Shown here in pieces: positions 1 to 64,000 of a stretch of 64,000 nucleotides of DNA. Both the position numbers and the translations under genes were made by a program. Numbering within the stretch: the stretch's first letter is position 1; each line of letters begins with the position of its first letter. A model generated the notes under the pieces. It ran no database searches. It was given only the letters and a program-made list of their open reading frames with translations, and was not told the DNA's origin. Source of the DNA: Paenibacillus spongiae (GTDB taxonomy: Bacteria > Bacillota > Bacilli > Paenibacillales > Paenibacillaceae); NCBI RefSeq assembly GCF_024734895.1, contig NZ_CP091430.1:2064501-2128500 (forward strand), written 5' to 3'.

Positions 1-136
1 GATTGCCGATGCCAAGTCGACGTGGGAGAAGTCCGGGGGCAAGCAGGTCGACGACTGGTATGCCAAGTGGTATGCCGAGAACAAAGGCAAAGCGTTCCTG
101 AAGGAAGACATGTACAAAATGCCGATCATTCAGTAG
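1..136 (+). CDS. C-terminal end of an extracellular solute-binding protein (partial)
   Basis: The window opens inside this gene; 44 codons remain before the TAG at 134-136. The visible tail (STWEKSGGK, VDDWYAKWY, ending MPIIQ) is the closing helix typical of LplA-type sugar-binding lipoproteins. It resembles the end of the complete binding protein encoded at 36037-37764, which closes with KLGGDK and EVNEWYANK. The likely role is capture of an oligosaccharide for an ABC importer whose other genes lie outside the window. The family call rests on a short stretch only. Confidence 0.6.
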   Translation, partial: IADAKSTWEKSGGKQVDDWYAKWYAENKGKAFLKEDMYKMPIIQ

Positions 137-201
137 TAGTTGTTTTTTGCAAGTAATAGCGTCTGTATACGTTTCTATATCTGCTTGAGCAGCTTATCTG
201 G

Positions 202-256
202 ATGAGCCATAGGGTATGAACGCGAGTATGCAGGCTTCGACCATACCCTTGGTCAT
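202..256 (+). terminator. Imperfect long hairpin after the binding-protein gene
   Basis: AGGGTATG (211-218) pairs with CATACCCT (242-249), and the outer arms ATGAGCCA and TGGTCAT extend the stem. There is no clear T-run, so it could be a weak terminator, an mRNA 3' stabiliser or a leader structure of the gene starting at 309. Confidence 0.35.
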
Positions 257-308
257 TCCTAAGAGCTTAAGACTATACCCAAAGTTGGTAGAGTGGAGCT
301 GATGAACA

Positions 309-1382
309 ATGACGAGCATAATCAAACATGGCAAGAAAGAGGCTCAGGAAATCATCGAACGTGTGATTGGGCAGCTTAAGCATTTGCAGGGCGGCGCTGT
401 AGAGGAAAAATGCCCGATCGGTATCATATCCATGGAAAATTGGGAGTGGCCGCAGGGCGTAGGGCTATTCTCCCTCTACTTATACTACCGAAAGACACAA
501 AGAACCGAAATAAAGCAGTACTTAATCGATTGGTTTGACCGAAGAATAGCCGAGGGCCTTCCCTATAAGAACGTTAACACGATGTGCCCGATGCTGACGC
601 TGAGCTTCCTTGCGGAAGAAACAGGGCGCGAGGATTTCATGTCTCTGTGCCGGGAATGGGCAGAGTACGCCGCCGCCGAGATGCCTCGTACGGAGGAAGG
701 GGGAATTCAGCATGTTGTCTCGGGTCATTTAAATGAAGGCGAGCTATGGGACGACACGCTCTATATGACCGTACTGTTTGTAAGCCGGATGGGTCTCTTG
801 CTGCAGGAACAGCGTTATATTGATGAGGGGATCTACCAGTTTTTGCTGCATCTCAAATATTTGACCGACCGCCGTACGGGACTGCTGTTCCACGGCTGGA
901 CGTTTAACGGCCGCCACCACTTCGCCGAAGCGCTTTGGGCTCGCGGCAATTCCTGGTATACCGCGGGAATCGTCGATTATTTGGAGCTTGTTCAGCTTCC
1001 CAAGCCTGTGGAACGGCTGCTTCTGTCCGCATTGGAGCAGCAAGCGGCGAAGCTTGCGGAGCTGCAGGCGTCTGACGGCATGTGGCATACGCTGCTGGAT
1101 GACCCTTCTTCCTATACGGAGACGTCGGCAACCGCAGCTTTTGCCTACGGGATTTTGAAAGCGGTGCGCAAAGGATTCTTGCCTGAAGCATATCGAAATA
1201 TCGGCGCAAAAGCATATGCCGCTGTGGTATCGAGGATCGATTCCGAAGGTGTCGTTCAAGGCGTATCGTATGGTACAGGGATGGGGCGTACGCTTCAAGC
1301 GTATCGCGATATTCCGGTCTGTCCGATGCCGTACGGCCAATCGATGGCACTGCTGATGCTTATCGAAGGATTGGAGCATTGA
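309..1382 (+). CDS. Glycoside hydrolase family 88/105-like unsaturated rhamnogalacturonyl hydrolase
   Basis: A protein of 357 residues without a signal peptide, so probably cytoplasmic. It matches the YteR/YesR pattern: a WEWPQGVGL segment near residue 46, an LWDDTLYM segment near 146-153 holding the Asp expected to protonate the substrate, an HGW motif near 195, and a GRHHFAEALWARGNSW segment near 201-216. Family enzymes remove a terminal unsaturated uronic acid from oligosaccharides released by polysaccharide lyases. The length fits the family. The ATG at 309 follows a GGAGC-type site at about 294. The next gene starts 16 bp after the stop, so the two are probably co-transcribed. The exact substrate cannot be read from the sequence. 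Confidence 0.8.
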   Translation: MTSIIKHGKKEAQEIIERVIGQLKHLQGGAVEEKCPIGIISMENWEWPQGVGLFSLYLYYRKTQRTEIKQYLIDWFDRRIAEGLPYKNVNTMCPMLTLSFLAEETGREDFMSLCREWAEYAAAEMPRTEEGGIQHVVSGHLNEGELWDDTLYMTVLFVSRMGLLLQEQRYIDEGIYQFLLHLKYLTDRRTGLLFHGWTFNGRHHFAEALWARGNSWYTAGIVDYLELVQLPKPVERLLLSALEQQAAKLAELQASDGMWHTLLDDPSSYTETSATAAFAYGILKAVRKGFLPEAYRNIGAKAYAAVVSRIDSEGVVQGVSYGTGMGRTLQAYRDIPVCPMPYGQSMALLMLIEGLEH

Positions 1383-1397
1383 AAAGGAGATTCTAAC

Positions 1398-3167
1398 ATG
1401 AACAAGCAAACGGCACAAATTTGGCAAATGCTTTGGGAGAAGTTCGGAAGCCAATTGATAGTGGAAGAAGGGCTTGTAAATCTAGGCAGGCCGGGCCATA
1501 CAATTGAGGCTTCGAAGGTTCAAGAGGCTCACGAAGGGCGTTCTACCGCCTCCTATTATGTTGTCGCGATGGCGCTCGGTGTCCTGGATGAGGAGGAAGG
1601 GCTGCGGATCCTGGAGGCACTGTCGGAGCTGCAAATAACGGATGAATCGAGTAAATATTTCGGGGCTTTTCGCTGGTATCGGGAAGAGAATCGGATCAAT
1701 GACTCGAATGCAGCTTTTTTTATTCTCATGCCGCTGGTCGTTATGCGGCTTTGTCTGAACGAGCTAATTCCTGCTACACATCGGAAGCTTCTGGATCAAA
1801 TGCTGATTAGAGGTGCAGTTTGGTTTGAGCATGAGCTGAAAGAGCCGATACTCTATTATTCGAACAAAATTGTAAGCGACGGCGCGCTGCTGCTCGGCAT
1901 TTCCCGAATATGCGGATTGGAGAAGTGCCGCCAAGCAGGAACGGAATTTTTCGAACGGTGGCTGGCTTATACTTCGCGACGAGGCTGGGGCTGGGGAGAA
2001 AATATTAGCCTTATCTATATCGGGGTTATCATGAATGCGCTGCAAATTGCCAATATCTCCTTGGAGGGTGATCGTTGCAAGTTGTGGGAGAGGCTTCATT
2101 CGGTCATGGACGAAGTAACCGATTACGTCCGTTTTCATGGCGGTTATGAGTTCGTGCCGTCGATCCGCAGCTACAACTTTCACGGTGAACTACACCCTGT
2201 CAGCCTGCTGTGGAGGATCGCCGGCATTGAAAGCAAGCAATCGTCCGAAGAGCTGCCGTTAGGCAATCTGGAGTCCTGCATCACGTATCTATTGTTCGAG
2301 GATAATCTGCAGAAGGAAGAATCGATCTGCGAGCTGCCAATCCCGCGGACCCGGATTGAACGGATCATGGATTCATGCCACGCGCATACCTGGGTGGGCG
2401 CGACTGGGCGGATCGGAAGCGTGAACCGGTTCCCGGCTATCAACGGATCCTATCAATTTCCGTCTTGGGGTTTAGGCTGGCAATCCTACCCGGTATCGCT
2501 TGCTGTGAACGGGCATCAAGTCTCGTTCCTTTGCTGGCATGTACATGAGGGGGAACACGTCCGAACACATCCGGCAGCGTACAAGGACGCATATTTAAGA
2601 CCGGCGTTGTTCCGAGAGGATTGGTTTCCGGACATACAACTGCGTTCGGTTCAGCGAGATAATGCGGTTTTGGTTGTGCGCAGCATGAGCCGTTTACACA
2701 ATGAAGCGAGCGAGATTGCTGACGAGTGGATCGTAAATCGCTGGGCGGGAGAACAGCAGACGGCTCTAGGTGCTGACGGGAGGGAGTGGACGATTCTGCA
2801 GTATCCGCGGTCGGCTGTGTTGATCGCCCCGCTTATCGGTATAGGCTTCGGAGAGAACGTTCGCCGAGTACCTGCTCTTCAATCGGTTATGAACGGTGAT
2901 ATGCTTCGCTTGAGACAGGTGCTTTATGCAGGAGAAACGAAGCTGTTGCAGCAGCCGAGACTGGAGTCCGGCTGGGCGATCTACTATGCGGACGGGGTCG
3001 ATAGTTTAAGTCAAGCAACAGAGCTAGCAGCCCGCTTGCGTCTGGAAGAAACATCGTACAAGGACGGAGAGGTGCCTCGAACGGAGTACACGGAAATCAG
3101 GAGCGTTTCATTATTAGACGGGGATATGAAGTTGGCAGAGCTTGTGGTAGACCCTCATCTTGACTAA
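1398..3167 (+). CDS. Unrecognised 589-residue protein, possibly an (alpha/alpha)-toroid polysaccharide-active enzyme
   Basis: I do not recognise this protein securely. The first 300 residues are helical and rich in Trp, Tyr and Arg, with segments such as FGAFRWY, NDSNAAFF and RRGWGWGENIS. The last 280 residues look beta-rich (SYQFPSWGLGWQSYP, WHVHEGEHVRTHP). A helical barrel followed by a beta-sandwich is the architecture of heparinase-like lyases and of some glycoside hydrolases. No signal peptide is seen. An AAAGGAG site at about 1382-1388 precedes the ATG. It sits 16 bp after a GH105-like gene, which makes a role in the same oligosaccharide pathway likely, but that is inference from position. 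Confidence 0.5.
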   Translation: MNKQTAQIWQMLWEKFGSQLIVEEGLVNLGRPGHTIEASKVQEAHEGRSTASYYVVAMALGVLDEEEGLRILEALSELQITDESSKYFGAFRWYREENRINDSNAAFFILMPLVVMRLCLNELIPATHRKLLDQMLIRGAVWFEHELKEPILYYSNKIVSDGALLLGISRICGLEKCRQAGTEFFERWLAYTSRRGWGWGENISLIYIGVIMNALQIANISLEGDRCKLWERLHSVMDEVTDYVRFHGGYEFVPSIRSYNFHGELHPVSLLWRIAGIESKQSSEELPLGNLESCITYLLFEDNLQKEESICELPIPRTRIERIMDSCHAHTWVGATGRIGSVNRFPAINGSYQFPSWGLGWQSYPVSLAVNGHQVSFLCWHVHEGEHVRTHPAAYKDAYLRPALFREDWFPDIQLRSVQRDNAVLVVRSMSRLHNEASEIADEWIVNRWAGEQQTALGADGREWTILQYPRSAVLIAPLIGIGFGENVRRVPALQSVMNGDMLRLRQVLYAGETKLLQQPRLESGWAIYYADGVDSLSQATELAARLRLEETSYKDGEVPRTEYTEIRSVSLLDGDMKLAELVVDPHLD

Positions 3168-3467
3168 AACGGAAAATATGTATTCGCTTTCAGTCGAATG
3201 GGAAGGGAAATTGAAAGGAACAGCGTTTCCATGCGAGCTTGATATGAGCCTGTATGTTATCTTCATATAACTTTAAATTGAATGTATCAATGAGTAATCA
3301 TAGATACGATGAAATGGGGGTGATAATCTTTGTAGTAAAATTCTTCATCACCGATTATTACAAATTTTACAGGAGGTTCAATTATGTTATTTCATAAAAA
3401 AGTTTAAAACGTTCTGAACTGTAGCGTTTTTTATGCTTCGTAAAATTATTTTAAACTGGAGGGGAAA
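3168..3467 (+). promoter_or_regulatory. Intergenic leader of the secreted beta-helix protein
   Basis: This 300-bp AT-rich gap holds an 8-bp hairpin, GTAAAATT (3335-3342) with AATTTTAC (3363-3370), and an overlapping alternative pairing of TGATAATC (3321-3328) with GATTATTA (3353-3360). Just after it an AGGAGG (3371-3376) serves a 7-codon ORF, MLFHKKV, at 3384-3407. An AAAACG/CGTTTT pair follows, then the AGGGG site of the main gene. The arrangement looks like an mRNA leader, but no known riboswitch class is recognised and no clear sigma-A promoter was found. Confidence 0.35.
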
Positions 3468-6400
3468 ATGTTGATTGGTAATCTTAATGGTGCAAGAAAG
3501 ATTGTAGGGCTGTTCCTGGCACTTATCCTAACCATTTCTTCTGGACTCTTTATTCCAACTCCAATTGTGCAAGCTGCTGCACAAGCTACATATTACGTCG
3601 ACCCTGTAAATGGGTTGGATACGAATGATGGGACATCCACAGCAACGGCATTCCGAACGATCGAAAAAGCACGCGATGCAGTTCGTACCGTCAATACGAA
3701 TATGACAGGCGATATCTATGTGTATCTTAGAGGAGGTACTTACTCGCCTTCATCAACAATAATATTCACCGATGTGGACTCGGGAACGAACGGCTTCAAT
3801 ATCATTTATTCGGCCTATAACGGCGAAAAACCGGTAATTAGCGGAGGCAAAAAGATTACGGGATGGACCTTATACGATGCCAGCAAAAATATTTACAGAG
3901 CTTCTGCCGGGGGAGATCTTGAAACGAGGCAACTATTCGTCAATGGAAATCGGGCAAAAAGAGCACGGAGCACGGGAGCGCCTTCACCACTGACCTTCGT
4001 TAGAGCATCGGGCTATACGGCTGCGGGCAATGTAATGGCCAATAGCACGATTCCCATGCATAACTGGGGAAACAAGAGCGACATCGAGTTTGTATATAAA
4101 AATCAATGGACTGCGCCAAGAATTGGTGTTAGTACGATTACGAATGACGGAACCACAACCATATTCACGATGAAGCAGCCCGGTTGGAGATTCGTAACCA
4201 ATAAAGGGGGAACTTCAGTTGGCGGAAGCTTCAATTCAAACGGACTGCCTTGGTACATTGAGAATGCCTACGAGCTGCTTGATTCAGAAGGGGAATGGTA
4301 TCTGGACAGAGCCACGGACAATTTCTATTATAAACCAAGAGCAGGAGAGAATATGTTAACAGCTGCCGTTGTGGCGCCTGTTTTGGAAGAACTGGTAAGG
4401 GTTGAGGGAGCGAACCTGGATCAAAAAGCACACAATGTTGAGTTCAAAGGCATTACCTTCTCCTATTCAACCTATTTAAGAGTAAATGGGGACGGCGGAC
4501 TCCCAGATGCGCAGAACAATGTCTTAAGGGACACCGTAAAGGATGCAAATGGAAACGATGTAGCTAGAGAAACCATCATCAATGCTGCAGTCAATTTGAA
4601 ATACGCTCATTCCATTAAATTTGAACGAGACATATTCGAGCACCTGGGCGGTACCGGATTGAACATGTATACCGGATCTCAGGACAATTTAGTAGTAGGA
4701 TCGGTATTTACAGATATTTCAGGCAATGGTATACAGGTGGGGGATTATACAGGACTGTATACAGCTGGTACGGAAAATTACGCTCAGAGCACCGATACCC
4801 GAGTAATTCTTATCAATAATGATGTGAATAATAGCTATTTTCACAAAATTGGCGTTGAATATTTCGCTTCAACAGCCATAGCAGCCAGCTTACCTCAGGA
4901 TATGGATATCGCGCATAATGAAATAAGCAATGTTCCTTATTCAGGTATCCATGTGGGTTGGGGATGGGATCTGTTCCCCACAACTGTCCATCAAAGAACG
5001 AACATCCAGTACAACTATATACACGATGATATGATGGTATTAGCAGATGGTGGAGCGATTTATTCCAATGGCCCAACCAATGGCAGTTCGACAAACAAGG
5101 GAATTATCTCAAACAACTATATTCAGAATGAGTGGAACACAAACGGAGCCTTGTATCCTGATGAAGGAAGCAGTTGGTATGATATAACAGACAATGTTGT
5201 TAACAACTCATCCAGGTATCTTCTCATTTGGAAAAATACGATACATGATATTAATGTAAATAACACGTATACAACAACTTCTAACTATAGGAATGATGGA
5301 ACCAATACCAAAGTTACCAACACCACTGTCGTCTCAAACGGGAATTGGCCGCCCGCTGCTCTAGCGATCATGGATGGGGCAGGAATTGAAGCCGGATATC
5401 AGGATATCATTCCGCCGATAAAATTATTCAGTATCACAGCGCCTGCTCCGATAACAGCGGCCATCGGAACGGCAAAGACAGCGGCAGCTCTTGGATTGCC
5501 CGAAAAAGCAGCACTGGTTACCGATGTGGGAGATGTGGATGCCAGCGTGACTTGGGATTTAAATCGTGCAAGCTACGATCCAGCTGTCACGACGGCGCAG
5601 ACCTTCACGGTAACAGGAGAAGTAACTCTATCTAATGAAATCAAGAATCCCGACAACATTCCATTGACAACAAGCATTAGCGTAAGTGTGAATAAAATCC
5701 CTCAATCACAAATGACGGCCGCGGCGACAAGTCAGGAAACGATCGGCGGAAATCATGCAGCATCCATGGCGATTGACGGAAACCCGCAGACGATTTGGCA
5801 GACAAAGTGGGATAAATCCGACGTTCTCCCTCAATCGATTACCTTAAACCTTGGAGGAACCTATAATATCAATAAGGTCACGTATTTACCAAGGCAATCA
5901 GGCTCTGACGGAACTATTACTGGCTATAATGTATATGCAAGTACGGATGGAGTGACCTTTACCAAGGTTGCAACCGGACATTGGGCAAACGACATCAGCC
6001 AGAAAAACGCAACTTTTACACCGACAAAGGCATCCTATGTCAAGCTCGAAGCAACGGCGGGTGTCAATGGGTATGCATCGGCTGCCGAGATTAATGTTTA
6101 TGAACCAGGTATTGACAACATTGCATCAAGAGCTTCTATGACGGCTTCATCGGAATACAATAGTAATTTTACCTCGTCAAAAGCAGTGGATGGAATCATT
6201 AGCAGCACCAGCGAATGGGCTTCCAAAGGCGAACAGAATCCATGGATTCAACTGAATTGGATGGAGAATCACAAGATCAGCCAGATTACCTTCTATGATC
6301 GGTTCAATTTAGCGGACTGGGCGATCGGCGGGACGCTTACGTTCAGCGACGGAAGCACTTTGCCGGTTTCAGGCATACCGAACTACGGAAGAGGTTATTC

Positions 6401-7235
6401 TGTAGCCTTCCCTGTTAAAACAGTGAATTGGGTCAAATTCCAAGTAACCGGCGGAAGCGGGCCGAATGTTGGTTTGTCGGAAATCGAGGTGTATAATGTT
6501 CCGGATCAACAACCGCCAACGACAACGGACAATGCGCCAAGCGGCTGGGTCAATCAAGACACCACGGTAACATTAAGCGCGAGCGATAACGAATCGGGTG
6601 TAGCCACTACCTACTACAAGGTAAACGATGGCGCCGAGCAAACGGGAACATCCGTCGTATTGTCGGAAGAAGGCGTTCATAAGCTTGTCTATTGGAGCGT
6701 AGACAAAGCAGGCAACGTGGAACAGGCGCATACCGTTACCTTTAGCATCGACAAGACAATGCCGGAGATCGCTGTGACCGTACCGGGGGACAACAGCATC
6801 CATGAAGATTCCGGGGATTTGACGCCTCAGATTGCATTGACGGATAACTTGTCGGGTGTGGACAGCAGCAAGACGACGGTGACGCTCGATTCGCAATCTT
6901 ACCTAATCGGAACGGTGATCCCGCTCTATGCGCTGCCGCTTGGGCAGCATACGCTTGTTGTATCCTCCAGCGACTTGGCCGGCAACCAGGCAAGCAAGAC
7001 CGTTCAGTTTACGACGGTGGCCAGCATCGATTCTTTAAAGGCATTGGTGACACGCTTTGCTGCTAACAAAGAGATCGATAAGGCCGATATTGCCTCTAAT
7101 CTGCTGGAAAAATTGGCAAACAACGATCTGAAAGGCTTTATGAATGATGTGAAGGCTCAAATCGGGAAGCATATCTCAAGCGAAGCGGCAAACTATTTGC
7201 TGCGGGACGCTCAATATGTTTTGTCGCAAAAGTAG
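3468..7235 (+). CDS. Large secreted right-handed beta-helix protein with discoidin, Ig-like and FIMAH domains
   Basis: A 1255-residue exported protein. Residues 1 to about 36 form a signal peptide (basic start, hydrophobic core, cleavage near VQAAA). Roughly 40-640 read as a parallel beta-helix of the pectate-lyase-like kind, with repeated N-rich turns and the YYVDPVNGLDTNDGTS opening common in such proteins. Two F5/8 type C (discoidin) modules follow at about 744-875 and 882-1010 (AASMAIDGNPQTIW; SSKAVDGIIS), then an OmpL47-type Ig repeat from about 1020 (GWVNQDTTVTLSASD), another Ig-like segment, and a C-terminal FIMAH-type helical domain from about 1186. It probably binds and cleaves or trims an extracellular polysaccharide. 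The Ig and FIMAH parts are usual in secreted Paenibacillus proteins. It ends at a strong hairpin. Confidence 0.75.
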   Translation: MLIGNLNGARKIVGLFLALILTISSGLFIPTPIVQAAAQATYYVDPVNGLDTNDGTSTATAFRTIEKARDAVRTVNTNMTGDIYVYLRGGTYSPSSTIIFTDVDSGTNGFNIIYSAYNGEKPVISGGKKITGWTLYDASKNIYRASAGGDLETRQLFVNGNRAKRARSTGAPSPLTFVRASGYTAAGNVMANSTIPMHNWGNKSDIEFVYKNQWTAPRIGVSTITNDGTTTIFTMKQPGWRFVTNKGGTSVGGSFNSNGLPWYIENAYELLDSEGEWYLDRATDNFYYKPRAGENMLTAAVVAPVLEELVRVEGANLDQKAHNVEFKGITFSYSTYLRVNGDGGLPDAQNNVLRDTVKDANGNDVARETIINAAVNLKYAHSIKFERDIFEHLGGTGLNMYTGSQDNLVVGSVFTDISGNGIQVGDYTGLYTAGTENYAQSTDTRVILINNDVNNSYFHKIGVEYFASTAIAASLPQDMDIAHNEISNVPYSGIHVGWGWDLFPTTVHQRTNIQYNYIHDDMMVLADGGAIYSNGPTNGSSTNKGIISNNYIQNEWNTNGALYPDEGSSWYDITDNVVNNSSRYLLIWKNTIHDINVNNTYTTTSNYRNDGTNTKVTNTTVVSNGNWPPAALAIMDGAGIEAGYQDIIPPIKLFSITAPAPITAAIGTAKTAAALGLPEKAALVTDVGDVDASVTWDLNRASYDPAVTTAQTFTVTGEVTLSNEIKNPDNIPLTTSISVSVNKIPQSQMTAAATSQETIGGNHAASMAIDGNPQTIWQTKWDKSDVLPQSITLNLGGTYNINKVTYLPRQSGSDGTITGYNVYASTDGVTFTKVATGHWANDISQKNATFTPTKASYVKLEATAGVNGYASAAEINVYEPGIDNIASRASMTASSEYNSNFTSSKAVDGIISSTSEWASKGEQNPWIQLNWMENHKISQITFYDRFNLADWAIGGTLTFSDGSTLPVSGIPNYGRGYSVAFPVKTVNWVKFQVTGGSGPNVGLSEIEVYNVPDQQPPTTTDNAPSGWVNQDTTVTLSASDNESGVATTYYKVNDGAEQTGTSVVLSEEGVHKLVYWSVDKAGNVEQAHTVTFSIDKTMPEIAVTVPGDNSIHEDSGDLTPQIALTDNLSGVDSSKTTVTLDSQSYLIGTVIPLYALPLGQHTLVVSSSDLAGNQASKTVQFTTVASIDSLKALVTRFAANKEIDKADIASNLLEKLANNDLKGFMNDVKAQIGKHISSEAANYLLRDAQYVLSQK

Positions 7236-7268
7236 AGCAATTCAAGTGTGCGGACTATAGAAACAAAC

Positions 7269-7308
7269 AAATCACCTGTTCGTGGCAGCAAACGCGAGCA
7301 GGTGATTT
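7269..7308 (+). terminator. Hairpin after the beta-helix gene
   Basis: AAATCACCTG (7269-7278) pairs perfectly with CAGGTGATTT (7299-7308), and the inner TTCG/CGAG extends the stem with one G-U pair. Only a weak T-rich tail (GCTTTGC) follows, so it may act as an mRNA 3' end rather than a strong intrinsic terminator. Confidence 0.6.
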
Positions 7309-7402
7309 GCTTTGCGGAAAAAGCGCGTGATATATGTAACGAACTTTTTTCCGCTGGCACTGCACCCCCCGTTTAGCCAGGGTACTGCGTTCTCTTCCGA
7401 GA

Positions 7403-7605
7403 CTACTTTGCAACCCATCCTTCTTCACGAACCTTTTGCCGGAAGAAGGCATCGTCGAGAGCAAGTCCGAAGCCCGGCGTATTCGGAACGCTCACAAGGC
7501 CATCACGTATGGTGTAAGAGGAAGTGTAAAGGTGGGAGCTGGCTCGAATAGCCGGCAGACGGGGAAGTCCAGCAGAAAGCAATGGCGTGATGCAATAAAT
7601 AGAGA
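7403..7605 (-). pseudogene. Decayed C-terminal end of an enolase-superfamily (mandelate racemase-like) enzyme
   Basis: The minus strand reads IRDGLVSVPNTPGFGLALDD and then AFFRQKV before a stop at 7405-7403. That closely follows the usual C-terminal signature of mandelate racemase/muconate lactonising enzymes (DGxVxVPxxPGLGxxLD). Directly upstream in a neighbouring minus frame is FLLDFPVCRLFEP and TFTLPLTPY, which resembles the preceding strand of the same fold. The two parts join only if one frameshift is assumed near 7505. The rest of the gene is absent, as the Gfo/Idh/MocA gene begins at 7712. It is most likely a remnant of a sugar-acid dehydratase gene left by a deletion. This assignment comes from motif reading alone. 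Confidence 0.5.
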
Positions 7606-7711
7606 ATCAGGCAGCCTCCGATATGTCCGGCAGATGAATCGTCTGAAATTGGAAAGGAATTGGCGAATCGTTGTCGAATCTGAGACGGAAAGAGGACGAA
7701 GGGAGCCGGCT

Positions 7712-8950
7712 ATGAGAACTTATCGTGCCGCCATCATCGGTATCGGGGGCTTTGGGGCAGCGCATGTCAACGTACTTATGGATTTGGTCCATGAAGGACG
7801 ACTGGAGGTTACCGCGTTTGCAGAATTGAACGCTTCCGCTTATCAGGAGAATGTCGATAAATTAACGGCAATCGGCGCGATCCACTATACGGATTACGAG
7901 CAGATGCTGGAGGAGCATCCGGAAATCGACTTTGTCGTAATCGCGACGCCGATCGCCTCGCACAAGTCGATGTGCATCCGCGTGCTGGAGATGGGTTTTC
8001 ACGTGCTGGTGGAGAAGCCGCCTGCGGTTACGATACAGGATCTGGATGAAATGATTGCGGCCCGGCAGGCCAGCGGCCGATTGTGCCAGGTGAATTTCCA
8101 GAACACGGCCGGTTCGGCATTCAAGGAGCTGCTGGCACGTCTAAATGCAGGCGAGATCGGAGATGTCTCGCAGGTGACCGGAATAGGCATGTGGAAGCGG
8201 TCCAAAGCCTATTACGGGCGAACCCCGTGGGCCGGCAGGCTGACTTATCGCGAACAATATGTATTGGACGGAACGCTTAATAACCCGCTGGCCCATCTAT
8301 TGAACAACTGCCTGCTCGCCGCGGGAGCCTCCCGCGGCCAGTCGCGCATGCTGCCCGAATGGGTGCAGGCGGAGCTGTACCATGTGAATGAGATCGAAGG
8401 GGACGATGTTTCCTGTATGCGCATCCGTACGGATGGCGGGGTTACCGTCTTATTTTATGCCATGCTGTGTCATGAGGACGATGAAATTCCTTCTATTGCG
8501 GTTCGCGGAATGGAAGGCGAAATGATTTGGTCCTACGATAATAAGCTTACGATTCGCAGCGGCAGCGAGGAAGAGGTCTATTCCTATGGCAGCGAAAATA
8601 TGATGCGCGGCATGTACCTGAATCTGCTGCAGGCGATTGAAGATACGGCAGTGCCTCTCTTGTCGCCGATCGAGGCCAGCCGGAGCTTCGTCCTGGCAGC
8701 CAACGGCGCTTACGAATCGTCCTTGACGGTCCGCCGGATCCCAAGAGAGTTCGTGGAAGAGCGCGAAGAGGGGCAAACTTCCGTATGCCTGCTGCCGGGG
8801 TTATCGGAGCGGATGAGGGAGATCGCGGGGAAAGGGCTTCTTTACTCGGAGTTTCCCTTGCCGTGGGCATCGCCAACAAAGCCTGTGCGAATGGAAGACT
8901 ATTGTCGGTTCCAGCTGCCATCCGGGTACGAGGCGAAAGTGAGAGACTAG
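7712..8950 (+). CDS. Gfo/Idh/MocA family NAD(P)-dependent oxidoreductase
   Basis: The ATG at 7712 is preferred over upstream in-frame starts because it follows a GGGAG site (7701) and places the Rossmann motif GIGGFGAAH at residues 10-18; codons before it encode an unlikely basic stretch. The 412-residue product has the EKPPAVT segment near residue 100 that carries the conserved Lys-Pro of the family. Family members oxidise or reduce sugars, inositols or sugar acids with a bound nicotinamide cofactor. The tail is longer than the usual 330-390 residues. Its neighbours are sugar-related genes and a PhyH gene on the same strand, 218 bp downstream. Confidence 0.8.
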   Translation: MRTYRAAIIGIGGFGAAHVNVLMDLVHEGRLEVTAFAELNASAYQENVDKLTAIGAIHYTDYEQMLEEHPEIDFVVIATPIASHKSMCIRVLEMGFHVLVEKPPAVTIQDLDEMIAARQASGRLCQVNFQNTAGSAFKELLARLNAGEIGDVSQVTGIGMWKRSKAYYGRTPWAGRLTYREQYVLDGTLNNPLAHLLNNCLLAAGASRGQSRMLPEWVQAELYHVNEIEGDDVSCMRIRTDGGVTVLFYAMLCHEDDEIPSIAVRGMEGEMIWSYDNKLTIRSGSEEEVYSYGSENMMRGMYLNLLQAIEDTAVPLLSPIEASRSFVLAANGAYESSLTVRRIPREFVEEREEGQTSVCLLPGLSERMREIAGKGLLYSEFPLPWASPTKPVRMEDYCRFQLPSGYEAKVRD

Positions 8951-9168
8951 GTTTGCTCGCCAATGGGCTGCAGGGCGATACCCTGACGCAATGGAAGCTG
9001 GAACAGTCTGAAAATAAGTTCAAATCACAAAAAGGAATCCTCATGTTTGCTCGCGAATAGTAAGTTTATTAATTATTTACCAAGTTGTGTAAATCGAATC
9101 CATTGACACAGGGGATCGGTACCTGGAGTTCGACATGTTGGAAATCCGTGAATGGGGAGGTTATTAGC

Positions 9169-9900
9169 ATGAATGCAACGGAACGTTATTTATTTGATGT
9201 TCAAGGCTATCTCCTGGTAGAAGACGTACTCAGCCAAGAAGAACTGAAGCATCTGAACGAGGCCATTGACAAGAGGCAGGAAGCCGGCCAGCCGATTCAG
9301 AATTTTTTGATGTGGGAGGAGCCGGTTTTCAGAGCGCTGATCAATCATCCGAAGGCCAAGCCTTATCTGTCGATTATGCTGGGGAACCATTACCGCTTGG
9401 ATCATGAATATGCGATTATTCACAGGAAAGGGGATAAACCGCTTCATCTGCATGGGGGCAATACCCCGTACGATCCCGGACAATATTACCATGTTCAGAA
9501 CGGTACCCTATTCAGCGGTTTGACGGTTTACTCTTTTGCCCTGTCTGAAATCGGTCAGAATGACGGTGGATTTTGCTGCATTCCCGGCAGCCACAAAGCG
9601 AATTTTCGGGTTCCGGAAGCTTTTAAACACTATGAGGAGATTGGTCCGACGGTACATATTGCGCAGAAACCGGGGGATCTTTTGATATTTACGGAGGCGT
9701 TGACGCACGGTACCTTCGCGTGGCAGGGGGCGCATGAACGCCGGTCCTTGCTCTACAAATATTCGCCTCTCATGATCGCTTGGGCCAAATACACCCGAAC
9801 TCCCGAATTGCTCGCACTTATGACACCGGAACAAAAAGAGATATTGGATCCGACCTACCATCCGTATCTGCGTCAATCGTCGATTTACGATGAAGCGTAA
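9169..9900 (+). CDS. Phytanoyl-CoA dioxygenase (PhyH) family Fe(II)/2-oxoglutarate oxygenase, copy 1
   Basis: The ATG at 9169 follows GGGGAGG (9154-9160); the longer frame from 9085 has no such site. The product has 243 residues. The likely iron ligands are in LHLHGG (His93 or His95) and a distal His180 in LTHGTFAW, with a nearby Arg in ERRSLLYKY for 2-oxoglutarate. The PGSHK motif typical of PhyH proteins is present. Such enzymes hydroxylate or oxidise small molecules with O2 and 2-oxoglutarate. It is one of three PhyH genes in this window; each lies beside sugar genes, so the substrate may be a sugar derivative rather than a lipid. The usual HxD is replaced by HxH/G here, which makes the exact ligand set uncertain. 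Confidence 0.75.
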   Translation: MNATERYLFDVQGYLLVEDVLSQEELKHLNEAIDKRQEAGQPIQNFLMWEEPVFRALINHPKAKPYLSIMLGNHYRLDHEYAIIHRKGDKPLHLHGGNTPYDPGQYYHVQNGTLFSGLTVYSFALSEIGQNDGGFCCIPGSHKANFRVPEAFKHYEEIGPTVHIAQKPGDLLIFTEALTHGTFAWQGAHERRSLLYKYSPLMIAWAKYTRTPELLALMTPEQKEILDPTYHPYLRQSSIYDEA

Positions 9901-10010
9901 CCTGTCGCTCAGAATCACTTTGTCGTTGCCGATAGGCAAGTAAGATAAGTGATTGATGTCAGCAGTGAGATGTATTGAATATTAAATAACCCCCTTTGCC
10001 GGGGGCATGG

Positions 10011-10077
10011 TATAATATGGACAAGTACATACACGGCTTGCAAGGGCGGTCGGCTAATCTCCCGGAAGGGAGGTGAT
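10011..10077 (+). promoter_or_regulatory. Extended -10 promoter and near-perfect Shine-Dalgarno of the toxin gene
   Basis: TATAAT at 10011-10016 is preceded by TG one base upstream (TGGTATAAT), an extended -10 element; no good -35 is seen. About 50 bp downstream AAGGGAGGTGAT (10066-10077) is close to the full anti-16S complement, three bases before the ATG at 10081. The strong site suggests that translation must be controlled in another way, fitting the antisense RNA described below. Confidence 0.6.
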
Positions 10078-10080
10078 GCC

Positions 10081-10188
10081 ATGGAGGTTAAGGACGTCAT
10101 GACGCTCATGATCGACTTCGGCACGATGCTGATCGCGCTGATTTCGTTGATCGTGACCATTCTCGTACTTTCCACCAAAAAGAAATAG
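10081..10188 (+). CDS. Putative holin-like small membrane toxin (type I toxin-antitoxin)
   Basis: A 35-residue peptide with a short acidic start, the MTLMIDFGTMLIALISLIV membrane helix and a basic STKKK tail. This is the pattern of the Hol-Tox family of small hydrophobic toxins found widely in Bacillales (start, single helix, Lys-rich end). Such peptides insert in the membrane and depolarise it when over-expressed. The gene is too short for ordinary ORF calling. It has its own extended -10 promoter, a very strong ribosome binding site, a 3' terminator hairpin and a convergent antisense promoter, so it forms a complete type I module. Toxicity is inferred from the family. Confidence 0.75.
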   Translation: MEVKDVMTLMIDFGTMLIALISLIVTILVLSTKKK

Positions 10189-10301
10189 ACCGCCCTCCGA
10201 CTAAGGTAGCGGTCTATCCAATGCCTTGTTTCAAAAGCCGCCGCCCTTAAAAGCGGCATGTACCCGGGTCGTAGATGTTCCAGCATCTGCGGCCCTTTAT
10301 T
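10178..10301 (-). ncRNA. Candidate antisense antitoxin RNA overlapping the toxin mRNA 3' end
   Basis: A minus-strand promoter at 10308-10336 should start RNA near 10301. Reading leftwards, the RNA folds through the reverse of the toxin terminator and ends at a 9-bp perfect hairpin, ATAGACCGC (10185-10193) with GCGGTCTAT (10209-10217), followed on the minus strand by a T-rich run (TTTCTTTTTGG). The predicted size is about 120 nt, all complementary to the end of the toxin message. This matches the geometry of the txpA/RatA and bsrG/SR4 systems, where the antitoxin RNA pairs with the toxin mRNA 3' region. Confidence 0.65.
10266..10298 (+). terminator. Terminator of the toxin mRNA
   Basis: GGGTCGTAGATG (10266-10277) pairs with CATCTGCGGCCC (10284-10295) through ten Watson-Crick and two G-U pairs, followed by TTTATT. 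It lies about 80 bp after the toxin stop, so the mRNA carries a long 3' part for antisense pairing. Confidence 0.6.
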
Positions 10302-10307
10302 AGCTTA

Positions 10308-10336
10308 AGCATAACATACCCGTTTTAGACGTGCAA
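10308..10336 (-). promoter_or_regulatory. Minus-strand sigma-A promoter for the antisense RNA
   Basis: On the minus strand TTGCAC (10336-10331), a 17-bp spacer and TATGCT (10313-10308), with an extended TG just before the -10. This is among the best promoter matches in the window and points at the toxin gene's 3' end. Confidence 0.7.
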
Positions 10337-10375
10337 TGCGGAAGCCTGCGCATGCGAATGAGGGGAATATATTTA

Positions 10376-11113
10376 TTATTGGGGGGCTCTTTCATATATT
10401 CTAGACGTCATTTCGGCATTATGCTCATAACCAATTTGTTGAATCAGATTATTTAAGTGTTCAACATCTATATTTTCCAGCCGTTCATGCAAGGTAAGGA
10501 CATTGCTTGTTGTGTGCTTGGACATTTCCTGTACGGTATGATAGGGAACACGGAAGTAGTATGACTCTGCCTCGTTACCTCCGAAAAGACGGAGTGGTTG
10601 AATGCAGCCGATCATTTTTAGCATTTCTTTCGATTTCCATTTATCAAAGGGATTTTTAAATTTCATCATGACCTTTATTAATTTTTCATTGTTTAAGTCG
10701 GCATCCTCTTGATCCTTATTTCGCTGACGAATAATTAAATTCAGGTCGTGTTCAAGGACAACTTCCTCGTTTTGAATCCATTTTTCAGAAATAATCCGTT
10801 TGAAGTCCATTCTAACGCCTAAAATCTGCAGAATTTCAATCGTACAATTTGGACCAGTCCCGCTGTATCCGCATGCTGCGCCTTCGATCCAAACTTCTTG
10901 ATCGGAATCAAGGCATTCCAATATAAGTGAATAAGCTGTTTTTATTTCATTTCTCTGCCCATGGCTGATATAACAATTTGAAACATCTTTATATGGTTCG
11001 GGAATATTTTCGGAAAATACGGAAAACCGTTCAATATTGCCGATGTCTTCTAAATGTCGTATAACTTTTTCGACACATTCGAGCGATGCACCATCAATCC
11101 TCAATACAGACAT
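10376..11113 (-). CDS. Unrecognised 245-residue protein
   Basis: The ATG at 11113 is chosen because GGGAGGG lies seven bases ahead; the frame stays open to 11206 but has no ribosome site there. The product begins MSVLRIDGASLECVEKVI and is mixed alpha/beta, soluble, without signal peptide or membrane helix. A Gly/Ser-rich AACGYSGTGPNCTIEILQILG segment in the middle looks conserved but I cannot place it in a family. The coding DNA is clearly richer in A+T than its neighbours, which suggests recent transfer. It stands alone, between a toxin-antitoxin module and the duplicated oxidoreductase genes. No function is proposed. Confidence 0.6.
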   Translation of the reverse strand: MSVLRIDGASLECVEKVIRHLEDIGNIERFSVFSENIPEPYKDVSNCYISHGQRNEIKTAYSLILECLDSDQEVWIEGAACGYSGTGPNCTIEILQILGVRMDFKRIISEKWIQNEEVVLEHDLNLIIRQRNKDQEDADLNNEKLIKVMMKFKNPFDKWKSKEMLKMIGCIQPLRLFGGNEAESYYFRVPYHTVQEMSKHTTSNVLTLHERLENIDVEHLNNLIQQIGYEHNAEMTSRIYERAPQ

Positions 11114-11373
11114 GTTCATCCCTCCCGTAATCATACTTTCAATGAATATGACAATAGCTGCTAAATCATGCCCTTGTTCGTGAAGCTCAAATAAAAACCG
11201 CTCCAATCATTGTGATTGCAGCAGTGGAAAGCATCAGCGTTTATGCTCCTGAACAGCCCTGAGCGCAAATTTGTTTAACTAGACAGCAAGAATGAAGGAG
11301 AAGAAAGCGGCCATCCTTTGTACAATAAAGTCAGAAAGTGGATTATGAACGATTAGCGAAAGGGTGATCGAGT

Positions 11374-12633
11374 ATCTCAGACACGATACAGGAACGCAAA
11401 ATTCGAGTAGGCGTTGTCGGCGTAGGCCGCGGATCATCATTCTACGGGGGAGCGCAAGCCGTTGGCATGGAGCTTGTCGCGATCTGCGATGTCTGGGAAG
11501 AGAGGCTTCAGCAGCTGGGTCAAGAGTTCGGCGTAACCACCTATGCGGACTATGATCAATTCCTTCGGCATGATATGGATGCGGTCATTCTGGCGAACTT
11601 CTTCCATGAGCATGCGCCGTTCGCGATCCGCGCACTGGAAGCCGGCAAGCACGTGATGAGTGAAACCAGCGCCTGCAAAACGTTAAAAGAAGGCGTTGCG
11701 CTGGCCCGCGCCGTCGAGAAGAGCGGAAAGATTTACATGATGGCCGAGAATTATCCGTACTTTGTGTACAACCAGGAAATGCGCCGCTTGTATCAGGAAG
11801 GGCATGTAGGGGAGCTGCAGTTCGGCGAGGGCGAATATATTCATCCGTGCTCGGCCGAAGAGATGGCCGTGCTCGGTCCGGGCCTTGCTCATTGGCGCAA
11901 TCACCGGGCGGCGACGTATTACTGCACGCATGCTCTTGCACCTATTATGTTTATTACCGATCGGCGTCCGACAAGCGTGAATGCACTCTGTATTCCATTC
12001 ATGGAAAGCGATACGCAGAAATTGCTCGTTCGCCATAATGATTCGGCGGCGACGATTATGCTGCGCATGGACAATGAAGCGGTCGTCACGTTGAACGGCG
12101 TCACGCTTCGAGGACACGGCAATTGGTACCGCATTCACGGTACGCGCGGCCAGATGGAAAACATGCGCACGGGCGATCCGAATCGTGTCCGTCTGCGGCA
12201 CGAGCCTTATGATCTGGTGGAAGGGGAAGAGCTTGAGAAAATCTACCTGCCGGAATTTCCCGTTCATCCCGATTTGGCGCAGCAAGCCGGCCATGGCGGC
12301 GGCGACTTCTTTACGAACTATTATTTTGCCGAAGCGATTCGCAAGAACGAGCAGCCGTACCTGGATGTGTATCGCGCGCTGGATATGACGATTGTCGGTA
12401 TTCAAGCTTACCGTTCGGCGCTGGCGAACGGCGCTCCGTTCGAAATTCCGGATTTTCGCGACGAATCGGTGCGCATGAAGTATGAGAACGACGACTGGTC
12501 GCCGTTCTTCGAGGATCGCAGGCCGGGACAGCCGTTCCCGAGCTACCAAGGCGAGAAGAAGCCTTCGGAAGAAGCGGTCGCTTATGCGCGATCGGTATGG
12601 AAAAGAATCGGCAGAGAGGATGTGCTCAAATGA
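11374..12633 (+). CDS. Gfo/Idh/MocA family oxidoreductase, first tandem copy, with a non-canonical start
   Basis: Alignment by eye with the next gene shows that the protein must begin before KIRVGVVGVGRGSSFYGG, which holds the NAD-binding glycines. No ATG, GTG or TTG exists in frame between the stop at 11365-11367 and that motif; the first ordinary start, ATG 11467, would remove it. The sequence AAAGGGTGAT (11359-11368) lies five bases before ATC (11374), then TCAGACACG, giving (M)SDTIQERK; the sister protein starts MSGNKQ. So ATC at 11374 is the best start, perhaps an ATG changed by one base. Product 419 residues, with the family's MTE/MSE-type active segment replaced by HVMSETSACK. The gene overlaps the next by four bases. 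Confidence 0.7.
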   Translation: MSDTIQERKIRVGVVGVGRGSSFYGGAQAVGMELVAICDVWEERLQQLGQEFGVTTYADYDQFLRHDMDAVILANFFHEHAPFAIRALEAGKHVMSETSACKTLKEGVALARAVEKSGKIYMMAENYPYFVYNQEMRRLYQEGHVGELQFGEGEYIHPCSAEEMAVLGPGLAHWRNHRAATYYCTHALAPIMFITDRRPTSVNALCIPFMESDTQKLLVRHNDSAATIMLRMDNEAVVTLNGVTLRGHGNWYRIHGTRGQMENMRTGDPNRVRLRHEPYDLVEGEELEKIYLPEFPVHPDLAQQAGHGGGDFFTNYYFAEAIRKNEQPYLDVYRALDMTIVGIQAYRSALANGAPFEIPDFRDESVRMKYENDDWSPFFEDRRPGQPFPSYQGEKKPSEEAVAYARSVWKRIGREDVLK

Positions 12634-13877
12634 GCGGAAATAAGCAAATTCGTGTAGGCGTTGTCGGCGTGGGCCGTGGCGCATCTTTTTACGGAGGGGC
12701 TAAAGCGGCAGGAATGGAGCTTGTCGCCATATGCGACGTATGGGAGGAACGGCTCCTGCAGCTCGGCGGCGAGCTGGGGGTCGCGACTTATACGGATTAC
12801 GGCCGCTTCCTGGAGCATGATATGGATGCCGTCATTCTGGCGAACTATTTTCATCAGCATGCCCCGTTCGCCATTCGCGCACTTGAAGCCGGCAAGCATG
12901 TCATGACCGAGGTCAGCGCCTGCAAGACGCTTGGCGAAGCGGTCGCTTTGGCTCGTGCGGTCGAGAAGAGCGGCAAGATCTATATGATCGCCGAGAATTA
13001 TCCTTATTTTGTATATAATCAAGAGATGCGCCGCCTGTATCGGGAGGGTGCCGTCGGCGAGCTGCAGTTCGGCGAAGGGGAATATATTCACCCGTTCTCA
13101 TCGCAGGAACAAAACTCAATTAGCCCGGGACTGGATCATTGGCGGAACCATATCCCCGCGACCTATTATTGCACGCATGCTCTAGCGCCGATCATGTTTA
13201 TTACGGATCGCCGCCCAGTAAGCGTGAATGCTTTATGTATTCCGCAGTCGCCCGCGGATAAAGAGCGGCTGCACGCCCGTGTAACGGATCAGGCTTCCAC
13301 CATTATGTGCCGCATGGACAATGAGGCGGTCGTTACGTTGAACGGCGTCGTACTGCGCGGACACGGCAATTGGTACCGGATTCACGGCACGCGCGGGCAG
13401 ATGGAGAATATGCGTACGGGCGACGCTAATCGTGTGCGGCTGCGCCATGAACCGTACGACCTGCTTGAAGGAGAGGAAGCGGAGACGATCTATTTGCCGG
13501 AGTTCCCGATTAGCCCCGAATTGGCTCAGCAAGCCGGCCATGGCGGCGGCGATTTCTTTACGAATTATCATTTTGCCGAAGCGATCCGCACTAATGAGCA
13601 GCCGTTTCTGGACGTATACCGCGCAATTGATATGACAATTACAGGCATTCAGGCATACCGTTCCGCGCTTGCGAACGGAGCCCCGTTCGAAGTGCCGGAT
13701 ATGCGAGATGAAGCCGTACGGGTACAATATGAGAACGACCACTGGTCGCCGTTCTACGAAGATCGCGGTCCAGGACAGCCGCTCCCGGCTACGAAGGGCC
13801 CTGTGACCCTCACAGAAGAAGCGATTGCTTACGCCCGCCGCGTGTGGGCGGAGATAGGACGGAGCGATGTGCTTTAG
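12630..13877 (+). CDS. Gfo/Idh/MocA family oxidoreductase, second tandem copy
   Basis: The ATG at 12630 overlaps the stop of the first copy (ATGA) and follows AGAGAGGA. The 415-residue product is highly similar to the gene before it along its whole length: GVVGVGRGASFYGG at the N-terminus, HVMTEVSACKT near residue 90, AENYPYFVYNQEMRRLY, GEGEYIHP and GNWYRIHGTRGQMENMRTG. The differences are concentrated in the segment around SQEQNSISPGLDHW and PQSPADKERLHARV. The pair arose by tandem duplication and is translationally coupled. Two related dehydrogenases could act on two epimers, or form a hetero-oligomer; neither is proven. A terminator follows. Confidence 0.85.
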   Translation: MSGNKQIRVGVVGVGRGASFYGGAKAAGMELVAICDVWEERLLQLGGELGVATYTDYGRFLEHDMDAVILANYFHQHAPFAIRALEAGKHVMTEVSACKTLGEAVALARAVEKSGKIYMIAENYPYFVYNQEMRRLYREGAVGELQFGEGEYIHPFSSQEQNSISPGLDHWRNHIPATYYCTHALAPIMFITDRRPVSVNALCIPQSPADKERLHARVTDQASTIMCRMDNEAVVTLNGVVLRGHGNWYRIHGTRGQMENMRTGDANRVRLRHEPYDLLEGEEAETIYLPEFPISPELAQQAGHGGGDFFTNYHFAEAIRTNEQPFLDVYRAIDMTITGIQAYRSALANGAPFEVPDMRDEAVRVQYENDHWSPFYEDRGPGQPLPATKGPVTLTEEAIAYARRVWAEIGRSDVL

Positions 13878-13914
13878 CGGCTAGCGGGAACGGCCCCGAA
13901 TGCCAACGAAAACA

Positions 13915-13950
13915 GGCAGCATACCGAATGATATCCTACGGTGTGCTGCC
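13915..13950. terminator. Bidirectional terminator between convergent genes
   Basis: GGCAGCATACC (13915-13925) pairs with GGTGTGCTGCC (13940-13950). A T-rich run follows on each strand (ATTCTTTGTT on plus, TGTTTTCG on minus). It separates the oxidoreductase pair from the AraC gene that converges on it. Confidence 0.65.
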
Positions 13951-13992
13951 ATTCTTTGTTCATAGGCTAGTTGAGCTCGGAGAGGCGGCTCC

Positions 13993-14898
13993 TCAGACGC
14001 CGATCCGGTTCAGCGCGGAGAGACGTGCGCGCTCTCTTGCTTCCGAAGGGTTAATTCCCTTCATTCGCCGGTACATCTCGGAGAAATAATTCAAGCTGTT
14101 GAAGCCGGATTCAAACGCGATATCGATCACCCGTTTATCCGTGGTAGCGAGCAGGGTTTCCGCCTTGGCGATGCGCAGCCGGTTGAGGTATTCCACCGGG
14201 GTGCAGCCTGTCACCGACTTGAAATAGCGGCAAAAATAATACAAGCTCATATTGGACAAATCGGCCAGGTTCTTGACGGGAATGCTTTCCTGATAATGGC
14301 TTGCCATGTAGTTGAGAGCCAGCTTAAGCCTGTTCATCTGGTTCGTCTTATTGAGCCGGTTCTTATCCGGCGCGATCATCTGGTCATGCTCGATCAGGCT
14401 GGCCACGATCAGGGTCAAGAGCCCCTTCGCGTACAGCTCGTAACCGTTGCCCTTCATCTCGTATTTGCCGTACAGCTGCCGGATCCATTGCTGGATGTCC
14501 GGGTATATGGCACTATCCTTGTCAATCACATCGGGCAGCAGCAGCTGGCGCTCCAGCATACGGTTAAAGTATTTATGATTGCATATGTCCAGACCGGTGC
14601 CGAGGCACATCTTCAGATCAAATACGATGGCTTGGAAACGGCAGGTTTCGGCGAAGGTGGCGCCATGAATCTTATCGCTGTTTACGAACAGGTAGTCGTC
14701 CGCTTCAAGAAAGTATTTGTCATCATCGACTGTAAAGGTTGCCGACCCGCTCAAGATATAAATGATTTCCAGGCTCTCATGCCAATGGGGTTCGAACAAT
14801 TCTCCCGCACGGCGCTCGGCTAAATAAACCTGAAGCGGGAAGGAAGCGTCGCCATGCATCTTCTTCTCTTCCAGCAGCTCCTTGTTCACCGGAATCAA
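13993..14898 (-). CDS. AraC family transcriptional regulator
   Basis: A 301-residue protein. Residues about 20-100 form a cupin-like sensor (FEPHWHESLEIIYILSG, then FLEADDYLFVNSDKIHG). Residues about 200-298 hold the two helix-turn-helix units of the AraC class (NLADLSNMSLYYFCRYFK and VIDIAFESGFNSLNYFSEMYR). It would bind a sugar or related ligand and control nearby catabolic genes. It is transcribed towards the oxidoreductase pair and away from the exporter remnant at 15000. The start at 14898 lacks a striking ribosome site but gives a full-length sensor domain. Confidence 0.85.
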   Translation of the reverse strand: MIPVNKELLEEKKMHGDASFPLQVYLAERRAGELFEPHWHESLEIIYILSGSATFTVDDDKYFLEADDYLFVNSDKIHGATFAETCRFQAIVFDLKMCLGTGLDICNHKYFNRMLERQLLLPDVIDKDSAIYPDIQQWIRQLYGKYEMKGNGYELYAKGLLTLIVASLIEHDQMIAPDKNRLNKTNQMNRLKLALNYMASHYQESIPVKNLADLSNMSLYYFCRYFKSVTGCTPVEYLNRLRIAKAETLLATTDKRVIDIAFESGFNSLNYFSEMYRRMKGINPSEARERARLSALNRIGV

Positions 14899-14983
14899 CC
14901 CTCTTCATTCCAATATTTCATACACGCTTTCACTATAGCAGATGTAGAAAAGGTTGCCTATCCCCTGTTAATTGTCATTCTAG

Positions 14984-15349
14984 TATACCGCGGCATATAG
15001 CAAATGTTTGGAGCAGCACCGCAGCGCGGCGGCGGGCTATCGGACGTTCTTCGAAGCGAAGCGGAAGCAGTATGATTTGCTCGAGCGAATGCTGCCGTCC
15101 GTCTCTCAGATGAATGTAAGAATTGATCAGGGGATCCGGCTCGCGGATTTTATCGAAGAGCTGGCCGAATACATGAGAGACGCACGCCAGCAGACTGCGG
15201 AAGCGCATGTCTCACTATACGGCCGTCTGCGCGTGATCCGGGATTATCACAAGCGTCTGCCGCTGCCGGAATCCAGATCCGAATTCGAGCATCGGGCCAA
15301 TCTGTTCACCGTCGCCAATGAGCTGGAACGGCTGTTCAATACGATTTGA
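14984..15349 (+). pseudogene. C-terminal remnant of an aromatic acid exporter (ArAE/FUSC) family protein
   Basis: The frame from 14984 (first possible start TTG 15008, no ribosome site) encodes about 113 residues that match the soluble C-terminal domain of aromatic-acid-exporter family proteins: QYDLLERMLPSVSQM, then QGIRLADFIEELAEYM, and the closing LPLPESRSEFEHRANLF. Whole proteins of this family have about 330 residues with several membrane helices at the N-terminus; none is present here, and the preceding DNA leads directly into the AraC promoter region. It is best read as a truncated gene, although expression of a free C-terminal domain cannot be excluded. Confidence 0.55.
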
Positions 15350-15365
15350 GGACAACGGAGCATAA

Positions 15366-15417
15366 ACAAGGGGCCATCCCTCTGTCACCTTCGATGACGG
15401 TCGGGACGGCCCCTTGT
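15366..15417. terminator. Strong bidirectional hairpin
   Basis: ACAAGGGGCC (15366-15375) and GGCCCCTTGT (15408-15417) pair perfectly, and the interior (TCCC...GGGA, GTCA...TGAC) adds further pairs. It sits exactly between the convergent exporter remnant and the GH43-like gene. Confidence 0.65.
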
Positions 15418-15419
15418 CG

Positions 15420-16406
15420 TTATTTCGGCGGCGTAAGCGGCAGGTCCAGCCAGGCAAGGCCGATATTTCGGCGCATGTGGCTCTTGCTGTCTCCGCCTGG
15501 CGCGTCGTACACCATGGCTAGCCGATCGCCGACCGGGACGACCGTCGGCAGTCCGATGCACTGCTTGGACCATCCGCAGTTGCGCCCGTCGAGAACAACG
15601 GCTTTGTTCTCGGAGGTCCAGCGTTTCGGATCGCGCGACCAGTAGACCCATATCGCATCCGTATATTCGCCGCCGGCTTCGTCGATTCCGATGTGGTTCG
15701 TGAACAGAAACCAGGTGTCGTTCTCTTTCTCATAGTAGACCGAGCTATTCTCGATTTGTTCCGTAAGAGGGACAATCGGCTCCGGATCGACTGTCCAGGA
15801 ACCATTCAAATCCTCTGTTCGGGCAACGCCGATCGTCCGCGTCACCAACCCCTCGTCCGATTTCGCCGCGCTGAAAAATTGCATGTATTCGCCGCCATGG
15901 GCAATGATATGGCCGGGACTGGCAGTGTCGGAATAATACGTACCCGGCACGGTACGGAAGGGGATGATCTCCGGCTGCTTCACCCAAGGTCCGCTTAAGG
16001 TAGGAGCGATCGCTTTCATGGTATAGTAAGGCATCATTGGAATCCGGTCCGGAAGCGGCGTCGCTTCTCTTGATCCGACATAATACATATGCCAGACGTC
16101 GCCGTCCCGGTAGAACCACGGCGAAGTGGCCGTGCCTTCGTCCAAGTCTCCGGAACCGCCGAAATCCAGCACCGGACCGAGCCTCTCCCAATGGATCAGA
16201 TCCGTACTTACCGCAAGGCAGGCGAGCCACCCGTCCGGTCCGCATCCGTCGTAGAACAGATGATAGACTCCGTTCTCCTCGAAAAGTATGGCTTCCCGCA
16301 TGCCATTGCGGTCGCACTGCCCCGGACCCTCGCCGTGCTTGAGGATCATTCCTTGATCGCGCGCCTCCATGCGGAGAGCTGCGACCGGTCTGTTGTCGAT
16401 ATACAT
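15420..16406 (-). CDS. GH43-like five-bladed beta-propeller glycosidase or phosphorylase
   Basis: The ATG at 16406 is preferred over 16427 because AAGGAGG lies at a workable distance upstream of it; the earlier ATG overlaps that site. The 328-residue product repeats short YHLFYDGCG / WHMYYVGS / WFLFTNHIG blocks, each beginning with aromatic strands, as in beta-propeller families GH43, GH32 and GH130. A conserved acidic FGGSGDLDEGTATSPW segment near residue 90 is probably at the active centre. No signal peptide, so the substrate is likely an imported oligosaccharide. It follows a PhyH gene by a few bases and is probably co-transcribed with it. Which family it belongs to cannot be decided by eye. 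Confidence 0.65.
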   Translation of the reverse strand: MYIDNRPVAALRMEARDQGMILKHGEGPGQCDRNGMREAILFEENGVYHLFYDGCGPDGWLACLAVSTDLIHWERLGPVLDFGGSGDLDEGTATSPWFYRDGDVWHMYYVGSREATPLPDRIPMMPYYTMKAIAPTLSGPWVKQPEIIPFRTVPGTYYSDTASPGHIIAHGGEYMQFFSAAKSDEGLVTRTIGVARTEDLNGSWTVDPEPIVPLTEQIENSSVYYEKENDTWFLFTNHIGIDEAGGEYTDAIWVYWSRDPKRWTSENKAVVLDGRNCGWSKQCIGLPTVVPVGDRLAMVYDAPGGDSKSHMRRNIGLAWLDLPLTPPK

Positions 16407-16431
16407 GGCTTGCATTTCCTCCTTCATGCTG

Positions 16432-17202
16432 TTACCCGTAGGGCCCTCTGCGGTGCATGCCCAGTAACCGGCTCATTCGGGGATGATCCTTCCATCGATC
16501 GACGATCTCCTGCGGCATCTTATAATTGATAAACGGATAGAATCGCTGCGAAATCCATCGTTTCCCATACATAACCTGCTGCACGATCCGGTTCTCGTCG
16601 CTTTCGTTGCGTGCGCCGCGGTGCCAGGTCTGGCCCGAGAAGATCAGGCAATCGCCCTTCTTGGCTACGATAGTTACCGGACCTTGTCCCTTGTAAAGCG
16701 GCGGGTTGTGCGTCGGATCGGGCTCCCGGCCGCTGCGGTGACTGCCGGGGATGAGCTGTGTCGGTCCCATCGACTCCGTCACATCGACCAGGTAATAGAT
16801 GCAGGTAACCAGAAAGGTAGGCAGCTGAATGCGCGGATCGAATTCGACTCCCTCCGGAAGCGGAAAGAACAGCTCCTCGTCCACATGCCATTGGTCGATT
16901 CCTTCATTTCGCGGCGTGCGCAGGGCGTTCATCGCGAACATATGGCAGCCCCGGCCCAGCAGCGCCTCCGCAAAATCAACGACGCCGGGCTGCATGATCA
17001 GGCGCTGGAACCGTTCTCCCTTCTCGAACATAAGCGTCCGGATCGTCGGTCCGTAGCCGTCTTCCGGGCCCTGGAAGGCTTCGAGTACGCCTTCCTTCAG
17101 CGCATCCGCCTCCTCCGTCTGTAAGGCGCCTCTTATTACGGTGAATCCTTGCTTGTTGAATTCATCCAAATGCTCTTGTATCGGCCGCATCGGCTTCGCC
17201 AC
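16432..17202 (-). CDS. Phytanoyl-CoA dioxygenase (PhyH) family oxygenase, copy 2
   Basis: A 256-residue protein with the classic facial triad: His106 and Asp108 in QWHVDEE, and His194 in QTWHRGARN, followed by Arg at about 205 (ENRIVQQV) for 2-oxoglutarate. PGSHRSG is the expected family motif. The enzyme should couple oxidation of 2-oxoglutarate to hydroxylation of a small molecule. It leads a two-gene minus-strand unit with the beta-propeller glycosidase gene. A divergent AraC gene starts 166 bp away and is the obvious candidate regulator. Confidence 0.85.
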   Translation of the reverse strand: MAKPMRPIQEHLDEFNKQGFTVIRGALQTEEADALKEGVLEAFQGPEDGYGPTIRTLMFEKGERFQRLIMQPGVVDFAEALLGRGCHMFAMNALRTPRNEGIDQWHVDEELFFPLPEGVEFDPRIQLPTFLVTCIYYLVDVTESMGPTQLIPGSHRSGREPDPTHNPPLYKGQGPVTIVAKKGDCLIFSGQTWHRGARNESDENRIVQQVMYGKRWISQRFYPFINYKMPQEIVDRWKDHPRMSRLLGMHRRGPYG

Positions 17203-17368
17203 TCCTTGTGATTAGACATCGAATACTTTCCTATAAGGTAGCAGATTGACGTCTTGGATGATTGGGGAATATGCCAAGCCGATTGGATAATCCGCCGACA
17301 TAAGAGGAAGGAGACCGGAGGGCTGCGGGAGAATATGTTGTTGTTGGGCAAAGGAGGGAGAACTGCAA

Positions 17369-18253
17369 TTGAGAAGGTATACGAACGAAGAGTTTATGGA
17401 CGATGATTCGTTCCCGTTCCGCGCTTTCCCCGCTCCGGTGTCCGAAAGCATCGAGAGCCATTCCCATGAATTCGTCGAGCTAGTATTTGTCGTCGAAGGG
17501 AAAGGCGAGCACGAGTATAATCATCATTTCTCCCCGATTGCGGAAGGGGACGTCTATATGATTTCGCCGCAGACGACGCATGGCTACCGGCTTCAAACGG
17601 ACAGTCCGCTTCTCGTGTACAACGTCATCTTTCAGCCATCGGTCTTTGCCGAGGAGCTCGAGGTCATGTCGCGATTCAACTCGTTTATCGATTTCTTCTA
17701 TATCGAGCCGTTTCTAAGAAGCACGGCCAGCTATAAGCCGCACCTGAATTTGAAGGGGCGCGAGCGGCTGGAGCTGAAGCAGATGATCGAGCGCCTGATC
17801 GACGAAGACCGGAAGCGGGAGATGGGATATCAGTTCTTTATTAAGACAACGATGATTCAGTTGTTCATACACTTGAGCCGCTGTTATGAACGGATGCTTC
17901 ATAAAGTGTCTTTCGCTGCTGCGGAGGAGGAGACGATGTTCCGCCACGTGCGGGAGTTTATCGCGGCGCATTATGCGCAGCCGCTTACGCTTAAGCAAAT
18001 GAGCGGGCTATGCGGTATGAGCCAGTCCTCGTTCACGTCCAAATTCAAGCAGTATTCAGGCAAGACGTTCATCGAATACCGGAATGAAATCCGCATCGAG
18101 GTTGCCAAGGAATGGCTGACCAAGACGGACGAGAAGACGGTAGCGATCGCGCTTGAGGTCGGGTATGAGGATTTAAGCTACTTCAACCGGGTCTTTAAAG
18201 ATTGCTTTGGAATGCCGCCGGGGAAGTACCGGGAGCTGTACCGGGGAAAATGA
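17369..18253 (+). CDS. AraC family transcriptional regulator
   Basis: It starts at TTG 17369, nine bases after AAAGGAGGGAG. The 294-residue protein has an N-terminal cupin sensor (ESHSHEFVELVFVVEGKG, DVYMISPQTTHGY) and a C-terminal AraC domain from about residue 195 (LTLKQMSGLCGMSQSSF, TVAIALEVGYEDLSYFNRVFK). It is divergent from the PhyH/glycosidase unit, the normal arrangement for a local activator. The sensor resembles RhaS/YesN-type arabinose or rhamnose regulators only in general form. A hairpin terminator follows the stop. Confidence 0.85.
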   Translation: MRRYTNEEFMDDDSFPFRAFPAPVSESIESHSHEFVELVFVVEGKGEHEYNHHFSPIAEGDVYMISPQTTHGYRLQTDSPLLVYNVIFQPSVFAEELEVMSRFNSFIDFFYIEPFLRSTASYKPHLNLKGRERLELKQMIERLIDEDRKREMGYQFFIKTTMIQLFIHLSRCYERMLHKVSFAAAEEETMFRHVREFIAAHYAQPLTLKQMSGLCGMSQSSFTSKFKQYSGKTFIEYRNEIRIEVAKEWLTKTDEKTVAIALEVGYEDLSYFNRVFKDCFGMPPGKYRELYRGK

Positions 18254-18287
18254 ATCGTCAGCCGCTGCGGCGGCCGGCGATTTTATT
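18253..18287 (+). terminator. Terminator after the AraC gene
   Basis: AATCG...GCCGC pairs with GCGGC...CGATT across a short loop (18253-18282), followed by TTATTTTC. Confidence 0.6.
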
Positions 18288-18415
18288 TTCTAAAATCTGA
18301 AACTAACTGGAGGAAATTACCGTTCGAACACGAAATGAATAGAAGGTTAATGGATATGGTTCTATTAGCGGCAAACCGGTTTTGATGAATAAGCATTATG
18401 TAAAGCGAGGTCGCT

Positions 18416-19720
18416 ATGGTCGCCATATATAAGGACTTTACATTGAACTTTTTTTATATTTTTTTCATCCCTGCCGTGTTCTTCGTGCTTATTCGCCAAT
18501 TCAGAGACAGAAAGCGGCTCTACCAGCTCTCGATATGTGCCGTATTTGCGGTCTCGCTCGTCTCGAGCATGTCCGTCCCCGTTTCCATCAATGGACTCAT
18601 CTACGATTTTCGTGCAATTCCGCTGACCCTCGGTTCTCTCTATGGCGGGGTGCCAGTATCGATTGTGTTATATTTAATTTTAATCATTTACCGGCATATC
18701 ATGGGAAACGTGAACCAGCTGGAATATATCATCTCCATTCTCCCGACGATGATGATCGTGTCATGGATTATTACCAAGTACGCTGTATTGTCCATCGGTC
18801 AGAAAGTATTGGCAGCCATTGCGGCTTACTTCACCATTCGAATGCTCACCTTGGCTTCCTATCTGTTCCTCACCGACGATATCGAGTTTTTCTTGAATCC
18901 CCACTTTCCCTGGACGCTCGCGTTAATCGTCCTCCAAAGCTTGCTTACAGGCGCTTTTGCCTACCTTCTGGAATTTATGGAAAGGCTTCTACGGTTTCAG
19001 GAAGAGATCAGAAAGGCGGAGAAATTGAAGCTGGTCACCGGCATCGCAGCCTCGGTTGCCCATGAAGTCCGCAATCCGTTAACGACGGTACGCGGGTTTA
19101 TTCAATTGCTGGGGAAAGAAGGGCTAAGCCAGCGCAACCGAATCTATTATCAACAGATCTGTCTGGAAGAGCTGGACCGGGCGCAGCAAATTATATCGGA
19201 CTATCTGACGCTGGCCAAGCCGGATCCGGAGAGGATCGAGCCGATCCATATTCTCGCCGAGATCCAGTATGTAGCGAATGTGTTGTCCTCGTATGCGAAT
19301 ATGCAGAACGTCCGGATCGAGATCGACATGGAACGGTGCGTGCAGGATATTCAGATTGTGGGCGATCAATCGAAATTCAGGCAGGCCTTAATTAATCTGT
19401 GCAAGAATAGCATCGAAGCGATGCCGGAAGGCGGAACCTTAACATTAGCAACGGGGCTGTATAAAATAAATCCGGTCATCTCGATTAAGGATACCGGGAT
19501 CGGCATGACGAAGGAACAATTAAACCGGCTGGGAACCCCTTTTTACTCTACGAAGGAGAAGGGGACCGGACTCGGTACGATGGTGGCGTTCTCGATTCTT
19601 CGGACGATGGCCGGCGAAATCGAGACGACGAGCGAGCTGGGGAAGGGTACTGCGTGTACGATCATTTTCACGAAGAACCCTGCGGGCGCTATGCTGCCGG
19701 CGGCTGATCAGCAATCTTAG
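18416..19720 (+). CDS. Membrane sensor histidine kinase with a 5TMR-LYT-type sensor
   Basis: A 434-residue protein. Residues 1 to about 190 hold five or six membrane helices with the pattern of the 5TM receptors of LytS/YhcK-type proteins, including the INGLIYDFRAIPLTLGSLYGG segment. A HisKA domain follows with the phospho-accepting His216 in SVAHEVRNPLTTVRG, then a HATPase domain with the N box (INLCKNSIEAMPEGG), DTGIGM and a KGTGLGT box. This is the layout of sporulation-type kinases that feed the phosphorelay. There is no response regulator gene beside it, so it is an orphan kinase. The start is GTG or ATG near 18416 after AAGCGAGG. A T-run terminator lies just after the stop. Confidence 0.85.
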   Translation: MVAIYKDFTLNFFYIFFIPAVFFVLIRQFRDRKRLYQLSICAVFAVSLVSSMSVPVSINGLIYDFRAIPLTLGSLYGGVPVSIVLYLILIIYRHIMGNVNQLEYIISILPTMMIVSWIITKYAVLSIGQKVLAAIAAYFTIRMLTLASYLFLTDDIEFFLNPHFPWTLALIVLQSLLTGAFAYLLEFMERLLRFQEEIRKAEKLKLVTGIAASVAHEVRNPLTTVRGFIQLLGKEGLSQRNRIYYQQICLEELDRAQQIISDYLTLAKPDPERIEPIHILAEIQYVANVLSSYANMQNVRIEIDMERCVQDIQIVGDQSKFRQALINLCKNSIEAMPEGGTLTLATGLYKINPVISIKDTGIGMTKEQLNRLGTPFYSTKEKGTGLGTMVAFSILRTMAGEIETTSELGKGTACTIIFTKNPAGAMLPAADQQS

Positions 19721-19722
19721 CA

Positions 19723-19751
19723 AGAGACATCTATAGGGTGTCTCTTTTTTT
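19723..19751 (+). terminator. Intrinsic terminator after the orphan kinase
   Basis: AGAGACA (19723-19729) pairs with TGTCTCT (19739-19745), followed by a run of seven T. Confidence 0.8.
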
Positions 19752-19882
19752 ATGCCAGTTCGTTTTACGCTAATCCTAGCTGTCTGTTTAAAAAGTGAAG
19801 AAACTTTCTTCGCCCTTGAAGACATCGACATCGGTATCTTTATCCGGTTGATCCGGTATAACAATTTGTTCAATGGTCAGGC

Positions 19883-19911
19883 TTGCCAGATTGCGATCGA
19901 TATTTTATAAT
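19883..19911 (+). promoter_or_regulatory. Sigma-A promoter of the metal exporter gene
   Basis: TTGCCA (19883-19888), 17 bp, then a perfect TATAAT (19906-19911). It lies 97 bp ahead of the CDF exporter start. Confidence 0.75.
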
Positions 19912-19912
19912 A

Positions 19913-19934
19913 CATATGAACACATACTCATATA
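19913..19934 (+). promoter_or_regulatory. Candidate metal-responsive repressor operator (ArsR/CzrA type)
   Basis: Right after the -10 box, ATATGAACACATACTCATAT (19914-19933) is an inverted repeat with arms ATATGA and TCATAT. It resembles the AT-rich dyads with TGAA..TTCA-like centres bound by ArsR/SmtB zinc sensors. Covering the start point, it would let a repressor block the exporter gene until metal is in excess. No such repressor gene is visible nearby; it would have to be elsewhere. Confidence 0.5.
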
Positions 19935-20007
19935 TTGATTTATTGGAGCCAAGCGATATGGTAATGCTGGTAACATTGTCGGGAAGCTGAAGAAGCGAGG
20001 TGTTTGT

Positions 20008-21120
20008 ATGGGCAACCAACAGAAAGCTAAACATCGCCACGGCGATGAGCATCAGGGACGTGGCCGCGAACATGATCATGATCATGATCACGATCACGAT
20101 CACGATCACGGGCACGAACATGGTCACGACCACGATCACGAACATGATCAGGAACATGGTCAGGAACATGATCACGATCACGAACATGGTCATACGAACG
20201 GACAAGGTCACGGGCACGGGCACGGACATCACGGACACAGTCATTCCCATGTTCCGAACAATAAAGCGGGGTTGTCCATAGCGCTGGCCATAACATCGGT
20301 CATTATGCTGCTGGAGTTCATCGGAGGATTGATTACGAACAGTCTGGCCTTGCTGTCGGATTCCGGCCATATGTTAAGCGATGTCGGCGCTCTCGCGCTG
20401 AGCCTGGTCGCCATGGCGCTCGCATCCCGTCCGCCGTCGCCTCGCAAGTCGTACGGCTATTATCGTTTTGAAATATTGGCCGCTCTGTTCAACGGAGTTA
20501 CATTGTTCATCATCGCGGCATTCATTATTCGGGAAGCGTATGAGCGCTTTATTAATCCGCCTACAGTTGCAAGCGGATCGATGATGATCATCGCGTTCAT
20601 CGGACTGCTCGCCAATCTTGCAAGCGCATGGTTCCTCATGCGGAAGGGCGATGTGAAGGATAACGTGAATGTCCGCAGCGCGTACCTCCATGTCATTGGA
20701 GATGCGCTCGGTTCGGTAGGGGCGATCGTCGCCGGTCTGTTCATGCTCGTATTCGAATGGTACATCGCCGACCCGATCATAAGCGTGGTGGTCTCGCTTC
20801 TGATTTTGAAGAGCGCGTGGGGCGTCATGAAGACTGCCGTCCACATCCTGATGGAAGGGACGCCGCCTACCATTGATTCCGACCAGGTGAAGAAGACGCT
20901 GCTAGCAATCGATGGCGTCCAGGAGGTGCATGATTTACACATCTGGACCGTATCGTCCGGCCTCGATTCGCTTACCTGCCATATCATGATTGATCATGAC
21001 GGGGACAGCCAATTTATTTTGCAGCAGGCGATTCAGCAGATCGAACAGAAATACCGCATTCAGCACACGACGATACAGGTGGAGAAACCGGATTTCAATC
21101 ATCCCAAAAGTAAATTTTGA
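20008..21120 (+). CDS. Cation diffusion facilitator (zinc/cobalt/cadmium exporter, CzcD-like)
   Basis: A 370-residue membrane protein. Residues 1 to about 88 are an unusually long His/Asp-rich tract (repeated HDHD and HGHG units). A CDF core then has six helices, with the metal-binding pairs LLSDSGHMLSD in helix 2 and YLHVIGDALGS in helix 5. A cytoplasmic C-terminal domain follows (VQEVHDLHIWTVSSG). CDF proteins export Zn2+, Co2+ or Cd2+ in exchange for protons; the His tract probably loads or stores metal. The ATG at 20008 follows GAGGTG. Its own sigma-A promoter and dyad lie upstream and a strong terminator downstream, so it is monocistronic and probably metal-induced. Confidence 0.9.
   Translation: MGNQQKAKHRHGDEHQGRGREHDHDHDHDHDHDHGHEHGHDHDHEHDQEHGQEHDHDHEHGHTNGQGHGHGHGHHGHSHSHVPNNKAGLSIALAITSVIMLLEFIGGLITNSLALLSDSGHMLSDVGALALSLVAMALASRPPSPRKSYGYYRFEILAALFNGVTLFIIAAFIIREAYERFINPPTVASGSMMIIAFIGLLANLASAWFLMRKGDVKDNVNVRSAYLHVIGDALGSVGAIVAGLFMLVFEWYIADPIISVVVSLLILKSAWGVMKTAVHILMEGTPPTIDSDQVKKTLLAIDGVQEVHDLHIWTVSSGLDSLTCHIMIDHDGDSQFILQQAIQQIEQKYRIQHTTIQVEKPDFNHPKSKF
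20064..20250 (+). repeat. Simple CAYGAY-type repeat encoding the His/Asp tract
   Basis: About 180 bp of near-repeated CATGATCACGAT and CACGGGCAC hexamers inside the exporter gene. Such tracts expand and contract by slippage, so the length of the metal-binding tail probably differs between strains. Confidence 0.7.
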
Positions 21121-21236
21121 GATAGCGGCAGAGCTTGATCTATGCGAATCTCATCTAGTCCGGCTTGGACACCAGCCTCTCAGCCTCTCAGCCTCCAGAC
21201 CTTCACTTCGTTGCCTGCAAGAGCCCTCTGCTTAGA

Positions 21237-21272
21237 ACGCGCAGCCATCTGATATGGCTGTGCGTTTTTTTT
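21237..21272 (+). terminator. Intrinsic terminator after the CDF exporter
   Basis: ACGCGCAGCCAT (21237-21248) pairs with ATGGCTGTGCGT (21254-21265) and runs into eight T. Confidence 0.85.
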
Positions 21273-21519
21273 GCGTTCAAATCATGGGTTAAACCGATCA
21301 CTAGTAAAATTGCACCAGGATGATTTACACATTGTATTCGTATACTAATAATAATATTATGTATACGTAATTATGAATTTTATATATAAACGAGGTGATT
21401 ATTCTTAAATTAGTTCAAAAAGCAATCTGTATTAAAGTAAAGAATTCTTTGGTTTGTTCCGGTTTTGAAAGTATTATGCATGGAATGCACATATGCAAAT
21501 TAACGGAGGTTATTAAAGA
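21273..21519 (+). promoter_or_regulatory. AT-rich leader of the 1336-residue secreted protein
   Basis: CGTATAC (21339-21345) and GTATACG (21361-21367) form a 7-bp inverted repeat around a 15-bp AT spacer, possibly an operator. TTGTAT (21332-21337), 17 bp and TATTAT (21355-21360) could be the promoter, overlapping the dyad. A frame of 42 codons runs from GTG 21395 to a TGA that overlaps the ATG at 21520; whether it is translated is unknown. A GGAGG (21505) serves the main start. Confidence 0.35.
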
Positions 21520-24500
21520 ATGAAACGTGTCTCAGTCACATCGGGAGCTCTGGCTTTCGTCCTTCTGATTCAACTTTTGCTCAGTTCTGTAACCGCTTTC
21601 GCGGGGGCTTACGAGCCCGGGCTGCAGCAGTCCGCCCATGTATTCAGCGGACAAGAATTTTACCCCGGCAAAGTGATTAATGCATTCAATACGCCTGAAG
21701 ATGTGGCAACCTGGCAGAAGGGGGCCAATACGAAAGAAATCAATCATGTCACGAGTCTTCTGAACGGGCCGGGCGGTCCATTGGAAGGCGAGGGAGCTTT
21801 GGAGCAAACGCCCGAGAAGGTCAAGGTATACGAATGGAGAAAGATCTATCGCGATTTCCCCTCCCCGCTCGACCTGTCCGGCGAGCGCTATCTTGCTTTT
21901 GCGGCGAACTCATGGGGCTGGCAGCCTGTCGGATATTTCATGAAAGTCCGCCTCTATAGCGGAGATGACGTATTCGAATCCATTGCGAAAATTTCCAACG
22001 ACAGATGGAACCGTGTCTTTATCGATATGTCGGCATGGGATAAGCGCAATGCGATCACGAGGATGGAATTGTCCTTCATGCAAAATTTCGATCTGGAAGG
22101 GATCAGCCCGGGGGCTCCAGGCTATGATTTCTGGGACGGCCGTTTTCAGCTTGACTATATTATGGCAACGAACACCATTGATATGCTGTTCAACCGTGAA
22201 GGGGATGCGGAAGGATTCACGGCTCATCTAAGCTCGCTGCATGTCTCCGGAGGGAAAGCGGCGCTCGGCATTGAAGGTGTAGACGCTTATATTCAATCTC
22301 CGCAGGTGCAGATCGATGCGGGTGCAAGGAACGGGCTGTCGGTGGGGCTGGATAATCAGACCGCTGCCGCCAAGGTGAAAGTAGCCTGGATTACCGAAGC
22401 CGATACGACATGGGACGATGCGAAGTCCAAGGAGTTCGACATCACGCCAAGCGCTGCAGGTCAGACGTTGAACGCCAACATGTCGGATCAGGCCGGGTGG
22501 ACGGGGACGATCAAGCAGTTTCGCATCTCTGTTCCAACAGGAGAAGGCACGCTTGCTATCGACGACATCCGGTTCAAAAATTTCCCGCCGATCCAGAAGC
22601 CGTATGACGGCAAGATCACGACGTCTGCCATCAACGATAACGGCGGGATCACAATCGCGGGTACCGTGACGGCAGCCTATCTGGAGCAGCATGCGGATGA
22701 AGAGCTCGTACTCTTCGAGCTGCCGACATATGGCGACCAGAATGTACTGGCAGGTCTTACTCCGCTTGCCGAGCAGAGTATCGCGGAGCAATTCACCTTC
22801 GATATCAGCTTGAAGGACGGCGTACATAACCGTCTGTACTCCAAATTCGTCGTAGCCTTCCGGAACGCGGCGGGCGAATTGACGTTAGCGGATGCGCCGC
22901 ATTACATTACGAATGCCGGTAAGCTGGCTTCGAACAAGCAGCCTTTCCCGGAAGCGAAGAGCATTAAGGGGCTTCAGGTGCAAATGACGGATGATGCCGA
23001 AGAACTGGGTATCAGCCATGCAGCGATCAATGTCTCGTATAATGAGATGCTCTATTCGACGAACAGCAATCCGGACAATACGATTCCGTACGAGGTTGAC
23101 GGCGAAACGTTCTACTTTCAGAAGAGCTACGTCAGCCATCTGGATTCGCAAATCAAAAGCTTGTCCGACAACGATACGATTGTCAGCTTAATTCTGTTAA
23201 TGTACAACGTCATGACGCCGGGGACGCCGAACGAGCATCTGATTCATCCGGATTCCCAGCCTGGCGGGATCGTGTACGCCTTGAACACGAAGAATGAGCT
23301 TGGCGTCATATATGTCAAGGCTATCACGACGTTCTTGGCGGATCGCTATTCGCAGCCTGACGAAGCTCACGGGAAAGCGGTCAATTTCATCGTCGGCAAC
23401 GAGGTCGGGCAGAATCAGGTGTGGAACAACATGGGACCCAAGCCTGTCGGCGAGTATGTGAGAGAATACGCGCAAACGCTGCGGCTGGTCGATACGATTG
23501 TGAAGAGCCATTATGCGAATGCGCGCACCTATATTTCACTAGACCACTTCTGGAATGAAGAGCTTCCAGCCGAGGCGATCTGGAAGTACGACAATAAAGC
23601 AATCGTCGATATGCTGAACGACTTGGCGCATATGGAAGGCGATTTCTCCTGGAATGTGGCCTTCCATCCCTATCCGGAAAATTTATTCGATCCGAAATTC
23701 TGGAACGACGCTACCCCGACGGATGACTTCAACACTGTCCGGATCACGTTCAAGAACCTGCAGGTGCTTGTACAATACTTGCAGCAGCAGAACTTCTTGT
23801 ACGAAGGGAATATGCGCCGGATTATTCTATCCGAGCAGGGGCTCAATAGCTTAAGCAACTCGGAGAACGATCAGTTAGTGCAGGCGGCAGCTTATGCGTA
23901 TGCCTATTATAAAATCAAGTTTCTGGACGGGATCGACTCCTTCATCCTGCACCGCCATGTCGATCATGCGCAGGAAGGCGGATTGAATCTCGGTCTGTGG
24001 ACATATGCCAAAAACTCGATTTCCACTCCATTTGAGCACAAAACAATCTATGACGTGTTCAAATATATCGATACCGATCAGTCGCTTGCGGTAACGGATT
24101 TTGCAAAGTCGGTCATCGGCATTAATGATTGGCAGGATGTCATCCCCGGATTTGACGCCGCCAAGCTGGCCGATCGGGAAGAGCCGGCAGTTAAGGGCGT
24201 TACCTTCGTGAAGAAGGATAAGAAGGCCAAGGACGAAAAATCGCTTCCGCTGGAGAGCTTCGAGAATGGACTCGGCGGATGGCAGGCTGCGGACAATGCG
24301 GCTTCCGCTACGCTGATGGACGGCGATGCCTATACGGGCACGAAGTCGCTCAAAGTAAATTTCAGCGATTATGCGGCTCTGAATTGGAAAGGGGCGGATG
24401 TACGATTCGCGCAGCCGATTGACGCTTCCAAAGCGCCGAACGTAACCTTCGCTCTGAAAATTCCCGATGCCGCAGCTGACAAAGCTTATTATGCCAAAGT

Positions 24501-25530
24501 GAAAGTATACAGCGGCAAGGATATCGCGGAAGGGACGGTCGTCCTCGATCCGAGCCAAGGCTGGAACCATGCAGCCTTGAATCTGAAAGGATGGAGCGGT
24601 CTGAAGGCCGTTGACCGGGTTAAAGTATGGGTCAGCTCGCCGGGCTCCCAGTCGTGGACCGGATCCTTCCTGCTTGATGACGTCGGGTTCCGAAAGAACG
24701 TTTCGCCAATCCGCGACTTTGCGAATATCGACATCGAAGCGGCGCTGCTGTCCCCGCAATTGGAGACCGGCGCGCAAATCGAAGTGAAAGTAACGAATCA
24801 TGGCGACAAGAAGCTGAATGGGAAAATAGCGATTCAAGCCGGCGGCTTAATTCAATTTGACCGTTCCGAGTTAAAGGTTAACGGAATCAAGACCGGTGAG
24901 AGCAAGACGTATCGCCTTACCGTGTCCGCTTACACGCCGCCGGCGGAAGGGTCGGTCAGCATCGAGCTTGTCTATGGTGACCGTTCTTTCAGCCAAGTGG
25001 TGGACACCATCAAGAATACGGGCGAAGGGATAATTCCGGCGAACGAGAAGCTCCTCTTCAACTTTGAGGGCTCCAATCAAGGGTGGACGGGCAAAGAAAA
25101 TGTAGCGAGTGTGAATACGGTCGAACAATTTCTCAATGGGCCGACCAAACCGGCTTTAGGCTCGTATACGCTGTCGGCAAGAGCGGAAGCCGTCGCTGCC
25201 GATGCTTGGAAGACGCTTGCGGTAACGCCAGAGTCTCCGATCGATTTGACCGATGCGTCCGAGCTGTTCTACCATATCGATTCGTATGGCGGCGTGCCGG
25301 GGGCGACTTATGAGACGAAGGTGACGTTATTCAGCGGAACGGAGAGCATCACGTCGACTTCATCGATGACGCCGGATCAATGGAACCGGGCCGGCATTCA
25401 GGTAGGCGACTGGGCTTTGCGCAATCAGGTGACGCGCATTGAGGTTTCCTTCCGGGCCGTAGGCAATAACATGGCGTGGAATCCGGAGTTCCAGCTGGAT
25501 TATATGGGCTATATCAAGGCGGGAAGCTAG
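21520..25530 (+). CDS. Large secreted protein with a DUF5722-like TIM-barrel glycosidase core and carbohydrate-binding-like modules
   Basis: A 1336-residue protein with a signal peptide (residues 1-29, cleavage near TAFAGA). Residues 40-215 and about 1180-1336 are similar modules (each with NGPxxPxxGxxxLxxxxE, then WNRVFIDMSAWDKRNAITRMELSF or WNRAGIQVGDWALRNQVTRIEVSF-like strands), read as beta-sandwich binding domains; another lies near 905-1055. The core at about 490-880 resembles DUF5722: GNEVGQNQVW carries Glu628, a likely acid/base, and ILSEQGLNS carries Glu772, a likely nucleophile, as in clan GH-A barrels. It probably acts on an external plant or algal polysaccharide. Monocistronic, closed by a perfect 15-bp terminator stem. 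Confidence 0.7.
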   Translation: MKRVSVTSGALAFVLLIQLLLSSVTAFAGAYEPGLQQSAHVFSGQEFYPGKVINAFNTPEDVATWQKGANTKEINHVTSLLNGPGGPLEGEGALEQTPEKVKVYEWRKIYRDFPSPLDLSGERYLAFAANSWGWQPVGYFMKVRLYSGDDVFESIAKISNDRWNRVFIDMSAWDKRNAITRMELSFMQNFDLEGISPGAPGYDFWDGRFQLDYIMATNTIDMLFNREGDAEGFTAHLSSLHVSGGKAALGIEGVDAYIQSPQVQIDAGARNGLSVGLDNQTAAAKVKVAWITEADTTWDDAKSKEFDITPSAAGQTLNANMSDQAGWTGTIKQFRISVPTGEGTLAIDDIRFKNFPPIQKPYDGKITTSAINDNGGITIAGTVTAAYLEQHADEELVLFELPTYGDQNVLAGLTPLAEQSIAEQFTFDISLKDGVHNRLYSKFVVAFRNAAGELTLADAPHYITNAGKLASNKQPFPEAKSIKGLQVQMTDDAEELGISHAAINVSYNEMLYSTNSNPDNTIPYEVDGETFYFQKSYVSHLDSQIKSLSDNDTIVSLILLMYNVMTPGTPNEHLIHPDSQPGGIVYALNTKNELGVIYVKAITTFLADRYSQPDEAHGKAVNFIVGNEVGQNQVWNNMGPKPVGEYVREYAQTLRLVDTIVKSHYANARTYISLDHFWNEELPAEAIWKYDNKAIVDMLNDLAHMEGDFSWNVAFHPYPENLFDPKFWNDATPTDDFNTVRITFKNLQVLVQYLQQQNFLYEGNMRRIILSEQGLNSLSNSENDQLVQAAAYAYAYYKIKFLDGIDSFILHRHVDHAQEGGLNLGLWTYAKNSISTPFEHKTIYDVFKYIDTDQSLAVTDFAKSVIGINDWQDVIPGFDAAKLADREEPAVKGVTFVKKDKKAKDEKSLPLESFENGLGGWQAADNAASATLMDGDAYTGTKSLKVNFSDYAALNWKGADVRFAQPIDASKAPNVTFALKIPDAAADKAYYAKVKVYSGKDIAEGTVVLDPSQGWNHAALNLKGWSGLKAVDRVKVWVSSPGSQSWTGSFLLDDVGFRKNVSPIRDFANIDIEAALLSPQLETGAQIEVKVTNHGDKKLNGKIAIQAGGLIQFDRSELKVNGIKTGESKTYRLTVSAYTPPAEGSVSIELVYGDRSFSQVVDTIKNTGEGIIPANEKLLFNFEGSNQGWTGKENVASVNTVEQFLNGPTKPALGSYTLSARAEAVAADAWKTLAVTPESPIDLTDASELFYHIDSYGGVPGATYETKVTLFSGTESITSTSSMTPDQWNRAGIQVGDWALRNQVTRIEVSFRAVGNNMAWNPEFQLDYMGYIKAGS

Positions 25531-25543
25531 CCGCACACGTGGG

Positions 25544-25585
25544 AAACACCGCCCGTGCTTAGGCACGGGCGGTGTTTGCTTTTTT
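25544..25585 (+). terminator. Strong intrinsic terminator
   Basis: AAACACCGCCCGTGC (25544-25558) pairs perfectly with GCACGGGCGGTGTTT (25563-25577) around a 4-base loop, followed by six T. Confidence 0.9.
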
Positions 25586-25728
25586 GCGGGTATACACGTT
25601 TGGAACAGGGTGCCGCAAGCCGCTCCCCGCGCGCGTTGTGGCAATGCACGGCTGATTTACAGGCTCAGCGTTATCCGATGGCGGAGAACGGACTGTTATG
25701 GCCGGCTTGCCATATGCTTGACTGACTG

Positions 25729-25968
25729 CTATTCCGCCGTATCGGCATCTTGCTGCTTCGAATCGTCTGATTCCGTCTTCCGGGCAATGCCGATTAATTT
25801 GGTGAAGAGCAGCGATAAGGGAGAAGAGTCTAGATCAATAGTGCCTAAGAGATCAGCCATGCTGTAGACGAGCAGGAACGGCAACAATCCGATCACCAAG
25901 ATGCCGAGCAGCATGCCGGCGGTAATATAGCGCATCCATTTCCCCATTGTCATGCCTTTCATCTCCAT
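25729..25968 (-). CDS. Small hydrophobic protein of unknown function
   Basis: A frame of up to 79 residues with a clear membrane helix (YITAGMLLGILVIGLLPFLL) and a polar, acidic tail rich in Asp, Ser and Gln. Several ATG codons lie close together at 25968, 25959 and 25944; GAAAGG precedes the last, so translation may begin there. It has no recognised family. The good hydrophobic/polar layout and the absence of a competing frame support a real gene. It stands alone between two terminator-closed units. Confidence 0.45.
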   Translation of the reverse strand: MEMKGMTMGKWMRYITAGMLLGILVIGLLPFLLVYSMADLLGTIDLDSSPLSLLFTKLIGIARKTESDDSKQQDADTAE

Positions 25969-25977
25969 TCCTGTAGG

Positions 25978-26430
25978 ATACTAGTTAAAGATATGCTTCT
26001 ATCTCCTTCACCTATTAGGAGATTATTAAAACATCGCCTCCATCTGCCGATGTATGCCAAACTTAGAGCCGTATGCCGCATATAACCAAAGTAAAGCCCT
26101 CCTGTAAGGCATTCCCGTACGTTCTTTCATATATCATATGAATAATCCTCTCTGACGTTTCACGAGAGCTCGCAGCTAATTGAACCCAAATAACGCTTTG
26201 AATAAAATATGAATTCCTTTTCGTAGTTGAAACATTCCATAGAATCAGCCGGTTGTTGAGTCGTGAACCCGCGCAGGCATCCAACCGTCGCCAATAGGCC
26301 GAATTGCACCGAATAACGCATCCCATGTCCATAGCGGGCCCAGGCTGCTGCTTGGTAGGCGATTGATGACGTCCGAAGCACGCTCAGGCTGTGTGAATTG
26401 CCATACAATACGAAGAAGCGGCACCAGCGT
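25978..26430. other. Intergenic stretch without a recognised gene
   Basis: About 450 bp. Open frames on the minus strand (for example 26160-26465) lack ribosome sites, resemble no family and are biased in composition like non-coding DNA. No strong terminator, repeat or promoter was seen. Confidence 0.4.
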
Positions 26431-27087
26431 TTATTCATCCGGCATCCCATGAGGCTTGGCTTCATGAGGGGGCAATGCCTTATTCCCGCGCCTGCGCCGC
26501 CATTTCAGCAGAAGCAGCGCGCCGAGCAGAATGGATAATCCGATGACGATGAACTTCAAGCACCTTTCGACCGCCATCAGGACGAGGGGCCATTGATCCC
26601 CGAACAAATAACCGATCCCGACGAATGCATTCACCCATAGCAGCGACCCGGTATAGGCGTAAAGGGCGAATACAGGGAACGGCACCCGGATCATGCCAAC
26701 GAAATAGCCAATAAATTGTCTGACGCCGGGAACGAAATAACTGAACAGAAGCAATTTATTGCCATGCTTCTCATAGCTGCTTCTTGCTTTCTCCAAGTGA
26801 GCGGGCTTTATTAACAACCATTTGCCCCATCGCTCGATCAGCGGCATCCCCAGCGAATAACCTATCCAATACGTGGCGGTTATCCCCAGCATGGAGCCCG
26901 CGCTTGCAGCCGCCATGGCAGGGAGCCAGCGAAGCACGCCCTTACTGGACAGATAGCCGGTATAGGCCAATGTCATGTTTCCCGGCGGGATCGGCAGCGC
27001 GATGGCATCCAATGGCAGGCCTATGAGCAGCACGTAATAACCATAGTCCGCAAACAGTTGTTCAATATAAAGTAACAGCTTCATCAT
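26431..27087 (-). CDS. DedA family membrane protein (first of two)
   Basis: The ATG at 27087 (or the adjacent 27084) follows AAGGAG; the frame opens further but has no site there. About 218 residues with several membrane helices and the DedA signatures PIPPGNMTLAYTGYLSS near the N-terminus and FSYFVPGVRQFIGYFVGMIRVP in the middle, including the conserved Arg and Gly. DedA proteins are now seen as undecaprenyl-phosphate or phospholipid flippases and affect the membrane potential. It ends with a basic tail (KWRRRRGNK). It lies 98 bp after a paralogue on the same strand. Confidence 0.85.
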   Translation of the reverse strand: MMKLLLYIEQLFADYGYYVLLIGLPLDAIALPIPPGNMTLAYTGYLSSKGVLRWLPAMAAASAGSMLGITATYWIGYSLGMPLIERWGKWLLIKPAHLEKARSSYEKHGNKLLLFSYFVPGVRQFIGYFVGMIRVPFPVFALYAYTGSLLWVNAFVGIGYLFGDQWPLVLMAVERCLKFIVIGLSILLGALLLLKWRRRRGNKALPPHEAKPHGMPDE

Positions 27088-27184
27088 TATGCTCCTTATT
27101 CGAGCCGGGTCCCGCAGCAGTGCCCTAATGCAGCAAAACTGCACGGCAGGTCGCCAGGCTGCAGGCAGAGCCGGTCGTGCCGTT

Positions 27185-27817
27185 TTACTCGGAATCCATG
27201 GTCTTCTTGGAGGAAGGGCTGTTACCGGATTTATGAAGCCGCCCGATTCTTCTAATAAGGATGATCGCTGCGACTAGAAGGCAGATTCCAAGCACAATTA
27301 ATCCCGCATAGCTTTTTACCGTGTGCAGAACATTCTGCCAGTGCGGGCCGACCAGATGTCCGACTCCAACATAGACGAAGACCCACATTAGCGCGCCGGA
27401 ATACGAGTATATCGCGAATGACCGGAAGGGGATGCGGACGATTCCGGCCAAATAACCGGAGAATTGACGGCCCGCCGGGATGAAGAAGCTGACCAGCAGC
27501 AGCTTGTATCCATAGCTGTCAAACCAGCGCCGCAGCTTGCCTATCCTACCGGGATTAAGCATCAGCCATTTGCCATACCGCTCGATAAACGGCATTCCCG
27601 CCCAATACCCGATTCCGTAAGAAATCGTTATCGCGACTGAGGTTCCGAGAAAGGATACGAACACGGAGGAGAGTAAGTGCATGCTGCCCGTGTAAGATAA
27701 ATAGCCCGCGTAAGCCATGACAGGCTCAGCAGGAAACGGAAGGATGAAATCGACGATCAATCCAACAAACAATACGAAGTAGCCAAATTGTTCAAACCAA
27801 TGTTCAATAGGGGGCAT
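27185..27817 (-). CDS. DedA family membrane protein (second of two)
   Basis: The start at 27817 (MPPIEHW) follows GAGG with six bases between; the longer reading from 27844 has a basic, unlikely start. The 210-residue protein matches its neighbour in topology: FPAEPVMAYAGYLSYTG, then SFFIPAGRQFSGYLAGIVRIP. The pair is a tandem duplication with clear divergence, since only motifs are shared. Two flippases of different lipid preference are possible. The 98-bp gap between them has no obvious strong terminator, so they may be co-transcribed. Confidence 0.85.
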   Translation of the reverse strand: MPPIEHWFEQFGYFVLFVGLIVDFILPFPAEPVMAYAGYLSYTGSMHLLSSVFVSFLGTSVAITISYGIGYWAGMPFIERYGKWLMLNPGRIGKLRRWFDSYGYKLLLVSFFIPAGRQFSGYLAGIVRIPFRSFAIYSYSGALMWVFVYVGVGHLVGPHWQNVLHTVKSYAGLIVLGICLLVAAIILIRRIGRLHKSGNSPSSKKTMDSE

Positions 27818-28089
27818 CTTGATCCTCTTCTTCCTTCGATTCATTCAGACTTGCTGCAGCTTGGGATCCTATCGCCCCGGTTACATTCTTTTTTAGGATA
27901 GCGAATCCCGGTTATCTTCGTAATGAACCCGCGATGGGTATCGACCAAGACCTTGGTCTAAGATGCAAGCTGGACTCGAGTGACAGAGGTGGAAAATCAC
28001 CTTAGTTTTCGATGGAATCCCCCAAGAATTGAATGCCGAAATCGATTACATTAAATGTAGAACGTTATATCATTTAAGGAGTGTGCAGC

Positions 28090-28872
28090 ATGATCGATTC
28101 AACCATTCAATTGACGGAAGAGCAAATTCAATATTACCGTGAGAACGGTTTCGTACAAGTCGATAATATATTGTCTCCCGAGGAACTGGAGGAGCTTCGC
28201 GAGCATCTGGGCGAAGTAATGGGCGCGCAAGGCGGCCGTTCCGTACAGACGTCCCAGAAAGGGAATGCATATTTCAACGTCTTGAATCAACGGGTGAATA
28301 CATGGCGCGATCACGGCGGCATGGCCCGGTTCGTCTTGTCTAACCGGTTTGCCGATGCGGCGAAGCAATTGTCCGGCGCTCAAGGGATCCGCCTGTTCCA
28401 CGACCACGCTCTATTCAAGATGCCTCAGGATTCGAAGCCGACGCCTTGGCATCAGGATTGGCCTTACTGGCCGATGAACGAGACCGGCGCGCTTTCCATC
28501 TGGATCGCATTGGACGATGTGGACGAGAATAACGGCTGCATGATGTTTGTGCCGAAATCGCAAAAAATTAAAAATTTGAAGCATGTCGATCTCGTTGAGC
28601 CGCATGATATTTTCTCGGAGGAAGGCGCTTCCGGGCTTGATCGCAATAAAGCCGCCATTGTCCGGATGAAGGCTGGCAGCTGCACCTTCCATGACGGGCT
28701 CACCTTCCACTACGCGCATGCGAATCAGACCGATAACCCCCGCCGGGCGCTGGCCATCATCTATATGGCGGACGGGACGACCTTCAGCGGCGCTGGCCAT
28801 GCGTGTACGGACGGCCTGAACTTTGAGAAGAACGATGTGCTTCGCGGCGGGATGTTCCCTAAGCTGGCCTAA
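28090..28872 (+). CDS. Phytanoyl-CoA dioxygenase (PhyH) family oxygenase, copy 3
   Basis: The ATG at 28090 follows AAGGAGTG. The 260-residue protein has the HxD pair His121/Asp123 in PWHQDWPYWP and a distal His near 207 in TFHYAHANQT, with Arg219-220 for 2-oxoglutarate. FVPKSQK takes the place of the usual PGSH. It heads an operon: an aldo/keto reductase follows after 18 bp, a creatininase-like protein after that, and perhaps a sugar isomerase further on. An oxygenase, a reductase and an amidohydrolase-like enzyme in series suggest the stepwise conversion of a modified or nitrogen-bearing sugar, but that is inference. Confidence 0.85.
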   Translation: MIDSTIQLTEEQIQYYRENGFVQVDNILSPEELEELREHLGEVMGAQGGRSVQTSQKGNAYFNVLNQRVNTWRDHGGMARFVLSNRFADAAKQLSGAQGIRLFHDHALFKMPQDSKPTPWHQDWPYWPMNETGALSIWIALDDVDENNGCMMFVPKSQKIKNLKHVDLVEPHDIFSEEGASGLDRNKAAIVRMKAGSCTFHDGLTFHYAHANQTDNPRRALAIIYMADGTTFSGAGHACTDGLNFEKNDVLRGGMFPKLA

Positions 28873-28890
28873 GAAGGGGAGGATAACCCG

Positions 28891-29892
28891 ATGAAGTACA
28901 GAACATTCGGCAAAACCGGTTGGAGCGTATCCGAAATCGGTTTTGGCGGCTGGCAGCTGGGCGGCGATTTCGGAAAGGTGGATGAGAACGAATCTATCCG
29001 AACGCTTCATCATGCATGGGATCGCGGGATTAATTTTGTCGATACCGCGCAGATGTACGGCCGGGGCCGGTCGGAGGAAGTCATCGGCAAGGCGCTGCGG
29101 GAATGGAAGGGAAGCGGTCCGGTCTATATCGCGACTAAAGTGCAGCCGATCGCTTGGCCGGATGCGTCGGACGGAACGCCGGCCATGGAGGGGCGATATC
29201 CCGCAGCTCATCTGCGCGAGCAATGTGAAGCCAGCTTGCTTCGCCTTGGCGTGGAAGCCATCGATTTGTACCAGCTGCATGGATGGTTTCCAAGCGGGAT
29301 CCAGCATACGGAGTGGTATGATACGCTGCTTCAGCTGCAGCAGGAAGGGAAGATCCGCGAGATTGGCGTTTCGATCCGCGACTATCGTCCGGAAGACGGA
29401 ATCGAGCTTGCCGAGACCGGATGGGTCGCCTCGCAGCAGGTGGTGTTCAATATATTCGAACAGCGCCCTGCGGAGCGCTTGCTTCCCGCTTGCCGGGAGA
29501 ACGGCGCAGCCGTTATTGCGCGCGTGCCTTTCGACGAAGGCGCCCTGATCGGCAATTGGACGCCTGGGACATATGACGAGTGGGAAGAGGGAGACGTGCG
29601 TAAGCGGTATTTCCGCGGCGAGCGGTTCATGAAGACGTTCCGCAAGGTCGAACAGCTGAAGGAAACGCTGCGTCAGACGGCAGGCGACCGGTATTCCACG
29701 CTGGCGGAAGCTGCGCTCAGGTTCTGCTTGTCCGATCCTGCAGTCAGTGTCGTCATCCCCGGGATGAAATCGCCGGCGGAGGTTGATCTGAATGTGGCGG
29801 TATCGGACGGCGAGCCGCTGCCAGCGGATTTGTTAGAAGCGTTCCGGGCCTATCAATGGCCGAGAAATTATCATACTGCCGGAGAGGAATGA
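28891..29892 (+). CDS. Aldo/keto reductase
   Basis: A 333-residue (alpha/beta)8 reductase. The catalytic tetrad is visible: Asp51 and Tyr56 in VDTAQMYGRGRSEE, Lys83 in IATKVQP and His130 in YQLHGWF. NADPH binding near the C-terminus is seen in VVIPGMKSPAEVD. Members of this branch, like YccK or general stress protein 69, reduce aldehydes or ketoses. GGGGAGG precedes the ATG, 18 bp after the PhyH stop, and the next gene starts six bases after this stop, so the three are one transcription unit. Confidence 0.9.
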   Translation: MKYRTFGKTGWSVSEIGFGGWQLGGDFGKVDENESIRTLHHAWDRGINFVDTAQMYGRGRSEEVIGKALREWKGSGPVYIATKVQPIAWPDASDGTPAMEGRYPAAHLREQCEASLLRLGVEAIDLYQLHGWFPSGIQHTEWYDTLLQLQQEGKIREIGVSIRDYRPEDGIELAETGWVASQQVVFNIFEQRPAERLLPACRENGAAVIARVPFDEGALIGNWTPGTYDEWEEGDVRKRYFRGERFMKTFRKVEQLKETLRQTAGDRYSTLAEAALRFCLSDPAVSVVIPGMKSPAEVDLNVAVSDGEPLPADLLEAFRAYQWPRNYHTAGEE

Positions 29893-29898
29893 GCCTTT

Positions 29899-30696
29899 GT
29901 GAAACAAGGGAATATCCGTCCTGGCGTGGCTTTTCACGAGCTGCGGCCAGAGCAGATCGCAGAACGAAAGCGGGAGCGGCCGGTTGCCTATTTGGCATTC
30001 GGTATCTTGGAGTGGCACGGGCTGCATAATCCTTATGGCCTTGACGGGCTGAAGGCGCACGGAATAGCGATGAGGCTGGCCGAGGAGCTGGGCGGGCTGG
30101 CGATGCCGCCGATGTACTGGGGAGACCATCGCGGAGAAATTTGCGAGCGGCATCTGGACGGACTGATGCCGGTATCGGAGCAGGATGGAACGCTCTGGAA
30201 TCCGGGCGATACGATGTGCGGCGCGTTGGAGGTCCCGCGTGACTCGTATGAGCGTAATGCGGCCAGATCGGTCCGCAACGGCGGTTGGAGACTGTGGGAA
30301 GAATTGGCGGTCCATGCCTTCTTCCAAATCGAGAGCTACGGCTTGACTACGATCGTCGCTATTCCCGGGCATTACCCCCTCATGGATCCGTTAGCCCGGG
30401 CCATAGAGAAGTATAAGCAAGACGGTGGCCGGTGCGGCATATTGACGCTGAACGATGAGCGGTATGCCCGTGACGGGAAAGGCGATCATGCCGCTGCCTA
30501 CGAGACCTCGCTGCTCATGGCCATCCAGCCGGAGACCGTAGATCTCGGCAGGCTGGACCCCGATCTGACGAAGCCGCTGGCGGGGGTAGCTCTGGGCCCC
30601 GATCCGCGCACCCATGCTAACCGCGAATACGGGGAAACGGCGCTGCAGCTAATGGTCGAAGACCTGCGGGTAAGGCTGCAGCAGCTGGTTCCATAA
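29899..30696 (+). CDS. Creatininase family protein
   Basis: It begins at GTG 29899, just after the reductase gene, with GGAGAGG upstream. The 265-residue protein has the metal-binding pattern of creatininase-like amidohydrolases: Glu38, His40 and Asp49 in ILEWHGLHNPYGLDG, a WGDHRGE segment and a late AYETSLLMA with the second-metal Glu. The family includes creatininase, FAPy deformylases and mycofactocin MftE-type enzymes, all acting on cyclic or formyl amide bonds. The substrate here is unknown. Operon context with an oxygenase and a reductase suggests a small polar metabolite. Confidence 0.8.
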   Translation: MKQGNIRPGVAFHELRPEQIAERKRERPVAYLAFGILEWHGLHNPYGLDGLKAHGIAMRLAEELGGLAMPPMYWGDHRGEICERHLDGLMPVSEQDGTLWNPGDTMCGALEVPRDSYERNAARSVRNGGWRLWEELAVHAFFQIESYGLTTIVAIPGHYPLMDPLARAIEKYKQDGGRCGILTLNDERYARDGKGDHAAAYETSLLMAIQPETVDLGRLDPDLTKPLAGVALGPDPRTHANREYGETALQLMVEDLRVRLQQLVP

Positions 30697-31256
30697 TAGA
30701 AGCGGCAGCGATTGGGGCTCCTTCAGGCTGCGTGCTGCACTTGCTGCTAAGCTTCGAAGAGGAGCCCTTGCTGCGCTTATGCGCGTGACGTAATGGCCAT
30801 CACGCCTCAAAGCAAGGGGCGGGGAAGCGCGGGCGCAAGAATGCAGCCGCAAGACCGAAAAACGGCGTTACAGCATCGGGCCAGCCGGAGAGAGAGTCTG
30901 TAAGTCCCTTTTAGGGTCTTACAGCGCCAGCTACGAGCGGATTGAAGCAAGCCATCAATCCGCCTCCCGGCGGGCATCACTGCGCGAAGCCGCCAACCGC
31001 TTCGCCGCTATTTACGTCAGCCGCCGGCTAGCTTCTATCGCCTGCGGGACTTGAACAGCGTGCTCCGAATCGGAGGGCTAACTTTACATCATCTTTCCTT
31101 GACGGTATCGAGAGTGGAATGTATATTCAAGGTAGCGTGCGCGTTGAACAAGCTGAGGCAGTCGGGTCTGCCAATGCGCAACGTGTCCATGCATACAGGC
31201 TGCATACATATATGTTCTGTAATCATGTCACTATACGTTTAAATGGAGGTAAAGTT
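30697..31256 (+). promoter_or_regulatory. Long intergenic region with hairpins and a sigma-A promoter
   Basis: No gene is recognised. It holds two clear stems, CTGTAAG...CTTACAG (30898-30924) and GCGGATTGA (30937-30945) with TCAATCCGC (30955-30963), and a looser GGGCTCC...GGAGCCC pair near 30715-30765. The promoter TTGACG-17-TATATT at 31099-31127 lies near its end. GC-rich, codon-like DNA before 31050 may be the remains of a lost gene. Confidence 0.4.
31099..31127 (+). promoter_or_regulatory. Sigma-A promoter of the isomerase gene
   Basis: TTGACG (31099-31104), 17-bp spacer, TATATT (31122-31127). The start codon is 130 bp downstream, leaving an untranslated leader of about 120 nt. Confidence 0.7.
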
Positions 31257-32090
31257 ATGCTTAGAGGTTTAACGCAAGCTGGAATTGGAATGAATGGCGA
31301 TGAGCGTTTTATAGCGGCCGCTGCGGAACATGGATTTCAAGCGGTTGATTTGGATGCGCTTTCACTGGTGGAGCGTCTTGGCCTGGAGCCGGCGCGCGAG
31401 CTGCTCCGCAAGCATGGGATCGTGATCGGTACGATCGGTCTCCCTGTTGAATGGCGGACGACGGAAGAAGCGTTCCTTCAAGGGTTGGAGAAGCTGGCCA
31501 AATCGGCTGCCGCAGCGGCTGCGCTGGGCTGTACGAGCTGCTGCACCTATATTCTGCCATCCACGGACATGAAGCCGGCGCATTTCATGGCCTTGGCGAC
31601 GAAGAGATTGCGCATGTGCGCCCAAATCCTTGGCGCTTACGGCATCCGGCTTGGCCTCGAGTTCGTTGGTCCGCATCATCTTCGGACTCACTGGAAGTAT
31701 CCGTTCATCTGGACGATGGAGGAAACGCTGGATTGGATTGACGCCATCGGGGAGAACAACGTAGGACTGCTGCTCGACGCGTATCATTGGTACACGAATG
31801 AGCTGACGACTGCGGATATCGAGCGTCTCCGCCCGGAACAAATCGTTCACGTGCACATCAACGACGCGCCGGATGTTCCGGTAGAGGAAGCAAAGGATAA
31901 CGGCCGAATCTATCCGGGTGAAGGCGTTATCGATCTGGCCGGTTTCTTAAGAGCCCTTCACAAGATTGGCTACAAGGGAGCCGTGGCCCAGGAAATCTTA
32001 ACCGCTGAACCGCCTTCGGAATCGCCCGATGCTCTATTGCAGCGTTCCAGAACAGGCTTTAACCAAGTATTTAGCGCAGCAGGCTTGTAG
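31257..32090 (+). CDS. Sugar phosphate isomerase/epimerase (xylose-isomerase-like TIM barrel, IolE/IolI type)
   Basis: The ATG at 31257 follows GGAGGT; the frame is open further upstream but overlaps the promoter. The 277-residue barrel has family residues in LGLEFVGPHHLRTH (Glu), LLLDAYHWYTN (Asp-His), IVHVHINDAPD (His-Asp) and AVAQEILTAEP (Glu), which together bind a divalent metal. Relatives epimerise or dehydrate inositols and ketoses. It follows the oxygenase/reductase/creatininase operon but has its own promoter and terminator. Confidence 0.85.
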   Translation: MLRGLTQAGIGMNGDERFIAAAAEHGFQAVDLDALSLVERLGLEPARELLRKHGIVIGTIGLPVEWRTTEEAFLQGLEKLAKSAAAAAALGCTSCCTYILPSTDMKPAHFMALATKRLRMCAQILGAYGIRLGLEFVGPHHLRTHWKYPFIWTMEETLDWIDAIGENNVGLLLDAYHWYTNELTTADIERLRPEQIVHVHINDAPDVPVEEAKDNGRIYPGEGVIDLAGFLRALHKIGYKGAVAQEILTAEPPSESPDALLQRSRTGFNQVFSAAGL

Positions 32091-32130
32091 AATACACACC
32101 ATGAGATGCGCGAGAGAAGATATGAACAAG

Positions 32131-32166
32131 AGGACTCTTTTGCCCCATGGGCGGAAGAGTCCTTTT
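32131..32166 (+). terminator. Terminator between the isomerase and the sensor kinase
   Basis: AGGACTCTT (32131-32139) pairs with AAGAGTCCT (32155-32163), with an inner GCCC/GGGC, then TTTT. It precedes the kinase start by 20 bp and so separates the units, or attenuates read-through. Confidence 0.75.
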
Positions 32167-32186
32167 GCACGAGAGGGGAATTTAGG

Positions 32187-34004
32187 ATGAAGTTTTTTAG
32201 GAAGTCGCCCTTCAGTTCCATCTTTATGAAAATCGTTCTAACTTTTCTGGGTGTGCTTGCACCGCTGTATGCGCTCAATCTGTACATGAATGAATATGGG
32301 CAAAATACGGTCCGCGAAGAAATTGTTCAATCCATGAACACCAAGGTCGAGCTGTATGTCAACTTGATCGAATCCGATATTCAAAGGGTCATTAAGCTCA
32401 TCGTCCCCTACGTGAATGATGAGGACCTGATGAAATTAAGCACCGCGTCGGCCATTATGTCGGATATTGAAAGAACGGACGCGATATTGGCATTGAAGAA
32501 TAAATTGAATTTGGTTAAAACATCCAGCAGCTTTGTGCATAATGTCATCGCATTTATTCCCGAACTGGACCGGACCGTCACCTCCAACGACGACGCCATC
32601 AATTATTTCGACGAGGAGCAATTCAATGCGCTGTCCGTCATAACGAACCGGTACGAGTCGCCTTTCATAATGTGGCACGACCGTTTATTCATCAGCGTCC
32701 CTTATCCCGACCCTTCTGCGTACGGAGGGCGCAAGCCCGTGTTCCTGCTGACGGTTGAGATCTCGAAGCCCGCTCTTCGCAGCGCGATGCGCCAGTTTAC
32801 GAATAATGGGGAGACGGCTGTTCTCTCGGGCAACCGCCCGCGATATTTCATTACGAGCAATAACGGATCGGAGGAGGCGGAACTGGCGGTGTCCAAGCTG
32901 ATGGAATCGTCGGATTCATCTGATCCGGGTGGACAAAATGCCGCATCTGACCGGCAAATACAGAAATCGGTCACGATGAACGGAGAACAGCATCTTGTGA
33001 TCGCCAAGTCTTCCAGCATGCTGGATTCGACGTTATCCATCTTTATGCCCGAGGACAAAATATTCGGACCGATCAACCGTTACAGGTGGCTGATGCTTAT
33101 GCTGACCTTGTCGTCGGTCGTCATTATCGTCTTCTTCGCATTAAGCATATACCGCATTATCCAGCGGCCCATGCGCACGCTGGTTCGTTCCTTCAACAAG
33201 GTGGAGCAGGGCAATCTGAATCTGGTCGTGCAGTATCCGCTCAAGGATGAGTTCGGGTTTCTGTTCGATCGCTTCAACGCTATGGTCAGAGAGCTTAACG
33301 TGCTCGTTCACGAGGTGTATGAGCATAAGTATCGCGTTCGGCTGGCGGAACTAAGACAGCTGCAGTCGCAGATCAATCCGCATTTTCTATATAACAGCTT
33401 CTTTATCTTGCACCGGATGGCAAAGCTTCACGATAACGAGAACATTATCCGATTCACGAAATACTTAGGAGAGTACTTTCAGTTCATTACACGAGACGGC
33501 ATGGAAGAGATGGCGCTGGAGATGGAGGTGAAGTATGCGCGAACCTATACGGACATTCAGGCATTCCGCTTTGGTAGCCGGATTCACACGGAGTTTGGCG
33601 AGCTGCCAAAAGGAACGGAGCAGCTTCATGTACCGCGTTTGATCTTGCAGCCGTTAATTGAAAATGCGTACAACCATGGGCTCGAGAACAAGCTGAAGGA
33701 TGGCTGGATCCGCGTTTCGTTCGAGCTTCAGGGCGACACGCTGGTGATTGCCGTGGAAGATAATGGCGACGAATTGGATGAGAGCACGCTCTATTCCCTT
33801 CGCATGCGGCTGCTGGCAGCGGAAGAATCAGCAGAAAGCACAGGGCTGTTCAACGTTCACCGGCGGGTTCAAATCAAGTATGGGCAAGGATGCGGTCTAA
33901 CCCTATTGGCGGGAGAGAGCGGCGGACTACGAGCAGAGCTTCGGCTGCTGCTCCATCGGGAGGAGAATGGAGATGCAAATGTACCGGTTGTTGATCGTGG
34001 ATGA
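32187..34004 (+). CDS. YesM-like sensor histidine kinase
   Basis: Start ATG 32187, GAGGGG upstream. The 605-residue protein has a membrane helix at about residues 12-35, an extracytoplasmic sensor region to about 300, a second helix (LMLMLTLSSVVIIVFFALSIY) and a HAMP linker (RPMRTLVRSFNKVEQGNL). A His_kinase domain follows with His399 in QINPHFLYNS, then a HATPase with ILQPLIENAYNHGLE and VEDNGDELDE. YesM kinases sense external sugars or their binding proteins. Its stop overlaps the regulator gene by 32 bases, so the two are made together. Confidence 0.9.
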   Translation: MKFFRKSPFSSIFMKIVLTFLGVLAPLYALNLYMNEYGQNTVREEIVQSMNTKVELYVNLIESDIQRVIKLIVPYVNDEDLMKLSTASAIMSDIERTDAILALKNKLNLVKTSSSFVHNVIAFIPELDRTVTSNDDAINYFDEEQFNALSVITNRYESPFIMWHDRLFISVPYPDPSAYGGRKPVFLLTVEISKPALRSAMRQFTNNGETAVLSGNRPRYFITSNNGSEEAELAVSKLMESSDSSDPGGQNAASDRQIQKSVTMNGEQHLVIAKSSSMLDSTLSIFMPEDKIFGPINRYRWLMLMLTLSSVVIIVFFALSIYRIIQRPMRTLVRSFNKVEQGNLNLVVQYPLKDEFGFLFDRFNAMVRELNVLVHEVYEHKYRVRLAELRQLQSQINPHFLYNSFFILHRMAKLHDNENIIRFTKYLGEYFQFITRDGMEEMALEMEVKYARTYTDIQAFRFGSRIHTEFGELPKGTEQLHVPRLILQPLIENAYNHGLENKLKDGWIRVSFELQGDTLVIAVEDNGDELDESTLYSLRMRLLAAEESAESTGLFNVHRRVQIKYGQGCGLTLLAGESGGLRAELRLLLHREENGDANVPVVDRG

Positions 34005-35625
34005 CGAGCCGTATACGGTAGATGGCTTATATGAAATGCTGCAGGAAATGGATTGGGCGGAGCTCGATCTATACAAGGCTTACTCGGCGAACGAAGCGAT
34101 CGAGTGGCTCAATCGGGTTAAGATCGACATTGTGCTTAGCGATATCCGTATGCCGGGTATGGATGGACTTCAGCTGCACCGGCATATCAAGGCAACGTGG
34201 CCTCGCTGCAAAGTTATTTTTCTAACAGGCATGAACGAGATGAAATATATTCAACAAGCGCTTCGGGACGGCAGTGTGGATTATATTCTGAAGACGGAAG
34301 GCGACGAACCTATTCTACGGAGCGTCCGGGGCACAATCGAAGCCTTGGAGGAGGAATTGAAGAATGACCGTTATTTGCAGCATGCCAAATTACGCATACA
34401 ACAGGCGCTCCCGGGGCTGCGCAACGGCTGGTTCATGCAGCTGCTGCAGTACGGCATCGGCCAAGCAAGGCTGTCCCAAGCCAGGCTTGCCGAGATGGAG
34501 AGTCCCCTCGATTCGGATTCTCCGCTGCTGCCCGTTCTGGCAAGGGTGGACCGGTGGCCGGAACGCATATCGGACACGGATCGTCCGCTGCTCCTCTTTG
34601 CGATTGAGAACATTGCCGTGGAGACTTTAGCCGAGATGAACGTCCAGTCCGTCATTATTGACGACTACTATCTGATGCTCATGATCCAAACCAAGCAGCC
34701 GATATCGGATGAACGAATCGCCGGTGATGGAGATCGGGCGGGCGCAGTCCGGTTCGTGCAGGGAATGCTGGAGACGGTACAGTCTACGTGTACGCAGCTG
34801 CTTCAGCTGCCGGTGTCGATTATATGCGGCAGAGCCTTTGTTCCGTGGGAGCAGATCGCCGATACGTACTTCCGAATGCGCAAGAAGCTAGTGCTCGGCG
34901 TCGGTCAAGGGGAGAATATGATGCTTCTCGCCAAAACGGGATGCATATCCGAGAAGCAGGGCGGCGGCGGGGCGGCTGCGATGCCATCCCGTCTGCGGGA
35001 ACAGCTCGATGTGGCTTTGGAGAGCGGAAGATCCGAAGAGGCAAGCAGCGCCATTGACGCTTGCTTCGCCAATACAAGCGAATACGCCCGTTATTTGGAG
35101 GCTTATTATACGGTGGCCAACCAATTGATCGGACTGATCAACCGGTGGGGATGGGCGGAACAGCTTGAGCGGGATGGCGAAATTCGCCTGGAGCAGCTGA
35201 TGAACGTGCAGGGGCATTCCTCGCGCGAGCAGGCAGTCGATTATCTTCGCTTCGCGGCCAATCGTCTGATCTCCTATAAGCAGGGAGTCAAGGATGAACG
35301 GACCGAGCGGATCGTCGAGAAAATAAACCGCTACATCCGCGAACAAATCGGAGGCGATTTGTCGCTGACCGTTCTGGCGGAAGTCGTCTATCTTAACCCG
35401 GCCTACCTCTCGGTTCTGTATAAGCAGACGACTGGTCAAAATATATCCGAGTTTATCGTCGCCACCCGGCTGGAGAAAGCCAAAGACCTGCTGCAGCGCT
35501 CACCCTGCAAGATCCATGAAGTGGCGGCAGCGGTCGGCTTCGATAACCCGGGCTACTTCACCCGCTTCTTCCGGAAGCATGCCGGTATCGGCCCCCAGGA
35601 ATACCGGGAACAAGCTAGTCTATAG
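33973..35625 (+). CDS. YesN-like response regulator with AraC output domain
   Basis: ATG 33973 is preferred to ATG 33967, since GGGAGGAG (33958-33965) leaves a seven-base spacer only for the later one. The 550-residue protein starts with a receiver domain: acidic pair in VDDEPYTVDG, phospho-acceptor Asp57 in LSDIRMPGMDG, and Lys in YILKTEGDE. A long middle region of about 300 residues is followed by an AraC DNA-binding domain (LTVLAEVVYLNPAYLSVLYKQ, IHEVAAAVGFDNPGYFTRFF). It should activate the sugar importer genes directly downstream. Confidence 0.9.
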   Translation: MQMYRLLIVDDEPYTVDGLYEMLQEMDWAELDLYKAYSANEAIEWLNRVKIDIVLSDIRMPGMDGLQLHRHIKATWPRCKVIFLTGMNEMKYIQQALRDGSVDYILKTEGDEPILRSVRGTIEALEEELKNDRYLQHAKLRIQQALPGLRNGWFMQLLQYGIGQARLSQARLAEMESPLDSDSPLLPVLARVDRWPERISDTDRPLLLFAIENIAVETLAEMNVQSVIIDDYYLMLMIQTKQPISDERIAGDGDRAGAVRFVQGMLETVQSTCTQLLQLPVSIICGRAFVPWEQIADTYFRMRKKLVLGVGQGENMMLLAKTGCISEKQGGGGAAAMPSRLREQLDVALESGRSEEASSAIDACFANTSEYARYLEAYYTVANQLIGLINRWGWAEQLERDGEIRLEQLMNVQGHSSREQAVDYLRFAANRLISYKQGVKDERTERIVEKINRYIREQIGGDLSLTVLAEVVYLNPAYLSVLYKQTTGQNISEFIVATRLEKAKDLLQRSPCKIHEVAAAVGFDNPGYFTRFFRKHAGIGPQEYREQASL

Positions 35626-35900
35626 GCCAGCAGGGCAGGCGAACGCCTTTTAAACCCAAAATTCGACATAACCAAACAAAAGAGAATGAATCTAAAAGAT
35701 GTTCCATATCATGCTCGAATGACTCCAACTATACTAAAACCAAGCAAGTTGACCTGCCTAAGAATGCTTTCTGGCAAACATGGTAACGGTTACATCCTAG
35801 AAAATGAAGCTGCGCTCTTGGCGAAGTGGATCGCAGCCGCGTTCCACGCGAGGTCTGTGCTTAAAGATTCGGCAGTAACAGAGCTCCACAAGACAGTCTT
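35626..35900 (+). other. Gap before the leader repeats
   Basis: About 275 bp with only a weak 73-codon frame (35686-35907) that lacks a ribosome site and overlaps the repeat. A promoter for the transporter operon is expected here but no convincing -35/-10 pair was seen. Confidence 0.35.
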
Positions 35901-35952
35901 GCGCTAACGAGCAAGTTTGTTGCGAAGGACTCAGGGAAGTCATGCTTCACAA
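35901..35952 (+). repeat. Leader repeat, degenerate copy A
   Basis: GCAAG-TTTGTTGCGAAG, then CTCAGGGAAGTCATGCTTCACAAC. It parallels copy B at a distance of about 60 bp with most bases identical, but its downstream arm is cut short and there is no AGGAGG after it. Confidence 0.6.
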
Positions 35953-35960
35953 CGCGAGGC

Positions 35961-36030
35961 TTACGCTTACGAAGCAAGTTTTGTTGCGAAGAGTCTCAAG
36001 GTAGTCATGCTTCACAAAACTTTTAGGAGG
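35961..36030 (+). repeat. Leader repeat, full copy B, ending at the ribosome site
   Basis: AAGTTTTGT (35976-35984) pairs with ACAAAACTT (36014-36022) and GAAG (35988-35991) with CTTC (36010-36013) around a loop of 18 bases. TTAGGAGG follows at once and is the ribosome site for the ATG at 36037. A second GAAGC (35971-35975) could compete for the same GCTTC. The same element stands before leuS (58862-58927). Confidence 0.65.
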
Positions 36031-36036
36031 GTCTCC

Positions 36037-37764
36037 ATGAAAAAGACGAGAGGCAGAACATGGGTCGCGTTATTGCTTATTATGATGTTGATTGTTGTAA
36101 GTGCATGCTCGAGCCCGAAGAAGGAAGAGGGCGGCGACAAGTCCGGGAATAGCCAAGCAGCAGCGAATAATTCCGGCGGCGCAGGCAGTGAAGGGAAGAC
36201 GGATACGGGGCCAGCCGACCCGCTGGGCAAATATGACCCGCCGATTGAAATCACAACTGTCCGGATCGTGAACGATACGTTCAAGTACGCGGATGGCGAC
36301 AGTATTGACAACAACGTATGGACTCGTACGCTCCAAGACAAGCTGGGCATTACCGTGAAGAACAAATGGGTCGTAAGCGGAGACGGGCCTGGTGGACAAG
36401 GCGAGCAGAAGATGAACGTCTCCATTGCTTCCGGCGAACTGCCGGATTTCATTCCGGTCAATTCCAAGCAGCTGAAGCAGTTGGTTGAAGCTGATCTTCT
36501 GATGGATCTGACCGACGTCTATGAGAAATGGGCTTCGCCGTTCACGAAAGAAATCATGAATCAGGATGGCCCGAACGCCTTGGCGTCGGCTACCTTCGAC
36601 GGCAAGCTGATGGCGATACCGAATACGGGATCTTCGATGGACGGGGCAGCGATGATCTGGGTCCGCACCGACTGGCTGAAGAAGCTGAATCTGCCTGAGC
36701 CGAAGACGATGGAGGACGTATTTAAGATCTCCGAAGCGTTCACGACCCAGGATCCGGACGGCAACGGCAAGCCGGACACGATCGGCATTTCCTTGAACAA
36801 GGATCTGTATGGCGGATATGCCGCTCTTGACGGCTTCTTGAACGGCTACCATGCTTATCCGCGGCAATGGATCAAAGATAGTTCCGGCAAGCTTGTGTTC
36901 GGAAGTATTCAACCGGAAATGAAACAGGCGCTGGCCAAGCTGCAGGAGCTTTACAAGAAAGGCGAGATCGATCGCGAGTTCGGTGTTAAAGACGGCGGAA
37001 AAGCGGCGGAATTCGCTGCAGCAGGAAGAGTCGGGCTTCACTTTGGATCTATGTCCAATCCGCTCTGGCCGCTCGTAGACAACAAGAAGAACGACAAGAA
37101 TGCGGAATGGCAATCGTATCCGATCGTATCGGTAGACGATAAACCGGCACAACCTCGGACCGGTCTTGCGGTCGGCCAGTACTATGCCGTATTGAAGGAC
37201 ACGGAGAATCCGGAAGCGCTCCTCAAAGTCATTAACCTGTTCGTCGAGACAGGCTGGGGCGAGACGACGACGCCGGAAAACTACGCCGAGCACTTCACGA
37301 AGGGCGGCATCGAACGGTTTAAATACAGCCCGTTCCAAGCTTGGCCGGCCCGCAAAAATCTGGACATTCACCTGCATGTAAGCGAAGCGATCAAGTCCGG
37401 AGACAAGTCGAAGCTGAATCCGGAGGAGACCGATAATCTCTCCCAAATTGAAGCTTATCTGTCGGGCAAAGAGGGTACTGAGCTTGGCTGGGGCTATGAG
37501 CGGATCTTCGGCGTTGACGGATCGTTCAAAGTGATCAACCAGTACGTTTCGAGCAACAGTATTTTGGCCAGTGAGTTCTACGGCGCACCGACCGAAACGA
37601 TGGTAGAGAAGGATGCTACGCTGCAGAAGATGGAGCTGGAAGTATTCTCGAAGATCATCATGGGCGACTCGATCGATAATTTCGACAAGTTCGTGGCCGA
37701 CTGGAAGAAGCTCGGCGGCGATAAGATTACCGAGGAAGTCAACGAATGGTACGCCAATAAGTAA
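36037..37764 (+). CDS. Extracellular sugar-binding lipoprotein of an ABC importer (LplA type)
   Basis: ATG 36037 follows AGGAGGG. The first 23 residues are a lipoprotein signal with the lipobox VVSAC, so the mature protein is lipid-anchored at Cys23. A low-complexity Gly/Asn/Ser linker follows. The 575-residue protein then has the two-lobe periplasmic-binding pattern (GELPDFIPVNSKQLKQL, WVRTDWLKKLNLPEPKTMED, DPDGNGKPDTIGIS with an EF-hand-like loop). It delivers an oligosaccharide to the permeases encoded next. It lies behind a YesM/YesN pair, the usual Paenibacillus arrangement for induction by external sugar. Confidence 0.9.
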   Translation: MKKTRGRTWVALLLIMMLIVVSACSSPKKEEGGDKSGNSQAAANNSGGAGSEGKTDTGPADPLGKYDPPIEITTVRIVNDTFKYADGDSIDNNVWTRTLQDKLGITVKNKWVVSGDGPGGQGEQKMNVSIASGELPDFIPVNSKQLKQLVEADLLMDLTDVYEKWASPFTKEIMNQDGPNALASATFDGKLMAIPNTGSSMDGAAMIWVRTDWLKKLNLPEPKTMEDVFKISEAFTTQDPDGNGKPDTIGISLNKDLYGGYAALDGFLNGYHAYPRQWIKDSSGKLVFGSIQPEMKQALAKLQELYKKGEIDREFGVKDGGKAAEFAAAGRVGLHFGSMSNPLWPLVDNKKNDKNAEWQSYPIVSVDDKPAQPRTGLAVGQYYAVLKDTENPEALLKVINLFVETGWGETTTPENYAEHFTKGGIERFKYSPFQAWPARKNLDIHLHVSEAIKSGDKSKLNPEETDNLSQIEAYLSGKEGTELGWGYERIFGVDGSFKVINQYVSSNSILASEFYGAPTETMVEKDATLQKMELEVFSKIIMGDSIDNFDKFVADWKKLGGDKITEEVNEWYANK

Positions 37765-37964
37765 TTGGCTGCAGGCAAGCAAGAGGGAAGCGGCAAGCGG
37801 AATCTTCCCTCTCTTGCAGGATCGCGAAAGGCCAGGAATAACGCTGGCAGTTCGCTGATCTTGCTTTAGGGGGAAGAAGCTTGTTTCAACGAAGAGGACG
37901 GCGAAAGCCGTTTCTTCATTTCATGAATGATCAATCGACAATGAATCGCGAGGGAGGCGGCAGG

Positions 37965-38867
37965 ATGCTTCAAAAACTGAAATCGCCGAATTGGCCGCTG
38001 CATCTCATGCTGCTGCCGGGCGTTATTCTGGTACTTATCTACAGCTACGGGCCCATGCTTGGCATCGTGATCGCATTCCAGAAATTCATGCCGGCCAGGG
38101 GCGGCTTGTTTGATTCGCCTTGGATCGGACTGGACAATTTCCGATATGTGCTGGATATGCCGGACTCCATGAGGATTCTCAAAAACACGGTTATTATCGC
38201 CGTATTCAAAATAATCGTAGGCTTTGTTGTACCCATTATCGTATCGCTTTTATTGAATGAGGTTCGCAAAGAGTTTTTCAAACGCGGCATTCAAACGCTC
38301 ATTTATTTGCCGCATTTCCTTTCCTGGATTATTCTCGGGGGCATTCTGATCGATGTGCTGTCGCCCTCCAGCGGTATTGTGAATCAATTCTTAAGCTTGT
38401 TTGGTTTCGAACCGATTTATTTTCTAGGGGACAATTCCTGGTTCCGGCCGGTGCTTGTTATAACGGATGTATGGAAAGAGTTCGGTTTTAACACGATCGT
38501 ATATTTGGCTGCCTTGACCGGCATTAATCCGGCTCTGTATGAGGCTGCAATCGTCGACGGAGCTGGGCGCTGGAAACAGACGCTGCATATTACGCTGCCC
38601 GGCATGATGCCCATTATCGTCCTGACGATGACGCTGGCGATGGGCAACGTTCTGAACGCCGGTTTCGATCAAGTCTTTAATTTATACAGCCCGCAGGTGT
38701 ATGAATCCGGAGATATCATTGATACGTTCGTCTACCGGATCGGACTCGTTGATGCGCAGTACGGCGTAGCGACGGCCGTTGGCTTGTTCAAGTCGATCGT
38801 CTCCTTCACCTTTATTTCCGTTTCCTATTACTTGGCATACCGCTTCGCTAATTATCGCATTTTCTAG
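37965..38867 (+). CDS. ABC transporter permease (LplB type)
   Basis: Start ATG 37965 is favoured, with GGGAGG eight bases before it; a TTG at 37881 with GGGGGAAG is a second possibility and would add 28 residues. The 300-residue protein has six membrane helices and the EAA loop that docks on the ATPase (YEAAIVDGAGRWKQTLHITLP). It forms the membrane channel with the next gene's product. The spacing after the lipoprotein gene is about 200 bp. Confidence 0.9.
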   Translation: MLQKLKSPNWPLHLMLLPGVILVLIYSYGPMLGIVIAFQKFMPARGGLFDSPWIGLDNFRYVLDMPDSMRILKNTVIIAVFKIIVGFVVPIIVSLLLNEVRKEFFKRGIQTLIYLPHFLSWIILGGILIDVLSPSSGIVNQFLSLFGFEPIYFLGDNSWFRPVLVITDVWKEFGFNTIVYLAALTGINPALYEAAIVDGAGRWKQTLHITLPGMMPIIVLTMTLAMGNVLNAGFDQVFNLYSPQVYESGDIIDTFVYRIGLVDAQYGVATAVGLFKSIVSFTFISVSYYLAYRFANYRIF

Positions 38868-38889
38868 TAACGTTGAAGGAGGGAGAAGC

Positions 38890-39774
38890 TTGGTCGAGCA
38901 GCTCACCTTGGGAAGAAGATTGTTTGTTAGCGCGAACTATTTCGTGTTGGCCTTGCTATCCATTCTTTGTCTGGTACCCTTGATTCATGTACTGGCCGTT
39001 TCGTTCAGCTCGAGCGGGGCGGCAACGGCGGGACTCGTCAAGCTGTGGCCCGTAGAGTTTACCACCAGCTCCTATGAATTCGTGCTGGCCAAGCCGGCTT
39101 TCCTGACGTCGATCGGCGTCACGCTCCAGAGGGTCGCCCTCGGCTTGACGATCAATATGGTGCTGACGATCCTAGTCGCTTACCCGTTATCGAAGGAAGT
39201 CCGCAAATTTAAATTCCGATCCATCTACGTATGGTTTTTCGTCATCACGATGCTGTTTCAAGGCGGCTTGATTCCGCTGTATATGACCGTTAATTACACA
39301 GGGATCATGGATACGATTTGGGCGCTTGTCCTGCCGGGAGCCGTGCCGGTGTTCAACGTCGTCCTCCTGCTTAACTTTTTCCGGGGGCTGCCCAAAGAGC
39401 TGGAGGAAGCCGCTTTCATCGACGGCGCGGGACACTGGACGACGCTGTGGCGCATTATGGTTCCGCTGTCTGCCCCCGCCTTGGCGACGATAACGCTGTT
39501 TGCGGCCGTCGGGCATTGGAATGCCTGGTTTGACGGTCTGATCTTCATGGACTCCCCCGACCATTATCCGCTTCAGAGCTATCTGCAGACCGTTGTCATC
39601 AACCGGGATCTCAGCCTCGTCTCTTCGACGGACATGAAATCATTGGCGGAGGTGAACGACAGAACGGCGAAAGCGGCACAAATCTTTATGGGCGCGCTGC
39701 CGATTCTGCTCGTGTATCCGTTCCTGCAGCGATTCTTCATGAAGGGCATCGTGCTTGGCAGCGTTAAGGAATAG
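38890..39774 (+). CDS. ABC transporter permease (LplC/YtcP type)
   Basis: It starts at TTG 38890 after AAGGAGGGAG; the open frame extends upstream into the previous gene, but those codons are a shadow. The 294-residue protein has six helices and the EAA motif LEEAAFIDGAGHWTTLWRIMVP. It pairs with the LplB-type permease. No ATP-binding gene follows, as a terminator comes next, so the importer must borrow a shared ATPase such as MsmX. Confidence 0.9.
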   Translation: MVEQLTLGRRLFVSANYFVLALLSILCLVPLIHVLAVSFSSSGAATAGLVKLWPVEFTTSSYEFVLAKPAFLTSIGVTLQRVALGLTINMVLTILVAYPLSKEVRKFKFRSIYVWFFVITMLFQGGLIPLYMTVNYTGIMDTIWALVLPGAVPVFNVVLLLNFFRGLPKELEEAAFIDGAGHWTTLWRIMVPLSAPALATITLFAAVGHWNAWFDGLIFMDSPDHYPLQSYLQTVVINRDLSLVSSTDMKSLAEVNDRTAKAAQIFMGALPILLVYPFLQRFFMKGIVLGSVKE

Positions 39775-39822
39775 ATGGTTTCCGGTTTGGATAGCTATTA
39801 AATAAACAGCTGTTTCTATCAT

Positions 39823-39859
39823 ACAGCCATACAGGTATCCGACCTGTGTGGCTGTTTTT
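39823..39859 (+). terminator. Terminator of the sugar importer operon
   Basis: ACAGCCATACAGGT (39823-39836) pairs with ACCTGTGTGGCTGT (39842-39855) with one mismatch, followed by five T. Confidence 0.85.
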
Positions 39860-40049
39860 CATTGATCTTAAGGGAAATTCGATCTGTGAAGCGGCGATGG
39901 ATCCAATCTTTCATTCAACCGATATACATATAAGAGCGAGCAGAGCCGGAAGAACAGTTCAGGAGAAGTGCTAGCGGGCGCTCCCCTGATTGGATAGGGC
40001 TATGAGTATCGCTTTGGAAATAGAAATGGATATGGTTATAACATTGTAA

Positions 40050-40233
40050 TCATGTATTTAATACAACAATGGACAGGCAATAGCTCTGACGATGCGGATA
40101 TTGTTGCATATTCTACAAGAATTTCCCTTAAATAGCGGCTAATCCATGATTTCATAACCACATTCCTGTATAAAGTACAACAATTCGGCCATTGGGGGCT
40201 TAATGATGGAATAATGTTGTACGTTATACAACA
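40050..40233. repeat. Four phased copies of an interrupted palindrome (TGTTGTA-N5-TACAACA type)
   Basis: Copies: TCATGTA-N5-TACAACA (40050-40068), TGTTGCA-N5-TACAAGA (40102-40120), TCCTGTA-N5-TACAACA (40164-40182) and TGTTGTA-N5-TACAACA (40215-40233). All have 7-bp half-sites and a 5-bp spacer. Start-to-start distances are 52, 62 and 51 bp, close to 5, 6 and 5 turns of B-DNA. They occupy the gap before the ECF sigma gene. The pattern suggests cooperative binding of a dimeric regulator on one face of the DNA. Confidence 0.6.
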
Positions 40234-40394
40234 ATAACAACATCGCATAGATCGGCATCGATCGAATGATAGAAAAAACAAGGCAATCCGGCAACAGCAG
40301 CTGGTTGGAGAAATGCGCAAAAAAAATTCATAGAGCGGGAACCAAACGCCTTACTCGTCCATCTAATAGGCAAAGGGAAAGGAGCTGCACGATT

Positions 40395-40919
40395 TTGGAC
40401 GTGTCGACAACGGTACAGGAAGCGATCAAAGGAACGCGGGAAGCTTTCATACAATTAATACGCGCAAACGAGCAATCCATGTACGCGGTTGCCCGCGGCA
40501 TATTGAAGTCGGATTCGGATGCGGCAGATGCCATCCAGGAGGCGATTCTCAAGGCGTATAACGGAATCGGCGGACTGCGGGAGCCGGCTTATTTTCGCAC
40601 GTGGCTTATTCGAATTCTCATTAATGAATGCAGGCAAATCGCCAGACACAACAGCAAGTTCATTCCGATGATCGGCCTCGTCGAGCGGGAAGACGCGCAT
40701 GGCTTTGAATCGACGGTTGAATTCGACGAGCTGCTCGGCGAGCTGGACCTGGAGCATAAGGAGGTTGTCGTCCTCTACTATATGGAGGATATGTCGGTCA
40801 AGGAGATTGCGCAGCTGCTCGACATTTCGGAAGGCACTGTCAAATCGCGGCTGTACCGGGCGAGAATGAGGCTGGCTGTGCTGCTTAAAGAGACGGAACC
40901 GGAGGTGGGACTGCAATGA
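40395..40919 (+). CDS. ECF sigma factor
   Basis: It starts at TTG 40395, ten bases after GGAG; upstream codons in frame look non-coding. The 174-residue protein has sigma region 2 (MYAVARGILKSDSDAADAIQEAILKAY, promoter melting and -10 contact) and region 4 (VKEIAQLLDISEGTVKSRLYRARMRL, -35 contact). It resembles SigV/SigM/SigW-type factors that answer envelope stress. The stop overlaps the ATG of a membrane partner by four bases. The four palindromes at 40050-40233 lie directly upstream. Confidence 0.85.
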   Translation: MDVSTTVQEAIKGTREAFIQLIRANEQSMYAVARGILKSDSDAADAIQEAILKAYNGIGGLREPAYFRTWLIRILINECRQIARHNSKFIPMIGLVEREDAHGFESTVEFDELLGELDLEHKEVVVLYYMEDMSVKEIAQLLDISEGTVKSRLYRARMRLAVLLKETEPEVGLQ

Positions 40920-42025
40920 AACGTTCATTGCTGGATATCCGCATTAAAGAGAGGCTGCACGTCCATGGAAGCGTGGTGCCGGGCGAAGTGAAAGCCCGAA
41001 TTGACCAGACACTGGAAGGGCTGCCTCACGGAAAGAGGCGCAGGAAGCGTTCACGCTCCTCCTCGTACAAATGGGCATGGGTGGCCGGAATCGTACTCGT
41101 GGCGGGATCGGTGCTGGCTGTGAACGGGAACACCTTCGCAGATACGGTCAAGCCGTTCCTGCAATCGATCTTCGCCTCGATGGGAGACAAGGGCGTATCC
41201 GACCGGCCGAATCAGAAGGAGCTGCCTGTACTGCTCAGCAAGGAAGACAAGGGGTACACGTTACAGATTCATGAGGTTCAATATGACGGGATGCGCCTTT
41301 CCTTCAGCTACTCGCTTGCTCATAAAGACGGAATACCGCAGCAGGATTACGTGAAGCCTGTATTTCAGCTTGACAGCTCCGTGAAGAAGATCGCGCCCGG
41401 GGTACTGAACTCCGATTCGGGGGCGTTGTGGGGCGAGAACAAGATCGGGATCGTCAATTATTTTTTTGACCGCGATGTACCGGACCCGTTCCCGCTCAAA
41501 ATTAACGTACCCCAGATTGCAGTCAGCGGATCCGACGCCGTTGTGAAGCAGATGGTAACTGGCAATTGGAGCTTCGAGATCAAGGAGGACAAGTCCGGTG
41601 ACGTAACGGAGAGAACGTATGACGGTTCATATACAGTCAAGAAGGATGACGTCCAATTCGGAGTGGTCAAGTCGAGAATGGCAGCTAGCGCGGTCATATG
41701 GAGCCTTCATATGGAACTGCCGAGGAATCTGTATAGGGAAGACCCGGATTTCAACTATGGAATGAAATACGAAGTTACTTACGGCGACGGTCTGATGCTG
41801 GGCACAATAACCTCATCGAGCGCAAGCAAGGTCGAGGGTCGAAGCCTGCCCGAGGAGAAGTGGACCGAAATCCGGGATATCCGCTTGTTCACGGAGCCGG
41901 TACCCGAAGGGGTCAAAGCGGTAACGGTCGTCCCTGTCCTAATGGTCTATCCGAAGACGGACAAGGCGGGGGAATATTCGGAGAAGCCGCTGCAGCAATT
42001 GGCGGTGAAGATTCCCCTTTCATAA
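40916..42025 (+). CDS. DUF4179-type membrane protein, probable anti-sigma factor
   Basis: A 369-residue protein coupled to the sigma gene by an ATGA overlap. Residues 1 to about 45 are cytoplasmic and very basic (GKRRRKRSRSSSYK), followed by one membrane helix (WAWVAGIVLVAGSVLAV). A large external part follows with DUF4179 features (YTLQIHEVQYDGMRLSFSYSL). The cytoplasmic piece would hold the sigma factor until a signal outside the cell leads to release. That is inferred from gene order and topology; the short cytoplasmic part lacks a recognisable zinc anti-sigma motif. Confidence 0.7.
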   Translation: MKRSLLDIRIKERLHVHGSVVPGEVKARIDQTLEGLPHGKRRRKRSRSSSYKWAWVAGIVLVAGSVLAVNGNTFADTVKPFLQSIFASMGDKGVSDRPNQKELPVLLSKEDKGYTLQIHEVQYDGMRLSFSYSLAHKDGIPQQDYVKPVFQLDSSVKKIAPGVLNSDSGALWGENKIGIVNYFFDRDVPDPFPLKINVPQIAVSGSDAVVKQMVTGNWSFEIKEDKSGDVTERTYDGSYTVKKDDVQFGVVKSRMAASAVIWSLHMELPRNLYREDPDFNYGMKYEVTYGDGLMLGTITSSSASKVEGRSLPEEKWTEIRDIRLFTEPVPEGVKAVTVVPVLMVYPKTDKAGEYSEKPLQQLAVKIPLS

Positions 42026-42377
42026 GCGAAGAAGCAAGCAAGCGGGACTTGGAGCTCCGGCTTCTTCAGGGAAGGAACGCAGTGTGCGGGCAGCGGGGGA
42101 GAGCGGATTTTTAAATAACTATTACATGTCATGTAAGATATGGGAAGAGCTTCAAGGCGCCGTTTTTGGTGCCTTTTTTGCTGTGCGATGGATGATTTAT
42201 GGAGAAAAATGGTGGATTTATAAGAAGAGGGGAGCGAGGCTGGCATGAGGCGCCGGTAATGCCCCGATACCCGGGTATAGCGGTCTGATCCCCATATGAC
42301 AGCGCTTCTGGAAACGGTTATATTCATTTTGTTTCCAAATGGATTTTCTGTTAATAAGGGGGAGGGAAAAGGATCCG
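42026..42377 (+). promoter_or_regulatory. Gap with the sigma-operon terminator and the exporter leader
   Basis: It holds the terminator at 42154-42179 and, near 42311-42341, GGAAAC...GTTTCC arms around an AT-rich loop that may be a leader hairpin or operator. No gene is supported. Confidence 0.4.
42154..42179 (+). terminator. Intrinsic terminator
   Basis: AAGGCGCC (42154-42161) pairs with GGTGCCTT (42168-42175), followed by six T. Confidence 0.8.
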
Positions 42378-44267
42378 ATGAGTCCGGTACAACGCTATTT
42401 GCTTTGGGCAAGGCCATACTGGCCAATGATCGGCGTCATCATTACGCTGGGCGTCATTCAGTTCGTGCAGCCGCTTGCTAACCCGTGGCTGACGAAAATC
42501 ATCGTCGACGAAGTCCTGCAGGGAAAAGGCAGCTGGGGGTTGCACGAAGTCGTCATGGTGATGGCAGTGATTACCGTCTGCGGGATCGCGATTAATTTCA
42601 TCCGCGGTTATTTGACGGCAGGCCTTGGCAACCGGATGATGCGGGATTTACGGGATCAGCTGTATGATCATCTGCAGCGGATGTCGGTCGGGTTTTACGA
42701 ACAGCGGCATGTCGGAGGTCTGTCATCGCGGATATTGCATGACATCGGGGGCGCGCAGAACCTGATTGGCGGCGGCGTCATCAACTTGGTCATGGATTTG
42801 TTTCTTGTTCTGTTTGCCGGGGCGATGCTGTTTAAGATGAACACAATGCTGGCGTTCATTGCACTGGCCATTCTACCGCTTTACTATCTGTCGTTCACGA
42901 ACATGAATGTCCGGATCCGGCTTGCCTGGCGTTCGGTACATCGGCAGATGGAGCGCATCTCGGGCACGCTAGTGGAACGGATGTCGGGGATTCGCGTCGT
43001 CCAGGCGTTTAACGGGGAGAAGATCGAGAAGAAGCGGTTCAACAAACAAACGCATCAGCACTTCAAGCATACGATGTCTGCTCATCTGGTTTCCAATCTT
43101 CTCGGGCGAATGAGCGAAACATTGGCTAATGCCGGCGGCATCGTGATCTGGCTCGTCGGAGGCACGCTTGCCTTGAATGGAAAAATGACCGCAGGCGAAA
43201 TTATCGCATTTCAGATGCTGCTGGGCAATCTCTATGGTCCGATTCAACGCTTCGCCGACGTCAACGTCACGATTCAAAATTCAATCACGAACATTGAACG
43301 GATTTTCGAGCTGTTCGACGAGCATCCCGACGTGAAGGATTCTCCGGATGCACGACCGATGCCGGTGTGCAGGGGGCAGATCCGCTTTCAGGATGTTTCG
43401 TTCAAATATGTGATACGAACGCCGGTGCCGCAGCATATGAACAATTCGAAGGATCCCGATCTGGTCGAGAAGGAGCCGACGCCCAAGCGATTCTTCTGGC
43501 TGCCGGCCAATGTGAGTCCGCCTAAGCCCGTCATCGAATTGGAGGAGCGAGAGGCGATGCACGACATCTCCTTCGAGGCTAAGCCCGGTCAGGTCATTGC
43601 TCTGGTAGGGCCGAGCGGAGCCGGCAAATCGACGCTGATCAACTTTATTCCGCGGTTCTACGATGCCGATAAGGGCCGGGTATTCATTGACGGCATGGAT
43701 GTCCGGGACTACAAGCTGGAGGATCTGCGGAGGCATATCGCGATCGTCCTGCAGGACAACATTCTGTTCTCCGGCTCGATTCGCGATAATCTCGTCTACG
43801 GGCGTCCCGATGCCACAATGGCCGAGATCGTCGCGGCCTCCCGTTCCGCTAACGCTCACGAGTTCATCGAAAGCTTCAAGGACGGCTACGAATCCATCAT
43901 CGGAGAGCGGGGAATGAGGCTTTCGGGAGGCCAGAAGCAGCGGCTCGCGATTGCAAGGGCGCTACTGAAGGACCCGCAAATTCTCATTCTGGACGAAGCG
44001 ACCTCGGCACTCGATTCGGAATCCGAAGCGCTTGTAACCGAAGCGTTGGAGCGGTTAATGGAAGGCCGCACAACCTTTGTCATTGCCCATAGGCTTGCAA
44101 CGGTAGTGCGCGCCGATCAGATTCTCGTCATCGACAACGGACGCATCGTCCAGCGGGGAACCCATAAGCAGCTGCTCCGGGAGGACGGGATGTACCGGAA
44201 GCTGTATGAGCAGCAGCTGAAGGCGATGAAGCCGGAGGAAATGGCGGAGCTGAAATACGGTACATGA
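42378..44267 (+). CDS. ABC-type exporter half-transporter (BmrA/MsbA type)
   Basis: ATG 42378 after AAAAGGA. The 629-residue protein has an N-terminal six-helix export domain (to about residue 325) and a C-terminal ATPase. The ATPase shows Walker A GPSGAGKST from residue 411, signature LSGGQ at 515-519, Walker B ILILDEATSALD, and the H-loop IAHRLATV. An insert of about 50 residues rich in Pro and Lys lies between the domains (TPVPQHMNNSKDPDLVEKE). Such proteins work as homodimers and export drugs, lipids or peptides. The sigma-factor operon upstream is closed by a terminator, so it is an independent unit. Confidence 0.9.
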   Translation: MSPVQRYLLWARPYWPMIGVIITLGVIQFVQPLANPWLTKIIVDEVLQGKGSWGLHEVVMVMAVITVCGIAINFIRGYLTAGLGNRMMRDLRDQLYDHLQRMSVGFYEQRHVGGLSSRILHDIGGAQNLIGGGVINLVMDLFLVLFAGAMLFKMNTMLAFIALAILPLYYLSFTNMNVRIRLAWRSVHRQMERISGTLVERMSGIRVVQAFNGEKIEKKRFNKQTHQHFKHTMSAHLVSNLLGRMSETLANAGGIVIWLVGGTLALNGKMTAGEIIAFQMLLGNLYGPIQRFADVNVTIQNSITNIERIFELFDEHPDVKDSPDARPMPVCRGQIRFQDVSFKYVIRTPVPQHMNNSKDPDLVEKEPTPKRFFWLPANVSPPKPVIELEEREAMHDISFEAKPGQVIALVGPSGAGKSTLINFIPRFYDADKGRVFIDGMDVRDYKLEDLRRHIAIVLQDNILFSGSIRDNLVYGRPDATMAEIVAASRSANAHEFIESFKDGYESIIGERGMRLSGGQKQRLAIARALLKDPQILILDEATSALDSESEALVTEALERLMEGRTTFVIAHRLATVVRADQILVIDNGRIVQRGTHKQLLREDGMYRKLYEQQLKAMKPEEMAELKYGT

Positions 44268-44301
44268 TCCGCCTCTGCCGCTAAGCGAATAGCGTGGAAT
44301 A

Positions 44302-44341
44302 AGCTGCCCTTTGCTATGGCATATGCCTGGCATGGGCAGCT
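44302..44341 (+). terminator. Hairpin after the ABC exporter
   Basis: AGCTGCCC (44302-44309) pairs with GGGCAGCT (44334-44341) with further inner pairs; no T-run. Confidence 0.4.
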
Positions 44342-44437
44342 TCCGCATGACCGGCAGCATATGACTCTACTAGCTGTGCTGCCGTTATGGTAGTATAGAG
44401 TAAAGACCAAAACTTTCACGAGAGTCAGGAGTCGATC

Positions 44438-45007
44438 ATGGAATTATTCGAAGCGATTGCGACAAGAAGATCAGTCGGTAAAGTCAAGGAAGACAGCATC
44501 CCAAAAGAAACGATCGAACAAATATTGGAGGCCGGCACTTGGGCTCCCAACCATCGGCTGACCGAGCCGTGGCGCTTCTTCGTCATGTCAGGGGAAGGAC
44601 GCGGCAAGCTGGGCGATGCCTATTACAGGATCGCGATGGAGGGCGCTGCCTCTCCTGGCTCGGAAGAGAGCGTGGCCGCTGCGGAAGCGGCCAAGAAGAA
44701 GGCGCTGCGCGCTCCCGTTATTATAGCCGTGGCGGCTGTCCCAAGCGACCGTAAAATGGTCATCGAGATCGAAGAATACGGGGCTGTATACGCGGCCGTC
44801 CAGAACATGCTGCTTGCAAGCCATGCTCTTGGGCTCGGCGCGATTTGGCGTACGGGCGAGCCGTGCTATCATCCGATCATGAACGAGGCCTTCGGCTTAA
44901 GGCTGCAGGACCGCGTATTGGGGCTTATCTATTTGGGCAATCCGGAAGGTCCGGCGCCAGCGGGACGCAGGGAAAGCGCTGCTTCCAAGACGGTATGGAT
45001 CGACTAG
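44438..45007 (+). CDS. Nitroreductase family protein
   Basis: A 189-residue FMN-dependent oxidoreductase of the NfsB/YdjA type. The FMN-phosphate site is TRRSVGK, followed by APNHRLTEPWRFFVM, YAAVQNMLLASHALGLGAIWRTG and a C-terminal LGLIYLGNPEG. The family reduces nitroaromatics, quinones or dihydropteridines with NAD(P)H. The ATG at 44438 follows a GTCAGGAG site. It stands alone. Confidence 0.85.
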   Translation: MELFEAIATRRSVGKVKEDSIPKETIEQILEAGTWAPNHRLTEPWRFFVMSGEGRGKLGDAYYRIAMEGAASPGSEESVAAAEAAKKKALRAPVIIAVAAVPSDRKMVIEIEEYGAVYAAVQNMLLASHALGLGAIWRTGEPCYHPIMNEAFGLRLQDRVLGLIYLGNPEGPAPAGRRESAASKTVWID

Positions 45008-45114
45008 CTGCGAGACGCTGGTCGTTACATAATATAAAGGGGCAAGCTCCGAATCCGCTTCCGCCCGCATAGGATGGAACATAAGCCTATTCCATGCGAG
45101 AGGAGCTGCTTGGT

Positions 45115-45195
45115 TTGACGCGGCGAACTTTACTTCTGCTGGTACTCGTCATCTATGTGCTGCTGGTCGTTCTGCTGCTTGCCGCCATGCTGTAA
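45115..45195 (+). CDS. Tiny hydrophobic peptide
   Basis: TTG 45115 follows GAGAGGAG (45100) and encodes 26 residues, TRRTLL followed by a pure Leu/Val membrane helix ending AAML. An in-frame ATG at 45094 would add seven residues but lies ahead of the ribosome site. A strong terminator follows 22 bp later, so it is a small single-gene unit. Its function is unknown; sporulation-linked mini-membrane proteins look similar, and spoVA genes come next. Confidence 0.5.
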   Translation: MTRRTLLLLVLVIYVLLVVLLLAAML

Positions 45196-45216
45196 CATTC
45201 TCTTTTAGAATCACTG

Positions 45217-45257
45217 ACACCCTCACCGTTCATTCCGATCGGGAGGGTGTTTTTTTT
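45217..45257 (+). terminator. Strong intrinsic terminator
   Basis: ACACCCTC (45217-45224) and GAGGGTGT (45243-45250) pair perfectly, with an inner CCG/CGG, then eight T. Confidence 0.85.
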
Positions 45258-45399
45258 GTGAAGCCTTATTATAGAAGGAACGCTTGTCATCCGTTAGGAG
45301 AGAGCGGCCGTTAATTGCAGCATAAGGATTCCCTATTTGACGAATACTTTGAAGAAGCTCCACACTTTTCAAACCTACAAGACAGGAGATGAACAGCCC

Positions 45400-45885
45400 G
45401 TGGCAACGAAATCAGGCGACAAGTACAAAAAAATGACCATGTCTCCGAAAGAATATCAAACGTACGCCAAAAACCGGGAACCGTCCCGTTCGATCTTTAG
45501 AAACTGTGTCCGCGCTTTCTTGGTAGGCGGCATCATTTGCTTGTTAGGACAAGTCATCACCGATTTTTTTGTCTATGCCTTCCATATGAGCAAGACGGAG
45601 GCAGGAAATCCGACGGTCGCGGTCCTGATTCTTATTTCGATCGTGCTTACTTGCTTGGGAGTGTATGACAAAATCGCCCAATGGGCCGGGGCAGGGACAG
45701 CCGTTCCCGTTACGGGCTTCGCCAATTCGATGTGCTCCGCAGCCCTGGAGCACCGCAGCGAAGGGCTTGTGCTCGGTGTAGGCGGGAACATGTTCAAGCT
45801 GGCCGGCTCCGTTATCGTATTCGGCGCCGTGGCGGCATTCTTCGTCGGCATTGTCTACATGGCGCTGGGCCTGGAGGGACATTAA
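45400..45885 (+). CDS. spoVAC: Stage V sporulation protein AC
   Basis: GTG 45400 after CAGGAGATG is favoured; a TTG at 45337 would add 21 residues. The 161-residue membrane protein has the SpoVAC pattern: SPKEYQTYAKNREPSRS at the start, then four helices with VPVTGFANSMCSAALEHRSEG between them. SpoVA proteins form the channel through which dipicolinic acid enters the forespore and leaves during germination. It is first in a spoVAC-spoVAD-spoVAE operon; the smaller spoVAA and spoVAB genes of Bacillus subtilis are missing here. Confidence 0.9.
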   Translation: MATKSGDKYKKMTMSPKEYQTYAKNREPSRSIFRNCVRAFLVGGIICLLGQVITDFFVYAFHMSKTEAGNPTVAVLILISIVLTCLGVYDKIAQWAGAGTAVPVTGFANSMCSAALEHRSEGLVLGVGGNMFKLAGSVIVFGAVAAFFVGIVYMALGLEGH

Positions 45886-45887
45886 CG

Positions 45888-46898
45888 ATGCTGCGGGGTA
45901 ATCAAACATGGTGGTTTGATAGGAGGCCGGTCATCATCGGATCGGCGACGGTCGTCGGGCCGGATGAAGGGGAGGGCCCGCTTGCTGCGGATTTCGATCT
46001 CGTACATCCCGAGCTGGATATCCAGCAGAAGAGCTGGGAGAAGGCGGAGCGCCTGCTGCTGGAACAAGCGTCCGATTTCGCGCTGAAGCATGCGAAAGTT
46101 AGCAAGCAGCAGCTTCAATTCTATGTCGGCGGGGACCTCATGAACCAGATCATTAGCAATACCTTCGCCGCCAGAACGATCGGAGCGCCCTATCTCGGCG
46201 TATTCGGGGCATGCTCCACGTCCATGGAATCGCTCGCAATCGCTTCGCTCATCGTCAATTCCGGCTCCGGGCAGTATGTGCTGGCCGGTACGTGCAGCCA
46301 TAACTGCACGGCGGAGAAGCAGTTTCGCTACCCGACGGAATACGGTTCGCAGAAGCCTCCGACAGCGCAGTATACCGTTACGGGGGCGGGAGCCGCAGTC
46401 GTGGCAGCCGAAGGCGTCGGTCCCGTCGTAACCAGCGCTACGATCGGCAAGATCGTCGATCTTGGCATCAAGGATCCGTTCAATATGGGAGCTGCGATGG
46501 CCCCGGCTGCTGTGGACACCATCCAAGCCCATTTCAACGATACGGGCCGGGAGCCGAAGGATTACGATCTCATCGTAACGGGCGACCTCGCGAGCGTCGG
46601 ACACGATATTGCCAAGGATCTGCTCACGCGTGACGGCGTACCGATGGAGCATACCGTATTCAACGATTGCGGCTTAATGGTTTACGATGTCGACCGTCAG
46701 AAGGTGCAGGCGGGAGGCAGCGGCTGCGGCTGCTCTGCGGTCGTTACATACGGTCATCTGCTCAAACGGCTGAGGCAGGGTGAGCTTAAACGGATTCTTG
46801 TCGTCGCCACCGGCGCGCTGCTCTCTCCGCTCTCTTATCAGCAGGGCGAGAGCATTCCCTGCATCGCGCATGCCGTGTCGATTGAGAGCCAACATTAA
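45888..46898 (+). CDS. spoVAD: Stage V sporulation protein AD
   Basis: ATG 45888, two bases after the spoVAC stop, with GGAGGGAC before it. The 336-residue soluble protein has a thiolase-like fold, with FGACSTSMES around the usual active-site Cys region, and SGCGCSAVVTYGHLL near the end. SpoVAD binds dipicolinic acid on the channel. The long open frame before 45888 is a shadow of spoVAC. Confidence 0.9.
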   Translation: MLRGNQTWWFDRRPVIIGSATVVGPDEGEGPLAADFDLVHPELDIQQKSWEKAERLLLEQASDFALKHAKVSKQQLQFYVGGDLMNQIISNTFAARTIGAPYLGVFGACSTSMESLAIASLIVNSGSGQYVLAGTCSHNCTAEKQFRYPTEYGSQKPPTAQYTVTGAGAAVVAAEGVGPVVTSATIGKIVDLGIKDPFNMGAAMAPAAVDTIQAHFNDTGREPKDYDLIVTGDLASVGHDIAKDLLTRDGVPMEHTVFNDCGLMVYDVDRQKVQAGGSGCGCSAVVTYGHLLKRLRQGELKRILVVATGALLSPLSYQQGESIPCIAHAVSIESQH

Positions 46899-46921
46899 AT
46901 GGAAGAAGGAGGGCGCGCCGT

Positions 46922-47272
46922 ATGCATTTTGTTTGGGCTTTTATTATCGGAGGGGCCATATGTGTGATCGGCCAACTCATGTTTGACGTCGTGAAGCTGA
47001 CGCCTGCTCATACGATGGCGGCTCTAGTCGTGACGGGGGCGATCGTGGACGGCGTCGGATTGTATGAGCCGCTCGTCGATTTTGCCGGCGCGGGGGCGAC
47101 GGTGCCAATTACAAGCTTCGGGAACGCACTGGTGCACGGGGCGCTCACCGAATATTATCGCGACGGGTGGATCGGTGTCATTACGGGCATCTTCGATCTG
47201 ACGAGCGCGGGCATCTCGGCAGCGATCATATTCTCGTTTCTGGCCGCTCTCGTGGTCAGGCCAAAAGGGTAG
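46922..47272 (+). CDS. spoVAE: Stage V sporulation protein AE (SpoVAEb type)
   Basis: A 116-residue membrane protein after AAGAAGGAGG, 23 bp behind spoVAD. It has four hydrophobic segments and the motif ATVPITSFGNALVHGALTEY, which parallels the SpoVAC signature. It completes the core dipicolinate channel. A terminator with a T-run follows. Confidence 0.9.
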   Translation: MHFVWAFIIGGAICVIGQLMFDVVKLTPAHTMAALVVTGAIVDGVGLYEPLVDFAGAGATVPITSFGNALVHGALTEYYRDGWIGVITGIFDLTSAGISAAIIFSFLAALVVRPKG

Positions 47273-47314
47273 CGGAGGCCTGATCAGGAATGGAATCGAT
47301 CGAAATGAACAAAA

Positions 47315-47350
47315 TTGGGAAATCCACTGTAGGATTTTCCAATTTTTTTT
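47315..47350 (+). terminator. Terminator of the spoVA operon
   Basis: TTGGGAAATCC (47315-47325) pairs with GGATTTTCCAA (47332-47342) with one G-U pair, then eight T. Confidence 0.85.
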
Positions 47351-47376
47351 ATTCTGTTGTCTGCTATACGGTAGGG

Positions 47377-47396
47377 AGTATTTTCTGTAAAATACT
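47377..47396 (+). promoter_or_regulatory. Perfect 8-bp dyad before the MoxR operon
   Basis: AGTATTTT-CTGT-AAAATACT, 40 bp ahead of the MoxR start. It could be an operator at the promoter or a small mRNA hairpin. Confidence 0.35.
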
Positions 47397-47435
47397 AGTA
47401 TGCTGTCATATATCTATCTTCCGGGAGGTTGTACC

Positions 47436-48392
47436 ATGGAAAATCGTAATGTCGATTATACGCTATGCAGCGCAATTCGCAGCAATTTGGAACGATGTAT
47501 CCTCGGAAAAAGGATCGAAATAGAACGTTTGTTAACCGCCCTTCTGGCGGGTGGACATGTCCTGCTCGAAGATGTGCCCGGCACGGGCAAAACGCAGCTC
47601 GTGAAGGCGCTGGCCAGAACAATCGGCGGACAGTTCCGCCGGGTACAGTGCAACCCGGATCTGCTGCCGACGGATATAACGGGTGTCGCAATCTATCATC
47701 CGAAGGATGAGACGTTCGTCTATCGCCCGGGTCCGGTTATGACCAATCTGCTTCTCGTCGACGAGATCAACCGCGCCACGACCAAGACGCAATCCGCGCT
47801 GCTCGAAGCGATGGAGGAACGGCATGTTACGGTGGATGGAGACTCCTATGAGCTTCCGCAGCCTTTTATATTAATCGCCACCCAGAATCCGATAGAGTTC
47901 GAGGGAACGTATACGCTTCCGGAAGCGCAGCTCGACCGGTTTATGATGAAGCTCACGCTCGGCTATCCCGATGCCGCGACAGAGCGCCAGATGGTTCTTG
48001 CGCCGGATTCCTCCTCGCCGGCAGACAAGCTGCTGCCGGTTGCCGATATTGAACAGGTGGCGAAGCTGATGCAGGCGGTTCGAAGCGTGCATGTCGACGA
48101 GGCGGTCGGCGATTATTTAATCCGGCTAGTCCGCGCAACACGGGAACACAGCAGCGTTCTGCTGGGCGCAAGCCCGCGCGCGGCTATATCGCTCATGGCC
48201 GCCGCCAAAGCGAATGCCTTTCTCCATGAACGGGATTATGTCATCCCGGACGATATCAAGGGATTGATCCAAGCGGTCTTGTCGCATCGGATGGTGCTGC
48301 ATACCGAAGCGCGGATGAACGGCTCGACGGCAGAGGATGTTATCGATACGATCGTCCGGCAGACGAACGTTCCAGTCCGGTTGGAGCGTTAG
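47436..48392 (+). CDS. MoxR family AAA+ ATPase
   Basis: ATG 47436 follows GGGAGG. The 318-residue protein has Walker A (EDVPGTGKTQ), Walker B (LLLVDEINRA), the MoxR-type TKTQSALLEAMEE segment and sensor regions (ATQNPIEFEGTYTLPEAQLDRF). MoxR proteins act as chaperones for assembling or activating neighbouring proteins. It is first of a three-gene unit with a DUF58 protein and a membrane transglutaminase, a very common bacterial set. Confidence 0.9.
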   Translation: MENRNVDYTLCSAIRSNLERCILGKRIEIERLLTALLAGGHVLLEDVPGTGKTQLVKALARTIGGQFRRVQCNPDLLPTDITGVAIYHPKDETFVYRPGPVMTNLLLVDEINRATTKTQSALLEAMEERHVTVDGDSYELPQPFILIATQNPIEFEGTYTLPEAQLDRFMMKLTLGYPDAATERQMVLAPDSSSPADKLLPVADIEQVAKLMQAVRSVHVDEAVGDYLIRLVRATREHSSVLLGASPRAAISLMAAAKANAFLHERDYVIPDDIKGLIQAVLSHRMVLHTEARMNGSTAEDVIDTIVRQTNVPVRLER

Positions 48393-48396
48393 CGCG

Positions 48397-49650
48397 ATGT
48401 TTACGGCAGACAGAACGATGATGCGCTGGAGGGTCATCGGCATGGTGTATGCCATTTCCCTGCTGTTCCTGTTGTTTCAAGGCGGGAAGACGTCCTTGAT
48501 GCTCTTCTGCATATTTAATGTGCTGCTGATCTATCTTGTCCTCGGCCGGTGGAGCGGTATCGGCAGAGTGGAAGGAACAAGGCGGTTGTCCTACGGAGCG
48601 GGACCGGCTTCATTGGAGAAATCGCTTACGGCGGGAGCGCGGCTCGACGTGAAGGTAGCGGTTCATATACCGGGAATGTGGCCGATTCCCTATGTTCTTG
48701 TCCGCGACCGCATTATTCGTCAGAACGGCAGCGAGCTTCCGTTCGAGGCCTCGTTCGTTCCGAGCTACCGGAGAAACGGCGAAATCTCATATACGACACC
48801 GCCGCTGGAGCGGGGCGTATATCGGTTCGCGCCGACATCCTGCTCGACTCGCGATATCTTCGGGCTGTTTGAGCATTCGGGCACGTTCGAGCATCAGGAG
48901 CCATTCAGCGTCTATCCGCAGACGATTCCGATCCGGCAGTGGAGCCAGCTGAGGCTGGGCGTCAAGGGCCCTTATTCGACCTCCGCCACGCAGCGGGCGG
49001 CGAAGGAAACGACCCAAATCAATGGCGTAAGAGAATATATTTACGGCGACCGGCTGTCCCGCATTCATTGGAATGCCACAGCGAGAACCGGTCAATGGAA
49101 ATCCAAGGAATTCGAACGGGAATCGCTGCCGCGAACGATCTTCGTGCTGGACCGCTACAGCGGCGCCTATGAGCGTCAGGAGCAGTTCGAGCTGGCCGTC
49201 TCTTCCGCAGCATCGCTGGCGCAGTTTGCCTTCCGGCGGTCCACCTCGATCGGACTCTTGTCGGTCGGAGACAAGAAGGAAGGCTTCGCGCCTCAGGCGG
49301 CACAGGACCAGCTGGAGCTGATGATGAACCATCTGGTTCGCGTCCAGTCTGATGGCAGCATGCCGCTTTACCGCATGCTGAGACAGTCGGAGGCGATGCT
49401 TCCCTATGGTTCGTTCGTTGTGATTCTCAGCCCGCAAGGAGGCGAAGAAGCCGTACGCTCGATGGAATGGCTGTCCCGCAGAGGCGTTGTTCCGCTTCTT
49501 ATTCATATGAAGGGATCCGGGGATCTGATGTTCGGCACGGACCGCTCCGGATCAGAGTGGCTAAGGCTGCTGCGCCGCGGAGGGTTCACGGTATACTCGA
49601 TCGGAAGCTTGCAGGAGCTTCCTGCGGCGCTGGAAGGAGGGGGCTCATGA
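48397..49650 (+). CDS. DUF58 domain-containing protein
   Basis: ATG 48397, five bases after the MoxR stop. The 417-residue protein has two N-terminal membrane helices (VIGMVYAISLLFLLFQGGKTSL, FCIFNVLLIYLVLG), a beta-rich part and the DUF58 signature (REYIYGDRLSRIHWNATARTG) ahead of a von Willebrand-A-like segment (TIFVLDRYSGAYERQEQFE). Its role is linked to MoxR through constant gene order; the biochemical function is unknown. The stop overlaps the next start. Confidence 0.85.
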   Translation: MFTADRTMMRWRVIGMVYAISLLFLLFQGGKTSLMLFCIFNVLLIYLVLGRWSGIGRVEGTRRLSYGAGPASLEKSLTAGARLDVKVAVHIPGMWPIPYVLVRDRIIRQNGSELPFEASFVPSYRRNGEISYTTPPLERGVYRFAPTSCSTRDIFGLFEHSGTFEHQEPFSVYPQTIPIRQWSQLRLGVKGPYSTSATQRAAKETTQINGVREYIYGDRLSRIHWNATARTGQWKSKEFERESLPRTIFVLDRYSGAYERQEQFELAVSSAASLAQFAFRRSTSIGLLSVGDKKEGFAPQAAQDQLELMMNHLVRVQSDGSMPLYRMLRQSEAMLPYGSFVVILSPQGGEEAVRSMEWLSRRGVVPLLIHMKGSGDLMFGTDRSGSEWLRLLRRGGFTVYSIGSLQELPAALEGGGS

Positions 49651-51872
49651 TGGAAGGTTCCCGCTTGGGCTTACTTGGCGACTGGTACCACAAAATATCG
49701 GCCGTATTCGCATCACTCCTTATCTTGATCTGGATTCGTTGTTTGTACGATTACTGGTGGGAATCGACGTTTACTATCGTTCATGCCGTTCTGATCTCGA
49801 CCACATTGCTGATGGTCGCCATGCCTTGGAAGAAGATTTCCGCTGCACTGCAGCTTATCGCTCTTATTACAATTAATATTATCTATACGGACTTTAGCTG
49901 GGTCCCCCCCGTTACCGACCGGAATACATTCGAAGAATGGCGGGAGTGGGGCAGCATCCAGATGGAACAGCTGACTCCATATATCTGGATCAGCTTGGGC
50001 GTATGGCTAGTCATTCAGGCGGCAGTCCTTCTTCGCAGCAAAAGAGCGGCTATTATTATGTTCGTCTCCGCGGCGCTGCTGTCCCTTGCGGTGGCGGACT
50101 CGCTGCTGACGCCGATCTATTTGTGGGAAGAAATCGCGGGTATCGTATTTGTAGGACTGGGCTGGCTGGTGGCCAGCCACTTCGCCGGCTTCAAGCAGAA
50201 GCATCCGGAGAGCTGGCGTCATCTGCTTGAATATCCGCTCAGCTTATTCCTTCCTGTGCTGCTCATCATAGCTCTTGTTATGGGGGCGGGCTTGTTCGTA
50301 CCGTCCATCGATCCGATTCTGAAGGATCCTTATACCGTATGGAAGGAATCGCGCGGAGAGACGGTTCCTTCGTATATCGGCAGCAAGATCGGCACCGAAA
50401 CCGTTGCCCCGAAGAATGCGGGCGACAGCCGCTCCGGTTACAGCCGCAACGACGAGACGCTGGGCAATGGCTTCACCTTCGATTACTCGCCGGTCATGAC
50501 GGTGACGACGAACAGGCGAAGCTACTGGCGGGGAGAGACGAAGGCGCTGTATAACGGTGCCGGCTGGGAAGATAGCAGAGCCGAGCTGCGGGAACAGGCG
50601 GTTACGTCCATTTCCCCTGGGCAAGCGCTGCCTCACGGCGCGGACCGGTCCGCTGCCGGGACCGTGAAGGTGGAACAGACCTTCACGATGCTGCGCAAAG
50701 ACCGTTATCCGGTTCTATTCGGTGCAGGACCCATTTCATCGATCGTCTACATGGGAGAGATCGACAAGCCGTTCCCGCCGATGAGATGGCTGCCGCAATC
50801 CTGGGAGCTGCGGCTGCCCAAGAGCGAATCGGCCGGCTATCCGGAGACCTATTCCATCGTATCGGATACAGCGGTTCTAGATGAAGAGGCGCTCCGCAAG
50901 ATTCCGATTGCCGGTCTCGGCGATAGCCTGGATTCGATTTACTTGCAGCTTCCGGACGAACTGCCGGAACGCGTGCGCGAGCTTGCCGCAGATATTACGT
51001 CGGAGGCAAGCACGCCGTACGATAAGGTTAGGGCGATCGAACGCTATCTGCAGACGAATTTCACGTACAATAATAAGCCGGATCTATCCGTCCGGGCGAG
51101 CACCGATTTCGTGGATGCTTTTCTTTTCGAAATGCAGGAAGGGTATTGCGATTACTACTCGACCGCGATGGCCGTTCTCACGCGCTCGATCGGCATTCCG
51201 TCCCGGTGGGTGAAAGGGTATGCGCCGGGATCGCTGCCGATGGATTCCGAATTTGCGCGCCCGCAAGGACCGGACGGCATGATGAACATGAACCCTGACG
51301 GTTCCGGGACGTATACCGTCCGCAATGCGGATGCGCATTCCTGGGTAGAGGTGTATTTTGAAGGCTACGGATGGCTGCCTTTCGAGCCTACCGCAGGATT
51401 TACCTTCCCTTATGCTTTGCCAAGCAACGAGCCGGCCGATCTCCCGGAAGTCGATACCGAAACGGCTCCTGCGCAGACGAAAGTCGAGGAGGAAGGCTTC
51501 AAGGTACCGGGCTGGTCGATCGCTGCCGCCATCGTTCTCCTGCTCGGCGCAATCGCAGCGCTGCGCTACCGTTCCATACGTGCTGCCTGGAAACAATACC
51601 GGGACCGCGCGAGAACGGCCAACGAGCGTGTCGTGAAAGACACGGAGCGGCTGATCAGACACTGCCGGCGTAAAGGGCTTGACCGCGACGAGCATGAAAC
51701 CGTTCGCGAAACGATGTCCCGCTGGTCAGGCAGATTAACGTTTCTTCAGACTGATTTTCGCGCGATCCAGCAGACGTTCGAGAAGGCGATGTACAGCAGC
51801 CAGATCATCACGGAGGATGAAATTGCCGCATTCGAAGCTCATGTCCGCTCGGTTCGCGAGAAGCTGACTTAG
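49647..51872 (+). CDS. Membrane-anchored transglutaminase-like protein (TgpA/YebA type)
   Basis: ATG 49647 overlaps the DUF58 stop and follows GGAAGGAGG. The 741-residue protein has six or so N-terminal helices, a large external domain with a transglutaminase core, one more helix (WSIAAAIVLLLGAIAALRY) and a cytoplasmic DUF4129-like tail. The catalytic Cys501 lies in EGYCDYYSTA and His564 in NADAHSWVEVYF; the third position is Glu in WLPFEPTAGF where many transglutaminases have Asp. Likely role: protein cross-linking or proteolysis at the cell surface. Confidence 0.85.
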   Translation: MMEGSRLGLLGDWYHKISAVFASLLILIWIRCLYDYWWESTFTIVHAVLISTTLLMVAMPWKKISAALQLIALITINIIYTDFSWVPPVTDRNTFEEWREWGSIQMEQLTPYIWISLGVWLVIQAAVLLRSKRAAIIMFVSAALLSLAVADSLLTPIYLWEEIAGIVFVGLGWLVASHFAGFKQKHPESWRHLLEYPLSLFLPVLLIIALVMGAGLFVPSIDPILKDPYTVWKESRGETVPSYIGSKIGTETVAPKNAGDSRSGYSRNDETLGNGFTFDYSPVMTVTTNRRSYWRGETKALYNGAGWEDSRAELREQAVTSISPGQALPHGADRSAAGTVKVEQTFTMLRKDRYPVLFGAGPISSIVYMGEIDKPFPPMRWLPQSWELRLPKSESAGYPETYSIVSDTAVLDEEALRKIPIAGLGDSLDSIYLQLPDELPERVRELAADITSEASTPYDKVRAIERYLQTNFTYNNKPDLSVRASTDFVDAFLFEMQEGYCDYYSTAMAVLTRSIGIPSRWVKGYAPGSLPMDSEFARPQGPDGMMNMNPDGSGTYTVRNADAHSWVEVYFEGYGWLPFEPTAGFTFPYALPSNEPADLPEVDTETAPAQTKVEEEGFKVPGWSIAAAIVLLLGAIAALRYRSIRAAWKQYRDRARTANERVVKDTERLIRHCRRKGLDRDEHETVRETMSRWSGRLTFLQTDFRAIQQTFEKAMYSSQIITEDEIAAFEAHVRSVREKLT

Positions 51873-51876
51873 CGCA

Positions 51877-51920
51877 AGAAACCTGGAAGGGGGTAATAAC
51901 GCCCTTCCGGTTTCTTTTTT
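51877..51920 (+). terminator. Terminator of the MoxR operon
   Basis: AGAAACCTGGAAGGG (from 51877) pairs with CCCTTCCGGTTTCT (to 51914) with one bulge, then seven T. Confidence 0.85.
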
Positions 51921-52006
51921 TACGAGTCGGGAATGAAGTTTTGATGCAAGGCGCGGCGCAGCATAACATCCGGCTTGGATACGAATTGGTGCGGCGAGAC
52001 TAGCCT

Positions 52007-52036
52007 TTGCATGGAATTCCCTTTGTATGGTATAGT
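52007..52036 (+). promoter_or_regulatory. Sigma-A promoter of the yqeG-yqeH-aroE operon
   Basis: TTGCAT (52007-52012), 18 bp, TATAGT (52031-52036) with an extended TG before it. The yqeG start is 34 bp downstream. Confidence 0.6.
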
Positions 52037-52069
52037 TTCGATGATAGCGATAGCAGGGGAGTCGAAACC

Positions 52070-52594
52070 ATGTTTGAACGGCTGTTGCCGCATATGCGCG
52101 TCAATACCATATACGATATTGATTTGAATGCCCTCAAAGAACGCGGCATGAGAGGCATCATTACGGATCTGGATAATACGCTCGTCGGCGCCAAGGTAAA
52201 GCTTGCCACGCCGGAGCTTGTCGAATGGCTTAATGTTGTCAGGGATTTGGGATTCAAGGTCGTCATTGTCTCGAACAATAACCGGACGCGCGTGTCCGCG
52301 TTTGCGGAGCCGCTCAACATTCCTTATATTCACGCGGCCCGCAAGCCGGCTAACAAAGCGTTCAAGGGAGCGATTGCCGTACTCGATTTGCCGGCTGAAC
52401 AGACGGCTGTCATCGGAGATCAGATGATGACGGATGTGTTGGGCGGACGGAGAATGGGGCTTCATACGATTCTGGTCAGTCCGATCTCGCCAGGCGATGA
52501 AGGCATCATGACCCGTTTCAACCGCAGACTGGAAAAAATCGCCCTATCCCGCCTTCGCAAAAAAGGGCTATGGCCCGAGGAGGATCGCAAGTGA
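52070..52594 (+). CDS. yqeG: YqeG family HAD IIIA-type phosphatase
   Basis: ATG 52070 after GGGGAG. The 174-residue protein carries the HAD motif I in ITDLDNTLVG (Asp nucleophile and second Asp), motif II in VIVSNNN and motif III/IV in AVIGDQMMTDVLGG. The family is thought to act on a phosphorylated metabolite; the substrate is not established. It opens the yqeG-yqeH-aroE-yhbY series known from Bacillus. The stop overlaps the next GTG start. Confidence 0.9.
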   Translation: MFERLLPHMRVNTIYDIDLNALKERGMRGIITDLDNTLVGAKVKLATPELVEWLNVVRDLGFKVVIVSNNNRTRVSAFAEPLNIPYIHAARKPANKAFKGAIAVLDLPAEQTAVIGDQMMTDVLGGRRMGLHTILVSPISPGDEGIMTRFNRRLEKIALSRLRKKGLWPEEDRK

Positions 52595-53712
52595 CGAAAC
52601 AGCAACAAGAGCAAGGCGCATGCGCCGGCTGCGGCATTCGGCTGCAGTCGGAATCGACGGATAAGCCGGGTTTTATCCCGGCGGCCGCGATCAATAAGGA
52701 ACCCGCAATATGCCAGCGCTGCTTCCGCATTAAGAACTATAATGAAGCGGCTTCGGTCGCAATCGATCATGACGATTTCTTGAGGCTGCTCGGCGGTATT
52801 GCCGCTACGGACAGCCTTGTTGTGCATATCGTCGATTTATTCGATTTCGAAGGCAGCCTCATCTCCGGCTTGCAGCGGTTTGTCGGCAACAATCCGGTGC
52901 TGCTTGTCGTCAACAAGGTCGACTTGCTGCCTAAAGGCGCGAACCAGAACAGACTGCGCAATTGGGTGCAGAAGCAGGCCAAATCGCAAGGGCTGCGTAC
53001 CGTTGACGTCGTGCTGTGCAGCGCGAAGAAGAACATCGGCTTCGATCGCGTCATTGAAGCGATCGAAGTACACAGAGGCAATCGGGACGTATACGTCGTA
53101 GGCGCAACGAATGTGGGCAAATCGACGTTAATTAACCGGTTAATCCGCGATTACAGCGATTTGGAGCGGGAGCTGACTACCTCGCGATATCCGGGAACGA
53201 CGCTGGATGCGGTTCATATCCCGCTCGATGACGGGAATGCGATTATCGATACGCCGGGGATCGTCTATCCGCACCGGATGACCGAAATCGTTCCCCGCGG
53301 CGTTCTTCAGGCTCTATTGCCGGAGAAAGAGATCAAACCGCTCGTGTATCAGCTGAACGCCCAGCAAACGCTGTTCGTCGGCGCGCTGGCCAGGTTCGAT
53401 TTTGTTGAAGGCGACCGGCAGTCCTTTACGCTGTATATTTCCGGCGGATTGACCGTTCACCGGACGAAGCTGGAGCGGGCAGATGAGCTCTATGCCGATC
53501 ATAAGGGCGAGCTGCTGTCCCCGCCGAATAAGGAGCAGCTCGAGGAAATTCCGGCTTGGACGCGCCACCGGCTGACGATTCGGCGAGGTACGGAAACCGA
53601 TATATTCATATCCGGACTGGGCTGGATTCATGCAAACGGGATGAACGGCGCACTGGTAGACGTCTACGCGCCGAAGGGCATACGCGTATTGATGCGCGAT
53701 GCGCTGATCTGA
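52591..53712 (+). CDS. yqeH: Ribosome biogenesis GTPase YqeH
   Basis: Start GTG 52591 after GAGGAGG, overlapping yqeG by four bases. The 373-residue protein begins with a zinc finger (CAGCG and CQRCF). A circularly permuted GTPase follows in the order G4 NKVD, G5 CSAKK, G1 GATNVGKSTLIN, G3 DTPG. YqeH is needed for assembly of the 30S subunit and 16S rRNA maturation. Confidence 0.95.
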   Translation: MTKQQQEQGACAGCGIRLQSESTDKPGFIPAAAINKEPAICQRCFRIKNYNEAASVAIDHDDFLRLLGGIAATDSLVVHIVDLFDFEGSLISGLQRFVGNNPVLLVVNKVDLLPKGANQNRLRNWVQKQAKSQGLRTVDVVLCSAKKNIGFDRVIEAIEVHRGNRDVYVVGATNVGKSTLINRLIRDYSDLERELTTSRYPGTTLDAVHIPLDDGNAIIDTPGIVYPHRMTEIVPRGVLQALLPEKEIKPLVYQLNAQQTLFVGALARFDFVEGDRQSFTLYISGGLTVHRTKLERADELYADHKGELLSPPNKEQLEEIPAWTRHRLTIRRGTETDIFISGLGWIHANGMNGALVDVYAPKGIRVLMRDALI

Positions 53713-53745
53713 GCGAGCGTTTGTTCGTAGGGGAGAGTGACGGAT

Positions 53746-54639
53746 TTGACGGTTAATAGTAACGAAGCAAAGCGGCTGCTGGAACAGGGGAACGCAGTTG
53801 ACAGCCATACGGTCCTATACAGCGTAATCGGGGACCCTGTGCGTCATTCCAAGTCGCCGATTATGATGAACCGGGCTTTCCGGGAGCGCGGCATTAACGG
53901 AATCTACACCGCTTTTCACGTTCAAGGCGAGCGATTGGGAGACTTCATTGCCGGCGTCAGGGCGATGGGAATCCGCGGCGTGAACGTAACGATTCCGCAT
54001 AAGCTTGAAGTGATGCCGTTTCTTGATGCGATCGATGAGAGCGCGCAGGTTATCGGGGCGGTTAATACGATTGTCAATGATAACGGCAAGCTTACGGGTT
54101 ATAATACGGACGGACTGGGCTATGTCCGGTCGCTGAAGGAAGAGGCAGAACCGGAGCTGGCGGGCAAGCGTATTCTAATCCTAGGCGCGGGCGGCGCAAC
54201 GAGAGGAATTGTCTATGCATTGCTGCGCGAAGGCGTGGCCGGGATCACGATCTCGAACCGCCGGGTTGAGCGGGCCCAGGAGCTGGCCGATGCTTTCGGC
54301 GGGTCTGCCGATATTCGGGCAATCGACAGCAATGCCGTGCAGGAAGCTTGCGCGAGCGCTGATATTGTGATCCACACGACTCCAGTCGGGATGTATCCGA
54401 ACGTGGACGAAACGCCGATTGACGTTTCTTGGCTGCGGCCGGATGCGGTTGCGAGCGATATTCTGTATAATCCGCTGAAGACCCGGTATCTCATTGAAGC
54501 GGAGAAGCGCGGGTGCCGCATTCATGGCGGACTGGGGATGTTTATTTATCAAGGCGCGTATGCCTTCGAATATTGGACTGGCGTGCCGGCACCGGTGGAA
54601 GCGATGCGTGAAACCGTGCTGAATGCATTCACCCAATAA
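53746..54639 (+). CDS. aroE: Shikimate dehydrogenase
   Basis: TTG 53746 has GGGGAG ten bases ahead; an in-frame GTG at 53737 lies too close to that site. The 297-residue protein has the substrate-binding VRHSKSPIMMN, the catalytic Lys in NVTIPHKLEV, and the NADP-binding LGAGGATRG. It reduces 3-dehydroshikimate to shikimate for aromatic amino acid synthesis. It is co-transcribed with yqeH. Confidence 0.95.
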   Translation: MTVNSNEAKRLLEQGNAVDSHTVLYSVIGDPVRHSKSPIMMNRAFRERGINGIYTAFHVQGERLGDFIAGVRAMGIRGVNVTIPHKLEVMPFLDAIDESAQVIGAVNTIVNDNGKLTGYNTDGLGYVRSLKEEAEPELAGKRILILGAGGATRGIVYALLREGVAGITISNRRVERAQELADAFGGSADIRAIDSNAVQEACASADIVIHTTPVGMYPNVDETPIDVSWLRPDAVASDILYNPLKTRYLIEAEKRGCRIHGGLGMFIYQGAYAFEYWTGVPAPVEAMRETVLNAFTQ

Positions 54640-54710
54640 TCCTTTCGCTTTTCTGCGACGAAACTCTTCACCCATGGTATGATTCATTTACGAAAGAAGG
54701 ATATACGACG

Positions 54711-55001
54711 ATGTTAACAGGTAAACAGAAAAGATATTTGCGTTCGATGGCGCACCATCTGCAGCCTATATTCCAGGTAGGCAAGGGCGGAACGAATGAC
54801 CATTTGGTCCGTCATGTGACGGAAGCGCTGGAGGTACGGGAACTGATTAAAGTGTCCGTCCTGAACAACTGCCTTGACGACCCGAAGGAAGTCGGGCAAT
54901 GGATTGCGGAAGAATCGGATGCCGAGCTCGTACAGGTGATCGGCAAGACGATCGTCCTGTATAAGGAATCCAAAGAGAACAAAACGATCGAGCTGCCGTA
55001 A
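54711..55001 (+). CDS. yhbY: YhbY/YqeI family RNA-binding protein (CRM domain)
   Basis: A 96-residue protein with a single CRM domain, including VGKGGTNDHLVRHVTEALE and the closing IGKTIVLYKESKEN. Such proteins bind pre-50S ribosomes. ATG 54711 after GAAGGAT. It is followed by a repeat array that separates it from nadD. Confidence 0.9.
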   Translation: MLTGKQKRYLRSMAHHLQPIFQVGKGGTNDHLVRHVTEALEVRELIKVSVLNNCLDDPKEVGQWIAEESDAELVQVIGKTIVLYKESKENKTIELP

Positions 55002-55050
55002 AGATACGACAAGCAGTTCTCTGGCAAATGGGACGTGAGATCACGCCGAA

Positions 55051-55290
55051 GGTTGAAGTTTACTGACAATCGAGCCGTGAAGTAGCTTACGTCTACGATT
55101 GCAGTTTACAGACAATCTTATCGTGATATAATCCACGCCAAGATTGCAGTTCGCTGACAACCGTGACATTGGAGTACCCCACGCCAAGATTGCAGTTCGC
55201 TGACAACCGTGACATTGGAGTACCCCGCGTCAACGATTGCAGCTTACTGACAATCATATCGTGAAGTAATCCACGATAAGATTGCAGTTT
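55051..55290 (+). repeat. Tandem array of about 46-bp hairpin units between yhbY and nadD
   Basis: Units begin at 55051, 55097, 55142, 55188, 55235 and (partial) 55280, so the period is 45-47 bp. Each starts with GATTGCAGT-like sequence (GGTTGAAGT in the first) and contains CTGACAATC or CTGACAACC about ten bases on, so each can fold as GATTG-CAG...CTG-CAATC. Units 3 and 4 are nearly identical and have a TTCG loop. The last partial unit runs straight into AAAGGAG, the nadD ribosome site. Unit 2 also contains TTTACA-16-TATAAT, a possible promoter. Confidence 0.75.
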
Positions 55291-55304
55291 GAAAGGAGCA
55301 CTCC

Positions 55305-55895
55305 ATGATAAAAGTCGGATTAATGGGCGGCACGTTTGACCCGATCCATATCGGGCATCTGATCGTGGCGGAGACGGCTCGGGAAGCTTGCGGGCTGGAC
55401 GAAATATGGTTCATTCCTTCCTATGCGCCCCCGCTGAAGCAGAATGCGCCTGGAGCGGACGGGGAAGTGCGGCTTGAGATGGTCTACCGGGCTATCGATT
55501 TCCAGCCCCATTTCCGCGCGATGGATATCGAGCTCGAACGCGGCGGGGTCAGCTACTCGATCGATACGGTCTTGGAACTGCAGTCCCTCTATCCTGGACG
55601 GACTTTTTCCTATATCATCGGATCCGATCGCGTCAACGACTTGCCGGCGTGGCACCGGATCGACGAACTGGCAAAGCTCGTCCACTTTATCGGGGTGGAA
55701 CGACCTGGAGAGCCAATCGTCCAATCAGGGCTTCCGGCTTACATTCGCGACCGGCTGACGGTCGCAGAAATGCCGCTTATCGAAATTTCATCCACGGCTA
55801 TCCGAAAGCGGCGGGCGGACGGCCGCTCGATCCGCTTCCTTGTACCGGAGAAAGTATATTCTTTTATAATGAGGAACGGTCTATATGAATCGTAA
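55305..55895 (+). CDS. nadD: Nicotinate-nucleotide adenylyltransferase
   Basis: A 196-residue enzyme with the nucleotidyl-transferase motif GGTFDPIHIGHL (residues 8-19) and the closing EISSTAIRKR. It makes deamido-NAD from nicotinate mononucleotide and ATP. ATG 55305 follows AAAGGAG at the end of the repeat array. It overlaps yqeK by 11 bases. Confidence 0.95.
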   Translation: MIKVGLMGGTFDPIHIGHLIVAETAREACGLDEIWFIPSYAPPLKQNAPGADGEVRLEMVYRAIDFQPHFRAMDIELERGGVSYSIDTVLELQSLYPGRTFSYIIGSDRVNDLPAWHRIDELAKLVHFIGVERPGEPIVQSGLPAYIRDRLTVAEMPLIEISSTAIRKRRADGRSIRFLVPEKVYSFIMRNGLYES

Positions 55896-56460
55896 CGAGA
55901 TGATCGAAAGCGTACGCGCGGAGATGCCGGAACGAAGGTGGATACATACCGTTGGCGTTATGGAGACGGCGGTCATATTGGCGAAGCGCTTCGGAGCCGA
56001 CCCCGAGACAGCGGAAACGGCTGCGATACTGCATGATGTCGCGAAATATTGGCCGACCTCCAAAATGGAGCTCATCATTCGTCAGGAGGGGCTTCCTGCC
56101 GATTTGCTTGATTATGACAAGGAGCTGTGGCATGCGCCCGTCGGCGCATTCGCAGCCGAACGCGATTACGGCGTGACCGATATCATCATACTGGATGCTA
56201 TACGATACCACACGTCGGGCCGCGAACGAATGACGCTAATGGACAAGATCGTATGTCTTGCCGATTATATGGAACCCGGCCGCGATTTTCCCGGCGTACA
56301 TAAAATTCGCGAATTAGCTGAGCATAATGTAGATAAAGCGCTAATTGCCGGTTTTGACTCGACCATTACTTTTTTGCTGGAGCGCGGCAAAAGGATCTAT
56401 CCGCTTACGGTAGCGGCGAGGAATGATTTGATACGAACAGTACGGGAGGCTGAGCTATGA
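55885..56460 (+). CDS. yqeK: HD domain hydrolase YqeK (symmetrical Ap4A hydrolase)
   Basis: A 191-residue HD-superfamily protein with RWIHTVGVMETAVILAKRFG, the metal-binding HDVAKYW and the later DAIRYHTSG. YqeK proteins split diadenosine tetraphosphate into two ADP. The gene is coupled to nadD before it and rsfS after it, both by short overlaps. Confidence 0.9.
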   Translation: MNRNEMIESVRAEMPERRWIHTVGVMETAVILAKRFGADPETAETAAILHDVAKYWPTSKMELIIRQEGLPADLLDYDKELWHAPVGAFAAERDYGVTDIIILDAIRYHTSGRERMTLMDKIVCLADYMEPGRDFPGVHKIRELAEHNVDKALIAGFDSTITFLLERGKRIYPLTVAARNDLIRTVREAEL

Positions 56461-56804
56461 CGATACAATCGGATGAACTCGTGCAGCTTGTTGTTGCAGC
56501 GGCTGATGACAAGAAAGCACACCAAATCGTTGCACTCGACTTGAAGGGAATATCGCTGATAGCCGATTACTTTGTTATTTGCCACGGTAATTCGGATACC
56601 CAGGTACAGTCGATTACGACGGAAATTCGTAAACAGGCGGAATTAAAGGGCGCCCGGGTGCGCGGGATTGAAGGCATGGACTCCGGCAGATGGGTGCTTA
56701 TCGATATCGGAGATGTCATCGTGCATGTATTCCATCGCGACGAGCGCGAGTATTACAACATCGAGCGGCTGTGGTCCGACGCGAAAGTCGTGGAATTTGC
56801 ATGA
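56457..56804 (+). CDS. rsfS: Ribosomal silencing factor RsfS
   Basis: A 115-residue protein with the DUF143 pattern: DDKKAHQIVALDLKGIS, YFVICHGNSDTQVQSI and RGIEGMDSGRWVLIDIGDVIVHVFHRDEREYY-like strands. It binds protein L14 and keeps ribosomal subunits apart in starvation. It overlaps yqeK (ATGA) and the next gene (ATGA). Confidence 0.95.
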   Translation: MTIQSDELVQLVVAAADDKKAHQIVALDLKGISLIADYFVICHGNSDTQVQSITTEIRKQAELKGARVRGIEGMDSGRWVLIDIGDVIVHVFHRDEREYYNIERLWSDAKVVEFA

Positions 56805-57718
56805 GTTTAGTCGCGGGAACGATTATGAAACTGAGGGTGGCGCGCGAGGTGTCACCCTATGGGTATTTTCTGACGGACGGCAATGAAGAGGTGCTGATGC
56901 ACTATACGGAAATCATCGGCAGCCGGCCGAAGCCGGGCGCCGAGGTCGAAGCCTTCCTGTTCTACGATTCGGAAGACCGGATCGCCGCCACGATGAAGCG
57001 TCCGCTGATTCAGCTGGGCGAAGTGGCTAGACTGGCTGTAGCGGATATTCACCCCCGGATCGGCGTTTTTCTCGAAATGGGACTTGGACGCCAGCTGCTG
57101 CTGCCGATGTCGGAGCAGCCTGAGCTTAAGACGCTGCGTCCGCGCCGCGGCGATGAAGTATTTGTCCGGCTTGAGCATGATAAAATCGGCCGGCTCGTCG
57201 CCAAGACGGCAGCGGAAGAAGACTTCATGAAGCTTGTATTCCCTGCGCCTCAATCATGGAAGAACACCTGGGTGGAAGGCTGGGTGACGAAGACGCTGAA
57301 GATCGGGTCGTTCGTCCTCGTTGACGGCGGCGTTGTCGGGTTTGGCGTATTTGGATTTATACCGGCCGATGAGCGATTGCAGCCTCTTCGTCTGGGTGAG
57401 CGCGTACGTGCCAGAGTGACGTTCATTCGTGAAGATGGCCGCGTCAACCTGTCCATGTCGCCTATCAAAGAAGTCGGCCGCGTCGAGGATGCAGATCGCA
57501 TTCTCGCCTTTCTGCGGGAACGTCCAGGGGGTGCTATGCCCTATTCGGATGAAACGCAAGCGGAGATTATTAAGCAGAAATTCGGAATTAGCAAGTCTGC
57601 CTTTAAGCGTGCGATCGGGAAACTTATGCGCGACGGTCTCGTAACGCAGCAAGGAAGCTGGACACGCCTTGTTGAAGGAAGCGCAGCTGGCGATAGCGAA
57701 GCTCCGAATAAGGAATAG
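56801..57718 (+). CDS. cvfB: S1-like RNA-binding protein of the CvfB/YitL type
   Basis: ATG 56801 overlaps the rsfS stop. The 305-residue protein has S1-like barrels (VSPYGYFLTDGNEEVLMHYTE; RIGVFLEMGLGRQLLLPMSE; GSFVLVDGGVVGFGVFGFIP then RVRARVTFIREDGRVNLSM) and a C-terminal winged helix (KQKFGISKSAFKRAIGKLMRDG). CvfB proteins bind RNA and affect virulence or stress gene expression. In Bacillus subtilis the homologue is not at this place, so it is an addition to the yqeG-comE block here. Confidence 0.85.
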   Translation: MSLVAGTIMKLRVAREVSPYGYFLTDGNEEVLMHYTEIIGSRPKPGAEVEAFLFYDSEDRIAATMKRPLIQLGEVARLAVADIHPRIGVFLEMGLGRQLLLPMSEQPELKTLRPRRGDEVFVRLEHDKIGRLVAKTAAEEDFMKLVFPAPQSWKNTWVEGWVTKTLKIGSFVLVDGGVVGFGVFGFIPADERLQPLRLGERVRARVTFIREDGRVNLSMSPIKEVGRVEDADRILAFLRERPGGAMPYSDETQAEIIKQKFGISKSAFKRAIGKLMRDGLVTQQGSWTRLVEGSAAGDSEAPNKE

Positions 57719-57736
57719 ACGTCTGGAGGGATCAGA

Positions 57737-58513
57737 ATGCGGGCTTACCGGCAATTTGCCACCGTATACGACCGGTTGATGGAAGACATGCCCTATCCGG
57801 ATTGGCTCCGCTTTGCGCGGTCGTGCTGGGAGCGGTCGAACGATATGCCCAGAACCGTCGCCGATTTGGGCTGCGGTACGGGCAGCATATCGATTCCGCT
57901 GGCACTGTCCGGGTTCCAGGTGTTCGCCATCGATTTATCGGCCGATATGCTGACGATCGGACGCAGCAAGTGGGACGAAGGGGCAGGGCGCAGCCTCCGG
58001 CCGGATGGAGGGTCGATTCGCTGGCTTCAACAGGATATGCGCGATTGGGAGCTGCCGGAGCAGGTTGATTCCGTGATATCCTTCTGCGATTGCATCAACT
58101 ATTTGACTGAGGGGGAAGATGTTGAGGCCGCATTTCGCGCAACCTGGAACGGCTTGAAGCCTGGCGGCCTCTTCCTGTTCGACGTACATGCCCCGAGGCA
58201 GCTGGTGCGATACGCGGAGGAGCAGCCGTTCGTGCTGGATGAACGCGATATCGCCTACATCTGGACGAGCGACTATGATGCGGAACGGCTGGAAATCGAG
58301 CATCATCTGACGATATTCGCCCGCGAAGGGGAGCAGCGCGACGCCAGCTTCCGCCGGTTCGAGGAGGTTCACGTGCAGCGTGCCTACGACCCGGCTTGGA
58401 TTGGCGTAGCGCTTGCCAAAGCGGGGTTCTCGAAAGTTGAGCAGTTTGCGGACTTCAAGCTGGAAGCGCCCGGACCTCAATCGGAACGGATATTTTTCGT
58501 AGCGGTAAAATAA
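57737..58513 (+). CDS. yqeM: Class I SAM-dependent methyltransferase (YqeM)
   Basis: A 258-residue protein with SAM motif I in VADLGCGTGSISIPLA, acidic AIDLSADML, and VDSVISFCDCINYL. The position after rsfS/cvfB matches yqeM of Bacillus. The target of methylation is unknown. ATG 57737 follows TGGAGGGAT. Confidence 0.9.
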   Translation: MRAYRQFATVYDRLMEDMPYPDWLRFARSCWERSNDMPRTVADLGCGTGSISIPLALSGFQVFAIDLSADMLTIGRSKWDEGAGRSLRPDGGSIRWLQQDMRDWELPEQVDSVISFCDCINYLTEGEDVEAAFRATWNGLKPGGLFLFDVHAPRQLVRYAEEQPFVLDERDIAYIWTSDYDAERLEIEHHLTIFAREGEQRDASFRRFEEVHVQRAYDPAWIGVALAKAGFSKVEQFADFKLEAPGPQSERIFFVAVK

Positions 58514-58524
58514 CCGTTCTTCCC

Positions 58525-58553
58525 TTGACAGCAGGATGCGGCTTCATTATAAT
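58525..58553 (+). promoter_or_regulatory. Consensus sigma-A promoter for leuS
   Basis: TTGACA (58525-58530), 17 bp, TATAAT (58548-58553): perfect match in both boxes. It lies 12 bp after the yqeM stop and drives the T-box leader. Confidence 0.9.
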
Positions 58554-58559
58554 CGAACT

Positions 58560-58841
58560 AATCATTTTTATCAGGCGTCGATAAGGAGCAGTAGTTTCAC
58601 GTGGTCAGATTCAGAGATTCGGCGGTAGGTGCGAGCCGGAATGACACGTAGACGAACTCGCCTTGGAGCCGCATGCCCAATCGTTCCGGCTTGATCTGCC
58701 GGTCCGGAAGCATGCCGTATCGCCCGCGTTAAGGGTGTCGAGTGAGCGGATACAAAGCATGTTCTCCGCTAACTAGGGTGGTACCACGGGAATTAATACC
58801 TCTCGTCCCTAGCGTTGTCGCTGGGGATGGGAGGTTTTTTT
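58560..58841 (+). promoter_or_regulatory. T-box riboswitch leader of leuS
   Basis: The T-box sequence AGGGTGGTACCACGG lies at 58775-58789 and would pair with the free CCA end of uncharged tRNA. Stem I covers roughly 58600-58700; GAACTCG at about 58654 contains CTC, a leucine codon, as the probable specifier. The competing terminator is CCTCTCGTCCCTAGCG (58799-58814) with CGCTGGGGATGGGAGG (58819-58834), then seven T. Low charged tRNA-Leu should let transcription pass into leuS. The class is certain; the specifier position is inferred. Confidence 0.9.
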
Positions 58842-58861
58842 ATGCACAAAACAAAGCGTAT

Positions 58862-58927
58862 GCTTACGAAGCGAGTTTTGCTGCGAAGTAGAAACAACTA
58901 GTTAAGCTTCACAAAACTTTTAGGAGG
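58862..58927 (+). repeat. Leader repeat, copy C, between the T-box and leuS
   Basis: GCTTACGAAGCGAGTTTTGC, GCGAAG, a different loop, then GCTTCACAAAACTTTTAGGAGG. AGTTTTG (58874-58880) pairs with CAAAACT (58912-58918) and GAAG (58885-58888) with CTTC (58907-58910). The arms are shared with copy B (35961-36030) while the loop sequence is unrelated, as expected for a conserved RNA structure beside the ribosome site. Confidence 0.65.
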
Positions 58928-58935
58928 CAACTCAC

Positions 58936-61377
58936 ATGGCACAAGATCGCCAAGAGCCGCAGGGATACAACCCGCAAGCAATCGAGCCGAAATGGCAGAA
59001 GTACTGGGATGATAATAAGACGTTCAAAACGACGGAAGACGCGGATAAATCGAAATTCTACGCACTGGATATGTTTCCGTATCCGTCCGGCGCGGGCTTG
59101 CATGTCGGCCATCCGGAGGGCTACACCGCGACGGATATCGTATCCCGCTACAAAAGGATGCGCGGATATAACGTGCTGCATCCGATGGGCTGGGACGCAT
59201 TCGGGCTTCCTGCGGAGCAGCATGCGCTCGATACGGGCGAGCACCCGCGTGACATTACGTTCAAGAACATCGATAACTTCCGTCGCCAAATCAAATCGCT
59301 CGGCTTCTCGTATGACTGGGACCGCGAATTCAGCACGACGGATCCCGACTATTACAAATGGACGCAGTGGATCTTCATCCAGCTGTACAATAAAGGGCTT
59401 GCTTACGTAGCTGAAGTACCGGTGAACTGGTGTCCGGCACTCGGAACGGTTTTGGCCAACGAAGAGGTCATCAACGGACTGAGCGAGCGCGGCAACCATC
59501 CGGTCATCCGTAAGCCGATGCGGCAATGGATATTGAAGATTACCGAGTATGCCGATCGACTGCTGGACGACTTGGAGGAGCTGGACTGGTCCGAGAGCAT
59601 TAAAGATATGCAGCGCAACTGGATCGGCAAATCGACGGGGGCCGAAGTCACATTCGCGATTGACGGTTATGAAGATGCACTGGTTGTCTTCACGACACGT
59701 CCGGATACGCTGTTCGGAGCGACCTACTGTGTACTTGCTCCGGAGCATGAGCTTGTAGGCCGGATTACGACAAGCGGCCAGCAGGCGGAGGTTCAGGCTT
59801 ATCAGGAAGCGGCTGCGCGCAAGAGCGATCTTGAGCGTACCGATTTGGCGAAAGACAAGTCCGGCGTATTTACCGGTGCTTATGCAGTTAATCCGGTTAA
59901 CGGCGCCAAGGTGCCGATTTGGATCGCCGATTATGTATTGGCCGGTTACGGAACCGGCGCCATTATGGCGGTTCCGGGGCATGACCAGCGTGACTGGGAG
60001 TTTGCGAAGCAGTTCGACCTGCCGATCGTCGAAGTGGTAGAGGGCGGCGATATTTCCGTGGAGGCTTTCGCAGGAGACGGCCCGCATGTCAATTCCGACG
60101 TCTTGAACGGCTTGAATAATGAGCAGGCGATTGCCGTAATGATTGAGAAGCTCGAGGCATCCGGCAAAGGGCACGGCAAAGTGACGTACCGTCTGCGCGA
60201 TTGGCTGTTCAGCCGCCAGCGCTATTGGGGCGAGCCGATTCCGATTCTTCACCTGGAGGACGGGACGATGAAGCCGGTTCCTGTGGATCAGCTTCCTCTG
60301 CTGCTGCCGGATGTGGATCAAATCAAACCTTCGGGCACCGGAGAATCGCCGCTTGCGAATGTGACCGAGTGGGTAGAGACGATCGATCCCGAGACCGGCA
60401 TGAAGGCGCGCCGCGAAACGAACACAATGCCGCAATGGGCGGGCAGCTGCTGGTATTACCTGCGTTTTATCGATCCGCATAACGAGAATGAGATCTGCTC
60501 GCCGGAGAAGCAGAAGGAATGGCTGCCGGTCGATCTGTACATCGGAGGAGCGGAGCACGCCGTGCTTCACCTGCTCTATGCAAGGTTCTGGCATAAAGTG
60601 CTCTACGATCTTGGCGTCGTAGCGACGAAAGAGCCGTTCCACAAGCTCGTCAACCAAGGCATGATTCTGGGCACGAACAATGAAAAAATGTCCAAGTCGC
60701 GCGGCAATGTCATCAATCCGGATGATATCGTCAATGAGTTCGGTGCGGACACGCTGCGGATGTATGAGATGTTCATGGGCCCGCTCGAAGCGACGAAGCC
60801 GTGGAATACGAACGGCGTGGAGGGGATGCATCGCTTCCTGAGCCGCGTATGGCGTCTGTACATTGGCGATAACGGCGAGCTAAGCGCCAAGATTACGGAT
60901 GGAGAAGCGTCCGAAGCGTTCAAGCGGATCTGGCACCGTACGATCAAGAAGGTTGAAGACGATTATGAGAACCTGCGCTTCAATACGGCGATCAGCCAAT
61001 TGATGATTTTCGTCAACGACGCTTACAAGGCGGAGACGCTGCCGCGCCAAGCGATGGAAAACTTCGTGCAGCTGCTGTCGCCGCTCGCGCCGCATATTGC
61101 GGAGGAATTGTGGTCGAAACTGGGTCACGCCGGGTCGGTTACGTACGTGGAATGGCCTTCTTACAACGAGGCTTGGACAATCGATCAGGAAGTCGAAATC
61201 GTCGTTCAAGTGAATGGCAAAATTATGGATCGTATTTCGATCGCTGCAGATACGAACGAGGCGGATATGGAACAGATCGCGAAGCAGTCGGAGAAAGTGG
61301 CTGAGGCGATTGAAGGAAAGACGATACGTAAAGTGATTGCCGTGAAAGGCAAGCTTGTCAATATCGTAGCAAATTAA
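58936..61377 (+). CDS. leuS: Leucyl-tRNA synthetase
   Basis: An 813-residue class I synthetase. The HIGH box is HVGH at residues 56-59 ([17 protein letters not shown]), the KMSKS box lies at 584-588, and the editing domain holds [13 protein letters not shown]. The length is normal for bacterial LeuRS. ATG 58936 lies nine bases after TAGGAGG. It is controlled by a T-box and has a second leader repeat. In Bacillus subtilis leuS is elsewhere; here it is inserted between yqeM and comER. Confidence 0.97.
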
Positions 61378-61384
61378 TACGGAA

Positions 61385-61442
61385 CGAAGAGGTGGATGGC
61401 TTCTTAACGCAAAGCATGCGTTAAGAGCCGTTCACCTCTTCG
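61385..61442. terminator. Long hairpin shared by leuS and comER ends
   Basis: CGAAGAGGTG (61385-61394) pairs with CACCTCTTCG (61433-61442), and GGCTTCTTAACGC with GCGTTAAGAGCC inside. The right arm lies in the last codons of comER. No T-run; it may end transcription in both directions. Confidence 0.55.
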
Positions 61443-62260
61443 CCGTATAACGAGACGTTAACCTTGGCCAAATCTTCCCGGTATTTGGCGTGCGTCGTGC
61501 GGATGACCGCGTTAAATACGCCGTCAATCTCACTGTTTAACAGCGTCAAGGCTTGAGCCGTTATTCCTCCCGGAACGGAGACGCGGGCTTGCAGCTGCTC
61601 AGGAGTCATGCCGCCCTCGGTCAGCAGATGGCCGGTGCCCGTCAGCATGGTGCTGGCGATGGCCAGCGCTTCTTCCCGGGCGATGCCGGTCTCCTCGACG
61701 GCGGCATCGACAAACTTTTGCAGGACCAGCGCAAGGAAAGCGGGGCCGCAGGAAGAGAGGTCGGAGACGATCCGGGTATGCCGCTCATTGATATGAAGAG
61801 GCTCGCTGATGTAGGCAAGGAGACTGTTCAACCGCTCCCTGTCGGCTTTCTCCATCCGCTCGCCGAACATGCATAAGGTCGCGCCGCAGCAGACGTAGTT
61901 CGTAATGCTGGGTATCACTTTGGCGATCTTGCAGGGAAGCCAATCCTCAAGCTGCGCAATCATGACGGGACTGGTAATGGAGACAATGATTTGATGTGGC
62001 TGCAGGACGGTTTGAAGGTCATGAATGACGGTCCTATATTCATGCGGTTTGATGCACAGAAAAACAATATCGCTCCCGGCAGCCGCTTCCTTGTTCGCGT
62101 GAACGGCACGGAGTCCGGGATATCGGTGCGCCATGCTTTCCGCCTTGGCAAACGTTCGGTTGCTTGCCGTAATTTGCATCGGATCGAGCGCGCCCGAACC
62201 GATAAACGCGTCGATCAGCAGACTGCCCATACTTCCGATTCCGATAAAACCGACATTCAT
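61421..62260 (-). CDS. comER: Late competence protein ComER (pyrroline-5-carboxylate reductase-like)
   Basis: ATG 62260 follows GGGAGGG; the frame runs further upstream without a site. The 279-residue protein has the Rossmann motif GFIGIGSMGSLL and the reductase-family segment DLSSCGPAFLALVLQKF. In Bacillus subtilis comER is divergent from comEA, as here. Its role in competence or sporulation timing is not enzymatically defined. The 350-bp gap to comEA holds both promoters. Confidence 0.9.
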   Translation of the reverse strand: MNVGFIGIGSMGSLLIDAFIGSGALDPMQITASNRTFAKAESMAHRYPGLRAVHANKEAAAGSDIVFLCIKPHEYRTVIHDLQTVLQPHQIIVSITSPVMIAQLEDWLPCKIAKVIPSITNYVCCGATLCMFGERMEKADRERLNSLLAYISEPLHINERHTRIVSDLSSCGPAFLALVLQKFVDAAVEETGIAREEALAIASTMLTGTGHLLTEGGMTPEQLQARVSVPGGITAQALTLLNSEIDGVFNAVIRTTHAKYREDLAKVNVSLYGEEVNGS

Positions 62261-62611
62261 CGTTAGTCCCTCCCAGGGCGCTCTCCATTTGGAATAGCAG
62301 AGCTGCCGTAGCGTCGCATAAGATTCCGCATGGACCGGCAGCAATACGCAGGAAAGCTGCATGCTCCATGAGAAGCTGCGGGTGTCATTCTTTCGGGCCA
62401 GGGGTGCGGTCTTCAGCCAGGCAGTGGACTGCCCGGACAAGCGCGGCTGCAAAGACATACACCGGACCTGATCGCTCATTATGCTGCTCTTACTACGATA
62501 TGCGCATTAGCTCGGCTAACATCACCTTTTTTGAGGAAAAAGTTCGGATGCGGCAGTTCGTTATTCAATTGCAGAAATTTCAGTATTCATGAATGGAGCG
62601 TGAGGAGCAGC
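62261..62611. promoter_or_regulatory. Divergent comER/comEA regulatory gap
   Basis: About 350 bp between divergent genes. It should carry promoters for both. I see no full ComK-box pair and no unambiguous -35/-10 set; open frames here are shadows. Confidence 0.4.

Positions 62612-64000
<1,389 letters not shown>

Follow-up and report, generated by a model that had tools for sequence, protein, structure and literature searches.

Dispersed extragenic palindromes accompanied by a chromosomal gene beside the cognate repeats are known from the REP/RAYT systems (PMC2817692, PMC3116915). REPs are reported to flank the RAYT genes and to co-diverge with them, and REP abundance to be predicted by these genes (PMC2817692). 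The arrays of four palindromes described here have the same arrangement with respect to their partner gene: gene and repeats co-diverge, and array abundance follows gene presence. They differ in that the partner is PD-(D/E)XK-like with a winged helix rather than a Y1 tyrosine transposase, in that the sites lack a pairing constraint at position 6 and stand four together near whole-turn spacing, and in that the best array usually lies 3' of the gene, on that one side. Because a Y1 transposase is found neither in the partner protein nor in the Paenibacillus spongiae genome, and the sites show no hairpin constraint, the arrays are regarded as REP/RAYT-like in their working but not as members of that group.

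TnsA of Tn7 consists of a restriction-endonuclease-like domain followed by a winged helix, an order that recurs in the array partner, but the families recurring beside arrays include no other recognised transposition gene, and in the three members scanned Pfam listed DUF559/MTES_1575 where TnsA might have been expected. The partner resembles the MTES_1575/DUF559 (Vsr-like) nucleases in its weak family matches and in the signature D-(x12)-E-x-(D/K) plus H, but has a C-terminal winged helix and is linked to dispersed palindrome arrays. It is unlike winged-helix repressors of the BlaI/MecI type in being fused to a nuclease-like domain and in having dispersed, four-fold phased arrays as its sites. 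No description of the arrays or of the gene-array pair was found in the open-licence PubMed Central papers searched. The array in the window (the whole 64-kb stretch of DNA that was analysed) is, with fair confidence, one copy of a dispersed array whose likely partner, a predicted nuclease-winged-helix protein, would recognise such arrays as binding sites and spread copies of them into further intergenic positions. With less assurance, the balance tips slightly toward an undescribed class of bacterial repeat and nuclease, in which a PD-(D/E)XK plus winged-helix protein would assemble as four phased dimers, cut and write its own arrays, and read a lineage-specific half-site code on a scaffold of 5-6-5 turns.

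The motif TGTTGTA-N5-TACAACA has exactly four matches with up to three mismatches in the window (2, 2, 2 and 0 mismatches at 40050, 40102, 40164 and 40215, respectively; Table 1), whereas 100 shuffles averaged 0.70 matches and never exceeded 3. The four palindromes of 7-5-7 geometry at distances of 52, 62 and 51 bp that had been noticed in the sequence-only reading were all recovered with the same spacing; the downstream half-site TACAACA is, as it had stated, exact in three copies, that at 40102 being TACAAGA. Like that reading, the follow-up did not recognise the motif as the site of a known regulator. The array is intergenic, with a permease gene on one side and the gene of an ECF sigma factor on the other. 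The sigma factor contains Pfam sigma-70 regions 2 and 4, and its gene is followed by that of a DUF4179 protein, presumably an anti-sigma factor. The sigma factor start given by the ORF finder (40266) falls within the repeat unit, and the TTG at 40395, behind AGGAG, appears the likelier start, which places the end of the array about 160 bp upstream of the likely start codon.

Table 1. Features of the window array and its surroundings (window coordinates)
Feature	Position	Strand	Basis
Palindrome P1 (TGTTGTACGTTATACAACA, exact)	40215..40233	(-)	sequence, motif match, orientation relative to the array family
Palindrome P2 (TCCTGTATAAAGTACAACA)	40164..40182	(-)	sequence, motif match, orientation relative to the array family
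Palindrome P3 (TGTTGCATATTCTACAAGA)	40102..40120	(-)	sequence, motif match, orientation relative to the array family
Palindrome P4 (TCATGTATTTAATACAACA)	40050..40068	(-)	sequence, motif match, orientation relative to the array family
Dispersed repeat unit	40027..40318	(-)	span aligning at 86% to the 623-kb copy (limits converted from the alignment)
ECF sigma factor gene, likely start TTG	40395..40919	(+)	sequence and Pfam; neighbour
DUF4179 protein gene	40916..42025	(+)	neighbour, Pfam
Terminator-like inverted repeat, then Ts, after the upstream permease gene	39823..39855	(+)	inverted-repeat search and sequence

The four-palindrome array is present at about 30 places in the P. spongiae chromosome (G000; 7.61 Mb, one contig). 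Over the whole genome the motif exceeds chance density: the exact form occurs in 28 copies, compared with 0 for the reversed pattern, and 45 copies with a single mismatch were counted by hand from the match listing; at up to three mismatches the excess is drowned (335 versus 323 in the control). The exact motifs are grouped in clusters of up to four, of which 29 were aligned, some with a degenerate member; there are also array fragments at 639 and 3375 kb, a cluster of six palindromes at 7376 kb, and an additional array match at 5813 kb. The linkers are related among the arrays of this genome, pairwise homology usually comprising the array and tens of bases on each side, and the closest relative of the window copy is that at 623 kb (86% identity). 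Homology ends vary around the arrays in the pairwise alignments, and the arrays compared revealed neither an exact insertion boundary nor an empty site nor a target duplication, duplications being sought by eye; the empty-site search gave no clean boundary, but G004 and G014 proved to have arrays next to one and the same gene. Within the genus, the exact motif is present in 2 of 22 genomes, G000 included, and at least three looser palindrome pairs are present in 6 of the 22. The listed positions, inspected by eye, have no consistent pattern of exclusion from the terminus, and 16 of 24 arrays have the same orientation relative to replication, a weak bias that assumes the origin to be at coordinate 1. 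A second array type in the same chromosome, AACGCC-N5-GGCGTT spaced 51-62-52 (L054, about 1445-1629), seems to represent another array family hosted by G000.

The proximity of the array to the sigma factor gene and the operator-like form of the palindromes are what would be expected if a regulator on four phased sites controlled the ECF sigma operon at this locus and further genes at the other loci. The genomic setting of the arrays makes this very improbable. Over all genomes, 155 arrays were classified with a crude ORF caller as lying between convergent (52), tandem (88) or divergent (15) genes; arrays thus avoid promoter (divergent) regions, and clustering of the flanking ORFs revealed no neighbour family that recurs beside most of them. 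The best array is, moreover, 3' of the partner gene in 47 of the 54 gene loci with a detected array (median distance 96 bp). Since there are about 30 array places in the genome, no neighbour common to most of them and a convergent bias, the window array is not specifically a promoter element of the ECF sigma gene; a functional tie between the two is not supported, and the sigma factor is probably a bystander. The 1306 ORFs flanking arrays were clustered, and inspection by eye of the 40 largest clusters brought up no recognisable transposase. In 146 loci of at least 7 kb, the density of short tandem repeats less than 250 bp from an array is some six times that beyond 1 kb: they make up 5.7-6.4% of the non-ORF sequence in the near zone and about 1% in the far one, compared with 0.4% within the arrays, as if slippage or repair synthesis had acted around the arrays.

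The array spacings in G000 are 51/52, 62 (or 52) and 51/52 bp, close to whole helical turns, and in the arrays of relatives the spacing is identical and the linkers look unrelated. The named genomes were scanned with the first spacing fixed at 51-53 bp, the second free at 50-64 bp, and match lengths of 116-132 bp allowed; among the matches listed (80 of 120 stretches), lengths were 117-120 or 128-131 and never 121-127, and second spacings were near 52 or 62. Of 323 neighbour spacings within 75 bp, 238 are 50-54, 83 are 61-64 and 2 are 28 and 36 bp, these pooled counts over 120 loci, like those of half-sites, retaining one apparent chance match in a Bacteroidetes MAG (L161). In three genomes of one genus (L321, L322 and L327) the middle spacing is 72-74 bp, and once 82 bp. 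Array spacings therefore move in steps of about one helical turn, and the suggestion that the phasing near whole turns would set dimer sites on one face of the DNA accords with the central spacings, which cluster at 52, 61-64 and 72-74 bp. Spacing and half-sites are both kept in the relatives compared. Four consecutive arrays, each 51-62-51, lie beside the partner gene in L331 (G033), and long satellites of 51-bp units with one palindrome per unit occur in G024, G042, L194 and G033:C1:2058000-2058421; repeat finders could call such satellites CRISPR. In the viral search, one contig with a 51-bp satellite carries Paenibacillus-like arrays; a looser pair scan retained 68 viral contigs, this one included, of which the others were taken as mostly chance and used as controls.

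Whether the palindromes act as double-stranded sites or as hairpins bears directly on the comparison with REPs. Half-sites were examined in 688 phased palindromes picked at up to three mismatches with position 6 left free, single palindromes (L066-L068) being excluded here and from the folding energies. Positions 4, 5 and 7 are T, G and A, constant at 99% or more, although this near-constancy is partly due to the selection at up to three mismatches. At position 6, T and C are independent across the dyad (295/158/157/75, p 0.55), and the A/T-rich centre opposes pairing (114 pairing versus 266 expected at positions 9/11); the mild pairing excess at positions 1 and 2 (547 versus 498 and 521 versus 509 expected) could be caused by lineage mixing. 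The independence of the half-sites and a centre opposed to pairing indicate a dimeric double-stranded site and not a hairpin. The linkers fold about like their shuffles, with mean z from -0.08 to -0.44 compared with -0.05 to -0.18 for the flanks, the middle linker being slightly low at -0.44; on this near-random folding energy and the half-site independence, an RNA or single-stranded DNA hairpin was rejected. Rfam had no match to the array, and five gene loci gave only a T-box and one chance hit. REP/REPIN repeats moved on single-strand hairpins by a Y1 (HUH) tyrosine transposase would likewise be dispersed extragenic palindromes with an associated gene (PMC2817692), and Y1 genes are present in 2 of 10 array-bearing genomes (G042 and G039). 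The other 8 of the 10 genomes searched, G000 included, have no Y1_Tnp (PF01797) match, this domain is also absent from the Pfam matches of three partner proteins, and base-pair covariation at position 6 and linker folding beyond that of shuffles are both lacking, so that an origin of this kind is extremely improbable.

The four of eight orthologous array pairs that aligned well were used for comparison, and in these 11 of 191 arm positions, 93 of 422 linker positions and 378 of 1580 flank positions have changed, with 5 gaps within arrays and 79 in flanks. That arrays persist at orthologous loci and keep their arms there points to a benefit for the host more than to simple selfish spread. The linker homology within a genome might be taken to mean that the arrays are remnants of a dead transposon, with arms and spacing merely inherited, but arms are kept at orthologous loci as linkers diverge, identical spacing is combined across genera with unrelated linkers and different half-sites, and the co-divergence of gene and half-site described below contradicts it; very little credence is given to this explanation.

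Counted by genome, the family found beside arrays in the largest number of genomes (six) is a nuclease-winged-helix protein of about 221 residues. Its gene in G000 is at 198.7-199.4 kb, about 0.36 kb from a sister array and 1.9 Mb from the window array. The protein combines weak similarity to DUF559/MTES_1575 with a C-terminal winged helix: Pfam scores of three members are below cut-off (DUF559 at most 17.5 versus 20.6, MTES_1575 at most 23.4 versus 38.2), 17 of the 120 homologues listed have a precomputed match to PF18741 (MTES_1575), and the structural comparison places a winged-helix fold in the protein, with the rows of VIA-align covering residues 148-220. In the signature D-(x12)-E-x-(D/K) plus H (H89), which is conserved in the family, D69 is present in 68/68 and E82 in 66/68 members, and position 84 is evenly divided between D and K, with 34 members each; residues of a PD-(D/E)XK active site are thus nearly invariant in this predicted nuclease. 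Foldseek gave no match at E <= 0.001, AbaSI being a weak one at rank 49 (E 0.017), and the PDB sequence search (best E 0.005) matched the winged-helix part alone, a solved relative of the nuclease half not being found. Padloc gave weak matches only (best E 0.0047), and plasmids one distant relative (43%).

Among 98 relatives, 78 have a member of the family (E <= 0.001), whereas a phylum-wide sample of 299 genomes, searched at the stricter E <= 1e-10, yielded only 4 carriers. Three of these are from Paenibacillaceae; in the fourth, G458, the gene likewise has an adjacent array. The G033 gene at first appeared broken by two TAG codons, a view that was dropped because the frame is open and the stops precede the start. 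A conserved leader hairpin, AAGAACGTCC-(variable)-GGRCGTT(C)TTTTTT, is found by a strict pattern upstream of the partner gene in 32 of 68 loci (L317-L346, L351-L388); it resembles an intrinsic terminator or an attenuator, either of which would hold the gene at a low level of expression, and Rfam had no match to it in five loci.

The association between gene and array was examined de novo, using geometry only. An adjacent four-palindrome array was detected at 54 of 68 partner-gene loci compared with 10 of 288 control windows, at a threshold of 42 chosen after the null maximum of 41 was known. The 68 loci are 30 from the homologue search (L317-L346) and 38 of 40 regions picked before the array search, L298 (not a family locus) and L337 (a duplicate) being left out; being related by descent, they are not independent events. 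Some of the 10 positive control windows look like real arrays of other families (L054, L118, L120 and L184, scores 47-50), and 8 of the 54 positives are near-identical tandem units of 51/52 bp, for which the score is easier to reach. Among the 14 loci below threshold, an array is found by pattern or by eye in L325, L330 and L341, and a pair in L333. Arrays on both sides of the gene are present in L322 and L327, where direct alignment of the two scored above inverted, and by eye in L325 and L330; the other loci were scored for their best array only.

The half-site changes with the gene (TTGYA, TTGGA, CTGGA, CTGCA, NGGGA, GAGTCGG, AAGCTGC, CAAGTAG, TTACCGC and others), whereas the geometry is constant. 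In the set of 98 relatives, TTGYA arrays tend to be found where the gene has a close orthologue, defined by at least 59% identity (13/5/4/76 for both, orthologue alone, arrays alone and neither; p 3e-9), with G034, which has two gene pieces, counted as a carrier and G077, with chance-like pair matches, counted against the association. The genomes with at least three TTGYA pairs and no close orthologue are G003, G005, G038 and G077, the last probably by chance. Of the five with an orthologue but fewer than three TTGYA pairs, G091 has TTGGA arrays, and G028, G045 and G058 have NTGGA-type palindromes beside the gene.

The half-site beside a gene was predicted to recur genome-wide, and three of four half-sites did so strongly and one weakly. 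TTGGA occurs 94 times versus 5 in G091, in clusters at 52-62-52, with lesser excesses elsewhere (for example, 71 versus 28 in G050 and 40 versus 24 in G000). GAGAGT was counted 108, 266, 374 and 137 times in G001, G003, G014 and G018, each versus 0, and in other genomes 0 times (G000, G004, G024 and G042), 8 versus 1 (G005) and 1 versus 1 (G010). CAAGTAG gave 475 versus 32 in G024 and 649 versus 37 in G042, partly in long 51-bp satellites, and was below controls in five other genomes; AACTGGA-N4-TCCAGTT gave a smaller excess (G018 32 versus 8, G011 38 versus 10, G028 51 versus 17) and none in G000 (10 versus 16). Protein similarity and half-site similarity are correlated over 54 loci (Mantel r 0.45 for the winged helix and 0.51 for the whole protein, p 0.0005). 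The recognition region contains N(F/Y)RT in all nine close orthologues with TTGYA as best array (L318-L324, L327 and L331), and beside TTGGA arrays it reads NFRTARKWLR (L328), DFRTARKWLR (L356) or DYRTVRKLLQ (L326); no simple code relating these letters to the half-site is claimed.

Binding, cutting and copying by the partner protein are what we infer from these patterns. One dimer would occupy each palindrome, with the winged helix reading the half-site (TTGYA here); bending of the DNA would be eased by the A/T-rich centre, and the whole-turn spacing would put four dimers on one face in a single complex. The PD-(D/E)XK domain (D69, E82, D/K84, H89) might then nick or cut at the array, and repair or replication would copy the array elsewhere and also expand arrays into 51-bp satellites. 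The main rival, possible but clearly less probable, is that the arrays are chromosome-organising sites, bridged or wrapped by the winged-helix protein as a nucleoid or domain-boundary protein, above all between converging genes, with a nuclease domain that is structural or used only in repair, and with copies that spread rarely and are kept for host function. It would account for the four sites phased near whole turns, for arms and spacing that persist at orthologous loci as linkers drift, and for the convergent bias (52 versus 15 divergent), but fits less readily with the near-invariance of the nuclease residues, the satellite expansions, the change of half-site between relatives, and the patchy occurrence in the genus noted above for both the exact motif and the looser pairs. 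The sigma factor is a bystander on either view.

If copying of arrays by the nuclease-winged-helix protein is correct, the pairing of a gene with dispersed palindromes, as in RAYT/REP, would have been invented a second time and independently, with a different enzyme and double-stranded phased sites. It would also explain why, in Paenibacillus and its relatives, some genomes contain palindromes by the hundred. The dozens of natural protein/half-site pairs on one scaffold offer a ready-made code for DNA reading by winged helices, cooperative assembly can be tested directly thanks to the fixed geometry, and the arrays bear on repeat annotation in Paenibacillus genomes. Elsewhere in the window, a T-box leader is present at 58569-58813 (Rfam RF00230), and the ORFs at 45337-47272 resemble what we take to be the sporulation genes spoVAC-spoVAD-spoVAE.
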